This document shows, piece after piece, positions 1 to 56,893 of a stretch of 56,893 nucleotides of DNA. Position 1 is the first letter of the stretch; the number at the start of each line of letters is the position of its first letter. Both the position numbers and the translations under genes were made by a program. The notes under the pieces were generated by a model, which searched no databases, had not been told where the DNA came from, and worked only from the letters and a program-made list of their open reading frames with translations. The stretch comes from a virus. The stretch spans positions 1 through 56,893 of the IMG/VR virus record IMGVR_UViG_3300032287_003360; one strand, given 5' to 3'.

Positions 1-123
1 CAATCAGCAGTATACCCTTCGAACCTGTTAATAGTAGAATTATAACGCATCATGCCAGCCGAAGGGCTGGCAGGGCGCTGCGCAGTTGTACCCAAAGGCG
101 GGGTCATAGACTGTTGAGTAGGA
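1..123. repeat. Terminal direct repeat, left copy (contig overlap)
   Basis: These 123 bases are identical to the last 123 bases of the window. The tail-fibre reading frame runs through them without a break from one end to the other, so this is most simply an assembly overlap of a circular or circularly permuted genome. A true packaged terminal repeat of this length cannot be excluded from sequence alone, but it would lie inside a coding gene, which is unusual. Confidence 0.93.
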
Positions 124-299
124 TCCACAGAAATGGCAAGTTCTTGAGCCGCACCAGCAGCAGAACTATCGCGACCGAGCACTTTACCAGCCGCCATCGT
201 TATATCATGATTATCATTCCAATTCGACGGCTGAATGCGCGTCGAATCGAGTCCGTCAACTTTTGCAGAATTGAACTTATGCTTAACCACAATTGTCAT
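1..299 (-). CDS. Tail fibre with S74 chaperone domain, 5' part (split by contig ends)
   Basis: This is the start of the tail-fibre gene whose remainder lies at the other end of the window. Joining 299..1 to 56770..55681 gives 462 residues. The ATG at 297-299 is preceded by AGGAG nine bases upstream. The first 64 residues begin MTIVVKHKF and precede the internal Met at 105-107 that looks like a start if the contig is treated as linear. The N-terminal part would attach the fibre to the virion; this is inference from position. It sits directly downstream of the small structural gene at 312-752. Confidence 0.88.
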   Translation of the reverse strand, partial: MTIVVKHKFNSAKVDGLDSTRIQPSNWNDNHDITMAAGKVLGRDSSAAGAAQELAISVDPTQQSMTPPLGTTAQRPASPSAGMMRYNSTINRFEGYTAD

Positions 300-311
300 G
301 AGATACGACTC

Positions 312-752
312 CTAGGTAACCGTAAAAATACCGTTGGTAGCGTCAAATGCGACAGTCAAAATTTCGCTAGGGGCAAGCGTAATTGCTGTACCATAATCCC
401 ACCATGCAATAACCGGGTTCCCTGCTGTCGTCGCATTGTAGAGAACCGCAAACTGAAACGGGCCAATTGAAATACCTGCCGTGCTGGCCGCAGTTATTAC
501 CGCATTTGAGCTCGAAACTCTGGCAACTCCAGCAGTTGTGGTGGCCGTAATTGCAGCCGTCGCTCCTCCGGCAGGGTAGCCGTTTGCCGTGCCGCTGGTC
601 GTGGAAGCGACTTCGGTCATATCGCCTTTGGCAGACATGTTGGTAGTTGGCTGAGTATTTGTAAGAAAGACCTTGAACGTGTTCGACGAAAAATTGTGCT
701 TACCGTCGATCAGGTCTTTTGTGAACTGGTTGAACTTATTGTAGACGGCCAT
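312..752 (-). CDS. Virion structural protein, probably tail or decoration
   Basis: 146 residues. The N-terminus (YNKFNQFTKDLIDGKHNF) followed by a 'KVFLTNTQPT' stretch is a layout I recognise from small phage structural proteins of unknown exact role, often found near tail genes. The middle is rich in Ala, Thr, Ser and Gly, as in beta-rich virion proteins. No signal peptide or membrane segment is seen. It lies between the adaptor-like protein at 797-1429 and the tail fibre, in one minus-strand run. A perfect copy of the 18-bp palindrome lies just upstream of it. The assignment to the virion is from family resemblance and context; the precise role is unknown. Confidence 0.7.
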   Translation of the reverse strand: MAVYNKFNQFTKDLIDGKHNFSSNTFKVFLTNTQPTTNMSAKGDMTEVASTTSGTANGYPAGGATAAITATTTAGVARVSSSNAVITAASTAGISIGPFQFAVLYNATTAGNPVIAWWDYGTAITLAPSEILTVAFDATNGIFTVT

Positions 753-767
753 TTGTTTCTCCTCAAG

Positions 768-796
768 TTACTTTCGAAGTTACTTTCGAAAGTAAC
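768..796. repeat. Perfect 18-bp palindrome with adjoining half site
   Basis: Bases 779-796 read GTTACTTTCGAAAGTAAC, a perfect palindrome and the best copy of the dispersed repeat of this genome. An additional left half (GTTACTTTCGA) begins at 768, eleven bases upstream. It lies in the short gap between the minus-strand genes at 797-1429 and 312-752, just ahead of the latter's ribosome-binding region. Confidence 0.9.
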
Positions 797-1429
797 CTAG
801 AACCCATTATAGCGACGACGGCGAGAAAACGTCTGCGGAAACCTCCAGCTCTGCGCACGATACACGTTTCCGTGAAGCGTTTCAACATATGCTCTCTGCA
901 CACCAGCTTGAAATTTTCTGGTGTGCAGAACAGACATCTGCGGCGAAGAATACGGTTTGGCAATCTGGCCCATCATCCGACCAAGTACGCCGTCCAAAAT
1001 CTCGATATTGTACTTGCTAAGAACCCAGTCCGGAAATACGGGGTATCCTTCAGCAGTCGTCGGATCTATGACAGTTTTTGCAACAGTCGCGATATAAGTA
1101 TCTGCTGTACTTGGTGCGTATTTGAGAACCAGCTTACCAGGCGTTGGCATATCGCCTTGCTGCTGAATGCTTTGTAGATTCTGCAAGTAAAGCAGCCTGA
1201 CGATCGAACCTCCCTCAGGAACAAGATCGTAAGTGTAGGCGCTCGGATTCTCAAGATACGATGAAGAAGTCGGTTGCACGGCTACCGAAATGTCTTCTGT
1301 CCAGCAGCTCGTCTGCTGAAAGAAATCGTTCATAATCGAAAAGAACTCAAGCTTGAGCACATTATCAAGCGCGCCTGGAAGCTCAATTCTGGCGTTATCC
1401 ATGAGCCGGTTGATGTCTACAGTAGCCAT
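797..1429 (-). CDS. Head-tail adaptor or tail structural protein
   Basis: 210 residues, beginning MATVDINRLMDNARIELPGA. The N-terminal helix-rich part, the central stretch on tyrosine-rich beta segments and a basic Arg-rich C-terminus (SRRRRYNGF) resemble proteins found downstream of capsid genes in podoviruses, where they serve at the head-tail junction or as tail components. It is 7 bases downstream of the 118-residue protein at 1437-1793, suggesting co-translation. No catalytic motif is visible. The function is inferred from order (capsid, small proteins, adaptors, fibre) and general family resemblance. Confidence 0.65.
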   Translation of the reverse strand: MATVDINRLMDNARIELPGALDNVLKLEFFSIMNDFFQQTSCWTEDISVAVQPTSSSYLENPSAYTYDLVPEGGSIVRLLYLQNLQSIQQQGDMPTPGKLVLKYAPSTADTYIATVAKTVIDPTTAEGYPVFPDWVLSKYNIEILDGVLGRMMGQIAKPYSSPQMSVLHTRKFQAGVQRAYVETLHGNVYRAQSWRFPQTFSRRRRYNGF

Positions 1430-1436
1430 CAGATCC

Positions 1437-1793
1437 TCATGACTGAATTGTCAGCATCTGCGACGTGAATTTGTTCAAAAACGTCACCGCGCGGGAGTCC
1501 TGAACATTCTCGTCGTCACGAAGTTGTGCCTGCCCGCAGATATAATAGACGAAAGCCACTCTATATTGCGGGTCAATCGAAACAGTTGCAGTAAGGCTGC
1601 CTGCGCTGAAGCTTGGAAGAGATGTCTGAAAAGACCCCTGGAAAAGGTCAGGACGAAGTCTGCGAGCTTCGAGGATGCCCATATTTAGCGCCTCGACAAG
1701 ATCCTCGGTAGGGTAACGGTATGCACCCGAATACGTATCCAAAAGCAACGTCCGAGCTCGATTGACATAATCTTGGACGGTATCAAGGGCCAT
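1437..1793 (-). CDS. Head-tail adaptor-like protein
   Basis: 118 residues, beginning MALDTVQDYVNRARTLLLDT. The pattern of an N-terminal helix, 'RYPTEDLVEALNMGILEARRLRPD', and a C-terminal 'DDENVQDSRAVTFLNKF' stretch is typical of small phage adaptor proteins located after the major capsid gene. It probably forms part of the connector ring beneath the portal. It follows a hairpin terminator and a copy of the 18-bp palindrome, so its transcription may be partly separate from that of the upstream capsid genes. No enzymatic motif is present. Confidence 0.65.
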   Translation of the reverse strand: MALDTVQDYVNRARTLLLDTYSGAYRYPTEDLVEALNMGILEARRLRPDLFQGSFQTSLPSFSAGSLTATVSIDPQYRVAFVYYICGQAQLRDDENVQDSRAVTFLNKFTSQMLTIQS

Positions 1794-1795
1794 CA

Positions 1796-1813
1796 GTTAC
1801 CTCGAAAAGTAAT
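1796..1813. repeat. 18-bp palindrome copy, intergenic
   Basis: GTTACCTCGAAAAGTAAT matches the dispersed repeat with one arm change (GTAAT for GTAAC). It lies directly upstream of the minus-strand gene starting at 1793. Confidence 0.75.
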
Positions 1814-1818
1814 AAGCC

Positions 1819-1839
1819 GGGGGAGGTTACCCCTCCCCC
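1819..1839 (-). terminator. Hairpin terminator downstream of decoration-like gene
   Basis: Read on the minus strand, GGGGGAGG and CCTCCCCC form an 8-bp stem with a 5-base loop, followed by the T-rich TTATTACTTTTC. It lies 20 bases beyond the stop codon of the gene at 1859-2290 and before the next gene. The tail is interrupted, so partial termination is likely. Confidence 0.6.
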
Positions 1840-1858
1840 GAGCAAGTTAGGCGACCTG

Positions 1859-2290
1859 TTAGGCGACCTGACCGACCGCGTAGATCGTGACGGCAGGAGT
1901 GGCAACGTTGGTAATCACAGCGCGGAACAGCCGAGTAGTGGTAATCGGCTGCGCAGCGGTACCAACAACCGAAAGCGTCACGCCCGCGCCCGCAGACAGT
2001 GCCACGGTGCCAGAGCTCGTATGTGAGTTCTGGATTGCCATATCGAAACCATAGCCGACCTGTGCGTCGGGAATGAGTGCGACAATGGCAGCGGCAGTTG
2101 CTGTGACAACAGTCTGAGCAGCGGTCTGACCCGAAAGAGTAAGAACGCCGCCGATCATCTGCGCGGCAGTGAGCGTCGGATTGGCAGTGGTAATCGTGCT
2201 AGCAACACGAGTACCGGCAACATCGGCCTTGTCAGCGATCGTGTTGATCGCGTCGCCAAGGCTAGTCTGGACAGTAGCAAAACGAGCCAT
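1859..2290 (-). CDS. Probable capsid decoration or fibre-like structural protein
   Basis: 143 residues, starting MARFATVQTSLGDAINTIAD. The protein is dominated by Ala, Thr, Val and Gly in alternating hydrophobic patterns, typical of beta-structured virion decoration proteins. It is the first gene after the major capsid protein and is flanked on both sides by hairpins, an arrangement that fits a protein needed in quantity. Its 3' end carries a tandem duplication of the 12-mer GTTAGGCGACCT (1846-1869) that duplicates the stop codon. No family is firmly recognised. Confidence 0.6.
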   Translation of the reverse strand: MARFATVQTSLGDAINTIADKADVAGTRVASTITTANPTLTAAQMIGGVLTLSGQTAAQTVVTATAAAIVALIPDAQVGYGFDMAIQNSHTSSGTVALSAGAGVTLSVVGTAAQPITTTRLFRAVITNVATPAVTIYAVGQVA

Positions 2291-2317
2291 GTATCTTGAT
2301 CCTCATAGAAAGGTTGA

Positions 2318-2337
2318 GGAGGGGCCAAAGCCCCTCC
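2318..2337 (-). terminator. Hairpin terminator after major capsid gene
   Basis: GGAGGGGC and GCCCCTCC form a perfect 8-bp stem around a 4-base loop, 9 bases past the capsid stop codon. On the minus strand the following bases are TCAACCTTTCT, only moderately T-rich; on the plus strand a better T-rich tail follows. It probably trims expression of the genes downstream of the capsid gene. Confidence 0.6.
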
Positions 2338-2346
2338 GTTTATTTG

Positions 2347-3348
2347 TTAGGCCCTGGTGATGACCGCCTGAGCCAAGGCGGTGCCGTCGACGACCTGGTA
2401 ACCGTAGACCTGAAGGCCACGGAGGATCTGACCGAAGACGAGTTCCGAACGCATGGTCTCAACCTTCGAAATCTGCGATGCGAAGGTAAGACCGTGGGCG
2501 TGCCCGGCATAGATCGCAAACTCACCAGCAGCCAGGCCACCGGCAACACCGGCAGGCAGGAGGTTGGACGAGTAGATGGTAAAGCGATCGATCATACCGA
2601 TGCGGCCATTACGCAGCGGCGAGATGTTGTCACCAGTCAGGTAAGCCTGGCGCAAATCCGAGAACTTCAGATAAGCGCAAGCCCAGACCGGAATGACAAG
2701 CCAACGGCCATCTTCCGGTATGTTCTGTTCATCGAGCACCTGACCAAGACGCAGAATCAAGTCGAGAATTTCGACCTGACCAGCCGACGGAGAACGAGAA
2801 ACAGTGGCGAGCGGAGTACCCGAAGCGCCAAGGTTGACCGACTGCGTGATGCGGCCCGCCGTGGTTCCGCGATTGCGGACGTTCATGGCGCCGAGAATGC
2901 CACCGAGGACATCGGTATCGACCTGAATTTTGAGCTGCTGAGCAGCGTCATCAGACCAAATCGACAGGGCATTCAGATCGGACTGAATGTCCATGACATC
3001 GTCGAGGATCGTGTTGAAGTACTTACCGTTGCCGATGTACAACGTCAGGGAAGAACCTTCGGGACGCTCAAGCTGGAGCGTACCGTCAGCACGATAGTCG
3101 CGGATAGTAATGGTCGGCTTCGTGCGAATACGCACACGATCGCCCTGATTGCGGATCTCACCCTCATAATCGGTGTTGGAGATCGCAGACAGAACCGTCG
3201 AGGAGTAGAACTTCTCGACGAGCTTACCCGACCAGATTTCAGGGATGAAACCATTGGCCGCGAAAGCGTTACCAGCGCCGCCGCTCGGGTATACCGACGG
3301 AGTCGACACGCCGGTAGCTACGGGAAAACTTGAAGTCGGAATTGGCAT
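2347..3348 (-). CDS. Major capsid protein
   Basis: 333 residues, starting MPIPTSSFPVATGVSTPS. The sequence has features of HK97-fold coat proteins of podoviruses: an N-terminal arm followed by 'FIPEIWSGKLVEKFYSSTVL', a central segment 'GNGKYFNTILDDVMDIQSDLN' and a C-terminal 'YGYQVVDGTALAQAVITRA'. It forms the icosahedral shell. It directly follows the scaffold gene at 3375-4460 with a 26-base gap carrying AAGGAA as ribosome-binding site, and a terminator hairpin follows it. The assignment rests on resemblance, size and the scaffold-capsid order. Confidence 0.85.
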   Translation of the reverse strand: MPIPTSSFPVATGVSTPSVYPSGGAGNAFAANGFIPEIWSGKLVEKFYSSTVLSAISNTDYEGEIRNQGDRVRIRTKPTITIRDYRADGTLQLERPEGSSLTLYIGNGKYFNTILDDVMDIQSDLNALSIWSDDAAQQLKIQVDTDVLGGILGAMNVRNRGTTAGRITQSVNLGASGTPLATVSRSPSAGQVEILDLILRLGQVLDEQNIPEDGRWLVIPVWACAYLKFSDLRQAYLTGDNISPLRNGRIGMIDRFTIYSSNLLPAGVAGGLAAGEFAIYAGHAHGLTFASQISKVETMRSELVFGQILRGLQVYGYQVVDGTALAQAVITRA

Positions 3349-3374
3349 TTTAGAGGTTCCTTAGAAATGAGTTG

Positions 3375-4460
3375 TCAACGGATGCGCCCCTCACGCTGTG
3401 CTTCGAAGATCTGCGCTTCGAGTTTCGACTTTTCTGCATCTTTGCCCCGGAAACGCCCGGCGGCAGCATCAGCATAAAAGGCAGCGATTTGTGCGCGTGT
3501 GAAGACTGGCTTCTCAGCGGGAGCGCTTGCGCTTGCCGCAGTCTTGGCTCTGCCCGGTGCCGCCAGGTTCTGGAGCGGGACTTTAGGAACCCTGCTGGTT
3601 CCTACTTCCGGCTCCCGCTTGGCGGGTGACGTGGCAGCCTCTTCAGCGAGGAAGCCGTTGAAGAAGGCCAATACGCGGGAGACATTGCCTTGCGCGTATG
3701 CTGCCTTCAGCATTTCATGACGAATAGCACCAGAAAATGGATCTGGCAACCGTAACCAGTCAAGAAATTCTTCATTATTGTTCAATTCCCGCCAGGCGGG
3801 CAGTTTTTCATCGAGCGTATCGAGGAGTTTCTGCTGCGAATCCTGCTGAACAACGCTGTTGACACCAGTCAGACGGCGTTCAAGATCGGCAATTTTGGCT
3901 TCGTATGCTTTGATAACCGGAGCAAGCTCCTCTTTGGCTTTCTTGCCAACTACCTTGAGGAAGTCCTCGCCATAATCGCGAACTTCATCATCGGTGACCA
4001 GCCGTTCGACCTGAAGCTCAGGAACATTGGTCTGCTGGGGTGCGGTCTGCATTGTAGCGATGACATTCTGGAGCCCCTGAATTTGCTCCGCCATCTCACG
4101 GATCTGTTCCTGCGAACGCATATAGCGCCCGTTAACAGAGTTGTACTTGTGCTCCCAGGACTCGGCATCGGGTTTCTTCGACCGAGTTTCAGAGCGGCGC
4201 TCTTGCTGAGTTTCCTGCTGAGCTTCATGCTGAGCTTCTTGTTGAGCTTCCTGCTGAGCTTCCTGCTGAGCTTCCTGCTGAGCTTCCTGCTCAGCCGAAG
4301 TTTGATCGTCATTCTGAAGTTCTTCTCCGTTACCCTTCGGAGTAACTTCAGAGTTTTCTCCCCTGAGCGAATTGACGATTTGCTCGGAACGAGCTGCTGC
4401 GGCACGGACGGCGGCAGGCAACTTGATGTTCGGATCGTCCTGGAGGGTCTGTTCCTTCAC
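3375..4460 (-). CDS. Capsid assembly scaffolding protein
   Basis: 361 residues from a GTG at 4458-4460 that overlaps the stop of the preceding gene. The product is highly charged and mostly helical. An N-terminal low-complexity block of QEAQ tetrapeptides (about residues 58-88) precedes long coiled-coil stretches, followed by a C-terminal basic helix typical of scaffold-coat contacts. Scaffolds guide coat assembly and then leave the procapsid. Immediate position before the major capsid gene supports the role. One copy of the 18-bp palindrome is embedded in the gene and encodes VTPKGN. Confidence 0.8.
   Translation of the reverse strand: MKEQTLQDDPNIKLPAAVRAAAARSEQIVNSLRGENSEVTPKGNGEELQNDDQTSAEQEAQQEAQQEAQQEAQQEAQHEAQQETQQERRSETRSKKPDAESWEHKYNSVNGRYMRSQEQIREMAEQIQGLQNVIATMQTAPQQTNVPELQVERLVTDDEVRDYGEDFLKVVGKKAKEELAPVIKAYEAKIADLERRLTGVNSVVQQDSQQKLLDTLDEKLPAWRELNNNEEFLDWLRLPDPFSGAIRHEMLKAAYAQGNVSRVLAFFNGFLAEEAATSPAKREPEVGTSRVPKVPLQNLAAPGRAKTAASASAPAEKPVFTRAQIAAFYADAAAGRFRGKDAEKSKLEAQIFEAQREGRIR
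4203..4290. repeat. Tandem 12-bp repeat encoding QEAQ in the scaffold gene
   Basis: About seven imperfect copies of a 12-bp unit, each encoding QEAQ on the minus strand. Such runs expand and shrink by slippage and make a flexible or coiled linker. Confidence 0.8.
4330..4347. repeat. 18-bp palindrome copy inside the scaffold gene
   Basis: GTTACCCTTCGGAGTAAC. Both arms are perfect with an 8-base centre. On the minus strand it is read in frame as VTPKGN. It is the only clear copy in the portal-to-capsid block. Confidence 0.85.
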
Positions 4461-4699
4461 TTACTTTTTCCTTCGATTTTGTCCGCGCTCGCTATGCAAC
4501 TGGCCAGGAGGTTATAGAGGTGCGCAGCAGACTGGGCACGTCCTTGGGCTACTGGTAGTGTTTCGAGGGGGGACTGGATGCAGTTATCACGATACGTGTC
4601 GGTATAGATGCGAAGAGCCCCCAAGAACCGTTTCCAGTTCTCAGGGGATGTCCGTGCCAGCCCAGCCGAAGCCAGGATCAGATCGCGGTCAGGACTCAC
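4457..4699 (-). CDS. Small late-arm protein of unknown function
   Basis: 80 residues from a GTG at 4697-4699, read as MSPDRDLILASAGLART. The start overlaps the stop of the 56-residue gene upstream by four bases (GTGA), and its own stop overlaps the scaffold start in the same way, so the three are translationally coupled. The protein is helical with no recognisable motif. Genes of this size between portal and scaffold are common in podoviruses. Confidence 0.65.
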   Translation of the reverse strand: MSPDRDLILASAGLARTSPENWKRFLGALRIYTDTYRDNCIQSPLETLPVAQGRAQSAAHLYNLLASCIASADKIEGKSK

Positions 4700-4866
4700 T
4701 TTTTACCCTGACCGAAAAGACCAAGAGGCTTGGAGTTCAACCCCTTGCCTCCTTTGGCCATCTGGAGAAAGTTCTGCGTGCCGGGCTTGGTAGAGCCCTT
4801 AGCGCCCTTCTTGTAGTCAGTGCGCTGCGAAGAATCCGAACCGGCACCATCTTTCTTGCTTGGCAT
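4696..4866 (-). CDS. Small basic late-arm protein
   Basis: 56 residues from an ATG at 4864-4866 with AGGAG upstream. The protein is rich in Lys, Gly and Ser (begins MPSKKDGAGSDSSQRTDYKK, ends LGLFGQGKK) and lacks hydrophobic segments. It is one of several small basic proteins between portal and scaffold, along with those at 5284-5625 and 5635-5904. They may bind DNA or be minor virion proteins; this is inference from composition and place. Confidence 0.6.
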   Translation of the reverse strand: MPSKKDGAGSDSSQRTDYKKGAKGSTKPGTQNFLQMAKGGKGLNSKPLGLFGQGKK

Positions 4867-4878
4867 AACAGGCTCCTA

Positions 4879-5250
4879 TTACGCGCTGTAAAGGCTGTCC
4901 CAGGTACCTGCGACCATGCACACGAACATGCAGCTCCTCTGCGCGGCAACGCCGCCAGAAAACGCCGCGTTGACTGCGCCGTTGTTAATGGCTTCGCCGG
5001 TAGCCGGGTACACCGCCAGAGCGCTTGCGCCTTTGTTGAACACAACAATACGCGCGCCAACAGTCGCCGCCGGAAGGCGAACACCGGTAGACGCGGCGAC
5101 CGTGGTCACACGCTGGAAAGTTGTGTAGTCCAGTGCCAGCGCGGTACCCTGAGTCGAACCGGCGGCGGTCAGGCCAGTAACGGTCGACGAAAGGTCAAAG
5201 ACTGCGTTGGGGATATCACTGGGATCGAGAAAGCTTTTACGAACCGACAT
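4879..5250 (-). CDS. Probable structural protein
   Basis: 123 residues beginning MSVRKSFLDPSDIPNAVFDL. The body is Ala, Thr, Val and Gly rich with repeated beta-like stretches and a C-terminal 'MFVCMVAGTWDSLYSA'. I know this layout from small phage virion proteins, possibly decoration proteins, but no role is proven. It is co-directional with and tightly packed among the late genes. Confidence 0.6.
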   Translation of the reverse strand: MSVRKSFLDPSDIPNAVFDLSSTVTGLTAAGSTQGTALALDYTTFQRVTTVAASTGVRLPAATVGARIVVFNKGASALAVYPATGEAINNGAVNAAFSGGVAAQRSCMFVCMVAGTWDSLYSA

Positions 5251-5283
5251 TGGCTTTTACCTCACGAAGAAATCGAGTTGAAA

Positions 5284-5625
5284 TTAGATGGGCTTGGCGT
5301 TCGCAGCAGGCGAAAAACCAGCCATGTGGCCCTTGCCGCCGGAAACCTTGAAAGAATTGTCGCTGCCCGAACCAGGACCAACAGACACCTTGCCAGGCTG
5401 AGAAGCGCTGGCACCCCGCTGCTTACCCATGACACCGGTCCTGCCGCCCTTGGCCGCACCTTTGTCAGTCGGAGCAAGGCTCGGGCGGTTAGACATGCCA
5501 GGTACCTGCGGAGCTGCGTCGGATTTGCCGAACATCTTGGTCGATCCGCCCTTGGCACCGATACCGGCGCTTTCGGATTTCACTTTGGATTTGCCCGAAG
5601 GCATCGAGTTTTTGGTCTTCACCAT
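5284..5625 (-). CDS. Gly/Lys/Ser-rich small late protein
   Basis: 113 residues beginning MVKTKNSMPSGKSKVKSESA. The protein is low in complexity and strongly basic, with many Gly, Lys and Ser residues and no hydrophobic core. This suggests an intrinsically disordered virion or nucleic-acid-binding protein. It belongs to the cluster of small basic genes downstream of the portal. No enzymatic motif is present. Confidence 0.55.
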   Translation of the reverse strand: MVKTKNSMPSGKSKVKSESAGIGAKGGSTKMFGKSDAAPQVPGMSNRPSLAPTDKGAAKGGRTGVMGKQRGASASQPGKVSVGPGSGSDNSFKVSGGKGHMAGFSPAANAKPI

Positions 5626-5634
5626 GGTTTTACC

Positions 5635-5904
5635 TCAGTATTTCTTGCAGGAGAGTTGTTTGCCCTTACCACTTACCATGGTTTGGGCGTTTCCGTCCTC
5701 CTGAAACTTGGGGAGGTAGGAACTTGCTTTTTTGCCAGAGGACGAGGAACCACCCACGGCTTCCTTCATAGCCCTCGACGGCTTGTATGGCTTCGGTTTC
5801 GGGATGTAACTCTTGCGCGGTTTCTTCATGCCAAGGTTCATCCCAGGTCCTTTAACCTGCCTGACGGCGGACTTCATACCTCTGGATTTTGTGAAATCTT
5901 TCAT
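5635..5904 (-). CDS. Small basic late protein
   Basis: 89 residues from the ATG at 5902-5904, which overlaps the last base of the portal stop codon (TGATG), so it is translationally coupled to the portal. It begins MKDFTKSRGMKSAVRQVKG and is rich in Lys, Pro and Ser, ending GKGKQLSCKKY. It is likely disordered. Function unknown. Confidence 0.6.
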   Translation of the reverse strand: MKDFTKSRGMKSAVRQVKGPGMNLGMKKPRKSYIPKPKPYKPSRAMKEAVGGSSSSGKKASSYLPKFQEDGNAQTMVSGKGKQLSCKKY

Positions 5905-8018
5905 CACGAACCCCCTGAAATATTAGTACGCGGCCCCATGTCGCCGGAAGCACCAGTGCCCTGCTGCCCACCCTGCGCCAGTGCAGCCTGCTCGCCCAGA
6001 CCCGAGTGGCCAGGAATACCCTGCTGCTCAGCCTGTATAGCAGCCATCTTCTGCATGCCGTCAAGCTCATCATCAGATGGTACGATCTGCTCGCCTGGCA
6101 AGCCGATCGTCTGTGCAACGTTGCGAAGAATAGCCGCGCGACCCTTGGGACCAACGATCTGCGCATCGATCGGGTTGGCCGTGATCTGAAGAAACTCAAG
6201 CTGACGAGCACGTTGGGTTTCTTTCTGCACCGCGACAGACACACCCAGAACGCGGACTTTCTCCTCACCAGTCAGCATGCCCGACTGATCAGTGAGCATG
6301 ACCATGTCGTAGAGCGCACTTAGAAGCGGATCAAGAACATCACGATCGATGTTCGCCGCAACTGTCTGGAGGATCTTGGACGCATTGCCCATGAGCATTG
6401 CAAGCCCTGAAGCCGTGCGCCCTGCGCCGCCTGTAGCTCCAGACCCAGCAAGATATTTCGGTATGGCCGAGAGCTCATCGGCCATATCCACAAAACGCTG
6501 GTAAACCCCCAGCAGTTCCTGCGCGTTCGAGTTCGGCTGGAAGAAACTCACCGGAGGGGCACTGTTGTTACCCATCGGATCGCTCTGGACGTGCCAGCGC
6601 TTCCATGGATAAAGCTGCTCGCCATCTTCGTCGTTGGAAATCCGATCATCGTTCACAACGACCTGCGGACCTGAAGATATGCTCAGGTTGTTGATCAGCG
6701 CGCGAAGCGTAGCGTTGCTCGCCTCCTGCACGTCGTTGAGAATGTCGGGAAGCCCGTTACCGACAGGGGTGCCTGGTACCTTCTCAAAGCTGGTGATGTA
6801 GTAGGGGTGCCGTTTCCTCGGCGAAGGCGCCATCTGAACCTTGATGACATAGTTGCCAACCAGCCATGCCTGCACAAAGTAGTCCCGCAGCGGGTCCGCA
6901 ATCAGATCTTCTTCCAGGCCATAATCAAGCAACATCTGGCCCTGAATATTGCCTGTGTACTCAAGGCAGTTGATCATCCCCGACTGGTTAAGGCTCGGGT
7001 TTTCGCGGGACTCCTGTACGGCGCGCTCATTGTCAGTTGAATCCCAATTGTCAGCCAGACCTCCCTGGCCATACAAGCGTAGCACTTCGCGCAGGGCTTC
7101 CTGATTGTAGCCCGGCAAATCGAGCAGGTCATTGAGATCGGCCCTCGTAAGCCTCGTGCGCTCGATTATGGCCGCATCTTCAATGTCGCTGACGCCGGGT
7201 GTCCACCAAATATCGAACGGTGAAATGCGCATCCAGGTGAGACGCGGCATCTGCTTGACGACCGCTTCGTTGCTTTCCCAGATAACCGTCGGAACAATCC
7301 TGACAACAGGCCCTTTGATGCACGCAAAGGGAAACAGAGGAAGATCAGAGATAAACTCAGCCAGCGCTTTATAGAAGCCACCCTGTTTGAGAAGCTCGTC
7401 AAGCTTATCCTCAGCGACGCGCGCCTGATACCCGACTTTCTTCTTGGCAGCCTGGCGGGCAGCCTCAACAAGCTGCTGAGTACGATCGCGAATAGCATCG
7501 ATGTCAGGAGGCTGACCAGCACCAGCGAGCCCGGCAATCTCCGAAGTCACCAGCTCGTTGATCGATTTCATGATGTCTTCAGGAATTTTCGGATCGTCAG
7601 CAGGATCGAGTCCCCATGGGCGATCCGGGGAGAGATACACGTCCCGCAAAAGCGAGCTTGCTCCCCGGCATTTCATCGCGACGACACGGGCATAGATTTC
7701 CGAACCGCCAAACTGCTTGATCTCGGTTAGCTTGGCTGCGTCATATTGTCCATTGAAGACCCGCAATGCATTGAGGAGCCGATCTGACCAACCTGAGTAC
7801 GTATTGGACCGATGGCGCTTCATCTGATCAAACTCTCTGCGGATGTACCCCGCAAGGTTTGTCATCACTTCAGATGAAGAATTTGCTGCATCCTTGGCAG
7901 CAGCCATCTCTTCGTCACGCGCCTTGAGGGCAGCGTCAAGCTCGTTAGGACCGACAACGCGCAAGACTGCGCCCAATGCTTGTGCCATGAAAATAAAATC
8001 CCGGCTCTCGACGATCAC
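5904..8018 (-). CDS. Portal (head-tail connecting) protein
   Basis: 704 residues if read from the GTG at 8016-8018, or 694 from the ATG at 7986-7988 (MAQALGAVLRVVGPNELD). The ribosome-binding site is weak at both, so the start is uncertain. The size and motifs such as 'SYSGWSDRLLNALRVFNGQY'-like N-terminal sequence, 'MRISPFDIWWTPGVSDIEDA' and 'GGAGRTASGLAMLMGNASKI' are those of podovirus portal proteins. Twelve copies form the DNA channel at one vertex and contact the terminase and tail. It opens the minus-strand late arm, divergent from the terminase genes 60 bases away. Confidence 0.88.
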   Translation of the reverse strand: MIVESRDFIFMAQALGAVLRVVGPNELDAALKARDEEMAAAKDAANSSSEVMTNLAGYIRREFDQMKRHRSNTYSGWSDRLLNALRVFNGQYDAAKLTEIKQFGGSEIYARVVAMKCRGASSLLRDVYLSPDRPWGLDPADDPKIPEDIMKSINELVTSEIAGLAGAGQPPDIDAIRDRTQQLVEAARQAAKKKVGYQARVAEDKLDELLKQGGFYKALAEFISDLPLFPFACIKGPVVRIVPTVIWESNEAVVKQMPRLTWMRISPFDIWWTPGVSDIEDAAIIERTRLTRADLNDLLDLPGYNQEALREVLRLYGQGGLADNWDSTDNERAVQESRENPSLNQSGMINCLEYTGNIQGQMLLDYGLEEDLIADPLRDYFVQAWLVGNYVIKVQMAPSPRKRHPYYITSFEKVPGTPVGNGLPDILNDVQEASNATLRALINNLSISSGPQVVVNDDRISNDEDGEQLYPWKRWHVQSDPMGNNSAPPVSFFQPNSNAQELLGVYQRFVDMADELSAIPKYLAGSGATGGAGRTASGLAMLMGNASKILQTVAANIDRDVLDPLLSALYDMVMLTDQSGMLTGEEKVRVLGVSVAVQKETQRARQLEFLQITANPIDAQIVGPKGRAAILRNVAQTIGLPGEQIVPSDDELDGMQKMAAIQAEQQGIPGHSGLGEQAALAQGGQQGTGASGDMGPRTNISGGS

Positions 8019-8077
8019 CCCCTAAATACAGTATGATGGGGGTGGAATGCAACTACTTATCTTTGCGGAGACACTAT
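8019..8077. other. Divergent intergenic region between portal and terminase genes
   Basis: The only place where the two arms diverge. TATGAT at 8032-8037 resembles a plus-strand -10 box, but no good -35 box lies 16-18 bases upstream. On the minus strand TTGCAT and TATTTA are weak. The ribosome-binding site CGGAG for the plus-strand gene is at 8066-8070. I see no convincing promoter; the late arm might be activated by a phage factor. Confidence 0.35.
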
Positions 8078-8557
8078 ATGGCTGATCTTTCTGAAAAGCG
8101 AGCGGGTTTTATCGAGGTGACAATGTTGAAGCTCGCACGCGAGATAGCGATGGACATTCGCCCCACCGAAGAAATACTCGAAAGCCACGGTTTAAGCACT
8201 TCAGAATGGGAAAAAACCCGCGAAAACCCCTATTTTCAGGGCATTTTGAAGTCTGAAATCGAGGCTTGGCAGAGCGCTGGAAACACCAGCGAGCGGGTAA
8301 AACTCAAGTCCCTGGCCTTCGTAGAAGAGGCTCTGCCCGAGTTTTATGCCCGCGCACACGACCCCAAAGAGCTATTATCGGCAAAAACAGATATCTTGAA
8401 GACTATTTCAAAGTTTGCTGGTATCGGTGGGTCGAATTTCGATGCTGGCGTCATGGGGGAAAGGCTTTCCGTGACCATCAACCTGGGCTCTGACCAGACC
8501 CTGCGCATCGAAAAAGACATTACTTCGAAAGTAATTGACCATGAGAGCGCAGAATGA
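8078..8557 (+). CDS. terS: Terminase small subunit-like protein
   Basis: 159 residues from ATG 8078, chosen because CGGAG lies 8 bases upstream; longer versions lack a binding site. The N-terminal half has a helix-turn-helix-like stretch (EEILESHGLSTSEWEKTREN) as in DNA-recognising small terminase subunits, and the C-terminal part is helical then beta. It would select phage DNA and load the large subunit. It is followed by a 4-base overlap (ATGA) with the 80-residue gene and then the large subunit. A 17-bp copy of the palindrome near its end encodes ITSKVI. Confidence 0.7.
   Translation: MADLSEKRAGFIEVTMLKLAREIAMDIRPTEEILESHGLSTSEWEKTRENPYFQGILKSEIEAWQSAGNTSERVKLKSLAFVEEALPEFYARAHDPKELLSAKTDILKTISKFAGIGGSNFDAGVMGERLSVTINLGSDQTLRIEKDITSKVIDHESAE
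8519..8535. repeat. 17-bp palindrome copy in small terminase gene
   Basis: ATTACTTCGAAAGTAAT is a perfect palindrome about its central base, with a 7-base centre rather than 8. Confidence 0.7.
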
Positions 8558-8796
8558 ACAACATCGTAAAGTTCTACCCTAAAGACGCTGCAAAAAACCC
8601 TGACAACGTACTTGAGCAGGCTGTTGGAATCTATGATCAGGTGCTTGTTATCGGATACAACAAAGACGGCGGACTTGATGTGCGCTCTTCTCTGAACTTC
8701 CTAATAAAGGACATTTTCTTCGCGATCGATGAATTCAAGTTCAAAGTCCTCAACGGCGAATACGGCCACCGCCCCGAAGAAAAAGACACCGAATGA
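8554..8796 (+). CDS. Small protein between the terminase subunits
   Basis: 80 residues beginning MNNIVKFYPKDAAKNPDNVL. It overlaps the genes on both sides by four bases, so it is translated together with the terminase subunits. 'ALEQAVGIYDQVLVIGYNKDG'-like text marks an alpha/beta fold in which 'VLVIGYNKDGGLDVRSS' resembles small phage proteins that read as a predicted alternating beta motif. No catalytic motif is seen. A role in packaging is suggested only by position. Confidence 0.7.
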   Translation: MNNIVKFYPKDAAKNPDNVLEQAVGIYDQVLVIGYNKDGGLDVRSSLNFLIKDIFFAIDEFKFKVLNGEYGHRPEEKDTE

Positions 8797-10238
8797 CAAC
8801 GATTAATTATACAGCACCCCCAACCTGCGCCCGTTTCATGAAGTCAGAGGCGTTCGGACGCCTGATCGCCGGTCCTGTCGGCTCCGGCAAGACTACTGCC
8901 TGCCTTTTCGAGCTTTTCCGCCGCGCCTGTGAACAGGTGCCAGCTTCGGACGGGCTGCGCTACACGCGCTTTGCGATCGTGCGCCAGACCCTTAAGCAGT
9001 TGAAAGACACTGTCCTCAAGGACATTACAAGCTGGCTGAAGGGCATCGCTGAGTACAAGGTCAGCGACAACACGATCTACATCGAAGTAGGCGATATCCG
9101 CTCCGAGTGGCTGCTGATCCCTCTCGACAACCCGGAAGACCAGCGCCGCCTGCTGTCTTTGCAGCTCACGGGCGCATGGATGTCAGAATCAATCGAAATG
9201 GATGTCGCCATCGTCTCGCCACTGGCTGGCCGCTGCGGGCGCTACCCAAGTGCAGCACAAGGCGGCGCTACCTGGTTCGGCATTATCGCCGATACCAACA
9301 TGCCATCTGAAGGCTCGTCATGGCACAAGTTCATGACGCAGACCCCTTCGGACTGGCAGATCTTCATCCAGCCAGGCGGCATGAGCGATGAAGCAGAGAA
9401 CCTGGAGTGGCTTACCCAGACCCCCGAAACGCTCAAATACCCCGTGAACGACGAACGCCGCAAGGCACAAGGGCGTACCTACTACGAGCGTTTCATCCGT
9501 TCCAACTCGCCAGACTGGTGCAAGCGCTATGTTCACGCTGAGTTTGGTGACGACCCTTCAGGCTCAGCAGTGTTCCGCGATTCATTCAAGCGGTCGTTTC
9601 ATGTCGTGGACGAAGTTGAACCAGTGAGCTCTTACCCTCTTCTGATGGGCCTGGACTTCGGGCGCGACCCTTGTGCGATCATCTGCCAGGCGGACCACAA
9701 GGGCCGTCTTCTGGTGCTTGAGGAAATCATCGCTGAAGACATCGGCCTTGAAACCCAACTTCAGCGCGGCATCAAGCCCGTGCTGATGCAGGAACGCTAC
9801 CTGGGCAAGTCGATCGTCGTGGTTGGAGACCCGGCAGGACGCCAGCGTTCGACGTTGTACGAAGAGACCAGCTTCGATCTGATCAAGCGCTATGGCCTCA
9901 GAGCATACCCTGCTCCGACCAACGACATCTCCAAGAGGCTGGGTGCTGTAGAGGCATGGCTCCTGGGCCAGCGCGATGGTGGCCCTGCTGTTCTTATCGA
10001 CGGCACCAGGTGCCCAACGCTCGTCAGGGCTCTCGATGGCGGCTACCGCTATGGCAAAACGCGCGGTGGCTTGCGCAAGCCCAATCCCGACAAGAACGAA
10101 TACTCGCATATCGCTGACGCGTTTCAGTACGCGTGTGTCACAGCGCACGGTGGCATGAGCGAGATGATCGCCAACAGGCTCATGTCGTCCAAGACGCGCA
10201 CATCACGGCAGCGGGTGCGCGCAGGCGCGTGGACTTAA
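8793..10238 (+). CDS. terL: Terminase large subunit
   Basis: 481 residues. The N-terminal ATPase has Walker A GPVGSGKTT at residues 27-35 (Lys33). The C-terminal nuclease shows the expected acidic residues: GLDFGRD with Asp288, VVGDPAG with Asp346, and YSHIADAFQ with Asp442. It pumps DNA into the procapsid through the portal and cuts the concatemer. The length and motif order match podovirus large terminases. It ends the packaging operon; two terminators follow immediately. Confidence 0.93.
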   Translation: MTTINYTAPPTCARFMKSEAFGRLIAGPVGSGKTTACLFELFRRACEQVPASDGLRYTRFAIVRQTLKQLKDTVLKDITSWLKGIAEYKVSDNTIYIEVGDIRSEWLLIPLDNPEDQRRLLSLQLTGAWMSESIEMDVAIVSPLAGRCGRYPSAAQGGATWFGIIADTNMPSEGSSWHKFMTQTPSDWQIFIQPGGMSDEAENLEWLTQTPETLKYPVNDERRKAQGRTYYERFIRSNSPDWCKRYVHAEFGDDPSGSAVFRDSFKRSFHVVDEVEPVSSYPLLMGLDFGRDPCAIICQADHKGRLLVLEEIIAEDIGLETQLQRGIKPVLMQERYLGKSIVVVGDPAGRQRSTLYEETSFDLIKRYGLRAYPAPTNDISKRLGAVEAWLLGQRDGGPAVLIDGTRCPTLVRALDGGYRYGKTRGGLRKPNPDKNEYSHIADAFQYACVTAHGGMSEMIANRLMSSKTRTSRQRVRAGAWT

Positions 10239-10258
10239 CACCTAGTAGATAAGAAAAA

Positions 10259-10280
10259 CCCCCGGCGGTGAAGCCGGGGG
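10259..10280 (+). terminator. GC-rich hairpin after terminase
   Basis: CCCCCGGC and GCCGGGGG form an 8-bp stem around GGTGAA, 20 bases past the terminase stop. No T-run follows, so it may act with the second hairpin just downstream. Confidence 0.7.
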
Positions 10281-10294
10281 GAAGTTCAGGGAGG

Positions 10295-10321
10295 AAACTG
10301 CCTCGCAAAAGGCAGTTTTTT
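10295..10321 (+). terminator. Rho-independent terminator of the terminase operon
   Basis: AAACTGCC and GGCAGTTT form an 8-bp stem with an 8-base loop, running into a T tract. This is the cleanest intrinsic terminator on the plus strand and separates packaging genes from the early arm. Confidence 0.88.
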
Positions 10322-10494
10322 ATGCGCGCTATTTTCAGCGTTTGCAAGTTAATGTTCTGATAATATTATGATAATGTTTGTAATTTGTTATGATGTGAGT
10401 TTGTAAGGTACCTAAAAAACATACCCCCCTACCCCCCGCCCCCCTGTCCAGATGGGGGTGGGGGTCTGGGCATCCCCTCCCTCCCCACCGTCGC
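10322..10494. other. Non-coding AT-rich stretch and C/G tracts
   Basis: No gene is supported. Bases 10340-10410 are very AT-rich, with a possible plus-strand promoter TTGCAA-N16-TATTAT at 10342-10369. Then come three C6 runs (10424-10429, 10432-10437, 10439-10444), facing G5 runs at 10454-10458 and 10460-10464. The C and G runs can pair as a hairpin, and the minus strand could form a G-quadruplex. An easily melted segment next to strong secondary structure would suit a replication origin or a transcription start. Confidence 0.5.
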
Positions 10495-10512
10495 ATTACT
10501 TCGCCGGGTAAC
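10495..10512. repeat. 18-bp palindrome copy, non-coding region
   Basis: ATTACTTCGCCGGGTAAC, one arm base changed, at the head of the structured non-coding segment. Confidence 0.8.
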
Positions 10513-10925
10513 TAGGGCAAGAGGTAACAACGGAGGGAAATAAACGGAGATACTGAGACAGTTGCAGGCTTCCCACCTGTCCCCGGCGCGCGGGAGAGCG
10601 CCAGCTTAAGGTCCCCATGCCATGAGGCATACGCGACGGTCGCCCATATAGGGATGACGGCACGCGAGGTGGACGGTTCGGCCCCACGCGGCACCTAGTA
10701 AGACCGCGCTGCAAGGGGCGAAGCGGGAAGGATTTGAAAATAACATAATCCTAGGCCGCTTCAGGAAGCCGAAACTATCGCACCATTGCATCATGGGGCG
10801 CCGCAAGCCGCAAGAGCGGCCCCGCGCCATAGGTAGTAACTCCGAAAGATCGGCTCGGTTTACGGTTCAATGCCAAAACCGTGAAACTCATTAACAGGCC
10901 GGGAGGTCAGAGCCCCGGCCCTGTT
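10513..10925 (+). ncRNA. Candidate structured non-coding RNA region
   Basis: About 410 bases without a credible reading frame but with a series of hairpins. They include GGCGC/GCGCC near 10580, ATGCC/GGCAT at 10617-10630, CGCGG/CCGCG near 10690-10715, GCTT/AAGC near 10760, GGGGC-CCGC/GCGG-CCCC near 10795-10825, ACGGTT/AACCGT at 10862-10882, and an 11-bp stem AACAGGCCGGG/CCCGGC(C)CTGTT at 10893-10925 followed by ACTTT. The last hairpin could end a transcript. It does not match tRNA, tmRNA, RNase P RNA or group I intron signatures that I can recall. The strand is assigned from the neighbouring genes. Transcription is unproven. Confidence 0.4.
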
Positions 10926-10975
10926 ACTTTCCAAAGTTATCATTATGTTACCATTAGATTGCTTTGGAAAGTAAT
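10923..10975. repeat. Two degenerate palindrome copies forming a 13-bp hairpin
   Basis: TTACTTTCCAAAG (10924-10936) and CTTTGGAAAGTAA (10962-10974) are perfect inverted copies 25 bases apart. Each is the core of a degenerate 18-bp palindrome. The right arm ends where the AGGAGG ribosome-binding site (10976-10981) of the next gene begins, so folding could control its translation. Confidence 0.7.
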
Positions 10976-10989
10976 AGGAGGATAATCCA

Positions 10990-11214
10990 GTGAACCGCAA
11001 TCTCGCAGCCAAAGCCGTCAAGGCGAAAGCCGCTCGCATCGAAGCAGGCAAGCTTGAAGGCAGCAAGGCTGCCTACACCACCAAGATATCAGACCACCAA
11101 AGGCTTGCTGGTGCGCTCGCCTCAATGCCAGACGTTGTTATGGTGGCTGGTGTCACTGTGCGACGGTTCAAGGCCGGGCAGAACATGCGCCAGCATCTAC
11201 GGGCAATGTTCTAA
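10990..11214 (+). CDS. Small basic early protein
   Basis: 74 residues from GTG 10990, with AGGAGG nine bases upstream. It begins MNRNLAAKAVKAKAARIEAGK. The N-terminal half is an Ala/Lys-rich helix and the C-terminus is basic (RRFKAGQNMRQHLRAMF), compatible with nucleic-acid binding. It is the only gene in the 1.4 kb non-coding block and sits behind the hairpin at 10923-10975. No known family. Confidence 0.6.
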   Translation: MNRNLAAKAVKAKAARIEAGKLEGSKAAYTTKISDHQRLAGALASMPDVVMVAGVTVRRFKAGQNMRQHLRAMF

Positions 11215-11549
11215 ACACAACCTTAGGGTGATATGGGAACCTTGTAAGAACGTCACCTGAAAGACGCCAGCGGCGGTGCTCTCTATTCATATTCTTAATT
11301 CTTAATTCTGTATTATATATATATATGGGAGTAAAGTTGCTGCCATGCGGCAGTGACCCGCCCCCGCATCATCTCATCATCCCATCATCCCATTTTCCAA
11401 AAACCCCGAAATTTTTTATTGAGAATTAAGAATAAGAACTTATCGTTCAATATCAATGACTTAGCTCGTTGATATTCTGAACCGGCTTTTTCGTGTGATC
11501 AATTCCTGTCACGCTCGTGGCGGCACCTTGGCTGGAGCATGTGTCACCT
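11215..11549. other. Non-coding region with AT repeats and inverted repeats
   Basis: No gene is supported. ATTCTTAATTC occurs twice overlapping at 11291-11308, and its inverse GAATTAAGAAT at 11423-11433. An alternating TA run spans about 11314-11326 and contains good -10-like sequences. CTGCC/GGCAG makes a small hairpin near 11339-11352, and a TCATC/CCATC-rich run follows at 11367-11392. Together with the iterons just downstream this looks like an origin or control region. Confidence 0.5.
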
Positions 11550-11611
11550 CACATAGTTTTGCCACAATCGCACATAGTTTTGCCACAATCGCACATAGTT
11601 TTGCCACAATC
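11550..11611. repeat. Three tandem 21-bp iterons
   Basis: CACATAGTTTTGCCACAATCG is repeated three times head to tail (starts 11550, 11571, 11592; the third copy diverges at its end). The 21-bp period equals two helical turns, so bound proteins would line up on one face. Iterons of this kind bind replication initiators or repressors. They lie 66 bases upstream of a promoter. Confidence 0.85.
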
Positions 11612-11676
11612 TGCGAACGTGGTGCGATGACCCGGCAAACAGCAAAAGATCGCTGACGATTTCTTGTGATCACTTC

Positions 11677-11705
11677 TTGACACAAGCACAAGCGCGCTTT
11701 ATATC
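11677..11705 (+). promoter_or_regulatory. Sigma-70-type early promoter
   Basis: A perfect -35 TTGACA (11677-11682), a 17-base spacer and -10 TATATC (11700-11705). The element TGTGATCACTTCTTGACAC overlaps the -35 box, and a near copy TGTGATCAATTCCTGTCAC lies about 173 bases upstream. A repressor or activator site is therefore likely. It would drive the genes from 11.7 kb rightward. Confidence 0.65.
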
Positions 11706-11708
11706 ACC

Positions 11709-11999
11709 GTGACAACTTTTGATCACATGAGGCACTATCTCGTGGCGACTATTGAACACATGCACGTGGTGGATATTGACAGCATGATATCAGATTTGCT
11801 CACAGAACGTGCCGAGATTAAATCGCGGCAAAGAGATATAGCCCGGCTTTTGCATGCCTTACGCATGAAGAGGCAACGTGGCGTGATGAAAGTTGATCAC
11901 AAGTCCTTGCCTTCAGCTCCCGTGGAGCGTACAGAAATCGAAGCAGTGCTGGACCCCAGCCTGTCAGATAACGAAACCGCCGAGGACATCGGCGGGTAA
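11709..11999 (+). CDS. Early protein with charged helix
   Basis: 96 residues if read from GTG 11709; internal ATGs at 11727, 11761 and 11785 are alternatives. No ribosome-binding site is evident for any, and the predicted transcript would begin at about the same place, so leaderless translation is possible. The segment LTERAEIKSRQRDIARLLHA is a strongly charged helix, perhaps coiled coil, and the C-terminus is acidic. Being the first gene after the promoter, it could be a regulator, but nothing in the sequence proves this. Confidence 0.5.
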   Translation: MTTFDHMRHYLVATIEHMHVVDIDSMISDLLTERAEIKSRQRDIARLLHALRMKRQRGVMKVDHKSLPSAPVERTEIEAVLDPSLSDNETAEDIGG

Positions 12000-12036
12000 C
12001 CTCAAGAAGTAAATCACAACCAAGGAGAACTATCCT

Positions 12037-12810
12037 ATGACTACGCTTGCCCACGACACTCAGAACGACAACCGCTTCGAGCTGGCAATCAAGCGCGCTC
12101 GTGAACTCGGACGCGACTCCGTGAAGAGTGCGCTGTCCAAGCCCAATCTGGCAATCGAGCTGGTGCGCGGCATTGTCGATGACGTCATCGATGATGACAC
12201 CAAGATCGAAGGGCTCTTCGATGCCTATGTGGCGGCGCGCACCAAGGAAGTTGCGAAGCACGCCACGGCCCTGGGGGCCAACGAGGACAACGAGAACTCG
12301 ATCAAGTCCAATCGCTCCAAGCATCGGCAGCTTGCCCTCATGGCGAACCTGCCCATCCTCAAGAAGGAAGAGGACGGCGCGGTTCAGTTACTCGAAGAAG
12401 TAACCGAGCGGCGCACCGCGCTGATCTCTGGCGGTATCAAGGTCAAGCCGACCTATGATGCGTATGTCGATGTTGCGCGGGCACAGCTCAAGCAGGATCG
12501 CGAGCGGATTGGCGGCGACCTGATTGACGCCATCATCGCCAAGCCCGACGCCAAGGAAAGTGAGCTGATCGACAAGCTGATCACTCAGTACAAGGGGGTC
12601 TATCGCCTTGCCGAGAAGATGGCAGCCGACCAGGTTGACGTGACGCACATCGACACAGCGCGCCATGCGCTCGGTGACGCGATCACTGCCTTGGGATACG
12701 AACTCCCGGCCATGACCAAGGAGTCCAAGAAGGAAGCTGAAGTTGTCGGCTTCCTGATGGCCAAGGGGTTCGGCAAGGAGCAGGCGCGCGAGATCGCCCT
12801 GAAGAAGTAA
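12037..12810 (+). CDS. Early helical protein of unknown function
   Basis: 257 residues with AAGGAG upstream of ATG 12037. The product is acidic to neutral and almost entirely helical, with many Lys, Glu and Ala residues; residues 118-123 (LLEEVT) are encoded by an embedded copy of the palindrome at 12387-12404. The C-terminus (FGKEQAREIALKK) resembles a short helix found in UBA-like or DNA-associated domains, but this is weak. Its stop codon lies in a double palindrome array. I do not recognise a family. Confidence 0.65.
   Translation: MTTLAHDTQNDNRFELAIKRARELGRDSVKSALSKPNLAIELVRGIVDDVIDDDTKIEGLFDAYVAARTKEVAKHATALGANEDNENSIKSNRSKHRQLALMANLPILKKEEDGAVQLLEEVTERRTALISGGIKVKPTYDAYVDVARAQLKQDRERIGGDLIDAIIAKPDAKESELIDKLITQYKGVYRLAEKMAADQVDVTHIDTARHALGDAITALGYELPAMTKESKKEAEVVGFLMAKGFGKEQAREIALKK
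12387..12404. repeat. 18-bp palindrome copy inside early gene
   Basis: GTTACTCGAAGAAGTAAC with both arms perfect; read as LLEEVT. Confidence 0.85.
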
Positions 12811-12837
12811 CTTCGCAAGGTAACCCTGCGAAGTAAC
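12807..12837. repeat. Double palindrome array at a gene end
   Basis: GTAAC-N8-GTAAC-N8-GTAAC with a 13-bp period. The first arm contains the TAA stop of the upstream gene. The two centres (TTCGCAAG and CCTGCGAA) are complementary, so ACTTCGCA and TGCGAAGT can pair as an 8-bp hairpin. Confidence 0.8.
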
Positions 12838-12949
12838 GCACAAGATGACGGGCAGTAACCTCCTCCCCTGCCCGTTCCCATCATCACACCGTAATATCGC
12901 ACCAACCAGAGGCTTCCCCAGCGCATAAACGCTTGAGCCTGTGCGGCGG

Positions 12950-13036
12950 TGTGGTGGTGTGGCGAGCGCACTCTCCAGAACGCCGCAGCTCTGCTGACGT
13001 AAGTCGGGGGATGGGTGCGCTCACCACATCATCACA
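12950..13036. repeat. Long imperfect inverted repeat before the small-gene run
   Basis: Bases 12950-12971 and 13015-13036 are inverted copies matching at 19 of 22 positions (GTGCGCTCRCCACAYCAYCACA), 43 bases apart. It lies in the 216-base non-coding gap after 12837 and abuts the palindrome that starts the next gene. No gene is seen in the gap. Confidence 0.6.
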
Positions 13037-13053
13037 TTACTTCAGGAGGTAAC
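13036..13053. repeat. Palindrome copy serving as ribosome-binding site
   Basis: ATTACTTCAGGAGGTAAC, directly followed by the ATG at 13054. The AGGAGG in its right half is the Shine-Dalgarno sequence of the next gene. Confidence 0.88.
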
Positions 13054-13278
13054 ATGGACTGCAAGCTATGTGGCAAGCCGATCGTCCTCTCGCCGTCAGC
13101 GGCGCACCGCGCTGCCAAGTATGGCGGCGAGCCGGAGGATTACACCAAGCTGTTCACAGTACACAGCGAGTGCGCTAAATCCCAAAACGAAGCAGAATTG
13201 CTGGAATTGCTGATGCGCCGCCGGGAGCAAGTCAAAGCAAATCGTGTCGTGCTCAAGTCAACACCAACGGAGGAATAA
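13054..13278 (+). CDS. Small protein with CxxC motif
   Basis: 74 residues from ATG 13054, chosen because AGGAGG lies immediately upstream within the palindrome; a longer frame from 13015 has no binding site. It begins MDCKLCGKPIVLS and carries CKLC (residues 3-6) and a later HSEC, which could bind zinc. A charged helix follows (ELLMRRREQVKANR). It is the first of a run of small plus-strand genes. Function unknown; such proteins often modify host processes. Confidence 0.7.
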   Translation: MDCKLCGKPIVLSPSAAHRAAKYGGEPEDYTKLFTVHSECAKSQNEAELLELLMRRREQVKANRVVLKSTPTEE

Positions 13279-13279
13279 C

Positions 13280-13537
13280 ATGACCTACACCTATCACACG
13301 GATCCCAGCCACGGCTGGCTTGAAGTCCCTGTATCGGACCTCATGGGCCTGGGGCTGAAGCCCGAAGACTTCAGCGAATACTCCTATCGCAGGGGGGAGT
13401 TTGTGTTCCTCGAAGAGGACTGCGATGCTTCCGTGTTCGTCGATGCTTATGTCCAACGACATGGCGCACGCCCCCAGTTCCGTGAAGTCCACACGGACAG
13501 TGACCATCCCATCCGCGCCTATGATCGGATCAAGTAG
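13280..13537 (+). CDS. Conserved small phage protein
   Basis: 85 residues from ATG 13280 with GGAGG upstream. The pattern 'HTDPSHGWLEVPVSDL', 'YSYRRGEFVFLEEDCDASVF' and a C-terminal 'HPIRAYDRIK' is one I recognise from small phage and mobile-element proteins of unknown function. The fold is probably a compact alpha/beta domain. It follows the preceding gene by one base, so the two are co-translated. Confidence 0.75.
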   Translation: MTYTYHTDPSHGWLEVPVSDLMGLGLKPEDFSEYSYRRGEFVFLEEDCDASVFVDAYVQRHGARPQFREVHTDSDHPIRAYDRIK

Positions 13538-13545
13538 CTTCAGCT

Positions 13546-13563
13546 ATTACTTCACGAGGTAAC
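13546..13563. repeat. Palindrome copy before a small gene
   Basis: ATTACTTCACGAGGTAAC, three bases before the ATG at 13567; GAGG acts as the ribosome-binding site. Confidence 0.85.
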
Positions 13564-13566
13564 ATC

Positions 13567-13782
13567 ATGACATGGGTGGATATACCCAAGCCCGCCGCTG
13601 CTCAATTCAAAGCGCTTGTCGCGCGCCTGCAAGAGCGCCTGACGAATTGCAAAGCCTCGCGCAAATTGAAAGCAGCCAACCCCAACGAATACCAGGCTGC
13701 ATGGACAAGTGGCTATGACGCCTCTCTCGATGACGAGATCGAGTTCCTGAGTGATCTGCTCGCCGCCATCGAGAAATCGTAA
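13567..13782 (+). CDS. Small early protein
   Basis: 71 residues, MTWVDIPKPAAAQFKALVAR onward. It is helical and mixed charge (a basic first half, then DASLDDEIEFLSDLLAAIEKS). No family is recognised. It starts from the palindrome at 13546 and its TAA stop lies in the next palindrome array. Confidence 0.65.
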   Translation: MTWVDIPKPAAAQFKALVARLQERLTNCKASRKLKAANPNEYQAAWTSGYDASLDDEIEFLSDLLAAIEKS

Positions 13783-13809
13783 CTTCACGAAGTAACTTCA
13801 GGAGGTAAC
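13779..13809. repeat. Double palindrome array
   Basis: GTAAC-TTCACGAA-GTAAC-TTCAGGAG-GTAAC with 13-bp period. The first arm holds a stop codon and the last centre holds the AGGAGG used by the gene at 13813. Confidence 0.88.
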
Positions 13810-13812
13810 TTT

Positions 13813-13992
13813 ATGCTCGCATACATCAAAAATGTGCTCACCTGGCTGGGGATCGGACTGCTGGCCACTGCCGGGTTTCTCCTCGGTGTCGCTGTCTGGT
13901 CGCTGATGTTCGGCGCTGTTCTGCTTGCGCTGTTGAGTGCGGTATACCTAGCCTTGAGAGCGTTTTCCTACCTGTTCGAACTCCTGGCGTGA
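13813..13992 (+). CDS. Small membrane protein
   Basis: 59 residues from ATG 13813, with AGGAGG in the palindrome upstream. Two hydrophobic helices fill the protein (about residues 9-29 and 31-50, e.g. WLGIGLLATAGFLLGVAVW), making a likely two-pass inner-membrane protein. Early membrane proteins of this size can block superinfection or alter host transport, but nothing here identifies the role. Confidence 0.7.
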   Translation: MLAYIKNVLTWLGIGLLATAGFLLGVAVWSLMFGAVLLALLSAVYLALRAFSYLFELLA

Positions 13993-14007
13993 AATAAGTA
14001 CGCCACC

Positions 14008-14286
14008 ATGTACAGCCATTGCTCCTATCGCATAAATGTCTCGACTTATGTCGAGTGGTTGATACCCAAGAGGGAGCAGCGGATCTTCATCCCAACCTAT
14101 AACGGGACTGTGGCTGACGGGCGAATAGAAAAAAATATTGATGATGTGATATCAAAATTGCCCGCCATCCTGTCTTGGAAACAACATGCTGCCGTCACTG
14201 TGAAGATCACGATGGTACTGAAACACGTGCATACCAACGTAATTACAAAAGTAGTTCGTGTCGTCACCCTGCATTCAATTACTTGA
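14008..14286 (+). CDS. Small early protein
   Basis: 92 residues from ATG 14008; no strong ribosome-binding site is visible, so the start is uncertain. The C-terminal half is beta-rich (AVTVKITMVLKHVHTNVITK). The last codons (HSIT and TGA) are encoded by the left arm of the palindrome at 14278. No known family. Confidence 0.55.
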   Translation: MYSHCSYRINVSTYVEWLIPKREQRIFIPTYNGTVADGRIEKNIDDVISKLPAILSWKQHAAVTVKITMVLKHVHTNVITKVVRVVTLHSIT

Positions 14287-14295
14287 GGAGGTAAC
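14278..14295. repeat. Palindrome copy with stop codon and ribosome-binding site
   Basis: ATTACTTGAGGAGGTAAC contains the TGA stop of the preceding gene at 14284-14286 and the AGGAGG for the ATG at 14299. Confidence 0.88.
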
Positions 14296-14298
14296 ATC

Positions 14299-14523
14299 AT
14301 GGCACACACCAATGATATCGGGCTCGCAATCGTCGATGGGTTGCACGAGCTCGAACTTGTAGGGCGGTGGGAACGCCCAACATTCGACTGGACAAAAGAA
14401 GATCCAGAAGAAACCGGAAATAAGATCATCCTGAGCGTTGACGCTAGTTATAGTTTCAGCGATCTCATCATCGAATCGTCGGACAACTGCAAATTCCGCG
14501 TGTCGGTGACGCGCATCGGGTAA
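14299..14523 (+). CDS. Small early protein
   Basis: 74 residues, MAHTNDIGLAIVDGLHELEL onward. Mixed alpha/beta, acidic. Starts from the palindrome at 14278 and ends in the array at 14520. No recognisable domain. Confidence 0.6.
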   Translation: MAHTNDIGLAIVDGLHELELVGRWERPTFDWTKEDPEETGNKIILSVDASYSFSDLIIESSDNCKFRVSVTRIG

Positions 14524-14550
14524 CTTCACGAAATAACTTCAGGAGGTAAC
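14520..14550. repeat. Double palindrome array
   Basis: GTAAC-TTCACGAA-ATAAC-TTCAGGAG-GTAAC, immediately followed by the ATG at 14551. Same layout as 13779-13809. Confidence 0.88.
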
Positions 14551-14751
14551 ATGCTCAGCATCGACAGCAAAGACTGGAAGCTGCGATATTTCGATCGCGT
14601 GCTCACGCTTATGTACAGGCCGACAGGGCGCATGCGCACCTATCATGGGCGGGACATGCTGCCGAGCGACCAGCACCTTGTCGCCATGAGCGAGCGAAAG
14701 TTCAATGCCCTGTGCCGAGAGATATTTGACACAGGCGGGCGCGCATGGTGA
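14551..14751 (+). CDS. Small early protein
   Basis: 66 residues, MLSIDSKDWKLRYFDRVLTL onward. Basic, with aromatic residues and a C-terminal helix (ERKFNALCREIFDTGG). Its end overlaps the next gene by seven bases. Function unknown. Confidence 0.65.
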   Translation: MLSIDSKDWKLRYFDRVLTLMYRPTGRMRTYHGRDMLPSDQHLVAMSERKFNALCREIFDTGGRAW

Positions 14752-15119
14752 CCCAGACCGTGTCTTATGTAGTCGCTACAGCTTTTTCTAAGCGCCGAGC
14801 ATATAGAGCGAGCGCTAACACGTCCACTGATGGCAAGTCGGTTACTTTACATGGTAGCAAGATCGCATGGTGGAACGATGACGGGTCCGTATCGTTGACG
14901 CTTGCGGGGTACCCTACCCCCACAACACGGGACCGGCTCAACACTATCTGCATGGTACTGGGATACGGTCATCCTTTCTACCAGCAGGGCTTTACTCAGT
15001 ACCACAGCGGGGCAGAAATCGGACAACATAGCGTCATCACATATCACCCGCTCTCTGGGGAGCTTGACCCGGAGAAGTTACTTCAGGAGGTAACTTCGGG
15101 AGATAACTTCGGGAGGTAA
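14745..15119 (+). CDS. Early protein whose C-terminus is encoded by a palindrome array
   Basis: 124 residues from ATG 14745, which overlaps the previous gene. The body is beta-rich (ASANTSTDGKSVTLHGSKIA). The last 15 codons (EKLLQEVTSGDNFGR) run through the triple palindrome array at 15077-15120, and the TAA stop lies in its final arm. The tail is therefore probably a by-product of the repeat having grown at the gene end. No known family. Confidence 0.6.
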   Translation: MVTQTVSYVVATAFSKRRAYRASANTSTDGKSVTLHGSKIAWWNDDGSVSLTLAGYPTPTTRDRLNTICMVLGYGHPFYQQGFTQYHSGAEIGQHSVITYHPLSGELDPEKLLQEVTSGDNFGR

Positions 15120-15120
15120 C
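15077..15120. repeat. Triple palindrome array
   Basis: GTTAC-TTCAGGAG-GTAAC-TTCGGGAG-ATAAC-TTCGGGAG-GTAAC, the longest array, 13-bp period, ending one base before the ATG at 15122. Confidence 0.9.
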
Positions 15121-15121
15121 T

Positions 15122-15442
15122 ATGAAAGACGACAAACTGCGAGTGCTCGTGCATCGGCGCACACCTGAAGGCAAGCTTAGCAGTGAGTTCTATAGAGCAC
15201 ACCCTACTAGCTCCGTCTGGCGTGAAGCTAAAATGCTACGCCGCACCAATCCGTATAAGGTGTACAACCTGTTGCTTGACCATGTAAGTGAACTTCAAGT
15301 CCTGCCAGACTCAACAAAACAGTGGCACGCCGTTATAAAGGACAACACCCACGGCCCTATCTACAAATTGGACGTGGTCCTCGACCTTGGTGTTGACGCC
15401 AAAGTCGTCGCAACTAGACACATACACTACCTTATAGAGTAA
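15122..15442 (+). CDS. Small early protein
   Basis: 106 residues, MKDDKLRVLVHRRTPEGKLS onward. Basic and beta-rich with a C-terminal 'DVVLDLGVDAKVVATRHIHY'. It starts from the GGGAGG of the triple array. No recognised family. Confidence 0.65.
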   Translation: MKDDKLRVLVHRRTPEGKLSSEFYRAHPTSSVWREAKMLRRTNPYKVYNLLLDHVSELQVLPDSTKQWHAVIKDNTHGPIYKLDVVLDLGVDAKVVATRHIHYLIE

Positions 15443-15456
15443 CTTCAGGAGGTAAC
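15439..15456. repeat. Palindrome copy joining two genes
   Basis: GTAACTTCAGGAGGTAAC: TAA stop of the upstream gene, AGGAGG, then ATG at 15457. Confidence 0.9.
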
Positions 15457-15738
15457 ATGCTCACATCATATCATCGTTTCATGCACACTGCTGCACTGTG
15501 CGCCAGTGCAGTGCTGTTCAAGTGTGCATCCATGGCGCTTGACAGAGCGATTCACCACAAGAGCGAGATGAACGCACGAGCTCGCACGCGATCGTTCGGA
15601 GTTCACCCGCCCTACGAGATGCCGCCAGACTTCCTTCGCCTGGCGCCACCGTCGGCCAACAAGTGGGTTGAAGCAGAACCTTGCTCTGACTTCGATCCGA
15701 TCCACCCTGATTACACGGAAACTTACTCGGAGAAGTAA
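15457..15738 (+). CDS. Small early protein, possibly secreted or membrane-anchored
   Basis: 93 residues. The N-terminus (MLTSYHRFMHTAALCASAVL) is moderately hydrophobic and could be a signal or membrane anchor; the remainder is Pro-rich and acidic toward the end. The TAA stop lies in the next palindrome. No recognised family. Confidence 0.6.
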   Translation: MLTSYHRFMHTAALCASAVLFKCASMALDRAIHHKSEMNARARTRSFGVHPPYEMPPDFLRLAPPSANKWVEAEPCSDFDPIHPDYTETYSEK

Positions 15739-15739
15739 C
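15722..15739. repeat. Palindrome copy joining two genes
   Basis: CTTACTCGGAGAAGTAAC, ending just before the ATG at 15740 and containing the upstream TAA. Confidence 0.8.
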
Positions 15740-15874
15740 ATGATCCGCGACTATCTCGTCGGTGCAGCTCTCATGCTCGCCCTCTGGCTGGCAGTCGGCT
15801 GGTGGAACGCGCCAGCCTACAAAGCGTGCGCCAAGTCACACTCCCAGGAGTTCTGCTACACGGTGCTGAAGTGA
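15740..15874 (+). CDS. Single-pass small membrane protein
   Basis: 44 residues from ATG 15740 (MIRDYLVGAALMLALWLAVG). One hydrophobic helix spans about residues 5-21, followed by a short tail with two cysteines (CAKSHSQEFC). GGAG in the palindrome upstream marks the start. Function unknown. Confidence 0.6.
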   Translation: MIRDYLVGAALMLALWLAVGWWNAPAYKACAKSHSQEFCYTVLK

Positions 15875-16173
15875 GCTTGTCAGATGACACTGTCGCTGCG
15901 TTGCAGCTACTCATGAGCGACTTGACCCCGGACGAGCGTTGTGATGCGTTTCGCAAAGCGTTCGATGATACCATTATTTTCCGGTCCCCGGTAGGTATGA
16001 AGATCTTCGAAGGCTACATGCACAAGCTTTACGCGGAGCTAAAAGAAGTATGCGAAATCACGGACGGAAGCTCTGGCCTTGGTGTCGTCGCTGTGAAGAA
16101 CCTGCACACCAGGCTCAGAAATGCCTTAGCGGTATCGGGTAGTGCAGCCGCTCTCTGTCATGTAAACATATAA
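15871..16173 (+). CDS. Early helical protein
   Basis: 100 residues if the GTG at 15871 is used; it overlaps the upstream stop (GTGA), which favours coupling. A longer frame from ATG 15802 would overlap the previous gene heavily. The protein is helical, with 'LSDDTVAALQLLMSDLTPDE' near its start and 'NLHTRLRNALAVSGSAAAL' near its end. No recognised domain. Confidence 0.55.
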   Translation: MSLSDDTVAALQLLMSDLTPDERCDAFRKAFDDTIIFRSPVGMKIFEGYMHKLYAELKEVCEITDGSSGLGVVAVKNLHTRLRNALAVSGSAAALCHVNI

Positions 16174-16192
16174 GATTTGGGAGCAAGAAGCC

Positions 16193-16729
16193 ATGATTAC
16201 TTTGGTAGGTTACTACCCCAAGGCCATCGAGCAGGTATGCAATGATATCGATGCAACGTACCAGCATTGGTATCAAACGGGTATTTTTGTGCTACCTAGA
16301 CCGTTTGTTTTCGATGGGCATTCGTGGCGGCGCAAGCATGACAAAGGCATCAAGCTGCCCGCTTCCGCGCTGCGTAACATCGTCAATCGTGCTGCAAAAG
16401 AGCTCAAGCGTCCTATAATCACCTACAAAAGACTATTCGCGGTCGACGCCGACAATCCTCCTTCTACCAAGTGGCGTGACCGCACTTACCTAGTCCATGG
16501 CGGAGTGCTTGAAATTAAAGGACGCAAGTATCTGTCGCCTATCATAAACCCGCTAATGCTCGTTGCCAAAAGACATTACGAAGTAGGGCAGGATCAGTGC
16601 CCGCTAGTTGTAGAACAAACACCCACGAAACTATACTTTCGCTTCTACGACACTGAACTTCTCGACAGCATGCTTGAGAATTTCCGCACGCGTGAAGAGA
16701 TGCGCGCGGCACTGAAACTACCAACGTAA
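16193..16729 (+). CDS. Early protein of unknown function
   Basis: 178 residues with GGGAG nine bases before ATG 16193. Mixed alpha/beta, basic, with aromatic-rich segments (YQHWYQTGIFVLPRPFVFDG). It contains a degenerate palindrome at its very start (16196-16213, right arm GTTAC). The TAA stop is in the palindrome at 16726. I do not recognise it. Confidence 0.65.
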   Translation: MITLVGYYPKAIEQVCNDIDATYQHWYQTGIFVLPRPFVFDGHSWRRKHDKGIKLPASALRNIVNRAAKELKRPIITYKRLFAVDADNPPSTKWRDRTYLVHGGVLEIKGRKYLSPIINPLMLVAKRHYEVGQDQCPLVVEQTPTKLYFRFYDTELLDSMLENFRTREEMRAALKLPT

Positions 16730-16743
16730 CTTCAGGAGGTAAC
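16726..16743. repeat. Palindrome copy joining two genes
   Basis: GTAACTTCAGGAGGTAAC, identical to the copy at 15439, directly followed by ATG 16744. Confidence 0.9.
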
Positions 16744-16920
16744 ATGGCCCGTGAAAAACCGATCTGCTCCAGGTGCAAGTCAGACAATGTCCGACTGGAT
16801 GCGTTCGCGAAGTGGGATATCGACAGGCAGGAATGGGTCTTGTGGAAGACTTATGACTACAGCCACTGCATGCAATGCGAGGAGGAGACGCGCCTCGTGT
16901 GGGTCGAAGTCGCAGCGTAA
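16744..16920 (+). CDS. Zinc-ribbon-like small protein
   Basis: 58 residues, MAREKPICSRCKSDNVRLDA onward. Two CxxC knuckles, CSRC (residues 8-11) and CMQC (about residues 41-44), separated by about 30 residues with aromatic positions, make a plausible zinc ribbon. Such proteins may bind nucleic acid or host transcription components. The start is set by AGGAGG in the palindrome; the TAA lies in the next one. Confidence 0.7.
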   Translation: MAREKPICSRCKSDNVRLDAFAKWDIDRQEWVLWKTYDYSHCMQCEEETRLVWVEVAA

Positions 16921-16934
16921 CTTCGAGAAGTAAC
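16917..16934. repeat. Palindrome copy at a gene end
   Basis: GTAACTTCGAGAAGTAAC; here the next gene uses a separate CAGGAG further on. Confidence 0.85.
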
Positions 16935-16953
16935 TTCCAACAGGAGAACAACG

Positions 16954-17526
16954 ATGAAGAAGTCAACACAAAAAGAAATAGTCTGGAGCGAGTTTTCTCG
17001 TGCTCTGGCAAATGCGATCGCAGATAAATTTCTGGCACCAGAAAGAGAGGCCGTTGAGGCTACTCTGAAGGACCTGAAAGACAGGGTCGTGAACGAGCAC
17101 TACTTGCCCCTCAAAAAGCATTTGGACAAACTGCCGGATGGAGTGGTGGGTGTGGGGAGTGGTGTCTTTGTTGCGTGCCCTGAACTCAAACGGGGGCTAT
17201 CTATGTATGTGAGGGTGTCGCAAGATATTCAACGTGTTCCGCATGCGCTGTTCCTGCCAGCATCATTGTTCGGTGCTCTTAAAGCGGCTCAGGAAACGAG
17301 AAACGAAATTGAAAGACGTGCCGAAGCTCTGGCTATGGACCTGTGCAACAACATCGTGATGGCCGACAGCTTCGAAGAAGTCATCGCCAAGTGGCCAGAG
17401 TGCAAGGAACTCGCCGAAGAATGTGCAGTGAAGCACGCCACGACGATGTGCTATCCTTTGTCGCGGATCCTCGGCAAGTACAGCTTGGCTCCTCTTCCTG
17501 CACCCGAAGCAAAGCGCCTGACGTAA
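16954..17526 (+). CDS. Early protein, weakly Nmad5-like
   Basis: 190 residues with AGGAG before ATG 16954. The order of features (an N-terminal helical region, 'LKKHLDKLPDGVVGVGSGVF', 'PHALFLPASLFGALKAAQET' and a late 'ADSFEEVIAKWPECKELAEE') recalls phage proteins classed as nucleotide-modification-associated domain 5. This likeness is from memory and weak. No catalytic residues can be named. Its stop is in the next palindrome. Confidence 0.5.
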   Translation: MKKSTQKEIVWSEFSRALANAIADKFLAPEREAVEATLKDLKDRVVNEHYLPLKKHLDKLPDGVVGVGSGVFVACPELKRGLSMYVRVSQDIQRVPHALFLPASLFGALKAAQETRNEIERRAEALAMDLCNNIVMADSFEEVIAKWPECKELAEECAVKHATTMCYPLSRILGKYSLAPLPAPEAKRLT

Positions 17527-17540
17527 CTTCAGGGGGTAAC
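17523..17540. repeat. Palindrome copy joining two genes
   Basis: GTAACTTCAGGGGGTAAC: TAA stop, AGGGGG, then ATG at 17543. Confidence 0.88.
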
Positions 17541-17542
17541 TC

Positions 17543-17797
17543 ATGCCTGAGAAAACCGTAAACGAAGTCATCAGAGATATGATTATGGATGCTTTTGGCT
17601 GGCATATTACTGCCAGTCGGCGGATCGATGCGCATGGTACTCTCCATTTTGCTCCCGAAGACAACCACGATCGCCGAATGCTTCTCATATACGTTCGAGA
17701 AGGCCGGTGGTCGCGGGTTAAAGCGAAACTTCCATATGTCGGGATCAGCGAAAGTAAACAGGACACTATCCGCAACGCAATCACATTACTTGAGTGA
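17543..17797 (+). CDS. Tandem paralogue 1
   Basis: 84 residues, starting MPEKTVNEVIRDMIMDAFGW. It shares with the genes at 18103, 18374 and 18630 the frame 'K-T-(A/V)-N-E-V-I', a following 'M-x-x-D-A-(F/Y)', a middle aromatic segment, 'GRW/GRF', 'I-S' and the end 'IRNAITLLE'. These are products of gene duplication. The last codons LLE-stop come from the palindrome. Function unknown; the conserved N-terminal helix and C-terminal helix suggest a small helical domain. Confidence 0.72.
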   Translation: MPEKTVNEVIRDMIMDAFGWHITASRRIDAHGTLHFAPEDNHDRRMLLIYVREGRWSRVKAKLPYVGISESKQDTIRNAITLLE

Positions 17798-17802
17798 GTA
17801 AC
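17785..17802. repeat. Palindrome copy between paralogues
   Basis: ATTACTTGAGTGAGTAAC encodes the end LLE and TGA of the upstream gene and ends two bases before ATG 17805. The GAGTGAG serves as a poor ribosome-binding site. Confidence 0.88.
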
Positions 17803-17804
17803 TC

Positions 17805-18095
17805 ATGACCATAGAAGAGACCCATCTGGAAGTAATCCAGGAACTTCTTCGACAGTTCCCGGTGCGGCAGTGCTACGACAAGGACGGTAAGAAATGCGGG
17901 ATATCGAAGACACGCCAGTACCGCGCCAGGGAAAAAGCGCTTGCGGAAATGCAGTATATTTTGACGCAAACACAGCGGGGTTATTTGTGGAAGTCCACAT
18001 ACCGTAAGGACAGATTTGGGTATGTGATAAAGAACCTCGTTCGTGGCGGCGTTCCCGAGCAAGTCCTCAGCAGCGTTTTCTTGTTACTTGAGTGA
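17805..18095 (+). CDS. Tandem paralogue 2 (divergent)
   Basis: 96 residues, MTIEETHLEVIQELLRQFPV onward. It shares the tandem arrangement and the end 'SVFLLLE', also palindrome-encoded, but its centre differs: it is basic (GKKCGISKTRQYRAREKALA), like a DNA-binding helix-turn-helix segment. It may be a diverged member or an unrelated gene inserted into the array. Confidence 0.62.
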   Translation: MTIEETHLEVIQELLRQFPVRQCYDKDGKKCGISKTRQYRAREKALAEMQYILTQTQRGYLWKSTYRKDRFGYVIKNLVRGGVPEQVLSSVFLLLE

Positions 18096-18100
18096 GTAAC
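18083..18100. repeat. Palindrome copy between paralogues
   Basis: GTTACTTGAGTGAGTAAC, ends two bases before ATG 18103. Confidence 0.88.
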
Positions 18101-18102
18101 TC

Positions 18103-18366
18103 ATGCCAGAAGAAAGAGCTGACCCTGACAAATGTGCGGTCATCGTGCAGATGCTTTTCGATGCTTACACGCGGAGACCTGTTGAGTACCTTAGCAATAT
18201 ACCAAACACCTTTAGCAGTGTCCACATGGCACGTTCTTACCGGTACGAGCTTCTCGAATACGCCAGCGAAGGGCATTTCCAGCTTGTGAAGTTCACGCTT
18301 TGGCAGACCGGTATTAGCCCGGACGACCAAGTCGCTATCCGCAACGCCATCACATTACTTGAATGA
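18103..18366 (+). CDS. Tandem paralogue 3
   Basis: 87 residues, starting MPEERADPDKCAVIVQMLFD. 'VIVQMLFDAYTRRPVEYL', 'EGHFQLVKFTLWQTGISPDD' and the end 'VAIRNAITLLE' align with the other members. Stop TGA lies in the following palindrome. Function unknown. Confidence 0.72.
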   Translation: MPEERADPDKCAVIVQMLFDAYTRRPVEYLSNIPNTFSSVHMARSYRYELLEYASEGHFQLVKFTLWQTGISPDDQVAIRNAITLLE

Positions 18367-18371
18367 GTAAC
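18354..18371. repeat. Palindrome copy between paralogues
   Basis: ATTACTTGAATGAGTAAC, ends two bases before ATG 18374. Confidence 0.88.
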
Positions 18372-18373
18372 TC

Positions 18374-18622
18374 ATGACCGATAATGCAGACAAGAAAACC
18401 GCAAACGAAGTCATCGCGCAAATGCTTTCCGATGCTTACGATCGAAATCCCGTCGCGCTTGATGCTAATTCAACTGCCCAGCTAGTACGCTTCACGCGAA
18501 ACGATGCTATATTTTCCGCAGTCAGTGGGCGTTTTGAGTATGTGCGCCGCCAGCTTTGCATGCTTAAAATCAGCAAGGACGACGCGGTCACTATCCGCGA
18601 CGCCATCATGTTACTTTCGTAA
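18374..18622 (+). CDS. Tandem paralogue 4
   Basis: 82 residues, starting MTDNADKKTANEVIAQMLSD. Closest to the next gene: 'DAY(D/E)RNPVA', 'LVRFTR', 'GRFEYVRRQL' and 'KISKDDAVTIRDAI' all match it. This marks a recent duplication. Ends with LLS and TAA from the palindrome at 18610. Confidence 0.75.
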   Translation: MTDNADKKTANEVIAQMLSDAYDRNPVALDANSTAQLVRFTRNDAIFSAVSGRFEYVRRQLCMLKISKDDAVTIRDAIMLLS

Positions 18623-18627
18623 GTAAC
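18610..18627. repeat. Palindrome copy between paralogues
   Basis: GTTACTTTCGTAAGTAAC, both arms perfect; ends two bases before ATG 18630. Confidence 0.9.
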
Positions 18628-18629
18628 TC

Positions 18630-18869
18630 ATGGTTGAGAAAACCGCGAACAAAGTCATCAAGCAAATGCTTTTCGACGCTTACGAGCGAAACCCCGTCGC
18701 CGCGCGCTATGCTGATTCAACTCCTCCGCTAGTACACTTCACGCGGGACGCGGTTGTATGTTTTGCAGACCGTGGGCGTTTTGAGTATGTGCGCTATTCG
18801 CTCTCCAGACTTAAAATCAGCGCAGATGACGAGATCGCTATCCACAACGCCATTACGTTACTTTCGTAA
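18630..18869 (+). CDS. Tandem paralogue 5
   Basis: 79 residues, starting MVEKTANKVIKQMLFDAYER. Highly similar to paralogue 4 over its full length (NPVAARYADSTPPLVHFTRD, GRFEYVRYSLSRLKISADDE). It ends the array; the identical palindrome core follows but no start codon does. Function unknown. Confidence 0.75.
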   Translation: MVEKTANKVIKQMLFDAYERNPVAARYADSTPPLVHFTRDAVVCFADRGRFEYVRYSLSRLKISADDEIAIHNAITLLS

Positions 18870-18874
18870 GTAAC
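18857..18874. repeat. Palindrome copy ending the paralogue array
   Basis: GTTACTTTCGTAAGTAAC, identical to the copy at 18610, holding the last TAA stop. Confidence 0.9.
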
Positions 18875-18893
18875 GCACAAGGATCAGTATAGG

Positions 18894-18936
18894 AATACAA
18901 TCCTGTATTGACAAAAGGTTGTCAATGCGTTATGTG
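18894..18936 (+). promoter_or_regulatory. Promoter with two operator-like inverted repeats
   Basis: TTGACA at 18908-18913 is a perfect -35 box; 17 bases on lies TATGTG (18931-18936), a weak -10. The -35 box is one arm of the perfect repeat TTGACA-N6-TGTCAA (18908-18925), and AATACA-ATCC-TGTATT (18894-18909) abuts it. A dimeric repressor binding either would block the promoter. The gene at 18986 follows. Confidence 0.55.
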
Positions 18937-18985
18937 TTGCAACCGTACTGTTCTTCTGTCCAACCCAACTTGAAAGGAAACTGCT

Positions 18986-19324
18986 TTGAACACCTCCACC
19001 ATAGGCAACCCAACCAATCCCGTCAATGACTACAGCGGTTCGATCAGCGCGCTGATCGACGCGCGCAGCAGAACCCATGGCGATTTCGATGATCACGCCC
19101 GCATCACGCAGCAGATCAAGAATGTCTGCTATGCGGAACTGACGGAGAGGGAACTGCGGAGCCAGGACCGCCTCACATCTCAACAGATCGAAGCCCTCGA
19201 CATGATCGCCCATAAGATCGGGAGGATCCTTGCTGGCGACCCGTGCTTCAAGGATCACTGGGATGATATCGCGGGTTATGCCATGCTCGCTGCCCGCGAA
19301 GCCGACAAGCTCAGCCGTCTGTGA
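18986..19324 (+). CDS. DUF6378-like phage protein
   Basis: 112 residues from a TTG at 18986, preferred because AAAGGAAA lies just upstream and no ATG is better placed. 'LIDARSRTHGDFDDHARITQ', 'DMIAHKIGRILAGDP' and 'DHWDDIAGYAMLAAREADKL' match the pattern of a widespread small phage family (reminiscent of all-alpha NTP pyrophosphatase helices with an acidic D-x-x-x-Y-x-x-L segment). Its cellular role is unknown; a nucleotide-related activity is speculative. Confidence 0.7.
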   Translation: MNTSTIGNPTNPVNDYSGSISALIDARSRTHGDFDDHARITQQIKNVCYAELTERELRSQDRLTSQQIEALDMIAHKIGRILAGDPCFKDHWDDIAGYAMLAAREADKLSRL

Positions 19325-19332
19325 CGTAGTCC

Positions 19333-19364
19333 GGTTACTCTAGGAAGTAATTCCTAGAGTAACC
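19333..19364. repeat. Double palindrome folding into a 14-bp hairpin
   Basis: GGTTACTCTAGGAA and TTCCTAGAGTAACC are perfect complements around GTAA. It is two overlapping palindrome copies (19334-19351 and 19347-19363). It follows the stop at 19324 and could terminate or pause transcription, though no T tract follows. Confidence 0.88.
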
Positions 19365-19385
19365 TACCCATAACATCATTTCACG

Positions 19386-19414
19386 AAACACCAGAACAGG
19401 AGAACAGCATGAAA
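19386..19414 (+). repeat. 29-bp direct repeat, copy 1 (translation start region)
   Basis: AAACACCAGAACAGGAGAAC followed by AGCATGAAA, spanning the ribosome-binding site and start codon of the gene at 19409. An exact copy lies at 19702-19730. Confidence 0.85.
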
Positions 19415-19735
19415 GTGGACGACGTGATGGATCATATCGAACTTGCCGAAAAATTCATGAATGATTTGAAGCCGTGCCCTTTTTGCGGAAGCAAGGGCGA
19501 CCTTGTTTATGTGGAGGCCTCAGACCGAAAGGAGGTGTATGTGCAATGCTCGCATTGCGCTGCGAGAGGCCCGTCACAGGTCAGCCTTGTTACTTTGCAA
19601 GGTAAGTTCGTCGAGTCTGTGGCCCCCCTGTGCAAGAAAGCATCTCTCTCCTGGAACTACAGGCCCGCTGTCGGGAGAATTGTTGCGTCATCATCCATAC
19701 CAAACACCAGAACAGGAGAACAGCATGAAATCTGA
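19409..19735 (+). CDS. Lar-like restriction alleviation protein
   Basis: 108 residues with CAGGAG before ATG 19409. 'LKPCPFCGSKGDLVYVE' (Cys23, Cys26) and 'VYVQCSHCAARGPSQ' (Cys47, Cys50), followed by a late 'SLSWNYRP', are the pattern of the Lar family zinc-ribbon proteins, some of which lessen type I restriction. The C-terminal 25 or so residues are unlike the family and are partly encoded by the duplicated start region of the next gene, so the native end has probably been replaced. An imperfect palindrome copy encodes VTLQGK. Confidence 0.75.
   Translation: MKVDDVMDHIELAEKFMNDLKPCPFCGSKGDLVYVEASDRKEVYVQCSHCAARGPSQVSLVTLQGKFVESVAPLCKKASLSWNYRPAVGRIVASSSIPNTRTGEQHEI
19702..19730 (+). repeat. 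29-bp direct repeat, copy 2
   Basis: Exact copy of 19386-19414, lying inside the 3' end of the Lar-like gene and providing the ribosome-binding site and ATG of the next gene at 19725. Confidence 0.85.
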
Positions 19736-19943
19736 ACCGCTCGCACGGTTGTACCGTCCGAGCCCGGCCAGTTTCTTCCCGGAAACCGATATCGTTGCGA
19801 TGCTCGATGGAGACCGCAACATCGTCTACTTCCGGCAAGACCTCTTCGATCGGTTGTCGTCTCTTGATCAGTCGAAGGTCTACAATCTGAGAGACAAGTA
19901 TCTGCGGTTCACCACCACGGAACCCGGTTACTCCTACAGGTAA
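19725..19943 (+). CDS. Small early protein
   Basis: 72 residues from ATG 19725, which has the same CAGGAG-AACAGC leader as the Lar-like gene and overlaps its end by 11 bases. 'MKSEPLARLYRPSPASFFPE' then 'DIVAMLDGDRNIVYFRQDLF' and 'VYNLRDKYLRFT' suggest a compact alpha/beta domain. Not recognised. TAA lies in the palindrome at 19927. Confidence 0.68.
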   Translation: MKSEPLARLYRPSPASFFPETDIVAMLDGDRNIVYFRQDLFDRLSSLDQSKVYNLRDKYLRFTTTEPGYSYR

Positions 19944-19944
19944 C
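19927..19944. repeat. Palindrome copy at a gene end
   Basis: GTTACTCCTACAGGTAAC, both arms perfect, containing the stop codon. Confidence 0.88.
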
Positions 19945-19969
19945 AACCCACAACTCACGGAGAACTATC

Positions 19970-21055
19970 ATGAAGCTCAAGACTTTTTCTCGGCTTGCCA
20001 CTTCGCTCTATGTCTCTGGCAAGTGCGTGTATCTTCGCTCTGGTCCTGGTCGCGGCAAGACCACGACGATCCTCGACACGATCCCGCGCATCGCTGCTGC
20101 TACCAAGAAGCGGCTGGGTGTGTCGGTTGTCTCTGGCCCCAACCTCCAGCCCGGTGACACTGTCGGTTTCGGTATCCCCAAGCACAGCGAGAAGCATTCC
20201 GAAATGGTGTTCACGCTGCCCTTCTTCTGGCGCACCGAAGAGGGCAAGCTTCTCGAAGAGTATGACGGTGGCGTGATCTTTGTTGACGAAGCCGACAAGA
20301 TGGACGTTGACATCAAGAAGGTCATGGGTGAGATGGCGCTTTCTGGCCGCTGCGGTCCTCATCGTCTGCCGCCTGGTTGGGTGGTGTGGATGGCTGGCAA
20401 CCGTGCCGAGGATCGCTCCGGTTCCACCAAGGAACTTGATCACCTCATCAACCGGCGATACGAGATCAACGTCGATGACGACATCGAAGGCTGGGAAGAA
20501 TGGGCGCACAAGAACGGCGTGCATCCGTCGATCATCGCCTTTTCTGTATCCAACCCTCAGATCGTGTTCCCCGACAAGCTCCCCGAGAAGCAGGGTCCGT
20601 TCTGTACCCCCCGCTCGATCGTCAGTGTCGGCGAGGTGCTGGTTACTCTGTCAGGTAACCCCGATGGCAACCTGCCAACTGATACCGACGCAGTCGAGCT
20701 CGCTGCCGCTGGCATCGGTCCTGCTGCCGCTGGTCAGTTGTTCGCTACCTTGCGGCTTGAGGCAGAGTTGCCGAGCATCGAGAGCATCATCAACAGCCCT
20801 ACCACTACCAGGTTGCCCACAAAGCCCGACGCGCAGATGCTGGTCTGCTACAAGCTAGCGTCTCTGACCAAGGCGGAGAACATCACGCCGGTCATTACCT
20901 ACATCGAGCGCTTGCCTGCTGACTTCGCTGCCACTTATGCCAAGGCGGTTGTGACGCGGGTACCGACACTCGTCGCCCACAAGGCGGTGCTCGACTGGAC
21001 CAAGCGTAACGCCACACTGATGTCCACACTGTCGATGCTCAAGTCGGCGGCTTGA
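19970..21055 (+). CDS. MoxR-type AAA+ ATPase
   Basis: 361 residues with CACGGAG upstream of ATG 19970. Walker A GPGRGKT is at residues 25-31 (Lys30) and Walker B VIFVDEAD with Asp106-Glu107; 'WMAGNRAEDRSGSTKELDHL' and 'INRRYEINVDDDIEGW' fit sensor 1 and the arginine-finger region. MoxR ATPases usually work with a von Willebrand A partner as a chaperone or remodelling pair; such a partner is encoded 600 bases downstream. A palindrome copy at 20642 encodes VTLSGN. The target in the cell is unknown. Confidence 0.85.
   Translation: MKLKTFSRLATSLYVSGKCVYLRSGPGRGKTTTILDTIPRIAAATKKRLGVSVVSGPNLQPGDTVGFGIPKHSEKHSEMVFTLPFFWRTEEGKLLEEYDGGVIFVDEADKMDVDIKKVMGEMALSGRCGPHRLPPGWVVWMAGNRAEDRSGSTKELDHLINRRYEINVDDDIEGWEEWAHKNGVHPSIIAFSVSNPQIVFPDKLPEKQGPFCTPRSIVSVGEVLVTLSGNPDGNLPTDTDAVELAAAGIGPAAAGQLFATLRLEAELPSIESIINSPTTTRLPTKPDAQMLVCYKLASLTKAENITPVITYIERLPADFAATYAKAVVTRVPTLVAHKAVLDWTKRNATLMSTLSMLKSAA
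20642..20659. repeat. Palindrome copy inside the AAA+ gene
   Basis: GTTACTCTGTCAGGTAAC, both arms perfect; read as VTLSGN. Confidence 0.88.
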
Positions 21056-21462
21056 TGGCGCACGTCAAGGTCGGGCGTTACAAATTTCACGGCTCGGAAG
21101 TTGAAGTTACTATGAAAGGTAACAACGACTTCCGAGAGACGTGGGCCGCCCGCTTCTGGGGTAACATAGACAAAACCGAATACTACCGAATGGTCGGCGG
21201 TGTTCTTAACTGGGATCACATCATGGCACGTAAAACCTACCGCATCGAACTGAAAATCGACTTCAACGACGACTCCAGACATGAAGCGCTTATCGGGGTG
21301 GCGAAGCAGTACGCTCGCGATTTCCTTGCCAGCGCCACGCTTCTCCAGGACCGAACCCGGCCTGCGTGCGTTCTCATCACTGACGATACTTTCGTCGGTA
21401 TGGAGGAAGTCAGCATCATTCCGGAGAGCGTCAACATCCACAAGGCTGGCGATGGACAGTGA
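21055..21462 (+). CDS. Small protein between the MoxR and VWA genes
   Basis: 135 residues from ATG 21055, which overlaps the upstream stop (TGATG); the TTG three bases earlier is less likely. 'MAHVKVGRYKFHGSEVEVTM' begins a beta-rich protein with 'WDHIMARKTYRIELKIDFND' in the middle. A palindrome copy at 21106 encodes VTMKGN. The close coupling to the AAA+ gene suggests a shared process. No family recognised. Confidence 0.65.
   Translation: MAHVKVGRYKFHGSEVEVTMKGNNDFRETWAARFWGNIDKTEYYRMVGGVLNWDHIMARKTYRIELKIDFNDDSRHEALIGVAKQYARDFLASATLLQDRTRPACVLITDDTFVGMEEVSIIPESVNIHKAGDGQ
21106..21123. repeat. Palindrome copy inside a gene
   Basis: GTTACTATGAAAGGTAAC, both arms perfect. Confidence 0.85.
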
Positions 21463-21646
21463 CACCGCCAAGCTACTCGTCAAGGCGCTGTTGCTTTTCA
21501 ACGACAAGCAACGCTTTGTGCTACGTCGCGGGGGTCTTGACTCCTACGTCGTAGCTCACGAGATCACGCAACACCTCAAAGCCCATGGTCTGGATTGGCT
21601 GGACCCTGAGCTCCAGCCACCACCTGCTCGTTACCACGCAAAGTAA
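21452..21646 (+). CDS. Small protein between the MoxR and VWA genes
   Basis: 64 residues from ATG 21452, overlapping the preceding stop. 'MDSDTAKLLVKALLLFNDKQ' is followed by 'GLDSYVVAHEITQHLKAHGL' and a Pro-rich end. The stop lies in the palindrome at 21630. Helical; no family recognised. Confidence 0.6.
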   Translation: MDSDTAKLLVKALLLFNDKQRFVLRRGGLDSYVVAHEITQHLKAHGLDWLDPELQPPPARYHAK

Positions 21647-21647
21647 C
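21630..21647. repeat. Palindrome copy at a gene end
   Basis: GTTACCACGCAAAGTAAC, both arms perfect, containing the TAA stop. Confidence 0.85.
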
Positions 21648-21664
21648 CCACGGAGAAATATCAC

Positions 21665-22933
21665 ATGAAAATCGAAGAGATCGAACTCGACGCGCCCACC
21701 AAGCGTAAGTGGATCGAGACGCGCAGCGCGCTGCTCTGGTCCTGCCCAGCCTTCACTCACATCTTGTTCAGCATGCTCAACCCCACCAAGGGGGAGCTTG
21801 CCGCCATCTTCACCAAAGACAGCACAATACCTATTGCTGCTACTGACGGCGAGAACCTCATTCTCAACCCTGACGGCTTCTTCAAGATGTCGCTGGCTGA
21901 ACGGGTGTTCGTTGTCGCGCACGAGATCATGCACTGCATTTACAACCATTGCGCCTTGTCGCGACCCTACCGCCAGACGGGTAAAGTCAAGTACAGCGAT
22001 GGTACTGAACTTGGCTATGACCCAATGCTCATGAATGCAGCTATGGACTTTGTGATCAACGACGCGCTCATCAAGTCGAACATCGGCTCGTTCCCGAAGG
22101 ACGGCTGCCATGATCAGTCTATCGCGACCGCTGACAACTCGTTCCTCGATGCTTACAAGAAGCTTTACAAGAAGCAACAGGGGCAGGGGCAGGGGCAGGG
22201 GCAGGGGCAGGGCAACGGTCCCAAGTCTTTCGACGTGCTTCTTGAGCCCGGCGCTGCTCAGGGCAAGGACCCCGGACAAGCCTCGCAGGGGCGCTCCCAG
22301 GCCGAGTGGGACACCGCCGTCGCTGGCGCCATCGCTGCGGCCAAGGTGCAAGGCAAGATGCCTGCTGCTCTTGAGCGGTTACTTTCCCAAGTACTCGACC
22401 CGGTTGTCCCGTGGCAGGAACACATTCGTGCGTTCTTCGCCCGCAAGGTCGGCAGCTCCAGCTACAACTGGCGCAAGGCAGACAAGCGCCTCATCCAGCG
22501 TGACATCTTTTCACCGGCACGCTCTGGTTATGGATGCGGCGACGTCATCATTGCTATCGACACGTCCGGATCAATCGGTCAGCAGGAGATCGACGTGTTC
22601 TTTGCCGAGGTGCGCGGTATACTTGAGGACGTCAAGCCAACCAAGATTTGGCTCGTCTGGTGCGACGCTCGTGTGCATGGTGTCGAAGAACTCGAATCTG
22701 CATCCGACCTGACTGGTCTCAAACCCAAGGGTGGCGGCGGCACGGACTTCCGCCCGGTGTTCGAGTGGGCCGAGAAGTCTGACATTCGCGCTGACGCCAT
22801 TGTCTACTTCACCGACATGATGGGGTGCTTCCCCAGCTACGCGCCCGAGACCCCGGTGATCTGGGCTGATATTCATGGTCACATCAAGGCACCGTTTGGC
22901 GAGACGATCGCCATACCGTTGCGGGGTAAGTAA
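21665..22933 (+). CDS. VWA-like metallopeptidase-domain protein (MoxR partner)
   Basis: 422 residues with CACGGAG upstream. The N-terminal domain has HEIMH at residues 86-90, a zinc metallopeptidase motif as in DUF2201-type proteins. A GQ-rich linker (GQGQGQGQGQG, about residues 173-185) joins it to a C-terminal von Willebrand A-like domain with the metal-site motif DTSGS at 299-303 and a later 'GGGGTDFRPVFEWAEKS'. Proteins of this build pair with MoxR ATPases. The pair may remodel or cleave a host or phage complex. A degenerate palindrome encodes LLSQVL. Confidence 0.85.
   Translation: MKIEEIELDAPTKRKWIETRSALLWSCPAFTHILFSMLNPTKGELAAIFTKDSTIPIAATDGENLILNPDGFFKMSLAERVFVVAHEIMHCIYNHCALSRPYRQTGKVKYSDGTELGYDPMLMNAAMDFVINDALIKSNIGSFPKDGCHDQSIATADNSFLDAYKKLYKKQQGQGQGQGQGQGNGPKSFDVLLEPGAAQGKDPGQASQGRSQAEWDTAVAGAIAAAKVQGKMPAALERLLSQVLDPVVPWQEHIRAFFARKVGSSSYNWRKADKRLIQRDIFSPARSGYGCGDVIIAIDTSGSIGQQEIDVFFAEVRGILEDVKPTKIWLVWCDARVHGVEELESASDLTGLKPKGGGGTDFRPVFEWAEKSDIRADAIVYFTDMMGCFPSYAPETPVIWADIHGHIKAPFGETIAIPLRGK
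22184..22213. repeat. 6-bp tandem repeat (GQ linker)
   Basis: Five copies of CAGGGG encoding Gln-Gly dipeptides in the linker of the VWA protein. Confidence 0.85.
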
Positions 22934-22935
22934 TT

Positions 22936-23091
22936 ATGCAGTGTGAAAAATGTCTCGCCGAAGTGACCGTCTTGCGCTTTCGCCGGGGGCGCAAGCGGTC
23001 TTCCACTAGCTATGTATGCAACGACTGTGGGAAGCAAGGTGTGGAGTGGAGAGATAACACACCGGCTGACGACAGTAACTTCAGCAAGTAA
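22936..23091 (+). CDS. Zinc-ribbon small protein
   Basis: 51 residues from ATG 22936, two bases after the VWA gene stop. 'MQCEKCLAEVTVLRFRRGRK' and 'SYVCNDCGKQGVEW' give two CxxC knuckles with a basic stretch between them, a typical zinc ribbon. The TAA stop lies in a palindrome at 23075. The spacing implies translation together with the VWA gene. Confidence 0.68.
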   Translation: MQCEKCLAEVTVLRFRRGRKRSSTSYVCNDCGKQGVEWRDNTPADDSNFSK

Positions 23092-23092
23092 C
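23075..23092. repeat. Palindrome copy at a gene end
   Basis: GTAACTTCAGCAAGTAAC containing the TAA stop. Confidence 0.85.
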
Positions 23093-23119
23093 CCCCCAGA
23101 CAACACGGAGACTTACCAC

Positions 23120-23908
23120 ATGGGTACGACTGTTTTTACACCTAACATTATGGCCAGACTTGCTGCCGAGGTGCGCGGTATGGCGAACAGGTTTTTCCTG
23201 ACAACCCCCATTGAAATCACCGCAGAGGAGTTTATATCCGGCTTTATCGATCCGGATCATGTGTCAATCCTCCGGCAAACAGAAAAAATATGCGGGCATA
23301 TCGGCAGCACGGGGGTCGCCGAGTTTCCGATCGTGGTCGGAGATACTGAAGAAACAAAAACCGCCATGGGGCTCTCGCTTAGCTTCAACAGGAAAACGCC
23401 TATCATAATCCCAAACTATGTGGCGGACGGGCTTCGAGAAAGCGCACCCGAAGCATTACGCGCTAAGATTACCGAGTGGGCAGAGCAGCGTTTTTCTCAT
23501 GGCTCCATGTTCGGTGACGCGCTTGACGCGCTTGAGTTTCTCAACAGATTGTGTGCTAATGCTCAAGCCATGACGGTTATGATGCCGATCGTACCTATTC
23601 TGATGCACAACTATGACCCTTCCGAAGGGTCACGCATGAGCAAGATCGCCGCAAAATTAACCGCCAAAAGAGCCGCAGGTAAGCTGCCCATGCTACCTCG
23701 CAAAGTAACTCAGCGGTTTCAGGACGTTTCCGCTTTTTTGACGGCGGTCAGCATGCTCGGAAAAGATGGCGCGCCTACTTCGTTATCGAATAGGCCGGAT
23801 GGAGCTGTACTCGATGTTTCACATCGTTTTGCCGCACGGCCTCATCGGCTGCATATGTGCTGTGGTATTGAACACATTGCCTCCAACCAAAAGGGCTCGT
23901 TCTTCTGA
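23120..23908 (+). CDS. Early protein of unknown function
   Basis: 262 residues from ATG 23120, preferred because ACGGAG lies upstream and a longer frame overlaps the zinc-ribbon gene. 'MGTTVFTPNIMARLAAEVRG' begins a helical protein; the centre has 'GDALDALEFLNRLCANAQAM'. The C-terminal 40 residues differ in composition (HRFAARPHRLHMCCGIEHI), so a frameshift or recent tail is possible. A palindrome copy at 23692 encodes LPRKVT. A strong hairpin follows. Confidence 0.6.
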   Translation: MGTTVFTPNIMARLAAEVRGMANRFFLTTPIEITAEEFISGFIDPDHVSILRQTEKICGHIGSTGVAEFPIVVGDTEETKTAMGLSLSFNRKTPIIIPNYVADGLRESAPEALRAKITEWAEQRFSHGSMFGDALDALEFLNRLCANAQAMTVMMPIVPILMHNYDPSEGSRMSKIAAKLTAKRAAGKLPMLPRKVTQRFQDVSAFLTAVSMLGKDGAPTSLSNRPDGAVLDVSHRFAARPHRLHMCCGIEHIASNQKGSFF

Positions 23909-23916
23909 AACAGAAG

Positions 23917-23946
23917 CGGCGGCCCCCCACCACGAGGGCCGCCGCT
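23917..23946 (+). terminator. Strong GC hairpin before DNA polymerase
   Basis: GCGGCGGCCC and GGGCCGCCGC form a perfect 10-bp stem around a 10-base loop. No T tract follows, so it may attenuate transcription or stabilise the upstream mRNA end rather than terminate fully. Confidence 0.6.
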
Positions 23947-24025
23947 AGTCCCCGAAAGGACGAAACCAACCCACGGAAGGAAGGCTGCGCACAACATATA
24001 TGCGCGAACTTCAAACGTCAATACC

Positions 24026-24043
24026 ATTACTTGTGCAGGTAAC
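24026..24043. repeat. Palindrome copy before DNA polymerase
   Basis: ATTACTTGTGCAGGTAAC, three bases ahead of ATG 24047; only weak ribosome-binding sequence (GCAGGT) is inside it. Confidence 0.85.
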
Positions 24044-24046
24044 CGA

Positions 24047-25918
24047 ATGAAAACCATCGTGCTGGATTACGAGACCTACTATAGCAGCGAGTACTCTCTA
24101 CGCAAGATGACGCCGGTCGAGTACATTCTCGATCCGCGCTTTGAGGTTATCGGTTGCGCGGTCAAGGATGATGATTTCGCAAGGTGGTATGCTGACGATG
24201 AACTGCGCGAATATCTCAAGACGTTGCCTAAGAAGACAATTGTTGTAAGCCACAATGCGCTGTTTGACATGTGCATCCTTTCGTGGCGGTATAACTACCG
24301 TCCACACCTTATGGCCGACACGCTGGGTATGGCTCGCGCCTGGGTAGGACACAAGCTCAATTCTCTTTCGCTGGCGTCACTCGCTACCTACTATGGGGTA
24401 GGCGCGAAAGGCAACACAGTACGCTCGGTGGAAGGTATGAACCTTGCCGCCATCAAGCAGGCAGGCTTGTACAGCGAGTACGCACAGTACTCCTGTAACG
24501 ACGCTGATCTCTGCTACACCATATACCGCAAGATGATTACGGAGGGTTTTCCTGCCAGCGAGATTGCTGTCATGGACACCGTTCTCCGGTGTGCGACCCA
24601 ACCGCGCTTTGTTCTGGACCAGAACCTTCTTGCCGAGCACCTGCATAACACCGTGGCACGCAAGAGTGATTTGCTGGCGCGCTGCGGGTTGAGTTCCCGT
24701 GATGAACTCATGAGTAACGACAAGTTCGCAGAAGCACTTAGAAAACTTGGTGTAGAACCCCCAACAAAAATCTCTCCAACTACCGGTAAAGAGACATATG
24801 CTTTTGCTAAAACTGACTCTGCATTCATAGAGCTCGACGAACACGAGAATCCGGAAGTTCAGGCTCTGGTGGCGGCACGCTTGGGCGTCAAATCGACGCT
24901 GGAAGAAAGCCGCACGCAGCGCCTGATGACGATCGGAAATCTTACTTGGCCAGGTAACAAGCAGGGGCTTATGCCTATTCCGCTCAGGTTCTCGGGCGCC
25001 CATACACATCGTCTAAGTGGTGATTGGAAGCTGAATATGCAGAACCTCCCTCGCGGGGGCAATCTGCGTAAAGCCCTCAGAGCCCCGCCAGGGTACCGCG
25101 TAGTGACTGTAGATGCTGCACAGATTGAAGCGCGCATGGCTGGGTGGTTTGCTGGAGCCACCGCCCTGACGAGTGCCTTTGCCAACAAGGAAGACGTCTA
25201 TAGCTCATTCGCCTCCAAGGTGTTCGGACGGCCCATCAACAAGAAGGAACACCCGGTTGAGCGCTTCATTGGAAAGACTGCTGTGTTGGGACTTCAGTAT
25301 GGGCTGGGCTGGCCGAAGTTCCAGAAGACCGTGAAGATCCAGAGCAAAATCCAGCTAGGGCAGGAGATATCTCTTAGCGACGAAGAAGCCGCTAACGTCA
25401 TCAAGACCTACCGCACGCTATACTACCAGATCCCCGCCATGTGGAACCGGCTTACCACTCTGCTGCCTCGCATGACATCACCTGATCTTTTCGAGATGCA
25501 GTTCCCTGTAACATTCGAGCATGAGCGTATCAGGCTGCCTAGCGGGCTCTATCTGAACTACCATGATCTGGAAAACAGGGGTGGACAGTGGTGGTTTACT
25601 TTCGCAGGTAAGCCTAAGTATATTTACGGAGGTAAACTTCTGGAAAACATCACGCAGGCGCTGGCGCGCATTCATGTCATGGACGCGGCTGTTCGCGTGC
25701 GCAAGAGACTTAAATCCCTCGGACTCGCTGAAGAGGTCTTGGAACCTAACCTTGCGCTCCAGGCGCATGACGAGTTGGCCTACATTGCGCATGAAGAAAT
25801 CGAAGCCATGGTGCTCAGTATCGTACTCGAAGAGATGCGCCGCCCGCCCGCGTGGGGTACGGACATTCCGCTCGACGCTGAAGGCGGCTGCGGGGCGTCT
25901 TATGGGGACGCCAAGTAA
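24047..25918 (+). CDS. Family A DNA polymerase with 3'-5' exonuclease
   Basis: 623 residues. The exonuclease domain has Asp7-x-Glu9 (LDYET), N70-x-x-F-D74 (SHNALFDM) and a later YSCND. The polymerase has motif A DAAQIEAR beginning at Asp356, motif B K410-TAVLGLQ-YG, and motif C HDE at 574-576. All catalytic residues are present, so it should copy the phage genome with proofreading. Size and order match phage polymerases of the T7/podovirus type. A palindrome copy at 24941 encodes LTWPGN and a degenerate one at 25595 FTFAGK. Confidence 0.93.
   Translation: MKTIVLDYETYYSSEYSLRKMTPVEYILDPRFEVIGCAVKDDDFARWYADDELREYLKTLPKKTIVVSHNALFDMCILSWRYNYRPHLMADTLGMARAWVGHKLNSLSLASLATYYGVGAKGNTVRSVEGMNLAAIKQAGLYSEYAQYSCNDADLCYTIYRKMITEGFPASEIAVMDTVLRCATQPRFVLDQNLLAEHLHNTVARKSDLLARCGLSSRDELMSNDKFAEALRKLGVEPPTKISPTTGKETYAFAKTDSAFIELDEHENPEVQALVAARLGVKSTLEESRTQRLMTIGNLTWPGNKQGLMPIPLRFSGAHTHRLSGDWKLNMQNLPRGGNLRKALRAPPGYRVVTVDAAQIEARMAGWFAGATALTSAFANKEDVYSSFASKVFGRPINKKEHPVERFIGKTAVLGLQYGLGWPKFQKTVKIQSKIQLGQEISLSDEEAANVIKTYRTLYYQIPAMWNRLTTLLPRMTSPDLFEMQFPVTFEHERIRLPSGLYLNYHDLENRGGQWWFTFAGKPKYIYGGKLLENITQALARIHVMDAAVRVRKRLKSLGLAEEVLEPNLALQAHDELAYIAHEEIEAMVLSIVLEEMRRPPAWGTDIPLDAEGGCGASYGDAK
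24941..24958. repeat. Palindrome copy inside DNA polymerase
   Basis: CTTACTTGGCCAGGTAAC, one left-arm change, between the exonuclease and polymerase motifs; read as LTWPGN. Confidence 0.8.
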
Positions 25919-25963
25919 CTCCGAACGAGGTAAATAAATGCTCACTACCTGTTGATTATATAC

Positions 25964-25992
25964 TTGACAAGTTACGGGTAAGTTATTATATG
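25964..25992 (+). promoter_or_regulatory. Sigma-70-type promoter with embedded GTTAC half site
   Basis: TTGACA (25964-25969), a 17-base spacer and TATATG (25987-25992). The spacer contains GTTACGGGTAAG, resembling compressed arms of the dispersed palindrome, and CGTTAC recurs at 26000. The 101-base gap between the polymerase and the next gene holds no gene. A protein bound here could control the replication genes downstream. Confidence 0.55.
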
Positions 25993-26019
25993 TGTAATTC
26001 GTTACTGAGAGATTTATAG

Positions 26020-26346
26020 ATGGACGCCACCACAGAAGATAAACCGATCGAGCTTGCTGACTTGCAGGTAAAGTTTCGGCTCTCGACCAGCATGGCCAAG
26101 GTCGTGATGCTATTGTTGAACAACAAGCGCGTCACTACGAACATGATCGAGTTTGATCACAAGATCGTAGTGGATGCTGGAGTCACAATTCATCACATTC
26201 GCCGCCGCCTTGAGGGCAGCGGTATTGTAGTTCGGTCTCAGCGCGACGTTGGGTACTGGATCGACGCGGATTCTAGGGTCAAGCTTTATCAGGCTCTCGG
26301 CATCGAAACACCTGTCGTTACTTCGCAGAGTAACCATAATGCATAG
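26020..26346 (+). CDS. Winged helix-turn-helix DNA-binding protein
   Basis: 108 residues from ATG 26020. The segment from about residue 15 to 90 follows the OmpR/PhoB-type effector domain: 'LSTSMAKVVMLLLNNKRVTT', a recognition-helix region 'AGVTIHHIRRRLEGSGIVVR' and the wing 'QRDVGYWIDA'. No receiver domain is present. It is the only clear DNA-binding regulator in the genome and is the first gene after a promoter, so it is a candidate reader of the dispersed palindrome; that link is inference. A perfect palindrome copy near its end encodes VTSQSN. Confidence 0.72.
   Translation: MDATTEDKPIELADLQVKFRLSTSMAKVVMLLLNNKRVTTNMIEFDHKIVVDAGVTIHHIRRRLEGSGIVVRSQRDVGYWIDADSRVKLYQALGIETPVVTSQSNHNA
26317..26334. 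repeat. Palindrome copy inside the winged-helix gene
   Basis: GTTACTTCGCAGAGTAAC, both arms perfect, five bases before the next gene's ATG at 26339. Confidence 0.88.
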
Positions 26347-26800
26347 CAGTTCTCGTTGGGATCAAAGGTTTCTGGATCTTGCCGAGATGGTCGGTAAGTG
26401 GTCGAAAGACCCCAGCACGAAAGTCGGCGCGGTCATTGTTCGGCCCGATCGCACCGTTGCATCGTTGGGGTATAACGGGTTCCCGCGCGGGGTCGATGAC
26501 GTTTACTTGAGTCGTGAGCATAAATTACTGCGTACTGTTCACGCCGAGATGAACGCCATCCTCTCTGCGCGGGAGCCGCTTTGGGGCTACACAATATACG
26601 TGACACCTCTTTGCCCGTGTGCGAATTGCGCAGCAGCAATAATTCAAGCTGGTATTTTCAAGGTCGTGGCGCGTACCCCGCCCAAGATACGCCCGGAATG
26701 GAAAGCTTCGATGGACGCTGCCGCTGAGATGTTCCGGCAAACCGAAATGACCGTTGAAGTAAACGGACGTCCGTTTAATCCGCGCATGTTCGAGGAGTGA
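26339..26800 (+). CDS. dCMP deaminase
   Basis: 153 residues from ATG 26339, overlapping the end of the winged-helix gene by eight bases. Zinc-site residues are His68-Ala-Glu70 (VHAEMNA) and Pro93-Cys94-x-x-Cys97 (CPCANC), the signature of cytidine/deoxycytidylate deaminases. It converts dCMP to dUMP, feeding dTTP synthesis during phage replication. Length and motif spacing are normal. It is co-transcribed with the DNA polymerase region. Confidence 0.88.
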   Translation: MHSSSRWDQRFLDLAEMVGKWSKDPSTKVGAVIVRPDRTVASLGYNGFPRGVDDVYLSREHKLLRTVHAEMNAILSAREPLWGYTIYVTPLCPCANCAAAIIQAGIFKVVARTPPKIRPEWKASMDAAAEMFRQTEMTVEVNGRPFNPRMFEE

Positions 26801-26803
26801 CTT

Positions 26804-27181
26804 ATGTCGAAAATAGAGGAAATCATCGACACAATTACTACGGACAACACTCATGGGCTTATGGTACCCCGTCGCCCTTATTCGGGTGGGTACCCGCATA
26901 TTCCGCCACAGAAGCACACGCCTGTCGTTGTCCCGCATTCAACTTCCCAGTGCGACGATACCATTTTTTCGGTTATGGGGCGGTTGGCAATGATAAGCAT
27001 GCGGCTGCGCAGGCCTAGCAGCTTAATACCGCAGGAGTTTGAGGACCTTCATACCGTTCTCTCCAAAGATAAAGTCTTTGTACTGATCGTCACCAAGGGA
27101 GAGCTCGTGTCGCTTGTGGATGATGCTTCGATGTTTCCTTCCGACACGCTGATCACTCAAATCCGCCTGCTTATGGATTAG
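26804..27181 (+). CDS. Early protein of unknown function
   Basis: 125 residues with GAGGAG before ATG 26804. The first half is rich in Pro, Tyr and Ser (VPRRPYSGGYPHIPPQKHTP) and probably flexible; the second half is a compact alpha/beta piece (LHTVLSKDKVFVLIVTKGEL). No family recognised. It sits between the deaminase and nuclease genes. Confidence 0.6.
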   Translation: MSKIEEIIDTITTDNTHGLMVPRRPYSGGYPHIPPQKHTPVVVPHSTSQCDDTIFSVMGRLAMISMRLRRPSSLIPQEFEDLHTVLSKDKVFVLIVTKGELVSLVDDASMFPSDTLITQIRLLMD

Positions 27182-27184
27182 GTT

Positions 27185-27340
27185 ATGTATATCGTCGTGT
27201 CTTCAGCAAACGCTCGCTCTTTCTATCTTGCCAGACGCCTCATCGGTGGTACAGAGTATGTCGTCATTGCTACGTTTAATAGCTTGGCGACAGCGAAAGA
27301 TATCGCGGCTCAATTGAACAAGAAGGGTGAACAGCGTTGA
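27185..27340 (+). CDS. Small early protein
   Basis: 51 residues from ATG 27185, three bases after the previous stop. 'MYIVVSSANARSFYLARRLI' then 'EYVVIATFNSLATAKDIAAQ' gives a short beta-alpha-beta pattern. The stop overlaps the TTG start of the next gene. The ribosome-binding site is weak. Function unknown. Confidence 0.55.
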   Translation: MYIVVSSANARSFYLARRLIGGTEYVVIATFNSLATAKDIAAQLNKKGEQR

Positions 27341-28023
27341 CAACCGTTGTTACTACGAGAAGTAAGCCTAAGGCGTTCGCCTGGAGCTATTCGAAGCTCA
27401 AGAACTTCGAGACGTGCCCCAAGCGCTACTACAACGTAGATGTGGCGAAGATCGTCAAGGAAGAGGAGAGCGAGCAGCTTCAGTATGGCAATGCCTTGCA
27501 CAAGGCGCTTGCTGACGCTATCTCGGGCAAGGCAGACCTTCCCAAGCCCTTTTCGGGCTTTCAGTCGTGGGTAGACAAGGTTACTCGCACCAGCGGACAG
27601 ATACTCGTCGAGCAGCAGCTTGCAATTCGTCAGGATCTTGGTCCTACTGAGTGGTTCGGCAAGGATGCTTGGTATCGCGGGATTGCCGACGTTATCAAGA
27701 TCGCTGGCCCTGTTGCTGTAGTGCTGGACTGGAAGACAGGCAAGATCTTGGAAGACGGAGTACAGCTCGCGCTAATGGCGCAGTGCGTGTTTGCCCACCA
27801 CCCGGCGATCAAAAAGATCAGGACTGAGTTTGTCTGGCTCAAAGAGGACGCCACCACGCGCGCTGATTTTGCCCGCGAGGATATGGTCAAGGTCTGGGCT
27901 GGGTTACTTCCCAGAGTAAAGCAGCTTGAAGACGCGCACACTGGTGCGATGTTCCCGCCTAAACCTGGTCACCTTTGTCGCAAATGGTGCCCTGTTACGA
28001 GTTGCCCGCACCATGAGATATAA
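27337..28023 (+). CDS. RecB/Cas4-like PD-(D/E)XK nuclease
   Basis: 228 residues from TTG 27337 with AAGGGTGA upstream. Motifs are GNALH (51-55), RGIADVI with Asp118, VLDWKTGK with Asp131 and Lys133, and Gln143. Cys27 (FETCPKRYY) together with Cys214, Cys218 and Cys223 at the C-terminus fits the four-cysteine iron-sulphur cluster of Cas4/AddB-type nucleases. It likely processes DNA ends in replication or recombination. Palindrome-like copies at 27349 and 27903 encode VTTRSK and LLPRVK. Confidence 0.85.
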   Translation: MTTVVTTRSKPKAFAWSYSKLKNFETCPKRYYNVDVAKIVKEEESEQLQYGNALHKALADAISGKADLPKPFSGFQSWVDKVTRTSGQILVEQQLAIRQDLGPTEWFGKDAWYRGIADVIKIAGPVAVVLDWKTGKILEDGVQLALMAQCVFAHHPAIKKIRTEFVWLKEDATTRADFAREDMVKVWAGLLPRVKQLEDAHTGAMFPPKPGHLCRKWCPVTSCPHHEI

Positions 28024-28354
28024 AGTAGAGTGGGCGACATGTACAGTCATGTACAATCCAGATGCTAGTCATGGTGATATTCATTACGATATAGTTGAAG
28101 GCGCGATCATTATAACATCACCGTATGACTTCTACTATAAGGATAAGCTTGAGCACTATGTGTTTATCCCGCGTGAGCACTATAAAGCACTAACTGATTA
28201 CCGTGATTGGAGAAAATCAGATGACCCCGGAAGGGAAAATCAAGAAAAACATCTCACTCCACCTTCGCCAGCGCAAGGGCCTTTGGTACAACATGCCGGT
28301 ACCGGGTGGTTACGGAACGCCTACGCTCGACTACTTCGGCTGCTACAGGGGTAG
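28013..28354 (+). CDS. Possible overlapping small gene
   Basis: 113 residues from ATG 28013, starting in the end of the nuclease gene. The first 70 residues (MRYKVEWATCTVMYNPDASH onward, with 'YDFYYKDKLEHYVFIPREHY') look protein-like. The last 45 overlap the VRR-NUC gene in another frame. No good ribosome-binding site. It fills an otherwise empty 197-base gap, which supports it being real at least in its first part. Confidence 0.4.
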   Translation: MRYKVEWATCTVMYNPDASHGDIHYDIVEGAIIITSPYDFYYKDKLEHYVFIPREHYKALTDYRDWRKSDDPGRENQEKHLTPPSPAQGPLVQHAGTGWLRNAYARLLRLLQG

Positions 28355-28514
28355 GTTTTTTGCCATTGAAGCTAAGGCTCCAGGCAAGAAACCCACTGAC
28401 CGCCAGCGGCTTCTCATTGAGCTGATCGCTGCTAGCGGGGGTAAAACCTTTGTGATCGACAGCGAGGACATTTCTGAATTGAAAGCATGGATTGAAGGGT
28501 TATCCGTCACATGA
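28221..28514 (+). CDS. VRR-NUC domain nuclease
   Basis: 97 residues from ATG 28221, chosen because TTGGAG lies 8-9 bases upstream. The short stand-alone VRR-NUC fold is complete: Asp37 (TLDYFG), Glu50-x-Lys52 (FFAIEAKAPG) and Gln62 (TDRQRLL). Such phage nucleases cut branched or structured DNA and are often encoded beside SNF2-like helicases, as here. Its stop overlaps the helicase start by four bases. Confidence 0.85.
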   Translation: MTPEGKIKKNISLHLRQRKGLWYNMPVPGGYGTPTLDYFGCYRGRFFAIEAKAPGKKPTDRQRLLIELIAASGGKTFVIDSEDISELKAWIEGLSVT

Positions 28515-30058
28515 TCCACATATCACAAAAACACCGTGTCATCGGTGTACCGTGGCGACCTGAGTTTGATCAGTTCTTCCCGGAAGCCAAGCGGGTTACT
28601 TTGGGAGGTAACAAGCTGGTGGTTGTTCCTCACGAGATGAACGTCACGCGTTACCTCCGAAACATCGGACTCGATGTTCCTGCCCCGATTATTGCCCACT
28701 ATGATTGGGCTGGCGGTAAACCGTTCGATATTCAGAAGAAGACCGCTGCGCTCTTAACCATGAACTCGCGGGCATATGTGCTCAACGGTATGGGCACTGG
28801 CAAGACCAAGGCTAGCCTGTGGTCGTGGCATTACCTTTATACGACAGGGGGAGCGGGAAAGCTCCTGGTGGTCGCTCCTCTGTCTACCCTCAACTTCACT
28901 TGGGCACGGGAGATATTTCAGACCCTGTCCGGCATCAAGGTACAAGTACTGCATGGCAGCAAACAAAAGAGGCTGGATAAGCTCGCTGATCAAGAAGCTG
29001 ACGTTTATATTGTCAATCACGACGGTCTTAATGTTATCGCTGGGGCTCTCGCGGACAGACCGGATATTGACTGCTGTATCCTTGATGAGTTGGCTGTCTA
29101 TCGGAATGGTGCTTCACAGCGCGCGAAGGTTACTCGACAAGTAACGAAGCGCATGAAGTGGTTGTGGGGCATGACTGGGTCACCAACGCCCAACGCCCCA
29201 ACAGACGCATGGGCGCAGTGTTCTATCATCACGCCCGGCAACGTCCCAAAATACTTCAATCGGTTCCGTGATGAGACGATGAACCGAGTCACACAGTTCA
29301 AGTACGCGCCGAAAGAAGGCGCGCTGGACCGGGTATTCGAGGTGATGCAGCCCGCTGTGCGGTTTACACTGGACGACGTGATGGAGTTACCTGAGCTCGT
29401 TGAGCGCACGATCGACATCGATATGGGACCGCGTCAGGCCAAGGTCTACAAGCAAATGGAAGAGCGTGCATACGCCATGGTAGCCTCTAACGAGATCACT
29501 GCCATGAACGCTGGCGCGGTTCTCATGAAGCTGCTTCAGATCAGTACCGGCTATGTCTACGCCAGGGACAAGTCAGTTGTATCGCTCGATAACGACGAGC
29601 GTCTGGAAGCACTGGTCGACGTGGTCAACTCGTCTGACCGGAAAGTGATTGTGTTTGTGCCCTTCGTGCATGCCCTTGGGAGCATCGCAGGGCGGCTTAC
29701 TTCGGAAGGTTACGATATCAGGACCGTATCAGGAGACACGCCCAAATCGGAAAGAGATCAGATATTCCAGCTTTTCCAGAATACCAGCGCCGTGAAAGTA
29801 ATCGTTGCGCATCCACAGTGCATGGCTCATGGCATTACGCTTACGGCTGCCGACACCATCATATGGTTCGCGCCAACTCCGAACCTTGAGATCTTCGAGC
29901 AAGCCAATGCTCGCATTCGCCGCGTAGGTCAGAAGCATCGACAGCAAGTGCTGATGTTTCAGGCTACCAAAGCGGAGAAAAAGATGTACGCGAAGCTCCG
30001 TGCGAAGCAGCGCGTTCAGAATGCCCTCCTCGAAATGTTTGAGGATGGATCAGAGTAA
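28511..30058 (+). CDS. SNF2-family helicase/translocase
   Basis: 515 residues. Walker A GMGTGKT is at 93-99 (Lys98), motif II is DEL (Asp192-Glu193) where DEAH is usual, motif III is 'GMTGSPTPNAPTDAW', and the C-terminal domain ends with 'EQANARIRRVGQ', motif VI. It uses ATP to move on double-stranded DNA, probably together with the VRR-NUC protein. Palindromes at 28595 (VTLGGN) and 29129 (17 bp, VTRQVT) lie inside it, and a third holds its stop. Confidence 0.88.
   Translation: MIHISQKHRVIGVPWRPEFDQFFPEAKRVTLGGNKLVVVPHEMNVTRYLRNIGLDVPAPIIAHYDWAGGKPFDIQKKTAALLTMNSRAYVLNGMGTGKTKASLWSWHYLYTTGGAGKLLVVAPLSTLNFTWAREIFQTLSGIKVQVLHGSKQKRLDKLADQEADVYIVNHDGLNVIAGALADRPDIDCCILDELAVYRNGASQRAKVTRQVTKRMKWLWGMTGSPTPNAPTDAWAQCSIITPGNVPKYFNRFRDETMNRVTQFKYAPKEGALDRVFEVMQPAVRFTLDDVMELPELVERTIDIDMGPRQAKVYKQMEERAYAMVASNEITAMNAGAVLMKLLQISTGYVYARDKSVVSLDNDERLEALVDVVNSSDRKVIVFVPFVHALGSIAGRLTSEGYDIRTVSGDTPKSERDQIFQLFQNTSAVKVIVAHPQCMAHGITLTAADTIIWFAPTPNLEIFEQANARIRRVGQKHRQQVLMFQATKAEKKMYAKLRAKQRVQNALLEMFEDGSE
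28595..28612. repeat. Palindrome copy inside the SNF2 gene
   Basis: GTTACTTTGGGAGGTAAC, both arms perfect; read as VTLGGN. Confidence 0.88.
29129..29145. repeat. 17-bp palindrome variant inside the SNF2 gene
   Basis: GTTACTCGACAAGTAAC with a 7-base centre; read as VTRQVT. Confidence 0.8.
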
Positions 30059-30072
30059 CTCGCACAAGTAAC
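30055..30072. repeat. Palindrome copy at the helicase gene end
   Basis: GTAACTCGCACAAGTAAC containing the TAA stop of the helicase gene. Confidence 0.85.
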
Positions 30073-30148
30073 CACATAGTAATCTGAAGGAAATGGTTTC
30101 CCACCACGGAACCGCTTACTCTCAACAACCCACGGAGCACCCCACCAA

Positions 30149-30559
30149 ATGACTGTTCTTACTCAGGTCAAACTGCCTGACAACATCGACGACCTTGTCA
30201 ATCAGTACGTCCGCTTGCGCGACAAACTCAAGGAAGCTGACGACGCTCACAAAGCGAAGACCAAGTCCGCGCGTGCGTATCTCGATCTCCTCAACACCAA
30301 GCTGCTGGAGCGACTCAACGACGTCGGTGGCGAGAGCGTGAAGACCCCCCATGGTACAGTCTACCGTACTACACGGCGCTCTGCTACGATCGCCGACGGC
30401 GATGTTTTCCGCCAGTACGTCATTGCGAACGAGCAGTTCGATCTTGTCGACTGGCATGCCAATGCCACGGCTGTCGGTGATTTCATCACCGAGAACGGTG
30501 CCCAGCCCCCTGGCATCAATTTCTCTCAGGCGTTCACCGTTGGTGTTCGCCGGTCTTAA
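30149..30559 (+). CDS. Conserved phage replication-region protein
   Basis: 136 residues with CACGGAG upstream of ATG 30149. 'LPDNIDDLVNQYVRLRDKLK' begins a coiled helix, then 'ESVKTPHGTVYRTTRRSATI' forms a beta-hairpin-like segment and 'AQPPGINFSQAFTVGVRRS' ends it. I recognise this layout from phage proteins of unknown function that lie near single-strand binding or primase genes. A DNA-binding role is plausible but unproven. Confidence 0.72.
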   Translation: MTVLTQVKLPDNIDDLVNQYVRLRDKLKEADDAHKAKTKSARAYLDLLNTKLLERLNDVGGESVKTPHGTVYRTTRRSATIADGDVFRQYVIANEQFDLVDWHANATAVGDFITENGAQPPGINFSQAFTVGVRRS

Positions 30560-30567
30560 ATCCCACA

Positions 30568-30585
30568 ACTACTTCACGAGGTAAT
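30568..30585. repeat. Palindrome copy before the Gp49-like gene
   Basis: ACTACTTCACGAGGTAAT, one or two arm changes, one base before ATG 30587; CGAGG is the ribosome-binding site. Confidence 0.75.
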
Positions 30586-30586
30586 C

Positions 30587-30895
30587 ATGGAACCGAAACT
30601 GTCACTCAACGAAGCCAAAGCTGTCGTCGCCACCAAGACCGCTCCTCGCGTCACCGAGGAAAGCATCAAAGCGAAGATCGCTTCGGTCGGCTATCATCCG
30701 ATCCTGCCGCTCGGAACGCTCTGCGTCATCACTATGAAGAATGGCTGGATCGCTACTGGCTTCAGTGCTCCTGCCAGTGTCGAGAACTTCGACGCTGAGG
30801 TCGGTAAGCGCTACGCTTACGACAATGCTTTCAAGTCGCTCTGGCAGCTTGAAGGCTACCTGCTGCGCGAAACCCTCTCCAACAGCAACAAGTAA
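30587..30895 (+). CDS. Gp49-like phage protein
   Basis: 102 residues. 'RVTEESIKAKIASVGYHPIL', 'LCVITMKNGWIATGFSAPAS', 'NFDAEVGKRYAYDNAFKSLW' and 'QLEGYLLRETL' match the N4 Gp49/Sf6 gene 66 family in order. The function of that family is unknown. The TAA stop is in the palindrome at 30892. Confidence 0.85.
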   Translation: MEPKLSLNEAKAVVATKTAPRVTEESIKAKIASVGYHPILPLGTLCVITMKNGWIATGFSAPASVENFDAEVGKRYAYDNAFKSLWQLEGYLLRETLSNSNK

Positions 30896-30909
30896 CTTCG
30901 AAAGGTAAC
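30892..30909. repeat. Palindrome copy joining two genes
   Basis: GTAACTTCGAAAGGTAAC with the upstream TAA; the ATG at 30913 follows after three bases. Confidence 0.9.
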
Positions 30910-30912
30910 ATC

Positions 30913-31971
30913 ATGACATCCAACAATCTTGCACTTCCGAAAACTTTCGGCGCTGTCTCCAGCGTTTTTGCCGGTCAACACAGGGCGAACGATGAGCTCG
31001 GCGCTGGCATCATGTCGTCTTACGGCGTGATGGGATATCGCGGAAAGGTCTGGTCTACGAAGTATCAGGGCAAAGAGACACCACTGATGCGCCAGGACGG
31101 CGATGGCCCGCGCGGCTCGATTGAAGTGGTTCTCGTCAAGGCTGCATCGGCAATCTCCAAGATCTACTATGCCGACGGTTATCAGGACGGTGCCAACGCT
31201 GCTCCGGACTGCTGGTCTTCTGACGGCATCAAGCCTGATGCTTCTTGCCAGAAGAAGCAACACGCAACTTGCGCGGCCTGCCCTCGCAACGCCTGGGGGT
31301 CACGTGTAACCGAGTCTGGTAAACAGGGCAAGCAGTGCGCCGACTCCCGCCGCGTGGCAGTGGTTCCGCTTAACGACATCGCCAACGAGATGTTTGGTGG
31401 TCCGATGCTACTCCGGATCCCTGCTGCTTCACTCAAGGACCTCAAGGCTTACGGCGAGATGCTTAACTCGTATGGCTACCCATATTACTCTGTGGGGACA
31501 CGCATCTCGTTCGACCCCAAGGAAGCCTTCCCTAAGTTCGTTTTCTCGGCGATCCAGCCTCTGGATGACGAAACCGCGCTTCAGGTGCTTGAGCTGCGCA
31601 ACGATGAACGCATATCCCGTCTTCTCAATGAGGCGACCGAGCATGGGCAGCGCGCCCAGGGAGAGAGGCAGGAAGAGGAGCAGGGCAGTGTCCCCGCTTC
31701 CCCTTTCGAAGAGCCGCCGACGGGTCGTGTTTCGGGTGCATCTTCCGGCGCGGCATCGAAAGCCAACCCATCTGCGACGGCTGCTACGTCGACCGCCACG
31801 GCGACAACGGCTGCTTCTGCGAAGGCCCCTGCCAAGGCTTCTGCACCGAAGCCCTCGACTAAGTCAACGACAGCTACCGAATCCAAACCGGAAGTTACTT
31901 CGAGCGGTAACGAGGAAGAGGGTGGCTCCGTGCCTTCTTCTTTCGAAGACTTGCTCGAAAACATGCTCTGA
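30913..31971 (+). CDS. Conserved phage protein with cysteine cluster, probably replication-associated
   Basis: 352 residues. A body with 'GIMSSYGVMGYRGKVWSTKY', 'DGPRGSIEVVLVKAASAISK' and the cysteine cluster 'CAACPRNAWGSRVTESGKQG' plus 'GKQCADSRRVAVVP' is a pattern I know from podovirus genes just before the primase. Its role is not established; single-strand DNA binding is one idea. The last 120 residues are a low-complexity Ala/Ser/Thr/Lys tail. A palindrome at 31894 encodes VTSSGN within that tail. Confidence 0.7.
   Translation: MTSNNLALPKTFGAVSSVFAGQHRANDELGAGIMSSYGVMGYRGKVWSTKYQGKETPLMRQDGDGPRGSIEVVLVKAASAISKIYYADGYQDGANAAPDCWSSDGIKPDASCQKKQHATCAACPRNAWGSRVTESGKQGKQCADSRRVAVVPLNDIANEMFGGPMLLRIPAASLKDLKAYGEMLNSYGYPYYSVGTRISFDPKEAFPKFVFSAIQPLDDETALQVLELRNDERISRLLNEATEHGQRAQGERQEEEQGSVPASPFEEPPTGRVSGASSGAASKANPSATAATSTATATTAASAKAPAKASAPKPSTKSTTATESKPEVTSSGNEEEGGSVPSSFEDLLENML
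31894..31911. repeat. Palindrome copy in the low-complexity tail
   Basis: GTTACTTCGAGCGGTAAC, both arms perfect; read as VTSSGN. Confidence 0.88.
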
Positions 31972-31978
31972 GTTTGGC

Positions 31979-32008
31979 GGGGGTGGGGTAACGCCCACCC
32001 CCATTTTT
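31979..32008 (+). terminator. Rho-independent terminator before the primase
   Basis: GGGGGTGGG and CCCACCCCC form a perfect 9-bp stem around a 6-base loop (GTAACG) and run into ATTTTT. Read-through must be sufficient for the primase, or it has a separate promoter. Confidence 0.85.
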
Positions 32009-32021
32009 GGGAGCATACGTT

Positions 32022-34877
32022 GTGCTCGATCTTGCCCGCAAGTTTGCATCGCTGCATTTACCCTGGCCCGCTGATGGGCAGGATGGTTTCATCAACATTC
32101 ACTGGAGCGCGCCTGGCCAGAACGGCAGAAAGTTCTGGGATGGACGCGCTTGCAAAAACATTGACGAGTTCATTCGCACACTCGACTGGTTGAACAAAAC
32201 CGGTGAACATAAAGACATTTACATCTGTATGAGCTCTCAGCTTCGCGCTGAAGAGAAGGTGTCGAAAAAGGGCTTCAAGTACCTCAAAGCCTTGCGCGCT
32301 CGCCCTGACGTAGGCTTGCTTAAATCGCTATTTCTCGATATCGACGTCAAAGAAGGGGCGTATTCCGATACAAAAGCAGCGCTATCTGCGCTCAAGGATT
32401 TCATTACTTCAGCAGGTATCCCGCTTCCTACCGGTGTGGTGGCTTCAGGCTCCGGCGGATTTCATGCTCATTGGGCGCTAGACAAGGCGCTCCCCCGTGA
32501 TGAATGGCAGTCTCTAGCCAACGCCTTTGCCAAAGCGGCGCAGGAGCACGGGCTTCTGTTTGACTCCCAATGCACTGTGGATGCCGTGCGTATCTTGCGC
32601 ATTCCGGATACATTGAACTGGAAGTCGGATCCGCCCAAGCCGGTGAAACTGCTTTCATGCAGCCAGGAGATCTCACATGATGAGATGGTTGCATCGTTAA
32701 ACCGTTACATGGAGGTACTTCCTCCCCGGCAGGTGAGCAAGATAGCAGCCAATGACGAACTTGGCGCGGGGGTAACAACTCAAGCCCAAGAGATCGAAAT
32801 CACCGAAGTCGCCAAGCACTGTGGCTTTGTTGCAAGATCGCTCGGTACCGGGGGTGCAGAGAACGCCAACCCGCTATGGTTCATGACTGCTTCGATCGCG
32901 ACTTTTGTCGTTGAGGGCCGCGATGCGCTCCACTTGATGAGCAAGAAGCATACGGACTATGTACCCGCTAAAACCGACGAGTTGTATGACCGTGTTACTG
33001 CCCACCAGAAAGAACGAAATCTAGGCTGGCCCAAGTGCGAGAAGATCGCCGCTTACGGTTGCAAGGAATGCCAAAGTTGCCCACTGCTCGCGCAGAAAAA
33101 GAGCCCGCTCAACTTCGTACTCAAAGCCGCTGGTGACAAACCGGACCTTACACTTCCCGACCGTTACGTTCGCAATGGTGATGGGATTATCATGGTACGC
33201 ACGGTAGACGAATCAGGAACACCGATTACGTTCCCGATTTGTGCGTATCCGATGACCAACGGCTGGCTTAGCAACAACCCCTGGACGCTACACTTCACGA
33301 CCAAGCTTGACAGCGGACGCCGTCAGTTGATCGAGATACCTTGCGAAGTAATCACGGCCAAGGACAGTCTTGCCAAATATCTTGGCGGCAAGGGTTTCTT
33401 CGCTTCAGACAAGGACTACAAAATTCTCAAGGAGTTTCTCGTGGCGTGGCTAAGAAAATTGCAGATGTCTAAGGACAGCGTTATCAGCGCATCTCCGTTT
33501 GGCTGGTCTGTGGTGGACGGTAAGATCGAAGGTTTTGCTTACGGCGGGCGTGTCTGGATGAAGGGCATAGATCGCCCGGCAGCCAATCCTGATCCCGTTC
33601 TGGCGTACCAGTACTCGCCGCGAGGCAACCGCGAAGCGTGGGATAAGCTGGTTAGGATCATTTGTGACCAGCAGCGGGCGTCTCTGAACGCGGTCCTTGC
33701 ATCTGGCTTTGCTGGCCCTCTGGTGCGGTTTACAGGCCATCCTGGCTTGCTTCTCAATGCCTACAGCTCGGAGTCTGGTATCGGCAAGACAACCGCTATG
33801 AAGTGCGCGCAGTCGATCTGGGGCGATCCTATTCGTGCTATGCAGGGACTGAACGACACCTCGAACTCGGTGCTGAATAAGATGGGCCACATCAAGGCGC
33901 TGCCCATGTATTGGGATGAGATCAAGAGCGAGGCTCAGGTTAAACGCTTCTGCCAAGTGGTGTTTGACCTTACCGGTGGCCGTGAGAAGACGCGCCTTTC
34001 CGCCGACAGCACTCTCAAGATGTCTGGCACTTGGCAAACCATCATGACGTCAGCTTCGAACGACTCACTGATTGACCCCATGGCACGCGAAGTGGGTAGC
34101 ACCACGGCTGGGCTTTACCGCATGTTTGAGTATGTGGTGCCGGTTCCTACTTCGCAAAGTAACGAGCCCGGCGCGGTTCAGCGTCTTATTGGGCAGCTCG
34201 ACGACAACTTTGGGCACCCCGGCTTGGCATACGCTCAGTTTCTCGGCGCGAACCACGATCGTGTCGCCGAGGAAGTTGCCAAGATCCAGGATGAACTTGC
34301 CCGCGACAACTCTGGTAAGCAGGACGAACGGTTTTGGTTCGGGACCATGGCGGTGCTCATCAAGGGCGCTGAGTACGGCAATGAGCTGGGGCTTACTTCT
34401 ATTGACGTGCCGGACCTCAGAGATTTTCTTATAGGTGTGCTGGCTGACATGCGTAAGCAGGTAGCAGCTACGCCCAGTGACGTCACCACTGACATGAATG
34501 CCAGCGCTATTCTTGCCGAGTTCCTGAACGTACACCGTTCGCGTAACACCATCGTCACCAACCGCATTCACGTCTCTAAGGGCAAACCTCCCGTGGGGTC
34601 GATCAAGGTGCTCAGCGACATCTCCAAACTTGCCGAGTTGCGCATTCAGATCGGCAAAGACGACAAACTGATCAGGGTCTCTTCAACATACTTCACGAGC
34701 TGGATTGGGAAGGCTGGGCATTCGAGGGTTGCTTGGACCAAAAAGATGGAGGCAGAGTTTGGTCTGCGCCTTGTCAACGGGCGCCTCGGCGGTGGCACTG
34801 ATCTTGCTGCCACTGCAACAGAGCTTCTCCTGGAGCTCGATATGAACCACCCCAAACTTAGTCAGTACGTGGAATAA
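32022..34877 (+). CDS. Primase-helicase (AEP-like primase plus DUF927-like ATPase)
   Basis: 951 residues from GTG 32022, chosen because GGGAG lies 8 bases upstream; a TTG 15 bases earlier lies in the terminator tail. The N-terminal primase-like region has Asp106-Ile-Asp108 (LFLDIDVKEG), 'SGSGGFHAHW' and 'RIPDTLNW', matching archaeo-eukaryotic-type primases. A cysteine group (YGCKECQSCPLL) follows. The C-terminal ATPase has Walker A GIGKTT at 586-591 (Lys589) and Walker B WDE with Asp632-Glu633. It should prime and unwind DNA for the polymerase. Palindrome-like copies at 32403, 33335 and 34146 encode ITSAGI, IPCEVI and PTSQSN. Confidence 0.88.
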   Translation: MLDLARKFASLHLPWPADGQDGFINIHWSAPGQNGRKFWDGRACKNIDEFIRTLDWLNKTGEHKDIYICMSSQLRAEEKVSKKGFKYLKALRARPDVGLLKSLFLDIDVKEGAYSDTKAALSALKDFITSAGIPLPTGVVASGSGGFHAHWALDKALPRDEWQSLANAFAKAAQEHGLLFDSQCTVDAVRILRIPDTLNWKSDPPKPVKLLSCSQEISHDEMVASLNRYMEVLPPRQVSKIAANDELGAGVTTQAQEIEITEVAKHCGFVARSLGTGGAENANPLWFMTASIATFVVEGRDALHLMSKKHTDYVPAKTDELYDRVTAHQKERNLGWPKCEKIAAYGCKECQSCPLLAQKKSPLNFVLKAAGDKPDLTLPDRYVRNGDGIIMVRTVDESGTPITFPICAYPMTNGWLSNNPWTLHFTTKLDSGRRQLIEIPCEVITAKDSLAKYLGGKGFFASDKDYKILKEFLVAWLRKLQMSKDSVISASPFGWSVVDGKIEGFAYGGRVWMKGIDRPAANPDPVLAYQYSPRGNREAWDKLVRIICDQQRASLNAVLASGFAGPLVRFTGHPGLLLNAYSSESGIGKTTAMKCAQSIWGDPIRAMQGLNDTSNSVLNKMGHIKALPMYWDEIKSEAQVKRFCQVVFDLTGGREKTRLSADSTLKMSGTWQTIMTSASNDSLIDPMAREVGSTTAGLYRMFEYVVPVPTSQSNEPGAVQRLIGQLDDNFGHPGLAYAQFLGANHDRVAEEVAKIQDELARDNSGKQDERFWFGTMAVLIKGAEYGNELGLTSIDVPDLRDFLIGVLADMRKQVAATPSDVTTDMNASAILAEFLNVHRSRNTIVTNRIHVSKGKPPVGSIKVLSDISKLAELRIQIGKDDKLIRVSSTYFTSWIGKAGHSRVAWTKKMEAEFGLRLVNGRLGGGTDLAATATELLLELDMNHPKLSQYVE
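34146..34163. repeat. Palindrome copy inside the primase-helicase gene
   Basis: CCTACTTCGCAAAGTAAC; right arm perfect, left arm with two changes. Confidence 0.65.
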
Positions 34878-34879
34878 TC

Positions 34880-35110
34880 ATGAGTGGCATGCACAAACGA
34901 TTACGTGGATTTTTTGATGTGCTCAGAAAATTACCTGTCGAAGTAACCGAGTACAAGCCTACAGGGTCAAGCCATTACAAAATTCGCCTTTCGTGTATGG
35001 GTCAGCAGAAACTGTTCGTTGCGGCTGGATCGCCGTCGGATTGCCGAGCTATCAAAAACTTCAAGGGCGATGTCGCTCGATGGGTACGTCAAGTAAAGGA
35101 GAAATCATGA
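34880..35110 (+). CDS. Small protein, weakly HicA-like
   Basis: 76 residues. 'YKPTGSSHYKIRLSCMGQQK' followed by 'AAGSPSDCRAIKNFKGDVAR' is a layout seen in small phage proteins resembling HicA/double-stranded-RNA-binding folds. No active residue can be assigned. A palindrome at 34930 encodes LPVEVT. Its stop overlaps the next start. Confidence 0.65.
   Translation: MSGMHKRLRGFFDVLRKLPVEVTEYKPTGSSHYKIRLSCMGQQKLFVAAGSPSDCRAIKNFKGDVARWVRQVKEKS
34930..34947. repeat. Palindrome copy inside a small gene
   Basis: ATTACCTGTCGAAGTAAC, one left-arm change; read as LPVEVT. Confidence 0.8.
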
Positions 35111-35526
35111 TGACTGACGTCGTGGAACGGTTAAATAGCCTATTGGTTTTAAGGTGTTTACTTGTAAAGGAACATGTGATTGCCGCAGATGCTAAAACAG
35201 AAATCGAGAAGCTGCGCGCTGAAAACAAGCAGCTTCGGGAGGATTTAGATACTTGGAAAAGCGTCTTTCCGGACGTTGCGCCAGAGTCGGTGCTTCCTGA
35301 TCGCTCGAAGATTGAGGAAGAAAACAAGAAGTTACGCGCCAAAAATAAGCGACTTCAGGCGGCGCTGGAGCCATTTGCAAAAAGCGCGAATGCCTTTGAC
35401 CAACTAAAGCACTTCAAGCCAGAGGAATGCTTTGTTTATGGAGGTCAGAGCCGACCAGATGGAAACGTTGGCGCAATCACAGTTGGCGACCTGAGACGCG
35501 CCCGCGCCGCACTGGAGGGGAGGTGA
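35107..35526 (+). CDS. Coiled-coil early protein
   Basis: 139 residues from ATG 35107 with AGGAG upstream, overlapping the previous stop. 'DVVERLNSLLVLRCLL' and a long heptad region 'IEKLRAENKQLREDLDTW' and 'EENKKLRAKNKRLQAALEPF' make a coiled coil. Phages often carry several such short genes with a similar start; no function is known. The gene at 35759 has a related build. Confidence 0.68.
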   Translation: MMTDVVERLNSLLVLRCLLVKEHVIAADAKTEIEKLRAENKQLREDLDTWKSVFPDVAPESVLPDRSKIEEENKKLRAKNKRLQAALEPFAKSANAFDQLKHFKPEECFVYGGQSRPDGNVGAITVGDLRRARAALEGR

Positions 35527-35762
35527 TGCGCATGAAAGTAGGCGATTTCTACCCTGTGTGGTGGGATACTGGACTCCCGAAACAGGGTAATTACTATCCT
35601 GGCAGGATACGTGAGATACACTCGTATCATGGAAAGTATCCTGAGTTTTTTACCCATGTTATTTACGTGGAAACACCACGCTCAATGCGTGGGCATCCGC
35701 TCGCTATCAAAGTAACCGAAAAGGAAAACGATGCTCGCGCTGCATTGGAGGGAAAGCTGTGA
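35526..35762 (+). CDS. Small early protein
   Basis: 78 residues from ATG 35526 with GGAGGGGAGG upstream. 'MRMKVGDFYPVWWDTGLPKQ', 'YYPGRIREIHSYHGKYPEFF' and 'HPLAIKVTE' suggest a small SH3-like beta-barrel. It overlaps its neighbours by a few bases on each side. Function unknown. Confidence 0.68.
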   Translation: MRMKVGDFYPVWWDTGLPKQGNYYPGRIREIHSYHGKYPEFFTHVIYVETPRSMRGHPLAIKVTEKENDARAALEGKL

Positions 35763-36073
35763 GTGACATTGTGCAAAGATACTTAGACTCCAAAAAAAGA
35801 AACTGCCCATGTCCTTTTCCTGTTGTTACTCTTAAAGGGCAATATTGTGTACCGCGTTACCTTCTGTCCTTTCATGACCTAGATAATTTGGTTAACCAGA
35901 TTTTGGTCCTACGCGCTGAAAACGAGCGACTGCGGACAGCGCTGCGCGATGCTTATGAGGTCTACGCCGGAAGCGATGGCTTCATTCCAGAAACCGCAGC
36001 CGAGGGTTATCTGCAACACATCATCAAGCAAATGGTAGATTGCATCAACACCGGACTGGAGAAGAAGCTATGA
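35759..36073 (+). CDS. Small early protein with coiled segment
   Basis: 104 residues from GTG 35759 that overlaps the previous stop (GTGA). 'MSDIVQRYLDSKKRNCPCPF' precedes a coiled 'ILVLRAENERLRTALRDAYE' and a C-terminal helix. The start and middle resemble the coiled-coil protein at 35107. Function unknown. Confidence 0.65.
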   Translation: MSDIVQRYLDSKKRNCPCPFPVVTLKGQYCVPRYLLSFHDLDNLVNQILVLRAENERLRTALRDAYEVYAGSDGFIPETAAEGYLQHIIKQMVDCINTGLEKKL

Positions 36074-36366
36074 GCTATTATAGAAAAAAGCCTGTAACAA
36101 TCAAGGCAGTGCAATGGACTGGCAATATGGAACCTGTTGTTTCACTTGTCGGGCACGAGTTGCCGACCTACGGCGAGGGCCGCGAAGGCTCGCTTCGCAT
36201 CCGCACGCTTGAGGGCGATCACGAATGTCGCATGGGCGACTGGATCATCAAAGGCGTTCGTGGCGAATTTTACCCCTGCAAGCCTGATATTTTCGCGGCG
36301 ACTTATGAGCCGGTTTCGGGGCTCCAAAACTTCAAATTCAGTGATTTTATGGAGGGAATATCGTGA
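36070..36366 (+). CDS. Conserved small phage protein
   Basis: 98 residues from ATG 36070, overlapping the previous stop by four bases. 'MSYYRKKPVTIKAVQWTGNM' at the start and 'MGDWIIKGVRGEFYPCKPDI' then 'FAATYEPV' near the end are the hallmarks of a very common small phage protein. Its function is not known. Confidence 0.85.
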   Translation: MSYYRKKPVTIKAVQWTGNMEPVVSLVGHELPTYGEGREGSLRIRTLEGDHECRMGDWIIKGVRGEFYPCKPDIFAATYEPVSGLQNFKFSDFMEGIS

Positions 36367-36566
36367 TCGACCCGAAGCAGATACCAGAAGAAGTAATAAG
36401 GGCAGTGGATCGCGCATTGGCCGAACTGCTGACTGATGAAATAATAAGGAAAGCGTGGGCTGCTGGCATCAATGCTTGGCCAGATATGCACGTATGGGAC
36501 GCAAAACAAGTGTGGCATCACCCCTCTATTGTGCTCCCGCTGCCAGCGCCGCAGGAGAAGCAATGA
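36363..36566 (+). CDS. Small early protein
   Basis: 67 residues from GTG 36363, overlapping the previous stop (GTGA). 'MIDPKQIPEEVIRAVDRALA' and a later 'WPDMHVWDAKQVWHHP' are seen. Helical N-terminus, Trp-rich centre. Its start resembles that of the gene at 36673 (MIDP). Function unknown. Confidence 0.65.
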   Translation: MIDPKQIPEEVIRAVDRALAELLTDEIIRKAWAAGINAWPDMHVWDAKQVWHHPSIVLPLPAPQEKQ

Positions 36567-36676
36567 CCCGCGATCAAATCGCGACGTTGGAGAGCATGGG
36601 ATACCATTTTGCCGACGTCGGCAAAATGGTTGCTCCGCCCGCCGATACGACACCAGCGCTGGAGGAGAAGCCATGA
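36563..36676 (+). CDS. Very small early protein carrying a 28-bp palindrome
   Basis: 37 residues from ATG 36563 with GCAGGAG upstream, overlapping both neighbours by four bases. 'MTRDQIATLESMGYHFADVG' begins it. The centre is the perfect palindrome at 36603-36630. Short, but the strong ribosome-binding site and overlaps favour translation. Confidence 0.5.
   Translation: MTRDQIATLESMGYHFADVGKMVAPPADTTPALEEKP
36603..36630. promoter_or_regulatory. Perfect 28-bp palindrome
   Basis: ACCATTTTGCCGAC and GTCGGCAAAATGGT are perfect complements with no spacer. It is unrelated to the 18-bp family. The T run precedes and the A run follows the core, the reverse of an intrinsic terminator, so a dimeric protein site near the convergence of the two arms is more likely. 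Confidence 0.7.
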
Positions 36677-36909
36677 TTGATCCTGTGGCGGTGTTCGATG
36701 AACGTCACATACCTTTACGCCAAGCGCGGTTCTTACTACGCGAAGTAACCTCAAGGTTGGAGCGAGCGTTGGACCCTCCTGCCCTCAGCGGAGTCTTGTG
36801 GTTGACTTCTTTACCATCACCTTTTTTGACCCGGCCTTCAGACTTGAGCTCATTGCGCGCAGCGTTCCGCAAGGCGCGCTTTTTCTTTTGCTCTGGCTTG
36901 GCATGGTAG
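36673..36909 (+). CDS. Possible last plus-strand gene, overlapping the minus-strand gene
   Basis: 78 residues from ATG 36673 with GGAGGAG upstream. 'MIDPVAVFDERHIPLRQARF' looks protein-like, but from 36705 on it is antisense to the HNH-like gene, and its remaining sequence (FFFCSGLAW end) has shadow character. It may be a remnant whose native 3' end was lost at the junction of the arms. Confidence 0.35.
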   Translation: MIDPVAVFDERHIPLRQARFLLREVTSRLERALDPPALSGVLWLTSLPSPFLTRPSDLSSLRAAFRKARFFFCSGLAW

Positions 36910-36944
36910 GTGTCATATTCTTCGCGGTAGTTGCGGTTGCGCAT
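36705..36944 (-). CDS. HNH-like small protein
   Basis: 79 residues, starting MRNRNYREEYDTYHAKPEQK. The end 'GDGKEVNHKTPLRAGGSN' with 'SNLEVTSRSKNRAWRKGM' follows the HNH nuclease pattern, although the usual Asp/Glu-His pair is Asn-His here, so activity is doubtful. I recognise this protein from podovirus genomes beside virion genes. It ends the late arm. A palindrome copy (36732-36749, CTTACTACGCGAAGTAAC) encodes part of it. Confidence 0.7.
   Translation of the reverse strand: MRNRNYREEYDTYHAKPEQKKKRALRNAARNELKSEGRVKKGDGKEVNHKTPLRAGGSNARSNLEVTSRSKNRAWRKGM
36732..36749. repeat. Palindrome copy at the convergence of the arms
   Basis: CTTACTACGCGAAGTAAC, one left-arm change, inside overlapping opposite reading frames. 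Confidence 0.75.
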
Positions 36945-36968
36945 AGCGAGTTGATCCTTGATACAGTG

Positions 36969-39900
36969 CTATTTTCTCTGGTCTTTGAACCAGTATTTGC
37001 GAATTTGCGCCGCGTTGACGGGGCGAGCGTTGGGATTTTTCCGCCTGAGTTCAGCGTTGTACTGTCTGATGGCCGCAATCGCTTTAAGCTCGGCAGCGCG
37101 GTCACGGCGATCGAGAGCCGCGCGCAAGTCGTTGGTAAGCGACTTTTCCGTAGCCTTCCGTTGATCCCCCTGGCGCTTGAACGCCCCGCGCTCGCGACCT
37201 GTCTCTGCCCGCTCAAGAGTCCGAAGCCCAAACACCTGAGCAGCAGCGCCAGCAGGACCGACGTTCCCGCTCTTGTAGTTGTTGTAGGCCGACACCGAGT
37301 CGGCAATAAGCTTGTTGGGGATAAGCTTCTGAATTGCTTTTTCGCGTGCATCAGCCGAGTCGGCTTTGACGAGCTCCCGAGTACCCGTGATCCAGTCAAC
37401 TACCGTACCACCCGGCGCGCCACCAATCGTGCGCCCTGCATAGGCCATGAGCCCATCAGCGTCGAAGCTCTTTGGTGGCAAGCCTGTGATCATGTCGGCA
37501 AGACTCAAGCGACTGGCAAAATCCAGCCCGGTTACCGTGGAAAGTAACCCGTTGTTGATAACCGAACCTAGCGTCTTGCCAGCCGCATCTTCGATCATCT
37601 TCCTAAGAGTATACTCTTCGTCATCCCAGCCTTCGCCGCCAGCGAGCATAGACACAGCCATAAAGCCCAGCTTGAAGATCTCAAGTCCAGGCAAGCCCCA
37701 AGTGCCCGCAAGTAAAGCCTGAGTAGAAACAAGGTGCATAAGCTGCTTGCGAGCGATGACACGTTCAGCAGGATCCGCGTCCTTAAATGCCCGTACCGTC
37801 ATGTCGCTCATAAGCTGATACTGAAGCAACGCGTACTTTTTGAACTGAAGCATCCAGCCGAGGCCAGGAGCTTTCATCCAGTTGGGTGCGTTACTTGCGC
37901 GGTAATCGCCTTGCGTGTTGGAAACTGTATTGTATGCTTCCTGAATCGCATCCTGCTTTGACTTCTTGGCTTGAAGCGCAAGGTCGTAAGTCGCCACTGC
38001 CGTGATGGCACGGTTGAGAACTTCAACGCTATTAGGAAGCTGCCGCCCAATGCGGTCTACTTTGTGCAGTGTACGGCCCCATGCGCCGCGTCCTTGCTCA
38101 ATAACAGATCCGATCTCAAGCCCCGTGTCTACGCTCAAAAGCCCGCGCTCGACGAACTCGTCAATAAGCGCTTCGTATTCTTTGCCGAGGTTCTTGCGCA
38201 GCGAGCCTATGAGATCGCTCGTATCGATCATGCTTTTGTTAAACTGTGTGGTAGCCTTCACCGTGTTCCCAGCGCCAGAGGCAACGGTATCGCGCAAACC
38301 TACTTTCTGGTAGGCTTTACCCATCGCTTTGACGGTTTCATCCCAACCATAGCGCCCAGCCAGCACCGGCCATGTCGTGGTCAGCGGCTGCATAGAGTTG
38401 ATAAGCGAGTATGCAGGCGAGAACAACTTGTCGAAGTAAGACAGTGTCGCGATGTCACGCGTCCACTTCATAGGCTTATTGGGGTTTTCGATGTTCGCTT
38501 CACGAGCGCGCATCTCGTTCATCACGTCAGTGATGACTGCTTCGTTGTTCGTGTTCTTTGATGCCTTTTCTACTTCCACCATCTGCTGCATGGCTTTGCG
38601 CATCTCAGGCGCGGTGCGCAGCGTGGCGTGGTAATTGCCAGCGGCGCGAGCAAACGTGAACGCAGCGCGTGCAGTGTCCTGCGAAGCACCTATCACATTC
38701 CTACGAGCCAGGTACCGCTTCTGAGCACGATTGCCACTCATCTGTGCGATTACGGCGTTTTCAACCAGGTTTACCATCCTCTGGCGCAATTCGCCTTTTT
38801 CGCTGCCGCCGATGTGGTTAACAATCGCCGCAAGCTGAGACGCGCTGATTGAGTCCTCGCCCGCATACTGACGGCGGGTCTTTACTTGCGAAGTAATATG
38901 TGAGTCGCTCTGCTTCCGGAACTCTTCAGCTTCCTTGGCGCTCTCAAAGAAATGCACGCCTTCGGTCTGAAAGCTGGCTTCGTACACCGTGTCATATTCG
39001 CGATCTACAAGTTGCTCGCCATTGGAAACAAGCTTACCTGTCTGCCTGTCGCGGTACATTGTTGCGATGTTCTGAAGCGTGAGCTCGTGGCTTGCCGCGT
39101 ATTCGCGAAGCGCGCGCTTGGCAGCAGTCTGAGACCCACGAATTGTTGGATCTACTTGCACCCGAAGTATGTTGCCTTCAATCTCAGTCGACACCGGCAA
39201 ATCTTTGGACGTTGTAACCGTCTTACCGTTTTTCTCGCGGGTTACTTTGAGAGGTACCGTTTTCCAACCGGGATCGGTAAGCTTCTCAGTAGTGGTCACG
39301 ACGTAGTCGCCGTAGCGCATCATGGGAAAGTAATCCCCCTTGAGTACTTTCAGCTCGGCGGCGCGCTCCAAAGCACGAAACACAGTGTTGTTATTGATAA
39401 GCTTGGCATCGTCTTCAGTAAGGCGTCCTTCAACTACACGCTTCAGCATATCCATAAGATCAGAGTTGGAGAGCTTCGTATCCAACTGTGACAAGATGTT
39501 ATATGCCAAGGCTTCGACGTTGGCGTTGTGCGCTTCGCGGTAGAGCTTGGTCAGACGGCTGTAGAGCTCGCGGCCTTCCTCCGAAAGATTATTTTCAAAG
39601 CGCGCGTTGAGCTTGTCCAGTGCTTTCTTGCCCTGAAGTCCTTTTGTTGCATTCTTGCCAAGATGCGAGTTATCCTGGCTTTTGCCAAGCTTCACATTCA
39701 GGCGACTAGCGTCGACCGCAAGCTGGGCAAACTCAAGAGCTTCTTCGGGGTTCTTCTTAGCAAACGCTTCAAACTCTACGCCAGCGCGTTCCAAAGGCTC
39801 AGCAAATTCGTCCACGATGTTATCGCGGCGCTGCACAGCCTTGACGAACCGATCCAATGGGTTGCCGTCTTTGGTCCCGAATAGCTTGCCAAACTTCTGA

Positions 39901-42900
39901 CGCATGAAATCCAGCGTCATGGTTTTCAGCGCTGCACTACGGAAAAACCGGGCAACACGGCTTTCGCCTTTACCTTTGAAGGCAGGAGCTTCGGGCCGCT
40001 TGGGGACACTAGGACCCATACCTGGAGAAGGAGGCTCTTTGTACGGCGGCACCACACCGGTATCAGCCTGGTTACTTTCTGAAGTATCCTTTTTGCCGAA
40101 CGTTTTTATGGCTTCTTCGATAAGGTATGGTACTGTCTCGGGGTCGACGCTCTTACCAACCTCAGCTTTCAAGTAGTCATTGATCTCTTTGGCTTGAGCC
40201 TGAGATACGCCGCCGTCGCGCAGCATTGTCCAGTAAGACTGCTTTTTCTGCTCTGGCTGACTCCGAAACGCTTGCGCGACTGCGCCCAGATCAGCATCGC
40301 TGATTCCGCCTTTGAAATTCTCAGCGATAATTTTGGCTGCGTTGCGCGCTGTCTTGGGCTCAAGGCCGCGCTTGATAAGCTCGCCGACATTGGGGTTTTT
40401 AGCCTTGGCGTAGCGCACTTCCGACATAGGACCGGGAGCAACCGCCGTGTCGCCTTTACGCTTACGAATTTCAGTACCCAGCTTATCGAGGCGACCACCG
40501 ATTTCCATGATGGCATCGAGAACAGAGTATCCATCACCGTCGCCAAAAAGCGCTTTGTTGATGGACAGCACCACATCGCGAACCATGCTGCGCAGCGCGC
40601 CCCAGACAGTCTTGTCGGCTTCTTTATCGAGCCTAAGAAGCGCTGCAACTTCATCAGGGATCGGAGTATCGCGCAGAATCTCTTGAAACTCAGGTTCACT
40701 TAGCGCCTCCGAGAGGAACTCGTGCGGATCGACGCGCCCGGTCCTCTTGTCGATAGTCAAGCCATAGTGTTCGTTGGCAGCTTCTTCAGTAACAAACGAC
40801 CCACGGACATAGTCACCAAGCGACGTCACCAGTTCATGCAGCTCAGGGTCGTTTACAAGAGCAGCAGAGAACAGTGCGTGCAAGCCCTCATGTGCAACAA
40901 GATGAGCGCGCGGGCGACCATCTACAGCGTATTTGGTACTGATGGCAATGTAGCCGCTCTTACCAAAGCGAGAAGGCCTGGGGTCAAAATAAGCAGCAGC
41001 GCCGTTGTTCGTAATACGCATCATCTCTGAGTGCGGGATGATAATGATCGGCAGGTCAGGGATAGCTTCTTTGAGGCGACCAAGAATTGCACTGATGACT
41101 TTTTGGGTATTCTTGTCACCAAACAGTTTGATGCTGCCAGGGTCCAGCCGATCCATTGCTTCCGCTACCGTCATCTTTTCAGAGATAATGCGCGGCGTTG
41201 CGTCCAGGACTACGTTGCCTTTGTCCGAACGAACGGTAGTATCCTGTTTCAGTGCCAGCTTAGGGCGATCTGAAGCATTCGAAGCAGCCTTTGCAGCGCC
41301 GGTCAGCGCCTTGGCTGCGGCAGTAGCCTTCGTTTTATCTTCTGCCGAGAGCTCAATCTTCTTGCGCCCTTTGCCGACTTTCTCGACAACTTTGGCTGTC
41401 TTATTGCCAGATACTGCCGTGTAGCCAGGGTTACTCTCAGAAGTAACTTGCTGGCGCTTACCAGAAACCGGTGCCTGATCTGCTACTTCGTCGTTAGCAA
41501 CCGCCTGGGCGTCCTCGTCGCCCTCTTGACGGGCAATAAGGTTATCTTCCGGCGTCATGTTGTTAGCCGGGATATCTTCGATAATATCGTCGGTTTCACC
41601 GGTCTTGCTGGTCTTGGTCGCTTTCGCCATGCTGGCGATATCGCCTTCGACGCCGCGAGCTTCAAGGTAATCCTTGACCATGCCCGCGCGCAGTAACGCT
41701 TCCGCAGACCGAAAGTTGTCAAAATCTTCGAGCGTAGGGTTCTTTCTGCCCGCCAGCTTGCGAGCTTCCCACAAGATCATCTGGGCAGCATTCGGAGCAA
41801 GAGTTGGATCAGCCGACGGCTTGAGGCGATCGAACAATACCTTGCCACTCCTGTCAGGAGCAAGGCGGCTACCAGTCTTTTCCGCCATCTGCTTGACGCG
41901 AGCCAGAATCGAGTTCCTCGCCACATCACCCTGCGGGCCGTTGCTGCGGTACTTATCCTCGCGCTCGTTGGTAGTGTGCTCGTCAATAATTTCGTCGGCT
42001 ACGCGCTTGTTGTTTACGCGGCGCGCAGTTTCTGCTTTGCCTTCTTTTGATGCACGGTCAAGAGTTTCTTCTTCAACCTGACCGGAAGCCGCACGCTCTT
42101 GTTCCGCTTCTTGACGGGCTTCAGCTTCCCTCAGACTGGCTTCAGCCTTTTCCTGTTGCTCACGCTGTCCAATTGCATTCTCGGCTTCTTGCCGAATAGC
42201 CTCGTCTGTTACTGACTTGAGTATGCGCGGTTTGCCGGTCTCTGGAGAAGCAACAGTTTCTTCTTGCGCCTTCTGGCGCTGCTCTTCTACATAAGCGTTA
42301 ATACGCGCCTGGCGCTCGGCTTTCTGTTGCGCGACAAGATCCTCGGCGGCGGGGCCTTCCTTCGCTTTAGATGCCTCAGCAGCCTTCTGTGTTTTGGGCG
42401 GTAGCTTAGCAACGCGCTCAGCACGATCGGCAGCAGCTTTCTCTGCTGCTTTGGTACGCAGACCCTGAATCTCAGTCCATGCCTTCGTCAGGGCCTGCTC
42501 GCGCTCAGCAGGGTCCATGTACTCCAGGCGCTCGCCCGTATCACGCTGCACCTTCGCGCGCAGATCAGCAGCCATGCGATCGCGAGCTTTTGGTTTCATT
42601 GTGTCGTACTGCTCAGCAGGAATACCTGCATCAAGCAGTACGTCCCGCCGTGTTACGGTGCGGTACTTGCGTTTTTCGGGTGCAGCAGGCGCTTCAGCCG
42701 GTGCGACAGGACTTTCCTGCTCGGCTGAAGGGAGGACGTCTGGAACAGCCTCAACAGGGCTAAAAGGGGCCTCTACAGGGGCAACATTGGTAGGAGCAGC
42801 CTCAGTAGGGTCAGGTTCTTCAAGCCTCTGTAGGGCTTCCGCTGGGGCGCTGGGAGCCTGTGTAGCTTCGGGGGTAGGAGCAGGAGCAGGAGCAGAAGTG

Positions 42901-44390
42901 GGCGGGACCGCAGGCGCACCCCCCGCCTGCGGTCCCTCTGCGACCGGAGCCGGAGAACTTGCTCCTGGTGCAGTACTCTGAACTTGAGACTGGCGCTCCA
43001 TCTCGCGAAAGCGCGCAAGTTGCTTGATATACTCGCCAGCGGCACCAGGACCAGTTCCGGGAACAGGCGGTTTAGGCGCTTGCGAGGTGTTACCTGTCAA
43101 AGTAACAGCAGCCGTCACGTCGGGCGGTGTATCGCCGACAGTTACACCTGATTTTGCTACTGCTGGCTCACGGGCGGCTGGGCTGACCGGGGCAGGTTGC
43201 GACGGTGTAGTGGTTTGATTTGTAGCGCTGAGAGCTGCTGCTTCGGCGGAGTTAGCACCTTTTTCGGTAATGGGCTCTACCACAGGTGCTTTAGTTTTTT
43301 CTGCGCTAGGCTCACTTCTAGCCGCTCCTACCGCGCCAACACCGCCACCAAGAATCGCGCCAATCAAGGCGTTTTCGGCAGCGCCCTCATTCCACGGCTT
43401 GTCCTCGTAGCCTGCAAGATTCTGAGCAACTTGTGACAGATACTCTTGTACGGCTTCTTCGCCGGAGCTCTCAAGAATTTCGCCAACTTTTTTTACAAGA
43501 GTGTTAGTAGTTTTAAGTTTCAACGGCGCAGGAATATACTTCAGGCCGGTAAGGATCGGCACGACTTCGGATGCGCCGATCAGAGCTCCCCACTGAGCTG
43601 CTTTAAGTGCGTCTTCTTCGTTTGCCCCGGCTTGAACAGCTTCGCGATACATTTGCGAAGATGTGGAAGTTGCGCCCATAGTGCCGCCGACAATTGCACC
43701 GCCAGCAGGACCAGCAGCAACGCCGCCAAGTAGTGTAGCCGCAACAAAGGCCACCATGCTGCCAGCACCTGAAGCAAGCTTCCCAGAAAAACCGGTGTCG
43801 CGAGGATCAGGTTTGCCAATTAAAGTCTCAGCGCTTTCGCGTAGTGCTTTGCCAGCTTGAAAGCCCATAGTCTCGTCGACCGGCGTAGCAAGCTCAGTAT
43901 CTGCCTGTTCTTTTAGGTTTCCAGCCATTTGCATCTGGTTTTCAACCTGGCTCAAACGCATTTTAGCCGCGTTTACACGAGCTTTGGCTTCCCAGTCGCC
44001 TTGATCTGCTTTTGGGCCGTATTCTGTAATAATGCTTTCAAGCTCGGCTTTTTCTTTTGGAAAATCCTGAAGAACTTCTTCTGAACTAGACTGCAAAGTA
44101 CGCAACCGTGTCCGGTTGGCGAGTGCTGCACCTTCCGGAACACCAGCAACAACTTCAGTAGCACCAGCGGCAAACTGCTGACCACGACGTCTAAGCGTCT
44201 GAAGCAGCTTTTCACCGGCAAACGGATCTGGATCGTTTTCTTGCTCGCGAGCAGAAATTGGTACCGCTTCCCGCTTTTGTGGGGCAGTTGCCTCCATAGG
44301 GACGTCGTCGAAACTCAGATCGTCTGGTATCGATGCAGACTTACTGGACTCAGTTTCGAACGGAACGTCATCAAAACTCAGCGAGTCCAT
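36969..44390 (-). CDS. Giant polyvalent internal virion protein with metallopeptidase domain
   Basis: 2473 residues. Residues 1-35 carry two 'LSFDDVP' motifs. A Gly/Ala-rich hydrophobic region (about 200-370) could enter membranes. Next come Pro/Ala-rich linkers and Arg/Glu-rich coiled coil, then a zinc-peptidase-like domain with HEGLH at 1167-1171 and a later 'DPHEFLSEALSE' that may give the third ligand. The C-terminal part is a long helical region like the large polyvalent-protein-associated domains. Such proteins are packaged and injected with the DNA. Palindromes at 37531, 41430 and 43089, and others, encode LLSTVT, VTSESN and VTLTGN. Confidence 0.82.
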   Translation of the reverse strand: MDSLSFDDVPFETESSKSASIPDDLSFDDVPMEATAPQKREAVPISAREQENDPDPFAGEKLLQTLRRRGQQFAAGATEVVAGVPEGAALANRTRLRTLQSSSEEVLQDFPKEKAELESIITEYGPKADQGDWEAKARVNAAKMRLSQVENQMQMAGNLKEQADTELATPVDETMGFQAGKALRESAETLIGKPDPRDTGFSGKLASGAGSMVAFVAATLLGGVAAGPAGGAIVGGTMGATSTSSQMYREAVQAGANEEDALKAAQWGALIGASEVVPILTGLKYIPAPLKLKTTNTLVKKVGEILESSGEEAVQEYLSQVAQNLAGYEDKPWNEGAAENALIGAILGGGVGAVGAARSEPSAEKTKAPVVEPITEKGANSAEAAALSATNQTTTPSQPAPVSPAAREPAVAKSGVTVGDTPPDVTAAVTLTGNTSQAPKPPVPGTGPGAAGEYIKQLARFREMERQSQVQSTAPGASSPAPVAEGPQAGGAPAVPPTSAPAPAPTPEATQAPSAPAEALQRLEEPDPTEAAPTNVAPVEAPFSPVEAVPDVLPSAEQESPVAPAEAPAAPEKRKYRTVTRRDVLLDAGIPAEQYDTMKPKARDRMAADLRAKVQRDTGERLEYMDPAEREQALTKAWTEIQGLRTKAAEKAAADRAERVAKLPPKTQKAAEASKAKEGPAAEDLVAQQKAERQARINAYVEEQRQKAQEETVASPETGKPRILKSVTDEAIRQEAENAIGQREQQEKAEASLREAEARQEAEQERAASGQVEEETLDRASKEGKAETARRVNNKRVADEIIDEHTTNEREDKYRSNGPQGDVARNSILARVKQMAEKTGSRLAPDRSGKVLFDRLKPSADPTLAPNAAQMILWEARKLAGRKNPTLEDFDNFRSAEALLRAGMVKDYLEARGVEGDIASMAKATKTSKTGETDDIIEDIPANNMTPEDNLIARQEGDEDAQAVANDEVADQAPVSGKRQQVTSESNPGYTAVSGNKTAKVVEKVGKGRKKIELSAEDKTKATAAAKALTGAAKAASNASDRPKLALKQDTTVRSDKGNVVLDATPRIISEKMTVAEAMDRLDPGSIKLFGDKNTQKVISAILGRLKEAIPDLPIIIIPHSEMMRITNNGAAAYFDPRPSRFGKSGYIAISTKYAVDGRPRAHLVAHEGLHALFSAALVNDPELHELVTSLGDYVRGSFVTEEAANEHYGLTIDKRTGRVDPHEFLSEALSEPEFQEILRDTPIPDEVAALLRLDKEADKTVWGALRSMVRDVVLSINKALFGDGDGYSVLDAIMEIGGRLDKLGTEIRKRKGDTAVAPGPMSEVRYAKAKNPNVGELIKRGLEPKTARNAAKIIAENFKGGISDADLGAVAQAFRSQPEQKKQSYWTMLRDGGVSQAQAKEINDYLKAEVGKSVDPETVPYLIEEAIKTFGKKDTSESNQADTGVVPPYKEPPSPGMGPSVPKRPEAPAFKGKGESRVARFFRSAALKTMTLDFMRQKFGKLFGTKDGNPLDRFVKAVQRRDNIVDEFAEPLERAGVEFEAFAKKNPEEALEFAQLAVDASRLNVKLGKSQDNSHLGKNATKGLQGKKALDKLNARFENNLSEEGRELYSRLTKLYREAHNANVEALAYNILSQLDTKLSNSDLMDMLKRVVEGRLTEDDAKLINNNTVFRALERAAELKVLKGDYFPMMRYGDYVVTTTEKLTDPGWKTVPLKVTREKNGKTVTTSKDLPVSTEIEGNILRVQVDPTIRGSQTAAKRALREYAASHELTLQNIATMYRDRQTGKLVSNGEQLVDREYDTVYEASFQTEGVHFFESAKEAEEFRKQSDSHITSQVKTRRQYAGEDSISASQLAAIVNHIGGSEKGELRQRMVNLVENAVIAQMSGNRAQKRYLARRNVIGASQDTARAAFTFARAAGNYHATLRTAPEMRKAMQQMVEVEKASKNTNNEAVITDVMNEMRAREANIENPNKPMKWTRDIATLSYFDKLFSPAYSLINSMQPLTTTWPVLAGRYGWDETVKAMGKAYQKVGLRDTVASGAGNTVKATTQFNKSMIDTSDLIGSLRKNLGKEYEALIDEFVERGLLSVDTGLEIGSVIEQGRGAWGRTLHKVDRIGRQLPNSVEVLNRAITAVATYDLALQAKKSKQDAIQEAYNTVSNTQGDYRASNAPNWMKAPGLGWMLQFKKYALLQYQLMSDMTVRAFKDADPAERVIARKQLMHLVSTQALLAGTWGLPGLEIFKLGFMAVSMLAGGEGWDDEEYTLRKMIEDAAGKTLGSVINNGLLSTVTGLDFASRLSLADMITGLPPKSFDADGLMAYAGRTIGGAPGGTVVDWITGTRELVKADSADAREKAIQKLIPNKLIADSVSAYNNYKSGNVGPAGAAAQVFGLRTLERAETGRERGAFKRQGDQRKATEKSLTNDLRAALDRRDRAAELKAIAAIRQYNAELRRKNPNARPVNAAQIRKYWFKDQRK
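37531..37548. repeat. Palindrome copy in the giant virion gene
   Basis: GTTACCGTGGAAAGTAAC, both arms perfect. Confidence 0.85.
41430..41447. repeat. Palindrome copy in the giant virion gene
   Basis: GTTACTCTCAGAAGTAAC, both arms perfect; VTSESN on the minus strand. Confidence 0.88.
43089..43106. repeat. Palindrome copy in the giant virion gene
   Basis: GTTACCTGTCAAAGTAAC, both arms perfect; VTLTGN on the minus strand. Confidence 0.88.
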
Positions 44391-47300
44391 CAGAGGCCCT
44401 CAACAGAATAGCCTGCGTCCTGAAGCTTCTTGATTACACCAGCGCGGCTGCGCCCCTCGGCAATTGCCGCTTTTGCCTTCGCCAGCACATCAGGTGGCAC
44501 CGGTTTACCTTTGGAAGTAACCGGTGCGGTCTTATTTTGCAAATACCCAGCTTTGCTACCTACAGGTGCCGCCTGAGCGTCACCGCTAACAGGCGGCGGA
44601 ACTGGATTGGTCGGAATTGCTTCTTCGCCAGTGCCCTCTTCGCCAGGCATAGGAGCGCCAAAGCTTCTATCAATCGAGTCAATGATGACTTGGAGCGTTT
44701 CCGGATCGTTGTCTTGAAACGCTTTCTGCCATGCCCGTTTCTGCCCGGCAGTCATCTGCGGGGCGTAAGCGTCGTACAACTCGTTAAGCGTACCCGCCCG
44801 GCGCGTGCGCTTATCAAGATCGCGCTGCTCCTGAGCAGTGCGGTTTTTCTCGGTACGCTCGTCGACCGCTTGGTTTTGCTCCTGGAAACGCTTGTCAGAA
44901 CGAGTGTTCTCACGCCGCCTATCGACATTTGCCATAATGTCGTCAAGCGCTTCGGGATCAACTTCTTCAACAGCGGCGTCCCACTGCTCCCTTTCACTTG
45001 GCGTCATATCCGCTTCGTAATCGGCGCGCAGCTTAACCTTACCGTTTACGCGGCGCTGACGCTTTGCGAGATCTTTTTCTTCGGCTTCTTTGCTGCGCTT
45101 ATCGATACGCTCTTCGCTGGCGTCGAGGCGCTTATCAAGATTGGCTTCGGTAGCCTTGCGGCCTTCTTCAAGACGACGATCAATGATTTCGTCGCGTTTG
45201 GTCTGAGTTTTCTCTTTGGCTTTCTCGCGGCGACGAAATTGCACATTCCCGATGATTTTGTTAAGCGTTTCGTAGTCTCCGTCTTCGACCGCAGCGCTCC
45301 ACGCTTCGATCTCGCCAGGATCCATATCTTGCTCCATATCGGGAAGAAGCTTATCAAGGTTGCTCGCCCGCGCTTTAGCCCGTTCCTCTTTGCGGGCAGA
45401 AGCGGAAGCAGAAGCCGACGTGCCAGGTTCGGCTACGTTCATCAAGGCCTCAAAGTAACCCGAGCCCGCCGAAATGCCAGTAGCCATTTGGAAGACCTGC
45501 TGCGGTGTCAGCATATGCTGATCAACTACATCGCCACTTTCGTTGGTGCGCGTGACCTGGTATCCGCCGCTAACAGGCTGAACGTCTGCATTCAATCCAT
45601 CAGGAACAGCATCATATGCTTTGATTGCATACTTAACCATACCATCTACGTCGCCGTTTTTGCCCGCTTGCACGGCTTCGTAGCCATACCGGCGTGACAG
45701 CAAGTTCGAATACTGAATAAGCGCTCCAGCCCATTTGCCCGCTTTGTCGACGTCGCCACGCTTCAGGTAGAACTCCACGCCTTTCTGCATAGCGTAGACC
45801 GTGCGCATGCTATCTTCGATCTCGCCATTAGGGTCTACCAACTGGTAAATTTGCTGAACTTCTTGCGAAGTCGGCGGACCTTCATTTGGAGCGATTGCTC
45901 CGTTTACCAACTTGCGTTGCTTGTTCCGTAAATCGGGATCAGGACCAATAGCAGACCCGCTGCGATCGAGGCCCAGTGACTTGGTGAGATGCTTCAAGCC
46001 GAGATCAATAGCCTTGCCAACACTTACACTTTCGCCAGCGGGGCGTTCGCGTTGGTCCATTGCCAAGGCGTTGCGGTTAGCGTTACGGTTGGCATCGCTC
46101 CGGTTACTTGCCGGAGTAACCGGAATTGCTTGAGCAGGTGCTTCTTCGAGCTGGTTATCGGTTTCTTCCATTGGTGCCGAGGCAACAGTACCGCCATCGG
46201 CAAACATACCAATGCTTTTTTTGTTACCTGGTTTTTTCGGAAAACCACCCAAGCCACCCAAGCCACCAAAGCCACTGAGGATAGAAGGTTTGTTGGATGG
46301 AGGTTTAGAAGGCTTTTTGTTCGGAGGTTTGAAACTTCCATCAATCATGTAGTCAATAACAGAAGGTTTGTTGGATGGAGGTTTAGAAGGCTTTTTGTTC
46401 GGAAGTTGGAAGTTTTCAGCAAGCATGTAGTCAATAACAGAAGGTTTGTTGCCCTGTGACCCAGAGTGAATACTGTCTGTAATACTGTTTATAATATTGT
46501 TAGATTTCTGGGGTTTTTTATCTTCCGCAACGTCTGGCACATCTGCAACAGCCCCAACAGTCTGCTGCGGACGCCAAACACCCAAAGAGTTTGTCGGTCT
46601 AACAACGCGCGAAACTTCGTCTGCCCACGGTACAGTAGTCGTAGAAGCCGAGTACGGTGCATCGAGTGGAATAGCTTCTACCGGCGCAGGCGCAGGTATT
46701 GGTCCAGTCCGAGGATCACGCGGGGGTATCCATGGGTTTTTTTTCTTGGGCGACTTACCCAATGAAGGCTTGGGACGGACCATGGGCTTGGGACGGACCA
46801 TGGGCTTGGTCTGCCGTGATGGTACAGACATACCACGGGCCGCATACAGGGTAGGAGTCCCGGTCAGATCGCCCGGCTTGTAGAGTTTTGCGCCTTCCGG
46901 AATATCGATCGCAGAAATATCATTTGACGCATCACGCGAGCTTTCAAGTAAGTCATCTGCCTGATAAGGATCTTCGCTTGAACCTTCAGCAGGGGCACTT
47001 TCTGGATTGCCCGCTACTTCAGTATTACTAGAGCCGGGAGGAGACCATTCAGTGTAGCTGGAAGGAATAGCGCTATCGCCCTGCGGGCTACCTTTGCCAA
47101 TATCAAAACCATAGAAGCTGGCAATCTGGGTCGCAGCTTCCATACCCGTAGATTTAATACCGTTTACGGCAAGTCCCTTTTGAACTTGCCTGGCAAGCTT
47201 GTCGCTACCCTTACCCGTCAAAAGGTAGGTCGCTCCACCGAGCCCTTGCTGGTGTGCCAAAGCGAGTTCGCCATAAGTTGGCTCGCGACCAAGTGTTTTT

Positions 47301-47743
47301 TTAAGTCCTGCCCGGTTGTCTTCTGTAAGCTTGACAAACGCTTGCGTGTTCAACGCAGGATCGCTACGCGCATCACCGCTCTGACTGACAAGGCCGTAAT
47401 TTGTTCCCGTTCCTTTGGTGAACTGAAACAGGCCTGTTGCACCAGTGGGCGACACCGCCGAAGGGTTGTACGTGCTTTCCTTATACGCCATACGATAAGC
47501 GTATGGACGCAAATCCTCCGGAACATTTGCGTCAATAACTTTCTTTATGCCATCTGGAGGATCGTAGTATTTGCCACTAGTTTTGCCGACACCGGGGCCG
47601 AACGTACCCGGCGAACTTTTCTTAGCGGCATCGAAATCAAACGTATTTTTCCGGTTGTCAATGCGGTCGCGAATACCCCGAGAAACGCTCGAAGTTGCCT
47701 GGAACGCCGAAAAGAAATCCCGCATCTCAGCAGCGAAAGACAT
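44390..47743 (-). CDS. Internal virion protein with lytic transglycosylase domain
   Basis: 1117 residues. The N-terminal SLT-type transglycosylase has the catalytic Glu89 (RMAYKESTYNP), 'SPTGATGLFQFTKGTG' and 'GELALAHQQGLGG'. It would open the peptidoglycan during DNA entry. The middle (about 300-530) is Pro/Lys-rich and includes a 26-residue repeat; the C-terminal 350 residues are Arg/Glu-rich helices in three related blocks ending 'DPE(A/T)L'. It abuts the giant protein with a one-base overlap, so the two are probably made together. A palindrome at 46103 encodes VTPASN. Confidence 0.85.
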   Translation of the reverse strand: MSFAAEMRDFFSAFQATSSVSRGIRDRIDNRKNTFDFDAAKKSSPGTFGPGVGKTSGKYYDPPDGIKKVIDANVPEDLRPYAYRMAYKESTYNPSAVSPTGATGLFQFTKGTGTNYGLVSQSGDARSDPALNTQAFVKLTEDNRAGLKKTLGREPTYGELALAHQQGLGGATYLLTGKGSDKLARQVQKGLAVNGIKSTGMEAATQIASFYGFDIGKGSPQGDSAIPSSYTEWSPPGSSNTEVAGNPESAPAEGSSEDPYQADDLLESSRDASNDISAIDIPEGAKLYKPGDLTGTPTLYAARGMSVPSRQTKPMVRPKPMVRPKPSLGKSPKKKNPWIPPRDPRTGPIPAPAPVEAIPLDAPYSASTTTVPWADEVSRVVRPTNSLGVWRPQQTVGAVADVPDVAEDKKPQKSNNIINSITDSIHSGSQGNKPSVIDYMLAENFQLPNKKPSKPPSNKPSVIDYMIDGSFKPPNKKPSKPPSNKPSILSGFGGLGGLGGFPKKPGNKKSIGMFADGGTVASAPMEETDNQLEEAPAQAIPVTPASNRSDANRNANRNALAMDQRERPAGESVSVGKAIDLGLKHLTKSLGLDRSGSAIGPDPDLRNKQRKLVNGAIAPNEGPPTSQEVQQIYQLVDPNGEIEDSMRTVYAMQKGVEFYLKRGDVDKAGKWAGALIQYSNLLSRRYGYEAVQAGKNGDVDGMVKYAIKAYDAVPDGLNADVQPVSGGYQVTRTNESGDVVDQHMLTPQQVFQMATGISAGSGYFEALMNVAEPGTSASASASARKEERAKARASNLDKLLPDMEQDMDPGEIEAWSAAVEDGDYETLNKIIGNVQFRRREKAKEKTQTKRDEIIDRRLEEGRKATEANLDKRLDASEERIDKRSKEAEEKDLAKRQRRVNGKVKLRADYEADMTPSEREQWDAAVEEVDPEALDDIMANVDRRRENTRSDKRFQEQNQAVDERTEKNRTAQEQRDLDKRTRRAGTLNELYDAYAPQMTAGQKRAWQKAFQDNDPETLQVIIDSIDRSFGAPMPGEEGTGEEAIPTNPVPPPVSGDAQAAPVGSKAGYLQNKTAPVTSKGKPVPPDVLAKAKAAIAEGRSRAGVIKKLQDAGYSVEGL
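46103..46120. repeat. Palindrome copy in the transglycosylase gene
   Basis: GTTACTTGCCGGAGTAAC, both arms perfect; VTPASN on the minus strand. Confidence 0.88.
46284..46450. repeat. 78-bp tandem repeat in the transglycosylase gene
   Basis: Two full copies (starts 46284 and 46362) and a partial third at 46440. Each encodes a 26-residue unit with 'NKPSVIDYM' and 'PNKKPSKPPS'. It forms a flexible basic linker. Confidence 0.85.
46778..46812. repeat. 18-bp direct repeat (PMVRPK linker)
   Basis: GGGACGGACCATGGGCTT occurs twice in a row, encoding two PMVRPK units in the linker. Confidence 0.75.
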
Positions 47744-47751
47744 ACTTTACC

Positions 47752-48852
47752 TCACACAGGCAGGGCAGCCGGAACGTTACCCGGCGGCTGATAACTTGGC
47801 TTTGCAGGAGCTGTATCCTTCTGTTTGCGACTCTGGTCAATCAGCTTCTGAAAAAATTCTTCGCCTTTCCACTTAGCAACGTCGGCGGGGACAACAAACT
47901 CGTCGGTGTTAAGACGAACCTCCTGGCCAGTCTGATTGACGCGCGCTGGAATATCGTCAATAGCCGCGCCACGACTTGGAGACAGTGCCGGATCCAACCT
48001 ACCTCCAGAAGTAACTTCGTCTGGAACAGCACCGCCTTCGGAAAGAAACGCCGGAATAATGCCAAGTACACCCCCGACAAGGCTGCCAATGCCAGAGCTA
48101 GACTGCTGATTGGCTTGGTACTGCGCAAGCTGATTCTGATACCCCATGTTAAGCGTATTGCCCCAGATACCCAGCGCCTGATTACCCAGTGCCTGATACT
48201 GAGGAGCTGTACCCATAGCGTTTGCACCAGCCGAGTAATTGGCAAGCTGCGAGTTAACTGCCTGATTGCCCGACTGAAGCGCTACACCATAAGTACCGGC
48301 AACCTGCCCAGGATACCCACGGCCTACGTTGATTGCTTCCGAACGTAGTGCGCGTCCCACAGCTTCAGTTTGCGCACGAGCTTGGTTGGCAGCACCAGCT
48401 TGAGCAGCAGCACTCTGAATACGCGCATTCGAGTCTAATGCTGCAAACCGCGTATCTGACGGGTTGATACCAAAGCTTTCAAGCTGCTGACGAGCATTAC
48501 GGCGCTGCAACTCCATAGCCTGTGCCACTTCAGCGGAAGCACGACCCATTTCAAGCTGCTGCCGCTCGGGGGACGCATAGCTGCGCGCTTCTGCGATAGC
48601 TGTATCTTCGAGCGGCTGATAAAGACCTTCGTAACGAGCCCGATCTGCCTGAGCCGACTGATCGTTGATTTCTTGGCGACGAAGCGAAGAACCGACAACC
48701 GTATCTACAAGCTCGCGATTGCGGCCATATTCTTCACGCGCCCAGGCAAGCTGTTCGCGACCAAGCTTGTAGGAAAGCTGAGCAGATTCCTTACTGGCTG
48801 CTGCAATAGGGCCATAATCCGGCGGATCAGGCGCATTGTTTTTACCACCCAT
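47752..48852 (-). CDS. Internal virion or DNA-ejection protein
   Basis: 366 residues, starting MGGKNNAPDPPDYGPIAAAS. A long helical Ala/Gln-rich region (ARSYASPERQQLEMGRASAE onward) with 'GINPSDTRFAALDSNARIQ' resembles podovirus ejection proteins. A short hydrophobic segment (IGSLVGGVLGIIPAFL) lies near residue 275, followed by 'INQTGQEVRLNTDEFVVPAD'-like text on the C-terminal side. It is eight bases upstream of the transglycosylase gene. A palindrome-like copy at 47998 encodes VTSGGR. Confidence 0.75.
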   Translation of the reverse strand: MGGKNNAPDPPDYGPIAAASKESAQLSYKLGREQLAWAREEYGRNRELVDTVVGSSLRRQEINDQSAQADRARYEGLYQPLEDTAIAEARSYASPERQQLEMGRASAEVAQAMELQRRNARQQLESFGINPSDTRFAALDSNARIQSAAAQAGAANQARAQTEAVGRALRSEAINVGRGYPGQVAGTYGVALQSGNQAVNSQLANYSAGANAMGTAPQYQALGNQALGIWGNTLNMGYQNQLAQYQANQQSSSGIGSLVGGVLGIIPAFLSEGGAVPDEVTSGGRLDPALSPSRGAAIDDIPARVNQTGQEVRLNTDEFVVPADVAKWKGEEFFQKLIDQSRKQKDTAPAKPSYQPPGNVPAALPV

Positions 48853-48855
48853 GAC

Positions 48856-49296
48856 TCAAGCTCCCCGCAGCGACCGCAAAGAACGCGGTTTCATTTTTAG
48901 CCACCGGCATTCCTCTGGTGTAATTGCCAAAACCAGACATGCCCCCTCTGGATAAGCATCATCGATCTTAGCTATGATCTTAAACCCGAGCTTTAGGTCA
49001 ATTTCAAGTGCTTTTATGTTGCTCTCGCAAACTTGACCAAAAACCTTCTTGCAACCTAGCTGATTAAATGGGTAGTCAAACACGCACCAGATCAGATCAC
49101 GCGTCGCCCAGTTATCTACAAAACCCGCCATATGGAGGTGAATACTCGCCCCGGTAAAGCATGTGAAGATTACTCCGCCAAGTAACCAGCCTTTATCGTC
49201 AACGCGGGAAATCACTCTGTCGCATACCGGATTGTAGTAGCAGCGAGCAGCATTGGCTATGGCATGCCCATGTTCTTCTTCCTGAAAAACAATCAT
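48856..49296 (-). CDS. GNAT-type acetyltransferase-like protein
   Basis: 146 residues from ATG 49294-49296, which overlaps the previous stop (ATGA); a TTG 15 bases earlier is less likely. 'FDYPFNQLGCKKVFGQVCES' followed by 'NIKALEIDLKLGFKIIAKID' matches the acetyl-CoA-binding and C-terminal parts of the GNAT fold. Small acetyltransferases are common among podovirus tail genes; the substrate is unknown. A palindrome-like copy at 49169 encodes LLGGVI. Confidence 0.75.
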   Translation of the reverse strand: MIVFQEEEHGHAIANAARCYYNPVCDRVISRVDDKGWLLGGVIFTCFTGASIHLHMAGFVDNWATRDLIWCVFDYPFNQLGCKKVFGQVCESNIKALEIDLKLGFKIIAKIDDAYPEGACLVLAITPEECRWLKMKPRSLRSLRGA

Positions 49297-49553
49297 CCCA
49301 GCACCTGCCAATAACCATTACGATAGCAGTGCAACTTGTTCTCGTCGCTCTTAATCCAAAAATCACCGGTCTGGAGATTGTTGAACCGCTCCCTAGGTTC
49401 AGTATCCTGAACGTAGACCGCAGGCGAACCAAGCGATTGCCCTTGCCGCTGACCAGTCAGAGTCTCTAAGATTTGCTTCATGGCGCGTAGCGCAGTAGAC
49501 ATGCTTTTTATGTCGCCATCAGTAAACTCCGGGATACCAACTGACTTAGACAC
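49293..49553 (-). CDS. Small late protein
   Basis: 86 residues, starting MSKSVGIPEFTDGDIKSMST. 'ALRAMKQILETLTGQRQGQS' is a helix and 'NLQTGDFWIKSDENKLHCYR' a beta-rich end. Overlaps the next gene by four bases and the large tail gene by eight. Small proteins of this type accompany podovirus tail genes; the role is unknown. Confidence 0.65.
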   Translation of the reverse strand: MSKSVGIPEFTDGDIKSMSTALRAMKQILETLTGQRQGQSLGSPAVYVQDTEPRERFNNLQTGDFWIKSDENKLHCYRNGYWQVLG

Positions 49554-51696
49554 TTATAAGCTCCTTGGCCGCCGTGGCGACTTCGACGTTGTTCACCTGG
49601 ACACGAGCTTCGACTTCGATTTGCCACCAGGTAGCTTTGAACCCAGAAGGCAACCGGAACAGCTCATTCGACACTCTAAGCTCGCGGGAATAAACCAGAC
49701 GATCATCCGCGTAAACCCGAACAATCCCCCACATATTAGAAGCAAGCGTAGTGGGATTAACTACCGGGATAGGGTTAAGTGTCGGTGTATCGGCATACGT
49801 CGAAAACCGAACCCGCATAGCTTCTAGGTTGCGCTGGTTTACCATTTCGAAGATCTTCGAGCGCCATTTATAAGGTTCATGGGGCCGGTCATAGGACAGA
49901 TCCAACCAATAAACCTGTCCGTTCCGGATAATGAAAATCTCATTTGTCCAAATATCAGTAGAAGTGTTTACTGTTTCGACACTTGTGCTTAGCAAGTTAA
50001 ATGCAACCCGGTTACTAGTAAGGTCGACAAAAATACCACGATACGAACCGTCGTAATTATCCAGCTCAAAAGCAGTTGTCTCGAACGCAGTTTCTTCGAA
50101 GACTCCAGGTTGAATAGCTCCCCATCCATAATACGCTCCGCCAAGCTGGCATGCGCGCAAAGTAACTGTGCTGACAAGTTGTCCCCAGCGATCCTTTGTA
50201 ATAAGATCGCGTGTAATTATGGAAACATCACCAGGGGTCGCTATAGCCAATCCGTTAGGTGAGCAGTAAACAACTCCGCTTGTAGTCGAAACAATAGAGC
50301 CCTTAGAAATACAAGGCTCAACTCGCTTCAAACGAGAAACGGCCATCTGGCTAGGATTGATACCTGTAACAGCGTAAGGCGTACTATTAGTTAGCACCAT
50401 CAGCGTCTGCCCAACTACACCAAGGCCGACAATGTCAGCATCAAATGTGAGCGTGTAGGGGGCAGGCCATGCGTGTAAACGATATGGTTCGCAAAACCAT
50501 ACCTCGCGCTTGCGAAATCCCGCAACCATGCCGTTTGACATGGATGTAATACCTTTCATATCAGCGGGAGGAGGAGCCCAATAATAGCTTTCGAGAATAG
50601 CAGCGTCACTAACTACATCGTCAGGCTTTGTATCTGTATATAGAAGAGTCGCAACAGGCAGCTCATCCACGTAGAAATATGTCGTAGCGCCGCCAGAGCC
50701 CGTCACAGTGCGGTAGATGCGCGCCTTGGTAATGTTACGGTCTGCGTTCTCTGCACTCGTCGGCGCGGTAATCTTTACGTACCACGGATCTCCAGACCAA
50801 CCACTGCTGCTAGTAGCAGGAGAAGGAGGACCTTCTTCGCCGTATTCCGAAACCCAAGTGTATACATATGCGCGTACTTCAAGAACACCTTGTCCGGTGT
50901 AATTTGGCTTTCCTTCGATCGATGGCGGAACACCGATGGTCAACCTACCGTCATCTGCAATAGTGATACGGTTTGTCGGTGTACCATTGGTATAGCGTAG
51001 CTCGGCAGAGAAACCTTTAGTGGTGTACTGGTTAACTGGACCACCAGATTGAACAGGTGTCGATTTATCAATATCCCGAGTGAAGCCACTTGTAGTCAAT
51101 AACGGACGAGTTGCACCAAAAGAACCATAGTTAATGCTCGGGATAACTGTCCCGTCGTAGAACGAGTTTCTATCGACGTTATAGGTCATCGTCTCGTAAA
51201 GAGCCGCTGCGCCACCAGCCAGTTTGTAAGAAATAGACGCGCAATCGAAGTAATAGGTTGAATTGATCCAAGAAACGCGAGGAGCAACTGTCGGAGCCGG
51301 AATACCTAGTTTTAGCGGCGCATTAACTCCAGAATTACCGTTTATAATCCGCGCCTTGGTATTATAGCGAGGTACGTCAACATTATTCGCCCAATAAAAA
51401 CGATCGAACGAGTCGTCTGCAACAGGAGAGCTAATTACATCTGTATCGCGATCAGAAAACTCCAACCAGTACGAATCAACAATACGGCTTTTATCATAGT
51501 ATTCAATCGGAATACGAAAAACACGCGTAGTCCCCAAGCTGGTAAGTGTATAGACCGATTTAGGTTCGCGAATACCCTCAAGAACTCCGGCAAACAACCA
51601 AGTATTTTGGCTGAGCTCCGCCTGGTTTTCCGGCAGCAGACGCGGGTCCACTGCCGGAATCATGCCGCCAAACTCTTTCAGCTTAAATGCGACCAC
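49546..51696 (-). CDS. Large tail protein
   Basis: 716 residues, starting MVAFKLKEFGGMIPAVDPRL. 'LPENQAELSQNTWLFAGVLE' near the N-terminus and many beta-rich repeats such as 'GSGGATTYFYVDELPVATLL' and 'VNTSTDIWTNEIFIIRNGQV' are the mark of podovirus tail (nozzle or tubular) proteins of similar length. It probably forms the tail tube or needle around the portal. No enzymatic motif is seen. It contains no clear copy of the palindrome. Confidence 0.75.
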   Translation of the reverse strand: MVAFKLKEFGGMIPAVDPRLLPENQAELSQNTWLFAGVLEGIREPKSVYTLTSLGTTRVFRIPIEYYDKSRIVDSYWLEFSDRDTDVISSPVADDSFDRFYWANNVDVPRYNTKARIINGNSGVNAPLKLGIPAPTVAPRVSWINSTYYFDCASISYKLAGGAAALYETMTYNVDRNSFYDGTVIPSINYGSFGATRPLLTTSGFTRDIDKSTPVQSGGPVNQYTTKGFSAELRYTNGTPTNRITIADDGRLTIGVPPSIEGKPNYTGQGVLEVRAYVYTWVSEYGEEGPPSPATSSSGWSGDPWYVKITAPTSAENADRNITKARIYRTVTGSGGATTYFYVDELPVATLLYTDTKPDDVVSDAAILESYYWAPPPADMKGITSMSNGMVAGFRKREVWFCEPYRLHAWPAPYTLTFDADIVGLGVVGQTLMVLTNSTPYAVTGINPSQMAVSRLKRVEPCISKGSIVSTTSGVVYCSPNGLAIATPGDVSIITRDLITKDRWGQLVSTVTLRACQLGGAYYGWGAIQPGVFEETAFETTAFELDNYDGSYRGIFVDLTSNRVAFNLLSTSVETVNTSTDIWTNEIFIIRNGQVYWLDLSYDRPHEPYKWRSKIFEMVNQRNLEAMRVRFSTYADTPTLNPIPVVNPTTLASNMWGIVRVYADDRLVYSRELRVSNELFRLPSGFKATWWQIEVEARVQVNNVEVATAAKELISV

Positions 51697-51718
51697 AGCG
51701 CGCTCCTGGCTTGCGTGC

Positions 51719-52039
51719 TTATTTGTCTTCCTTAGCTAGATATTCCCGAGTCCTGGCCAAAGCAGCAGCGCCAGCCTGCATCTCAAGCATTGTCGTTGCA
51801 CTGACAAAGGCAGTCTCTTCGGCTGCTGAAACAGTCCGTTCGGCTGCTGAAACAGTCCGTTCGGCTGCTGAAACAGTCCGTTCGGCTGCTGAAACAGTCT
51901 GTTCAGGCGCCGGGACAGGATCTTCGAGAATTTCAGAAGGGACAATCAGCACGTCGCCGACGGGCTCGGCCAAAGCCTCGATAATAGCTTCCGGGGATTT
52001 GTCGACAGTCGCTTCAATAGTCTTGGGGGCTTTCGCCAT
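51719..52039 (-). CDS. Small late protein with heptapeptide repeats
   Basis: 106 residues, starting MAKAPKTIEATVDKSPEAII. The centre holds four copies of the heptapeptide VSAAERT encoded by 21-bp repeats, a coiled-coil-like stretch. Acidic overall. It lies between the large tail protein and a basic protein. Function unknown. Confidence 0.6.
   Translation of the reverse strand: MAKAPKTIEATVDKSPEAIIEALAEPVGDVLIVPSEILEDPVPAPEQTVSAAERTVSAAERTVSAAERTVSAAEETAFVSATTMLEMQAGAAALARTREYLAKEDK
51819..51902. repeat. Four tandem 21-bp repeats
   Basis: TCGGCTGCTGAAACAGTCCGT is repeated four times almost exactly, encoding VSAAERT on the minus strand. Such perfect tandem copies imply recent expansion. Confidence 0.9.
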
Positions 52040-52053
52040 TTGGGGTCTCCTTG

Positions 52054-52084
52054 GTTACTTCGAAAAGTTACTTCACAGAGTAAT
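52054..52084. repeat. Double palindrome array in the late arm
   Basis: GTTAC-TTCGAAAA-GTTAC-TTCACAGA-GTAAT with 13-bp period, between minus-strand genes; the last arm contains the TAA stop of the DUF6321-like gene. It repeats the stop-array-gene layout of the early arm in the opposite orientation. Confidence 0.85.
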
Positions 52085-52338
52085 TAGCAATTCCATGCCC
52101 GCAGCGACTTGTTGATGCGGGAGTTGGGATCGTTCGCCGTCTTAGCGCTGGTGAGCTTCTTCTTCATACCTTTCATACGGGCACAGAAAGAATCACGACG
52201 CGGGCCACCTTCCGGCTGAGGCGCCTTGAGTCCTGGTTTTCCAGGATTGGCTTTGTTGTAGGACGCGCGGCCTTTGGCATTCAGGCCCCCGCGAGGATTT
52301 TTCCCTTCCTCGCGCTGCCATGCGGGTGTCTTGGCCAC
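52084..52338 (-). CDS. DUF6321-like small basic protein
   Basis: 84 residues from the GTG at 52336-52338, which overlaps the preceding TAG stop. 'MAKTPAWQREEGKNPRGGLN' and 'AKGRASYNKANPGKPGLKAP' followed by 'RRDSFCARMKGM' fit the small basic DUF6321 family found in podoviruses. A longer frame from 52563 is open but ignores the start of this family. Possibly DNA-binding; unknown. Confidence 0.75.
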   Translation of the reverse strand: MAKTPAWQREEGKNPRGGLNAKGRASYNKANPGKPGLKAPQPEGGPRRDSFCARMKGMKKKLTSAKTANDPNSRINKSLRAWNC

Positions 52339-52514
52339 TACTTCATGCCCTTCTTCATAAAGGCGGGCATAGCTTTCTTTCCTTTCGGAGCAGACTTCAT
52401 AGCCATGGCGTCTTTCTTGAGATCGACTTTCGAATTTTCCTTGATGCCCCTCTTTTTGTCCATCGCCATGTCTTTCTTTTCGAAAGGCATCATCTTTTTG
52501 TTCATCTTCGCCAT
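52338..52514 (-). CDS. Lys/Met-rich small protein
   Basis: 58 residues from ATG 52512-52514 with AAGGA upstream. 'MAKMNKKMMPFEKKDMAMDK' and 'GIKENSKVDLKKDAMAMKSA' are extremely rich in Lys and Met. I recognise similar proteins from podovirus virion-gene regions. It is coupled to the DUF6321-like gene (TAGTG). A role in DNA condensation is only a guess. Confidence 0.7.
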   Translation of the reverse strand: MAKMNKKMMPFEKKDMAMDKKRGIKENSKVDLKKDAMAMKSAPKGKKAMPAFMKKGMK

Positions 52515-52541
52515 CTGGATATTCCTTTGCTGGTTTAAGGG

Positions 52542-54038
52542 TTACGACATAGCTTCCTGACAAATCAAGTGCGCGCCTACGTTGGCACTGTTGCCAGAAT
52601 TGTTCGTGAAAGCAAGAGTCAGAATGTCTGGCTGCGAGCCACGAATTGTATTGTACAGCGGAAACAGATTTGAAAGGTCAATCTGCTGAAGGCCAGAACC
52701 GCCAGCGGGAGAAGTAAAGGCCATAACTACCTCTCCTCCAGAAAGTACTGTAGATGATACGTCGCGCTCTGCGAAGCTGTTAGCAGAACCAAGTCCTGAC
52801 AGAGCAGCCCAGTTCACGCCGGTCAAAGTGACAGGACTGGTCGGTGTGCTGGCGATAATTTCAAAAATGCCCACTTGGTCAGCAGACACCATGAGGTTGC
52901 GCGGCAAGATCTGCCCACGGTTCACAAGCCCGATCGTGTAGTTCTGGCCAGCTACAGGTGCAGCAGCCAGTGCGGCACCAGTGCAGATATCCGCAATGGT
53001 CAGCGTGTTATTTGTGTTTGAAAGAATACGTGCCGTATAGATGACGCCAGAGTTCACATAAGAAACTCCGCGTCCTTGCCACTGATTGGTCGTCCAGGGG
53101 GTGCCAGAGACTGTCAGTGAAGTAGTTGTTCCAGATGCGATCGCAGCAGTGGCTTGAGTATATTCTTGTGCGCCCATCACGCGGTTGCGGATAGACAGAA
53201 CTGGAAAACGTGTTGAGGCATTGGTGATAACACGGCGTGGTGTAGCTGGAGCCATTCCATACGAGTAAGTAAACCCGCGCTGGTCATCGACTCCACCTTC
53301 GACAAGAACCGACACGCCATAATGGATAAAGCTGTTGTCGCCCGATGTAGCGCCGGTATTGCGCAGCTCGTAGCGAACGGGAAGGTTACCTGTACGCGCC
53401 CATGGCACAGACTGTCCAGGACGATTACCGATCCCGATCTGGTGCAGGATAACCGGTTCGCCATCCAGCAAGCAGCCCCAGCGAAGAGCACCTGCGCCAT
53501 ACCAAGCGTACTCCATCCAGAGCATCTGAATACGGGTAAAATCGAGCCTGTTAATGGTCGGTTTATCACCATTCCACTGCGAAAGATCGATTCTTGTATC
53601 AGTCACCGTGCCACTGATATCTGAGCGAATAACAACGCCCATGCCAAATGGATTGTCAGCCGAAGCCGTACCCTGCTCAAAAAAAATACCGTTGGAATCG
53701 TCAAAATAGCCGATGCGCTGGCGGTTGTTTGGATTCGGGTTACCAAACAGGCAAGCAGTAGCCATGAACATAGCTTTACCTGGCTGGTAACGATGATACG
53801 GGCGCGACTGGCGAATAACAAGATCCCCGCTCGCATTAGTTACCGACAGGCGCACGCCGCCCTGGCTGGGAAGATGCACAATAGTACCGCTACCAGAAGT
53901 CAGAGACTCCCAGCGCAACGGCTGCGGGCCGTATTCAAAGTCGGCTTCATAGATGTTCTGGTGCATGGACATCTTGAGCCGCCCAACAACATCGGTGCTT
54001 TGGCTGGGAAACGCTTTGAAAACGGTGTTACCAAACAT
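52542..54038 (-). CDS. Virion structural protein
   Basis: 498 residues from the ATG at 54036-54038; the ATG three bases earlier is too close to the AGGAGG. The product is beta-rich throughout ('PYHRYQPGKAMFMATACLFG', 'GNRPGQSVPWARTGNLPVRY', 'ASGTTTSLTVSGTPWTTNQW') and resembles podovirus structural proteins of about 500 residues with no assigned role. It may be a spike or tail component. No catalytic motif is visible. Confidence 0.75.
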   Translation of the reverse strand: MFGNTVFKAFPSQSTDVVGRLKMSMHQNIYEADFEYGPQPLRWESLTSGSGTIVHLPSQGGVRLSVTNASGDLVIRQSRPYHRYQPGKAMFMATACLFGNPNPNNRQRIGYFDDSNGIFFEQGTASADNPFGMGVVIRSDISGTVTDTRIDLSQWNGDKPTINRLDFTRIQMLWMEYAWYGAGALRWGCLLDGEPVILHQIGIGNRPGQSVPWARTGNLPVRYELRNTGATSGDNSFIHYGVSVLVEGGVDDQRGFTYSYGMAPATPRRVITNASTRFPVLSIRNRVMGAQEYTQATAAIASGTTTSLTVSGTPWTTNQWQGRGVSYVNSGVIYTARILSNTNNTLTIADICTGAALAAAPVAGQNYTIGLVNRGQILPRNLMVSADQVGIFEIIASTPTSPVTLTGVNWAALSGLGSANSFAERDVSSTVLSGGEVVMAFTSPAGGSGLQQIDLSNLFPLYNTIRGSQPDILTLAFTNNSGNSANVGAHLICQEAMS

Positions 54039-54040
54039 CA

Positions 54041-54238
54041 TTACCTCCTAGGGCATACCGCCCGATAGACCTGATTGTGCGCGAGAACTTGCCTCTTCGT
54101 ATCTGCGGTATCCGCACGCGACGGACGAATAACGCTGAAAGCACCGCAAACCCCGTCAACGGGAGGCGGGCTTTCGGGTCTGTAGGTGCAACCGCTAATC
54201 GCGATAGTCACCCCTAAGAGCAGCGTCAACTTCGTCAT
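54041..54238 (-). CDS. Outer-membrane spanin-like lipoprotein
   Basis: 65 residues, starting MTKLTLLLGVTIAISGCTYR. The N-terminus is a lipoprotein signal with Cys17 in a lipobox (AISGC). The mature part is short, Pro-rich, with a conserved-looking 'CGAFSVIRPSRADTADTKRQ'. It overlaps the upstream coiled-coil gene by 44 bases, the usual spanin arrangement. It would sit in the outer membrane and act in the last step of lysis. Confidence 0.72.
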   Translation of the reverse strand: MTKLTLLLGVTIAISGCTYRPESPPPVDGVCGAFSVIRPSRADTADTKRQVLAHNQVYRAVCPRR

Positions 54239-54419
54239 TCGTCATCGTTCCGACTTTAGTATGTATTTCTTTGGAACGGGCAATCAACTTGTTTGTCCGT
54301 TCCAACTCTCGTGCGATCTGCTGGCGGGCGCCTTCATCGAGAAGGCGCTTTTCTTCAAGGTACCGGATCAGCGAATTAATGATCTGGAGCCCAACAAGAA
54401 CCAGCTTGATATAAGTCAC
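54195..54419 (-). CDS. Inner-membrane spanin-like protein
   Basis: 74 residues, starting MTYIKLVLVGLQIINSLIRY. An N-terminal hydrophobic segment is followed by a charged coiled coil (LEEKRLLDEGARQQIAREL). This is the build of i-spanins, which pair with the overlapping lipoprotein. It overlaps the preceding membrane protein by four bases. Confidence 0.7.
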   Translation of the reverse strand: MTYIKLVLVGLQIINSLIRYLEEKRLLDEGARQQIARELERTNKLIARSKEIHTKVGTMTNDEVDAALRGDYRD

Positions 54420-54634
54420 TTCCTGGCTGCCTCGTTCGCTGCTTCGACGGACTGCACCGCCTTGTTCACCGTCGTGGTCACGCCATTACGGATAAACATG
54501 CCCATAAGCGCAGGCCAAATGATGTTGAGCGTCTGGCCAAGATCAGCCACGCCCGCAAGGTATGAACAGATAGCACTGATAATGACACCAGCGCCGAGAA
54601 GGTAGGTCTTGTAGCCGACAAGCGAAGTAAACAT
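54416..54634 (-). CDS. Holin-like membrane protein
   Basis: 72 residues, starting MFTSLVGYKTYLLGAGVIIS. Two hydrophobic segments (about 9-27 and 35-51) and a charged C-terminus. It sits between the endolysin and the spanin-like genes, so it may be the holin that lets the endolysin out or a related lysis protein. Confidence 0.65.
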   Translation of the reverse strand: MFTSLVGYKTYLLGAGVIISAICSYLAGVADLGQTLNIIWPALMGMFIRNGVTTTVNKAVQSVEAANEAARK

Positions 54635-54653
54635 GAACGTCTCCTATAGGGGG

Positions 54654-55145
54654 TTAAAGCCGGGCAAACTGGAAGTGCATTCCGTCACAGGATGCACCTG
54701 CCCAGCGGCCACCCCAGACTGCCCCTTGATCCTCAAACGCTTTGATGATGAAGGGGTACTTCAGAAAATTCGGCGACGTATCGCCCATTGCGTTCCGCGC
54801 CGGATCAAAGTCGATCGCGCACCCATACGAGTGCATCGACAAGCTGTTTCCGTTGCGCTTGAGTCGAAAATTGTAAGACCCACCGAAAACATTCGCGCCG
54901 CTTTCGGTAAGAAGCTGCTTGTCGCTTTTGACCGCACGATCGATGGAAATCAGCGCCTGGAGAACGGCTACGGCGCACTTCCGATGAACTCTGAAAGTCC
55001 TAATCGGCTTGCCCGCGTAGAACATCTGGAACGGCGGTACAAGGGGTACAAGATGCTCGCTTTCCCACTTGGAAGAAGGCCGGTCATTCCGCCCGCGCGG
55101 ATTACCGTAGAAAGCACCGCACTCACTTTGCTTGGGCCAGTTCAT
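54654..55145 (-). CDS. Endolysin, M15-type peptidase
   Basis: 163 residues. The C-terminal part has the zinc-peptidase signature of the M15 (D-Ala-D-Ala carboxypeptidase/VanX-like) family: His105 in SMHSYG, Asp112 in AIDFD, and His157 in DGMHFQF, with 'QGAVWGGRW' before it. It cleaves peptidoglycan cross-links. There is no signal peptide, so it needs a holin. It overlaps the upstream gene by four bases. Confidence 0.85.
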   Translation of the reverse strand: MNWPKQSECGAFYGNPRGRNDRPSSKWESEHLVPLVPPFQMFYAGKPIRTFRVHRKCAVAVLQALISIDRAVKSDKQLLTESGANVFGGSYNFRLKRNGNSLSMHSYGCAIDFDPARNAMGDTSPNFLKYPFIIKAFEDQGAVWGGRWAGASCDGMHFQFARL

Positions 55146-55405
55146 TTGCGTAGCGCTTCCTCGATGCTATCCAGCTTCGCCATAATAGCTCGACTGGTTT
55201 CACGTATCTCTTTGATCTCGCGATCGTGAGCTTGCCTTGCAGTGGTTGTCGCGGTTTTAAGCACGGCAATCTCAGTATCATGACTTTGAAGCTTTGTATA
55301 GTTCAACCAAACGAAAGCTGCAACAGGCGCGATGACCCACTGTAAAATAGTCCTGATAGCCTCAATAACTTGTCCTTCGGGCATTCGATTATACTCCTTA
55401 CCCAT
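55142..55405 (-). CDS. Membrane-anchored coiled-coil protein
   Basis: 87 residues. One hydrophobic helix (about residues 21-36, LQWVIAPVAAFVWL) and a long coiled coil (RQAHDREIKEIRETSRAIMA). Small proteins of this type appear in phage lysis cassettes, where they can be spanin-related or haemolysin-like; the exact role is unknown. Confidence 0.65.
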   Translation of the reverse strand: MGKEYNRMPEGQVIEAIRTILQWVIAPVAAFVWLNYTKLQSHDTEIAVLKTATTTARQAHDREIKEIRETSRAIMAKLDSIEEALRK

Positions 55406-55420
55406 ACGTAAACCGCTCAG

Positions 55421-55684
55421 CTATCCGTACAGAAAAACTTGGACATATACAAGAGCTAGAACATAGACAAATGCACAGATAAGTACAGGAGCAAGAAGGC
55501 CTGGCCAATCGAACGGCAATCCAGCTCCACCACCTTGCTCCCATTGAGTGTACTCCCGGCCTACGTAGAATGCTGCGCCAGCCGAGAGCCCGGCAGAAAG
55601 CCCCAAGAAAGGCCATAGTAAAACAGCGATGGCAAGCGCAAAAACTGCATGGCAGATGTAATAGCGCCCGAAAGGACAAATCAC
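55421..55684 (-). CDS. Multi-pass small membrane protein (holin candidate)
   Basis: 87 residues, starting MICPFGRYYICHAVFALAIA. Two to three hydrophobic segments, with a hydrophilic loop 'YVGREYTQWEQGGGAG'. It overlaps the tail-fibre stop by four bases and precedes the endolysin region. Holin or accessory role inferred from place and topology. Confidence 0.65.
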   Translation of the reverse strand: MICPFGRYYICHAVFALAIAVLLWPFLGLSAGLSAGAAFYVGREYTQWEQGGGAGLPFDWPGLLAPVLICAFVYVLALVYVQVFLYG

Positions 55685-56893
55685 GTTTTATCCCCTTCCA
55701 GTTTTGAAATCCTTTCTTCAAGGTTTGCAATCTTAGCGTTTGCCGCTTCAAGTTGTGCGCTAACTTCCTGTAGCGCCCGCACTACGACAGGCATTAGCGA
55801 ACCGGGACCCACGGACCTGTAAGGATCGTTCGGGTCATCACTCTCGCCCCAAATATCGACCGCATCCGGGAACACCTGTTCAATCTCTTGGGCAATAAAC
55901 CCAAGCTGGTCTTTCTTTCCGCCGCCAAATTCTTCTTTGAAATCGAACCGCACTGGCCTCAGCGCATTGATGACGCTGAGGCCTTCGGTAGAGTTCCGAA
56001 TGTTCTCTTTCATCCGGATGTCGGACACAGACTGGACAGCGGTATTGACGGCGAAGATGGTTCCCGCGCCGTTTACGCGAAACACGGTCCCACTGCCGCC
56101 CGATTGGGCGTTAATGTGATTGAAAGCGGGTGAGGAAGAAGTGTTCGTGTACGAATGGAAAATGCCGTCCGACGTGCAGCTTGAAGAAGCGGAAATGGCC
56201 TGAATTACCTTTGCCGCCGGAGAGGTGCCGTTGGATTGTATTAGCCCGATTGGGTTAGCCCCGGTTGCATCTCCAACCACCACCAGGCCGTTTTGAGTAT
56301 TAACAAAGTTGATACTTGGACCGATAACAAGATTTCCGTTTGGGTCAATCCGCATCCGCTCCTGAGCACTGCTACCCTGGCAAAAAAGAATCTCGCCGGA
56401 TGGAAAAACGATAATTCTTGCAAATTCAACACCACCAATTTTATAAAAATCGTAACACGGAAACCCTGAAAAAGCTTGGCGCTCCATAGCTGCGTAACCA
56501 GCAGATCCAACTGCGGCAACAATACCATTTGTATTTCGCGCAGCAAATCCATTATATACAGTAAGCCCATTTTGTACCACAAGACTACCTGAAATGTTGC
56601 CGCCAGCTAAAGGAAGGTATACGTTACCTCCAGCAATAACCCACTGCGACAACACCCCGTTATTATAGTAAACATACAACAGGCCGTCGCTGTTTTTCCA
56701 CCACAAGTCGCCGACTTGAGGGTTACTAGGAGCTGTATTAGAAACAAAACAACTAATACTCAACGCGCCCCAATCAGCAGTATACCCTTCGAACCTGTTA
56801 ATAGTAGAATTATAACGCATCATGCCAGCCGAAGGGCTGGCAGGGCGCTGCGCAGTTGTACCCAAAGGCGGGGTCATAGACTGTTGAGTAGGA
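55681..56893 (-). CDS. Tail fibre with S74 chaperone domain, 3' part
   Basis: The main part of the 462-residue fibre (with the 64 N-terminal residues at the left end of the window; bases 56771-56893 are the duplicated overlap). The middle is beta-rich. The last 114 residues form a Peptidase_S74 intramolecular chaperone of the endosialidase type, beginning at Ser349 in SDIRMKEN, with 'DQLGFIAQEIEQVFPD' and a C-terminal coiled coil. The domain trimerises the fibre and then cuts itself off at the serine. A palindrome-like copy at 56633 encodes VIAGGN. Confidence 0.88.
   Translation of the reverse strand, partial: PTQQSMTPPLGTTAQRPASPSAGMMRYNSTINRFEGYTADWGALSISCFVSNTAPSNPQVGDLWWKNSDGLLYVYYNNGVLSQWVIAGGNVYLPLAGGNISGSLVVQNGLTVYNGFAARNTNGIVAAVGSAGYAAMERQAFSGFPCYDFYKIGGVEFARIIVFPSGEILFCQGSSAQERMRIDPNGNLVIGPSINFVNTQNGLVVVGDATGANPIGLIQSNGTSPAAKVIQAISASSSCTSDGIFHSYTNTSSSPAFNHINAQSGGSGTVFRVNGAGTIFAVNTAVQSVSDIRMKENIRNSTEGLSVINALRPVRFDFKEEFGGGKKDQLGFIAQEIEQVFPDAVDIWGESDDPNDPYRSVGPGSLMPVVVRALQEVSAQLEAANAKIANLEERISKLEGDKT
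56771..56893. repeat. Terminal direct repeat, right copy
   Basis: Identical to bases 1-123; see the left copy. It shows that the sequence closes into a circle of 56,770 bp. Confidence 0.93.

Follow-up and report, generated by a model that had tools for sequence, protein, structure and literature searches.

Tandem duplication of a small gene family and a dispersed, clade-wide DNA dyad in a phage genome

Origin of the question

Five small genes lie head to tail at 17543-18869 on the + strand of an IMG/VR virus record of 56,893 bases, which was analysed as a whole and is called the window here. The locus raises the question of how such an array grew, what the repeats between its genes are, and what its products do. 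All five open reading frames placed there by the initial annotation were found, with lengths of 79-96 aa.

General features of the window and its relatives

Among the products of the window are capsid and packaging proteins of podovirus type, together with a DNA polymerase, a helicase and a primase-like protein. An AAA ATPase adjoins a metallopeptidase, as read from the sequence and from annotated homologues in Rhizobium phage RHph_TM27A. No DNA-level match to the window was detected among 50,697 phage records. The nearest named phages are Rhizobium phages of the RHph_TM27A group, with 38% over the primase-like protein and 42% over an internal virion protein, and complete relatives in the clade are podovirus-like with ~58-64 kb. 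Similar to the window, RHph_TM27A shows the overall gene order from terminase to AAA ATPase, metallopeptidase, DNA polymerase, helicase and primase-like protein, and it possesses the same dyad repeat, described below. However, no genes of the two array families, A and B, were detected in RHph_TM27A, and its commonest dyad form is GTTACC, not GTTACT.

An N4-like (Schitoviridae) reading was dropped because the window lacks a giant virion RNA polymerase; the matches of its 2473-aa protein correspond to DarB-like and unknown families, not to RNA polymerase. Three proteins of unknown function (12037-12810, 23012-23908, and 21052-21462) are kept in most relatives covering them, and the 12037 gene lies near the start of the left arm of + strand genes. 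Searches for tRNAs and against Rfam gave no hits.

Gene content of the array

Four of the five genes belong to one family, A, namely copies A1 (17543-17797, 84 aa), A3 (18103-18366, 87 aa), A4 (18374-18622, 82 aa), and A5 (18630-18869, 79 aa), while the second gene, B (17805-18095, 96 aa), stands apart. The paralogy of the four, as proposed in the initial annotation, is confirmed by a search of the window and by shuffle tests. With copy 4 as query, the search returned copy 5 (61% identity, 6e-22), copy 3 (44%, 7e-9), and copy 1 (36%, 4e-5), and did not return B. The six pairs among the A copies reached shuffle z values of 14.8-37, or 6.7-34 when the last ten residues were removed, and B against each of the four A copies remained at chance level (-0.9 to 1.1). 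On this sequence evidence, B is a family distinct from A. Copies 4 and 5 are indeed the closest pair (bootstrap 94), and the branch uniting A1, A3 and the A gene of the nearest relative, L008, has a bootstrap of 39.

The shared motifs listed in the initial annotation hold for the family only in part, and the list claims a little too much. Only copies 4 and 5 have GRFEYVR unaltered, copy 3 having GHFQLVK and copy 1 GRWSRVK. MLxDAYxRxPV is absent from copy 1 and KT(A/V)NxVI from copy 3; ISxDD is also absent from copy 1, and the IR of the last motif is IH in copy 5.

The same locus in relatives

Contigs of relatives were gathered around the ATPase gene, over which L008 is 91% alike. L008 starts within the homologue of window gene 16193, so the whole interval is visible. 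At the same place it possesses one A gene (L008:465-725; profile E 1.9e-15) followed by one B gene (L008:722-1009), flanked by a different small gene and the downstream homologue of 18986; its B shares 30% identity with the window B (E 5e-7, a single comparison). The flanking small gene, L008:202-480, resembles by eye L015:8774-9064 and L009:2182-2475, both located directly before the 18986 homologue with neither A nor B between. Profile searches of the loci found no family A or B member at this site in L009, L011 and L015. No further members were found for A and B in IMG/VR or for A in GTDB genomes, in profile searches based on short peptide patterns, which distant members can escape.

With four A genes and one B in the window against one of each in L008 at the same locus, copy number differs between related phages, in agreement with the proposed growth of the array by tandem duplication. 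The only relative carrying the family has it at this very place, and not as unrelated insertions elsewhere. The array is thus a real, lineage-specific expansion of an orphan family. The simplest history is that an A-B pair was inserted in the lineage shared by L008 and the window and that A then expanded in the window; as read from the sequences, the A-B pair grew to A-B-A-A-A in the window lineage, the direction (gain here versus loss there) being drawn from one comparison and the absence in more distant relatives. The dS of A4/A5 is 0.37, compared with 0.80 for the ATPase between the window and L008, and the A4/A5 duplication therefore most likely took place after the split from L008. The locus would then represent an accessory cassette made up of two families of small, largely helical proteins, of which A has grown recently by tandem duplication.

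Selection, predicted structure and possible function

The A4/A5 pair shows a dN/dS of 0.70, with 16 synonymous and 39 non-synonymous changes (Fisher p 0.28 against equal rates), compared with 0.08 for the ATPase and 0.40 for B, although saturation is close for B and for the remaining A pairs. Judged by these rates, A4/A5 is under relaxed constraint, and not under demonstrated positive selection.

AlphaFold2 predicted four helices for family A (five sequences; A4 model, pLDDT 77, pTM 0.64) and four for family B (two sequences; pLDDT 81.5, pTM 0.71). A4 and A5 are least conserved after helix 1 (40%, against 81% and 62% on either side), and their divergence falls mostly in the predicted loop between helices 1 and 2, where the model also reaches its lowest confidence. 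Foldseek with the A and B models returned nothing significant, and neither Pfam and PHROGs for the five array proteins nor Pfam for the L008 homologues gave a credible match. The only profile match of family A was a weak one to glutaminase C-terminal chains (E 0.1), a weak ankyrin-like lead. Neither a Pfam match nor ankyrin profile matches with at least two stacked repeats were found for A, and an ankyrin-like reading is retained as no more than this lead.

Host takeover or counter-defence is our best guess for the array proteins, whose action would most likely be directed at the host in early infection, the label 'early' being taken only from their position in the arm. Families A and B were seen in two phage contigs only, which makes them candidates for new host-directed proteins. 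The initial annotation suggested an arms race with a host target. The A copies would then be diversified inhibitors or decoys of host proteins serving counter-defence, present in several versions as the host target varies. In line with this, the small tandem accessory genes lie upstream of a Lar-like restriction-alleviation gene at 19409, constraint on A4/A5 is relaxed relative to the neighbouring ATPase, and in phage T4 the gene for the 85-aa ToxN inhibitor TifA is amplified through recombination between short homologous stretches (PMC9391042). Nonetheless, no dN/dS exceeds 1 and A4/A5 does not differ from neutral, no family, fold or structure match was obtained, nothing points to a host target, and most of the divergence sits in a loop that was modelled with low confidence. 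The arms race therefore did not gain support as proposed, and we regard it as possible but doubtful.

Junctions between the array genes

Each array junction consists of one copy of an 18-bp dyad, GTWAC-N8-GTWAC, all on the + strand. The copy before A1 (GTAACTTCAGGGGGTAAC, 17523-17540) holds AGGGGG, the one strong Shine-Dalgarno sequence in the array. The A1/B copy (17785-17802) supplies the final LLE and stop codon of A1 as well as the spacer that leads to the B ATG. Further copies were found between B and A3 (GTTACTTGAGTGAGTAAC, 18083-18100), between A3 and A4 (ATTACTTGAATGAGTAAC, 18354-18371), and between A4 and A5 (GTTACTTTCGTAAGTAAC, 18610-18627); the last form also closes the array (18857-18874), where it is conserved in L008. 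Seen as an inverted repeat, TTACT-N6-AGTAA, the junction contains the stop codon and encodes a terminal LLE or LLS, so that the genes end in TTA CTT GAG TGA, TTA CTT GAA TGA or TTA CTT TCG TAA.

This bears on the relation of B to A. The LLE end of B had been noted as a feature in common with its neighbours, and the likeness stands, since all array genes end in LLE or LLS. It is, however, a feature at the DNA level, encoded by the intergenic repeat, and is therefore not evidence of common descent. An ancient common origin, by which all five genes would form one family, could draw on the similar size, the four predicted helices of each, the neighbourhood of A and B in both phages, and a possible match of a C-terminal helical hairpin (hhalign E 0.011). 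Against it stand an hhalign probability of only 3.7%, pairwise scores at chance except for two marginal pairs with L008 proteins, and the dyad-dictated end. We consider B as an ancient paralogue of A unlikely, and continue to treat it as a separate family.

The four internal junctions are identical in anatomy: stop codon, 7 nt, ATG, with no clear Shine-Dalgarno sequence. It is therefore probable that the genes are translated in a coupled series, which would start at the ribosome site in front of A1. Recombination at the repeats, as suggested in the initial annotation, is a plausible route of array growth, since dyads bound each unit at both ends. Unequal recombination between neighbouring dyads or units would add or remove whole genes and leave the junctions intact.

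Downstream of the array, a conserved stretch at 18888-18929, also present in L008, holds TTGACA and the inverted repeat ATTGACAAAAGGTTGTCAAT, and may serve the next operon as promoter or terminator. A long near-perfect palindrome, GGTTACTCTAGGAAGTAATTCCTAGAGTAACC, precedes the Lar-like gene at 19333-19364, and a similar palindrome is found at L008:1457-1484.

The dyad across the window and the clade

The repeats between the array genes are not specific to the array, and are part of a genome-wide and clade-wide dyad. The strict form, GT(A/T)AC-N8-GT(A/T)AC, occurs 30 times in the window, whereas 200 first-order Markov sequences had on average 0.125 copies and never more than 2; at a start spacing of 13, GTTAC is followed by GTAAC 18 times (0.11 expected), and GTAAC by GTAAC 11 times (0.15 expected). 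Examples within and between genes are located at 767-796, 12387-12404, 13779-13809, 20642-20659, 28595-28612, 41430-41447, 46103-46120, and 52054-52084. RHph_TM27A has 25 strict dyads (0.03 expected), and the relaxed form reaches 46 copies in each of the two genomes. The dyad can also extend into short arrays with GTAACTTCNNGAA-like units (12807-12837, 13779-13809 and 15077-15121): half-sites follow at 13-bp steps, three in a row in the first two, and at steps of 13 and then 26 in the third.

In most relatives, an unbiased scan for interrupted palindromes gave as the leading one a variant of TTACY-N5/6-RGTAA or the GTTAC-N7/8-GTAAC frame; many sequence pairs were tested and some loci are short, so that entries of 3-5 copies are weak, the cases with 12-21 copies being unaffected. 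The core is shifted to TTACCC-N3-GGGTAA in L024 and to TACCTT-N2-AAGGTA in L026, and L025 has TTTCCCA-N-TGGGAAA alongside TTACC-N6-GGTAA. In the more distant Vibrio phage 252E42.2 the dyad was absent from the same scan; the record of Pseudomonas phage Rollin, which consists largely of N, was set aside. When IMG/VR was scanned blind with nothing but GTTACCTNNNNAGGTAAC, at least 120 stretches matched, most with one or two sites. The six dyad-richest among the matches listed had 9-19 sites (~0.1 expected) and all belong to this clade, as assigned by comparison with the terminase, portal, capsid, ATPase, helicase or primase of the window.

No description of the element was found in the open-access literature searched, that on tandem early paralogues in phages included, which is no proof of its being unreported. 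The dyad thus exposes a DNA element common to a broad, little-studied clade that includes culturable Rhizobium phages.

Conservation of the dyad and its recognition

Twelve dyads fall in DNA aligned between the window and L008 or L007. Their cores are 91% identical, compared with 73% for the spacers and 74% for all aligned DNA, and in eight of the twelve the core is intact, compared with 6.9% of random windows. GTWAC was kept in 20 of 25 cases inside dyads and in 12 of 32 lone ones. The half-site tolerates a change of the outer G and the central T-to-A change, and wobble-type changes at A4 and C5 were seen 0-1 times. As the central change breaks RNA pairing and the wobble changes are nearly absent, recognition as DNA by a protein is favoured; the pattern of substitutions agrees with a protein site on DNA and disagrees with an RNA hairpin. 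An intrinsic terminator or RNA hairpin was rejected for the junction repeat on the same grounds.

An RNA element, such as a hairpin for coupling, processing or translational repression, could use the 6-7 bp stem possible at 18083 and 18610, across stop and start, and the left-arm copies contain the ribosome site. However, the 11 strict GTAAC-N8-GTAAC pairs, against 18 of GTTAC-N8-GTAAC, break the stem centrally, G-U variants are almost lacking, and copies occur inside genes, including those on the opposite strand, which makes an RNA element improbable. That the dyads are a by-product of stop codon and Shine-Dalgarno constraints, or mobile palindromic repeats, is very improbable: many left-arm dyads do join TAA and GGAGG just before ATG, but about half of the RHph_TM27A dyads lie inside genes, cores are kept in homologous genes while spacers drift, and the existence of lineage-specific cores built alike (TTACT, TTACC, TTACCC) speaks for a binder that co-evolves with them.

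Possible role of the dyad and a candidate binder

Recognition by a protein being the preferred reading, the dyad would most likely be the binding site of a putative phage-encoded dimeric DNA-binding protein, which would control or insulate transcription at gene boundaries. Among the relaxed sites of RHph_TM27A, 21 of 46 lie between genes or at their edges (5 expected) and 25 inside genes; 14 dyads immediately precede a start (1.8 expected). A role at gene boundaries alone would not account for the roughly one half of the dyads within coding sequence.

The window also encodes a stand-alone 108-aa protein (26020-26346), conserved in several dyad-rich relatives, which resembles the PhoB/OmpR winged-helix domain (Pfam Trans_reg_C in three of eight members, best E 7e-4; a PhoB-family chain in the PDB, E 0.046). 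One homologue lies at L029:19583-19975. Not every dyad-bearing locus yielded the protein, several of these loci being incomplete, and it is a weak candidate for the dyad binder. The relatives with shifted cores (L024, L025 and L026) are useful for finding a DNA-binding protein that co-varies with the dyad.

Overall reading and comparison with known systems

Taken together, we favour, as fairly probable, a joint explanation: an A/B cassette grown by tandem duplication of A in units running from dyad to dyad, translated in a coupled manner, within a clade-wide protein-bound DNA element, and with products acting on the host. The occurrence of the dyad dozens of times per genome in a little-known phage group suggests an undescribed control system. 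In its full form, this would be a phage DNA-binding protein acting clade-wide on 30-50 palindromic sites in genes and at boundaries, with a core that shifts between lineages, the sites in the window serving also as seams for the duplication of small host-directed genes; we hold this form to have not quite an even chance.

For the array, the closest known case is the dmd-tifA region of T4, in which a small counter-defence gene is multiplied in tandem by recombination at short flanking homologies (PMC9391042). Similar to T4, the window has a small gene in tandem copies with short flanking repeats; however, the T4 copies are recent products of laboratory evolution (PMC9391042), whereas the A copies of the window have diverged to ~33-61% identity.

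For the dyad, the comparison is with the stoperators and operators of Cluster A mycobacteriophages (L5, TipsytheTRex), more than 20 short genome-wide sites for one phage protein, many of them in short intergenic gaps (PMC9283540). The dyad likewise occurs as at least 20 near-identical dispersed sites, both in the window and in RHph_TM27A. In contrast, stoperators are 13-mers without symmetry that bind a monomer and follow the direction of transcription (PMC9283540), and the dyad is a palindrome of 16-18 bp; roughly half of its copies fall within genes, neither a repressor nor an integrase was identified in the dyad phages, and the phages are unrelated. Should the dyad prove to be a dispersed operator, it would represent, in unrelated phages, a palindromic equivalent of the mycobacteriophage stoperators.
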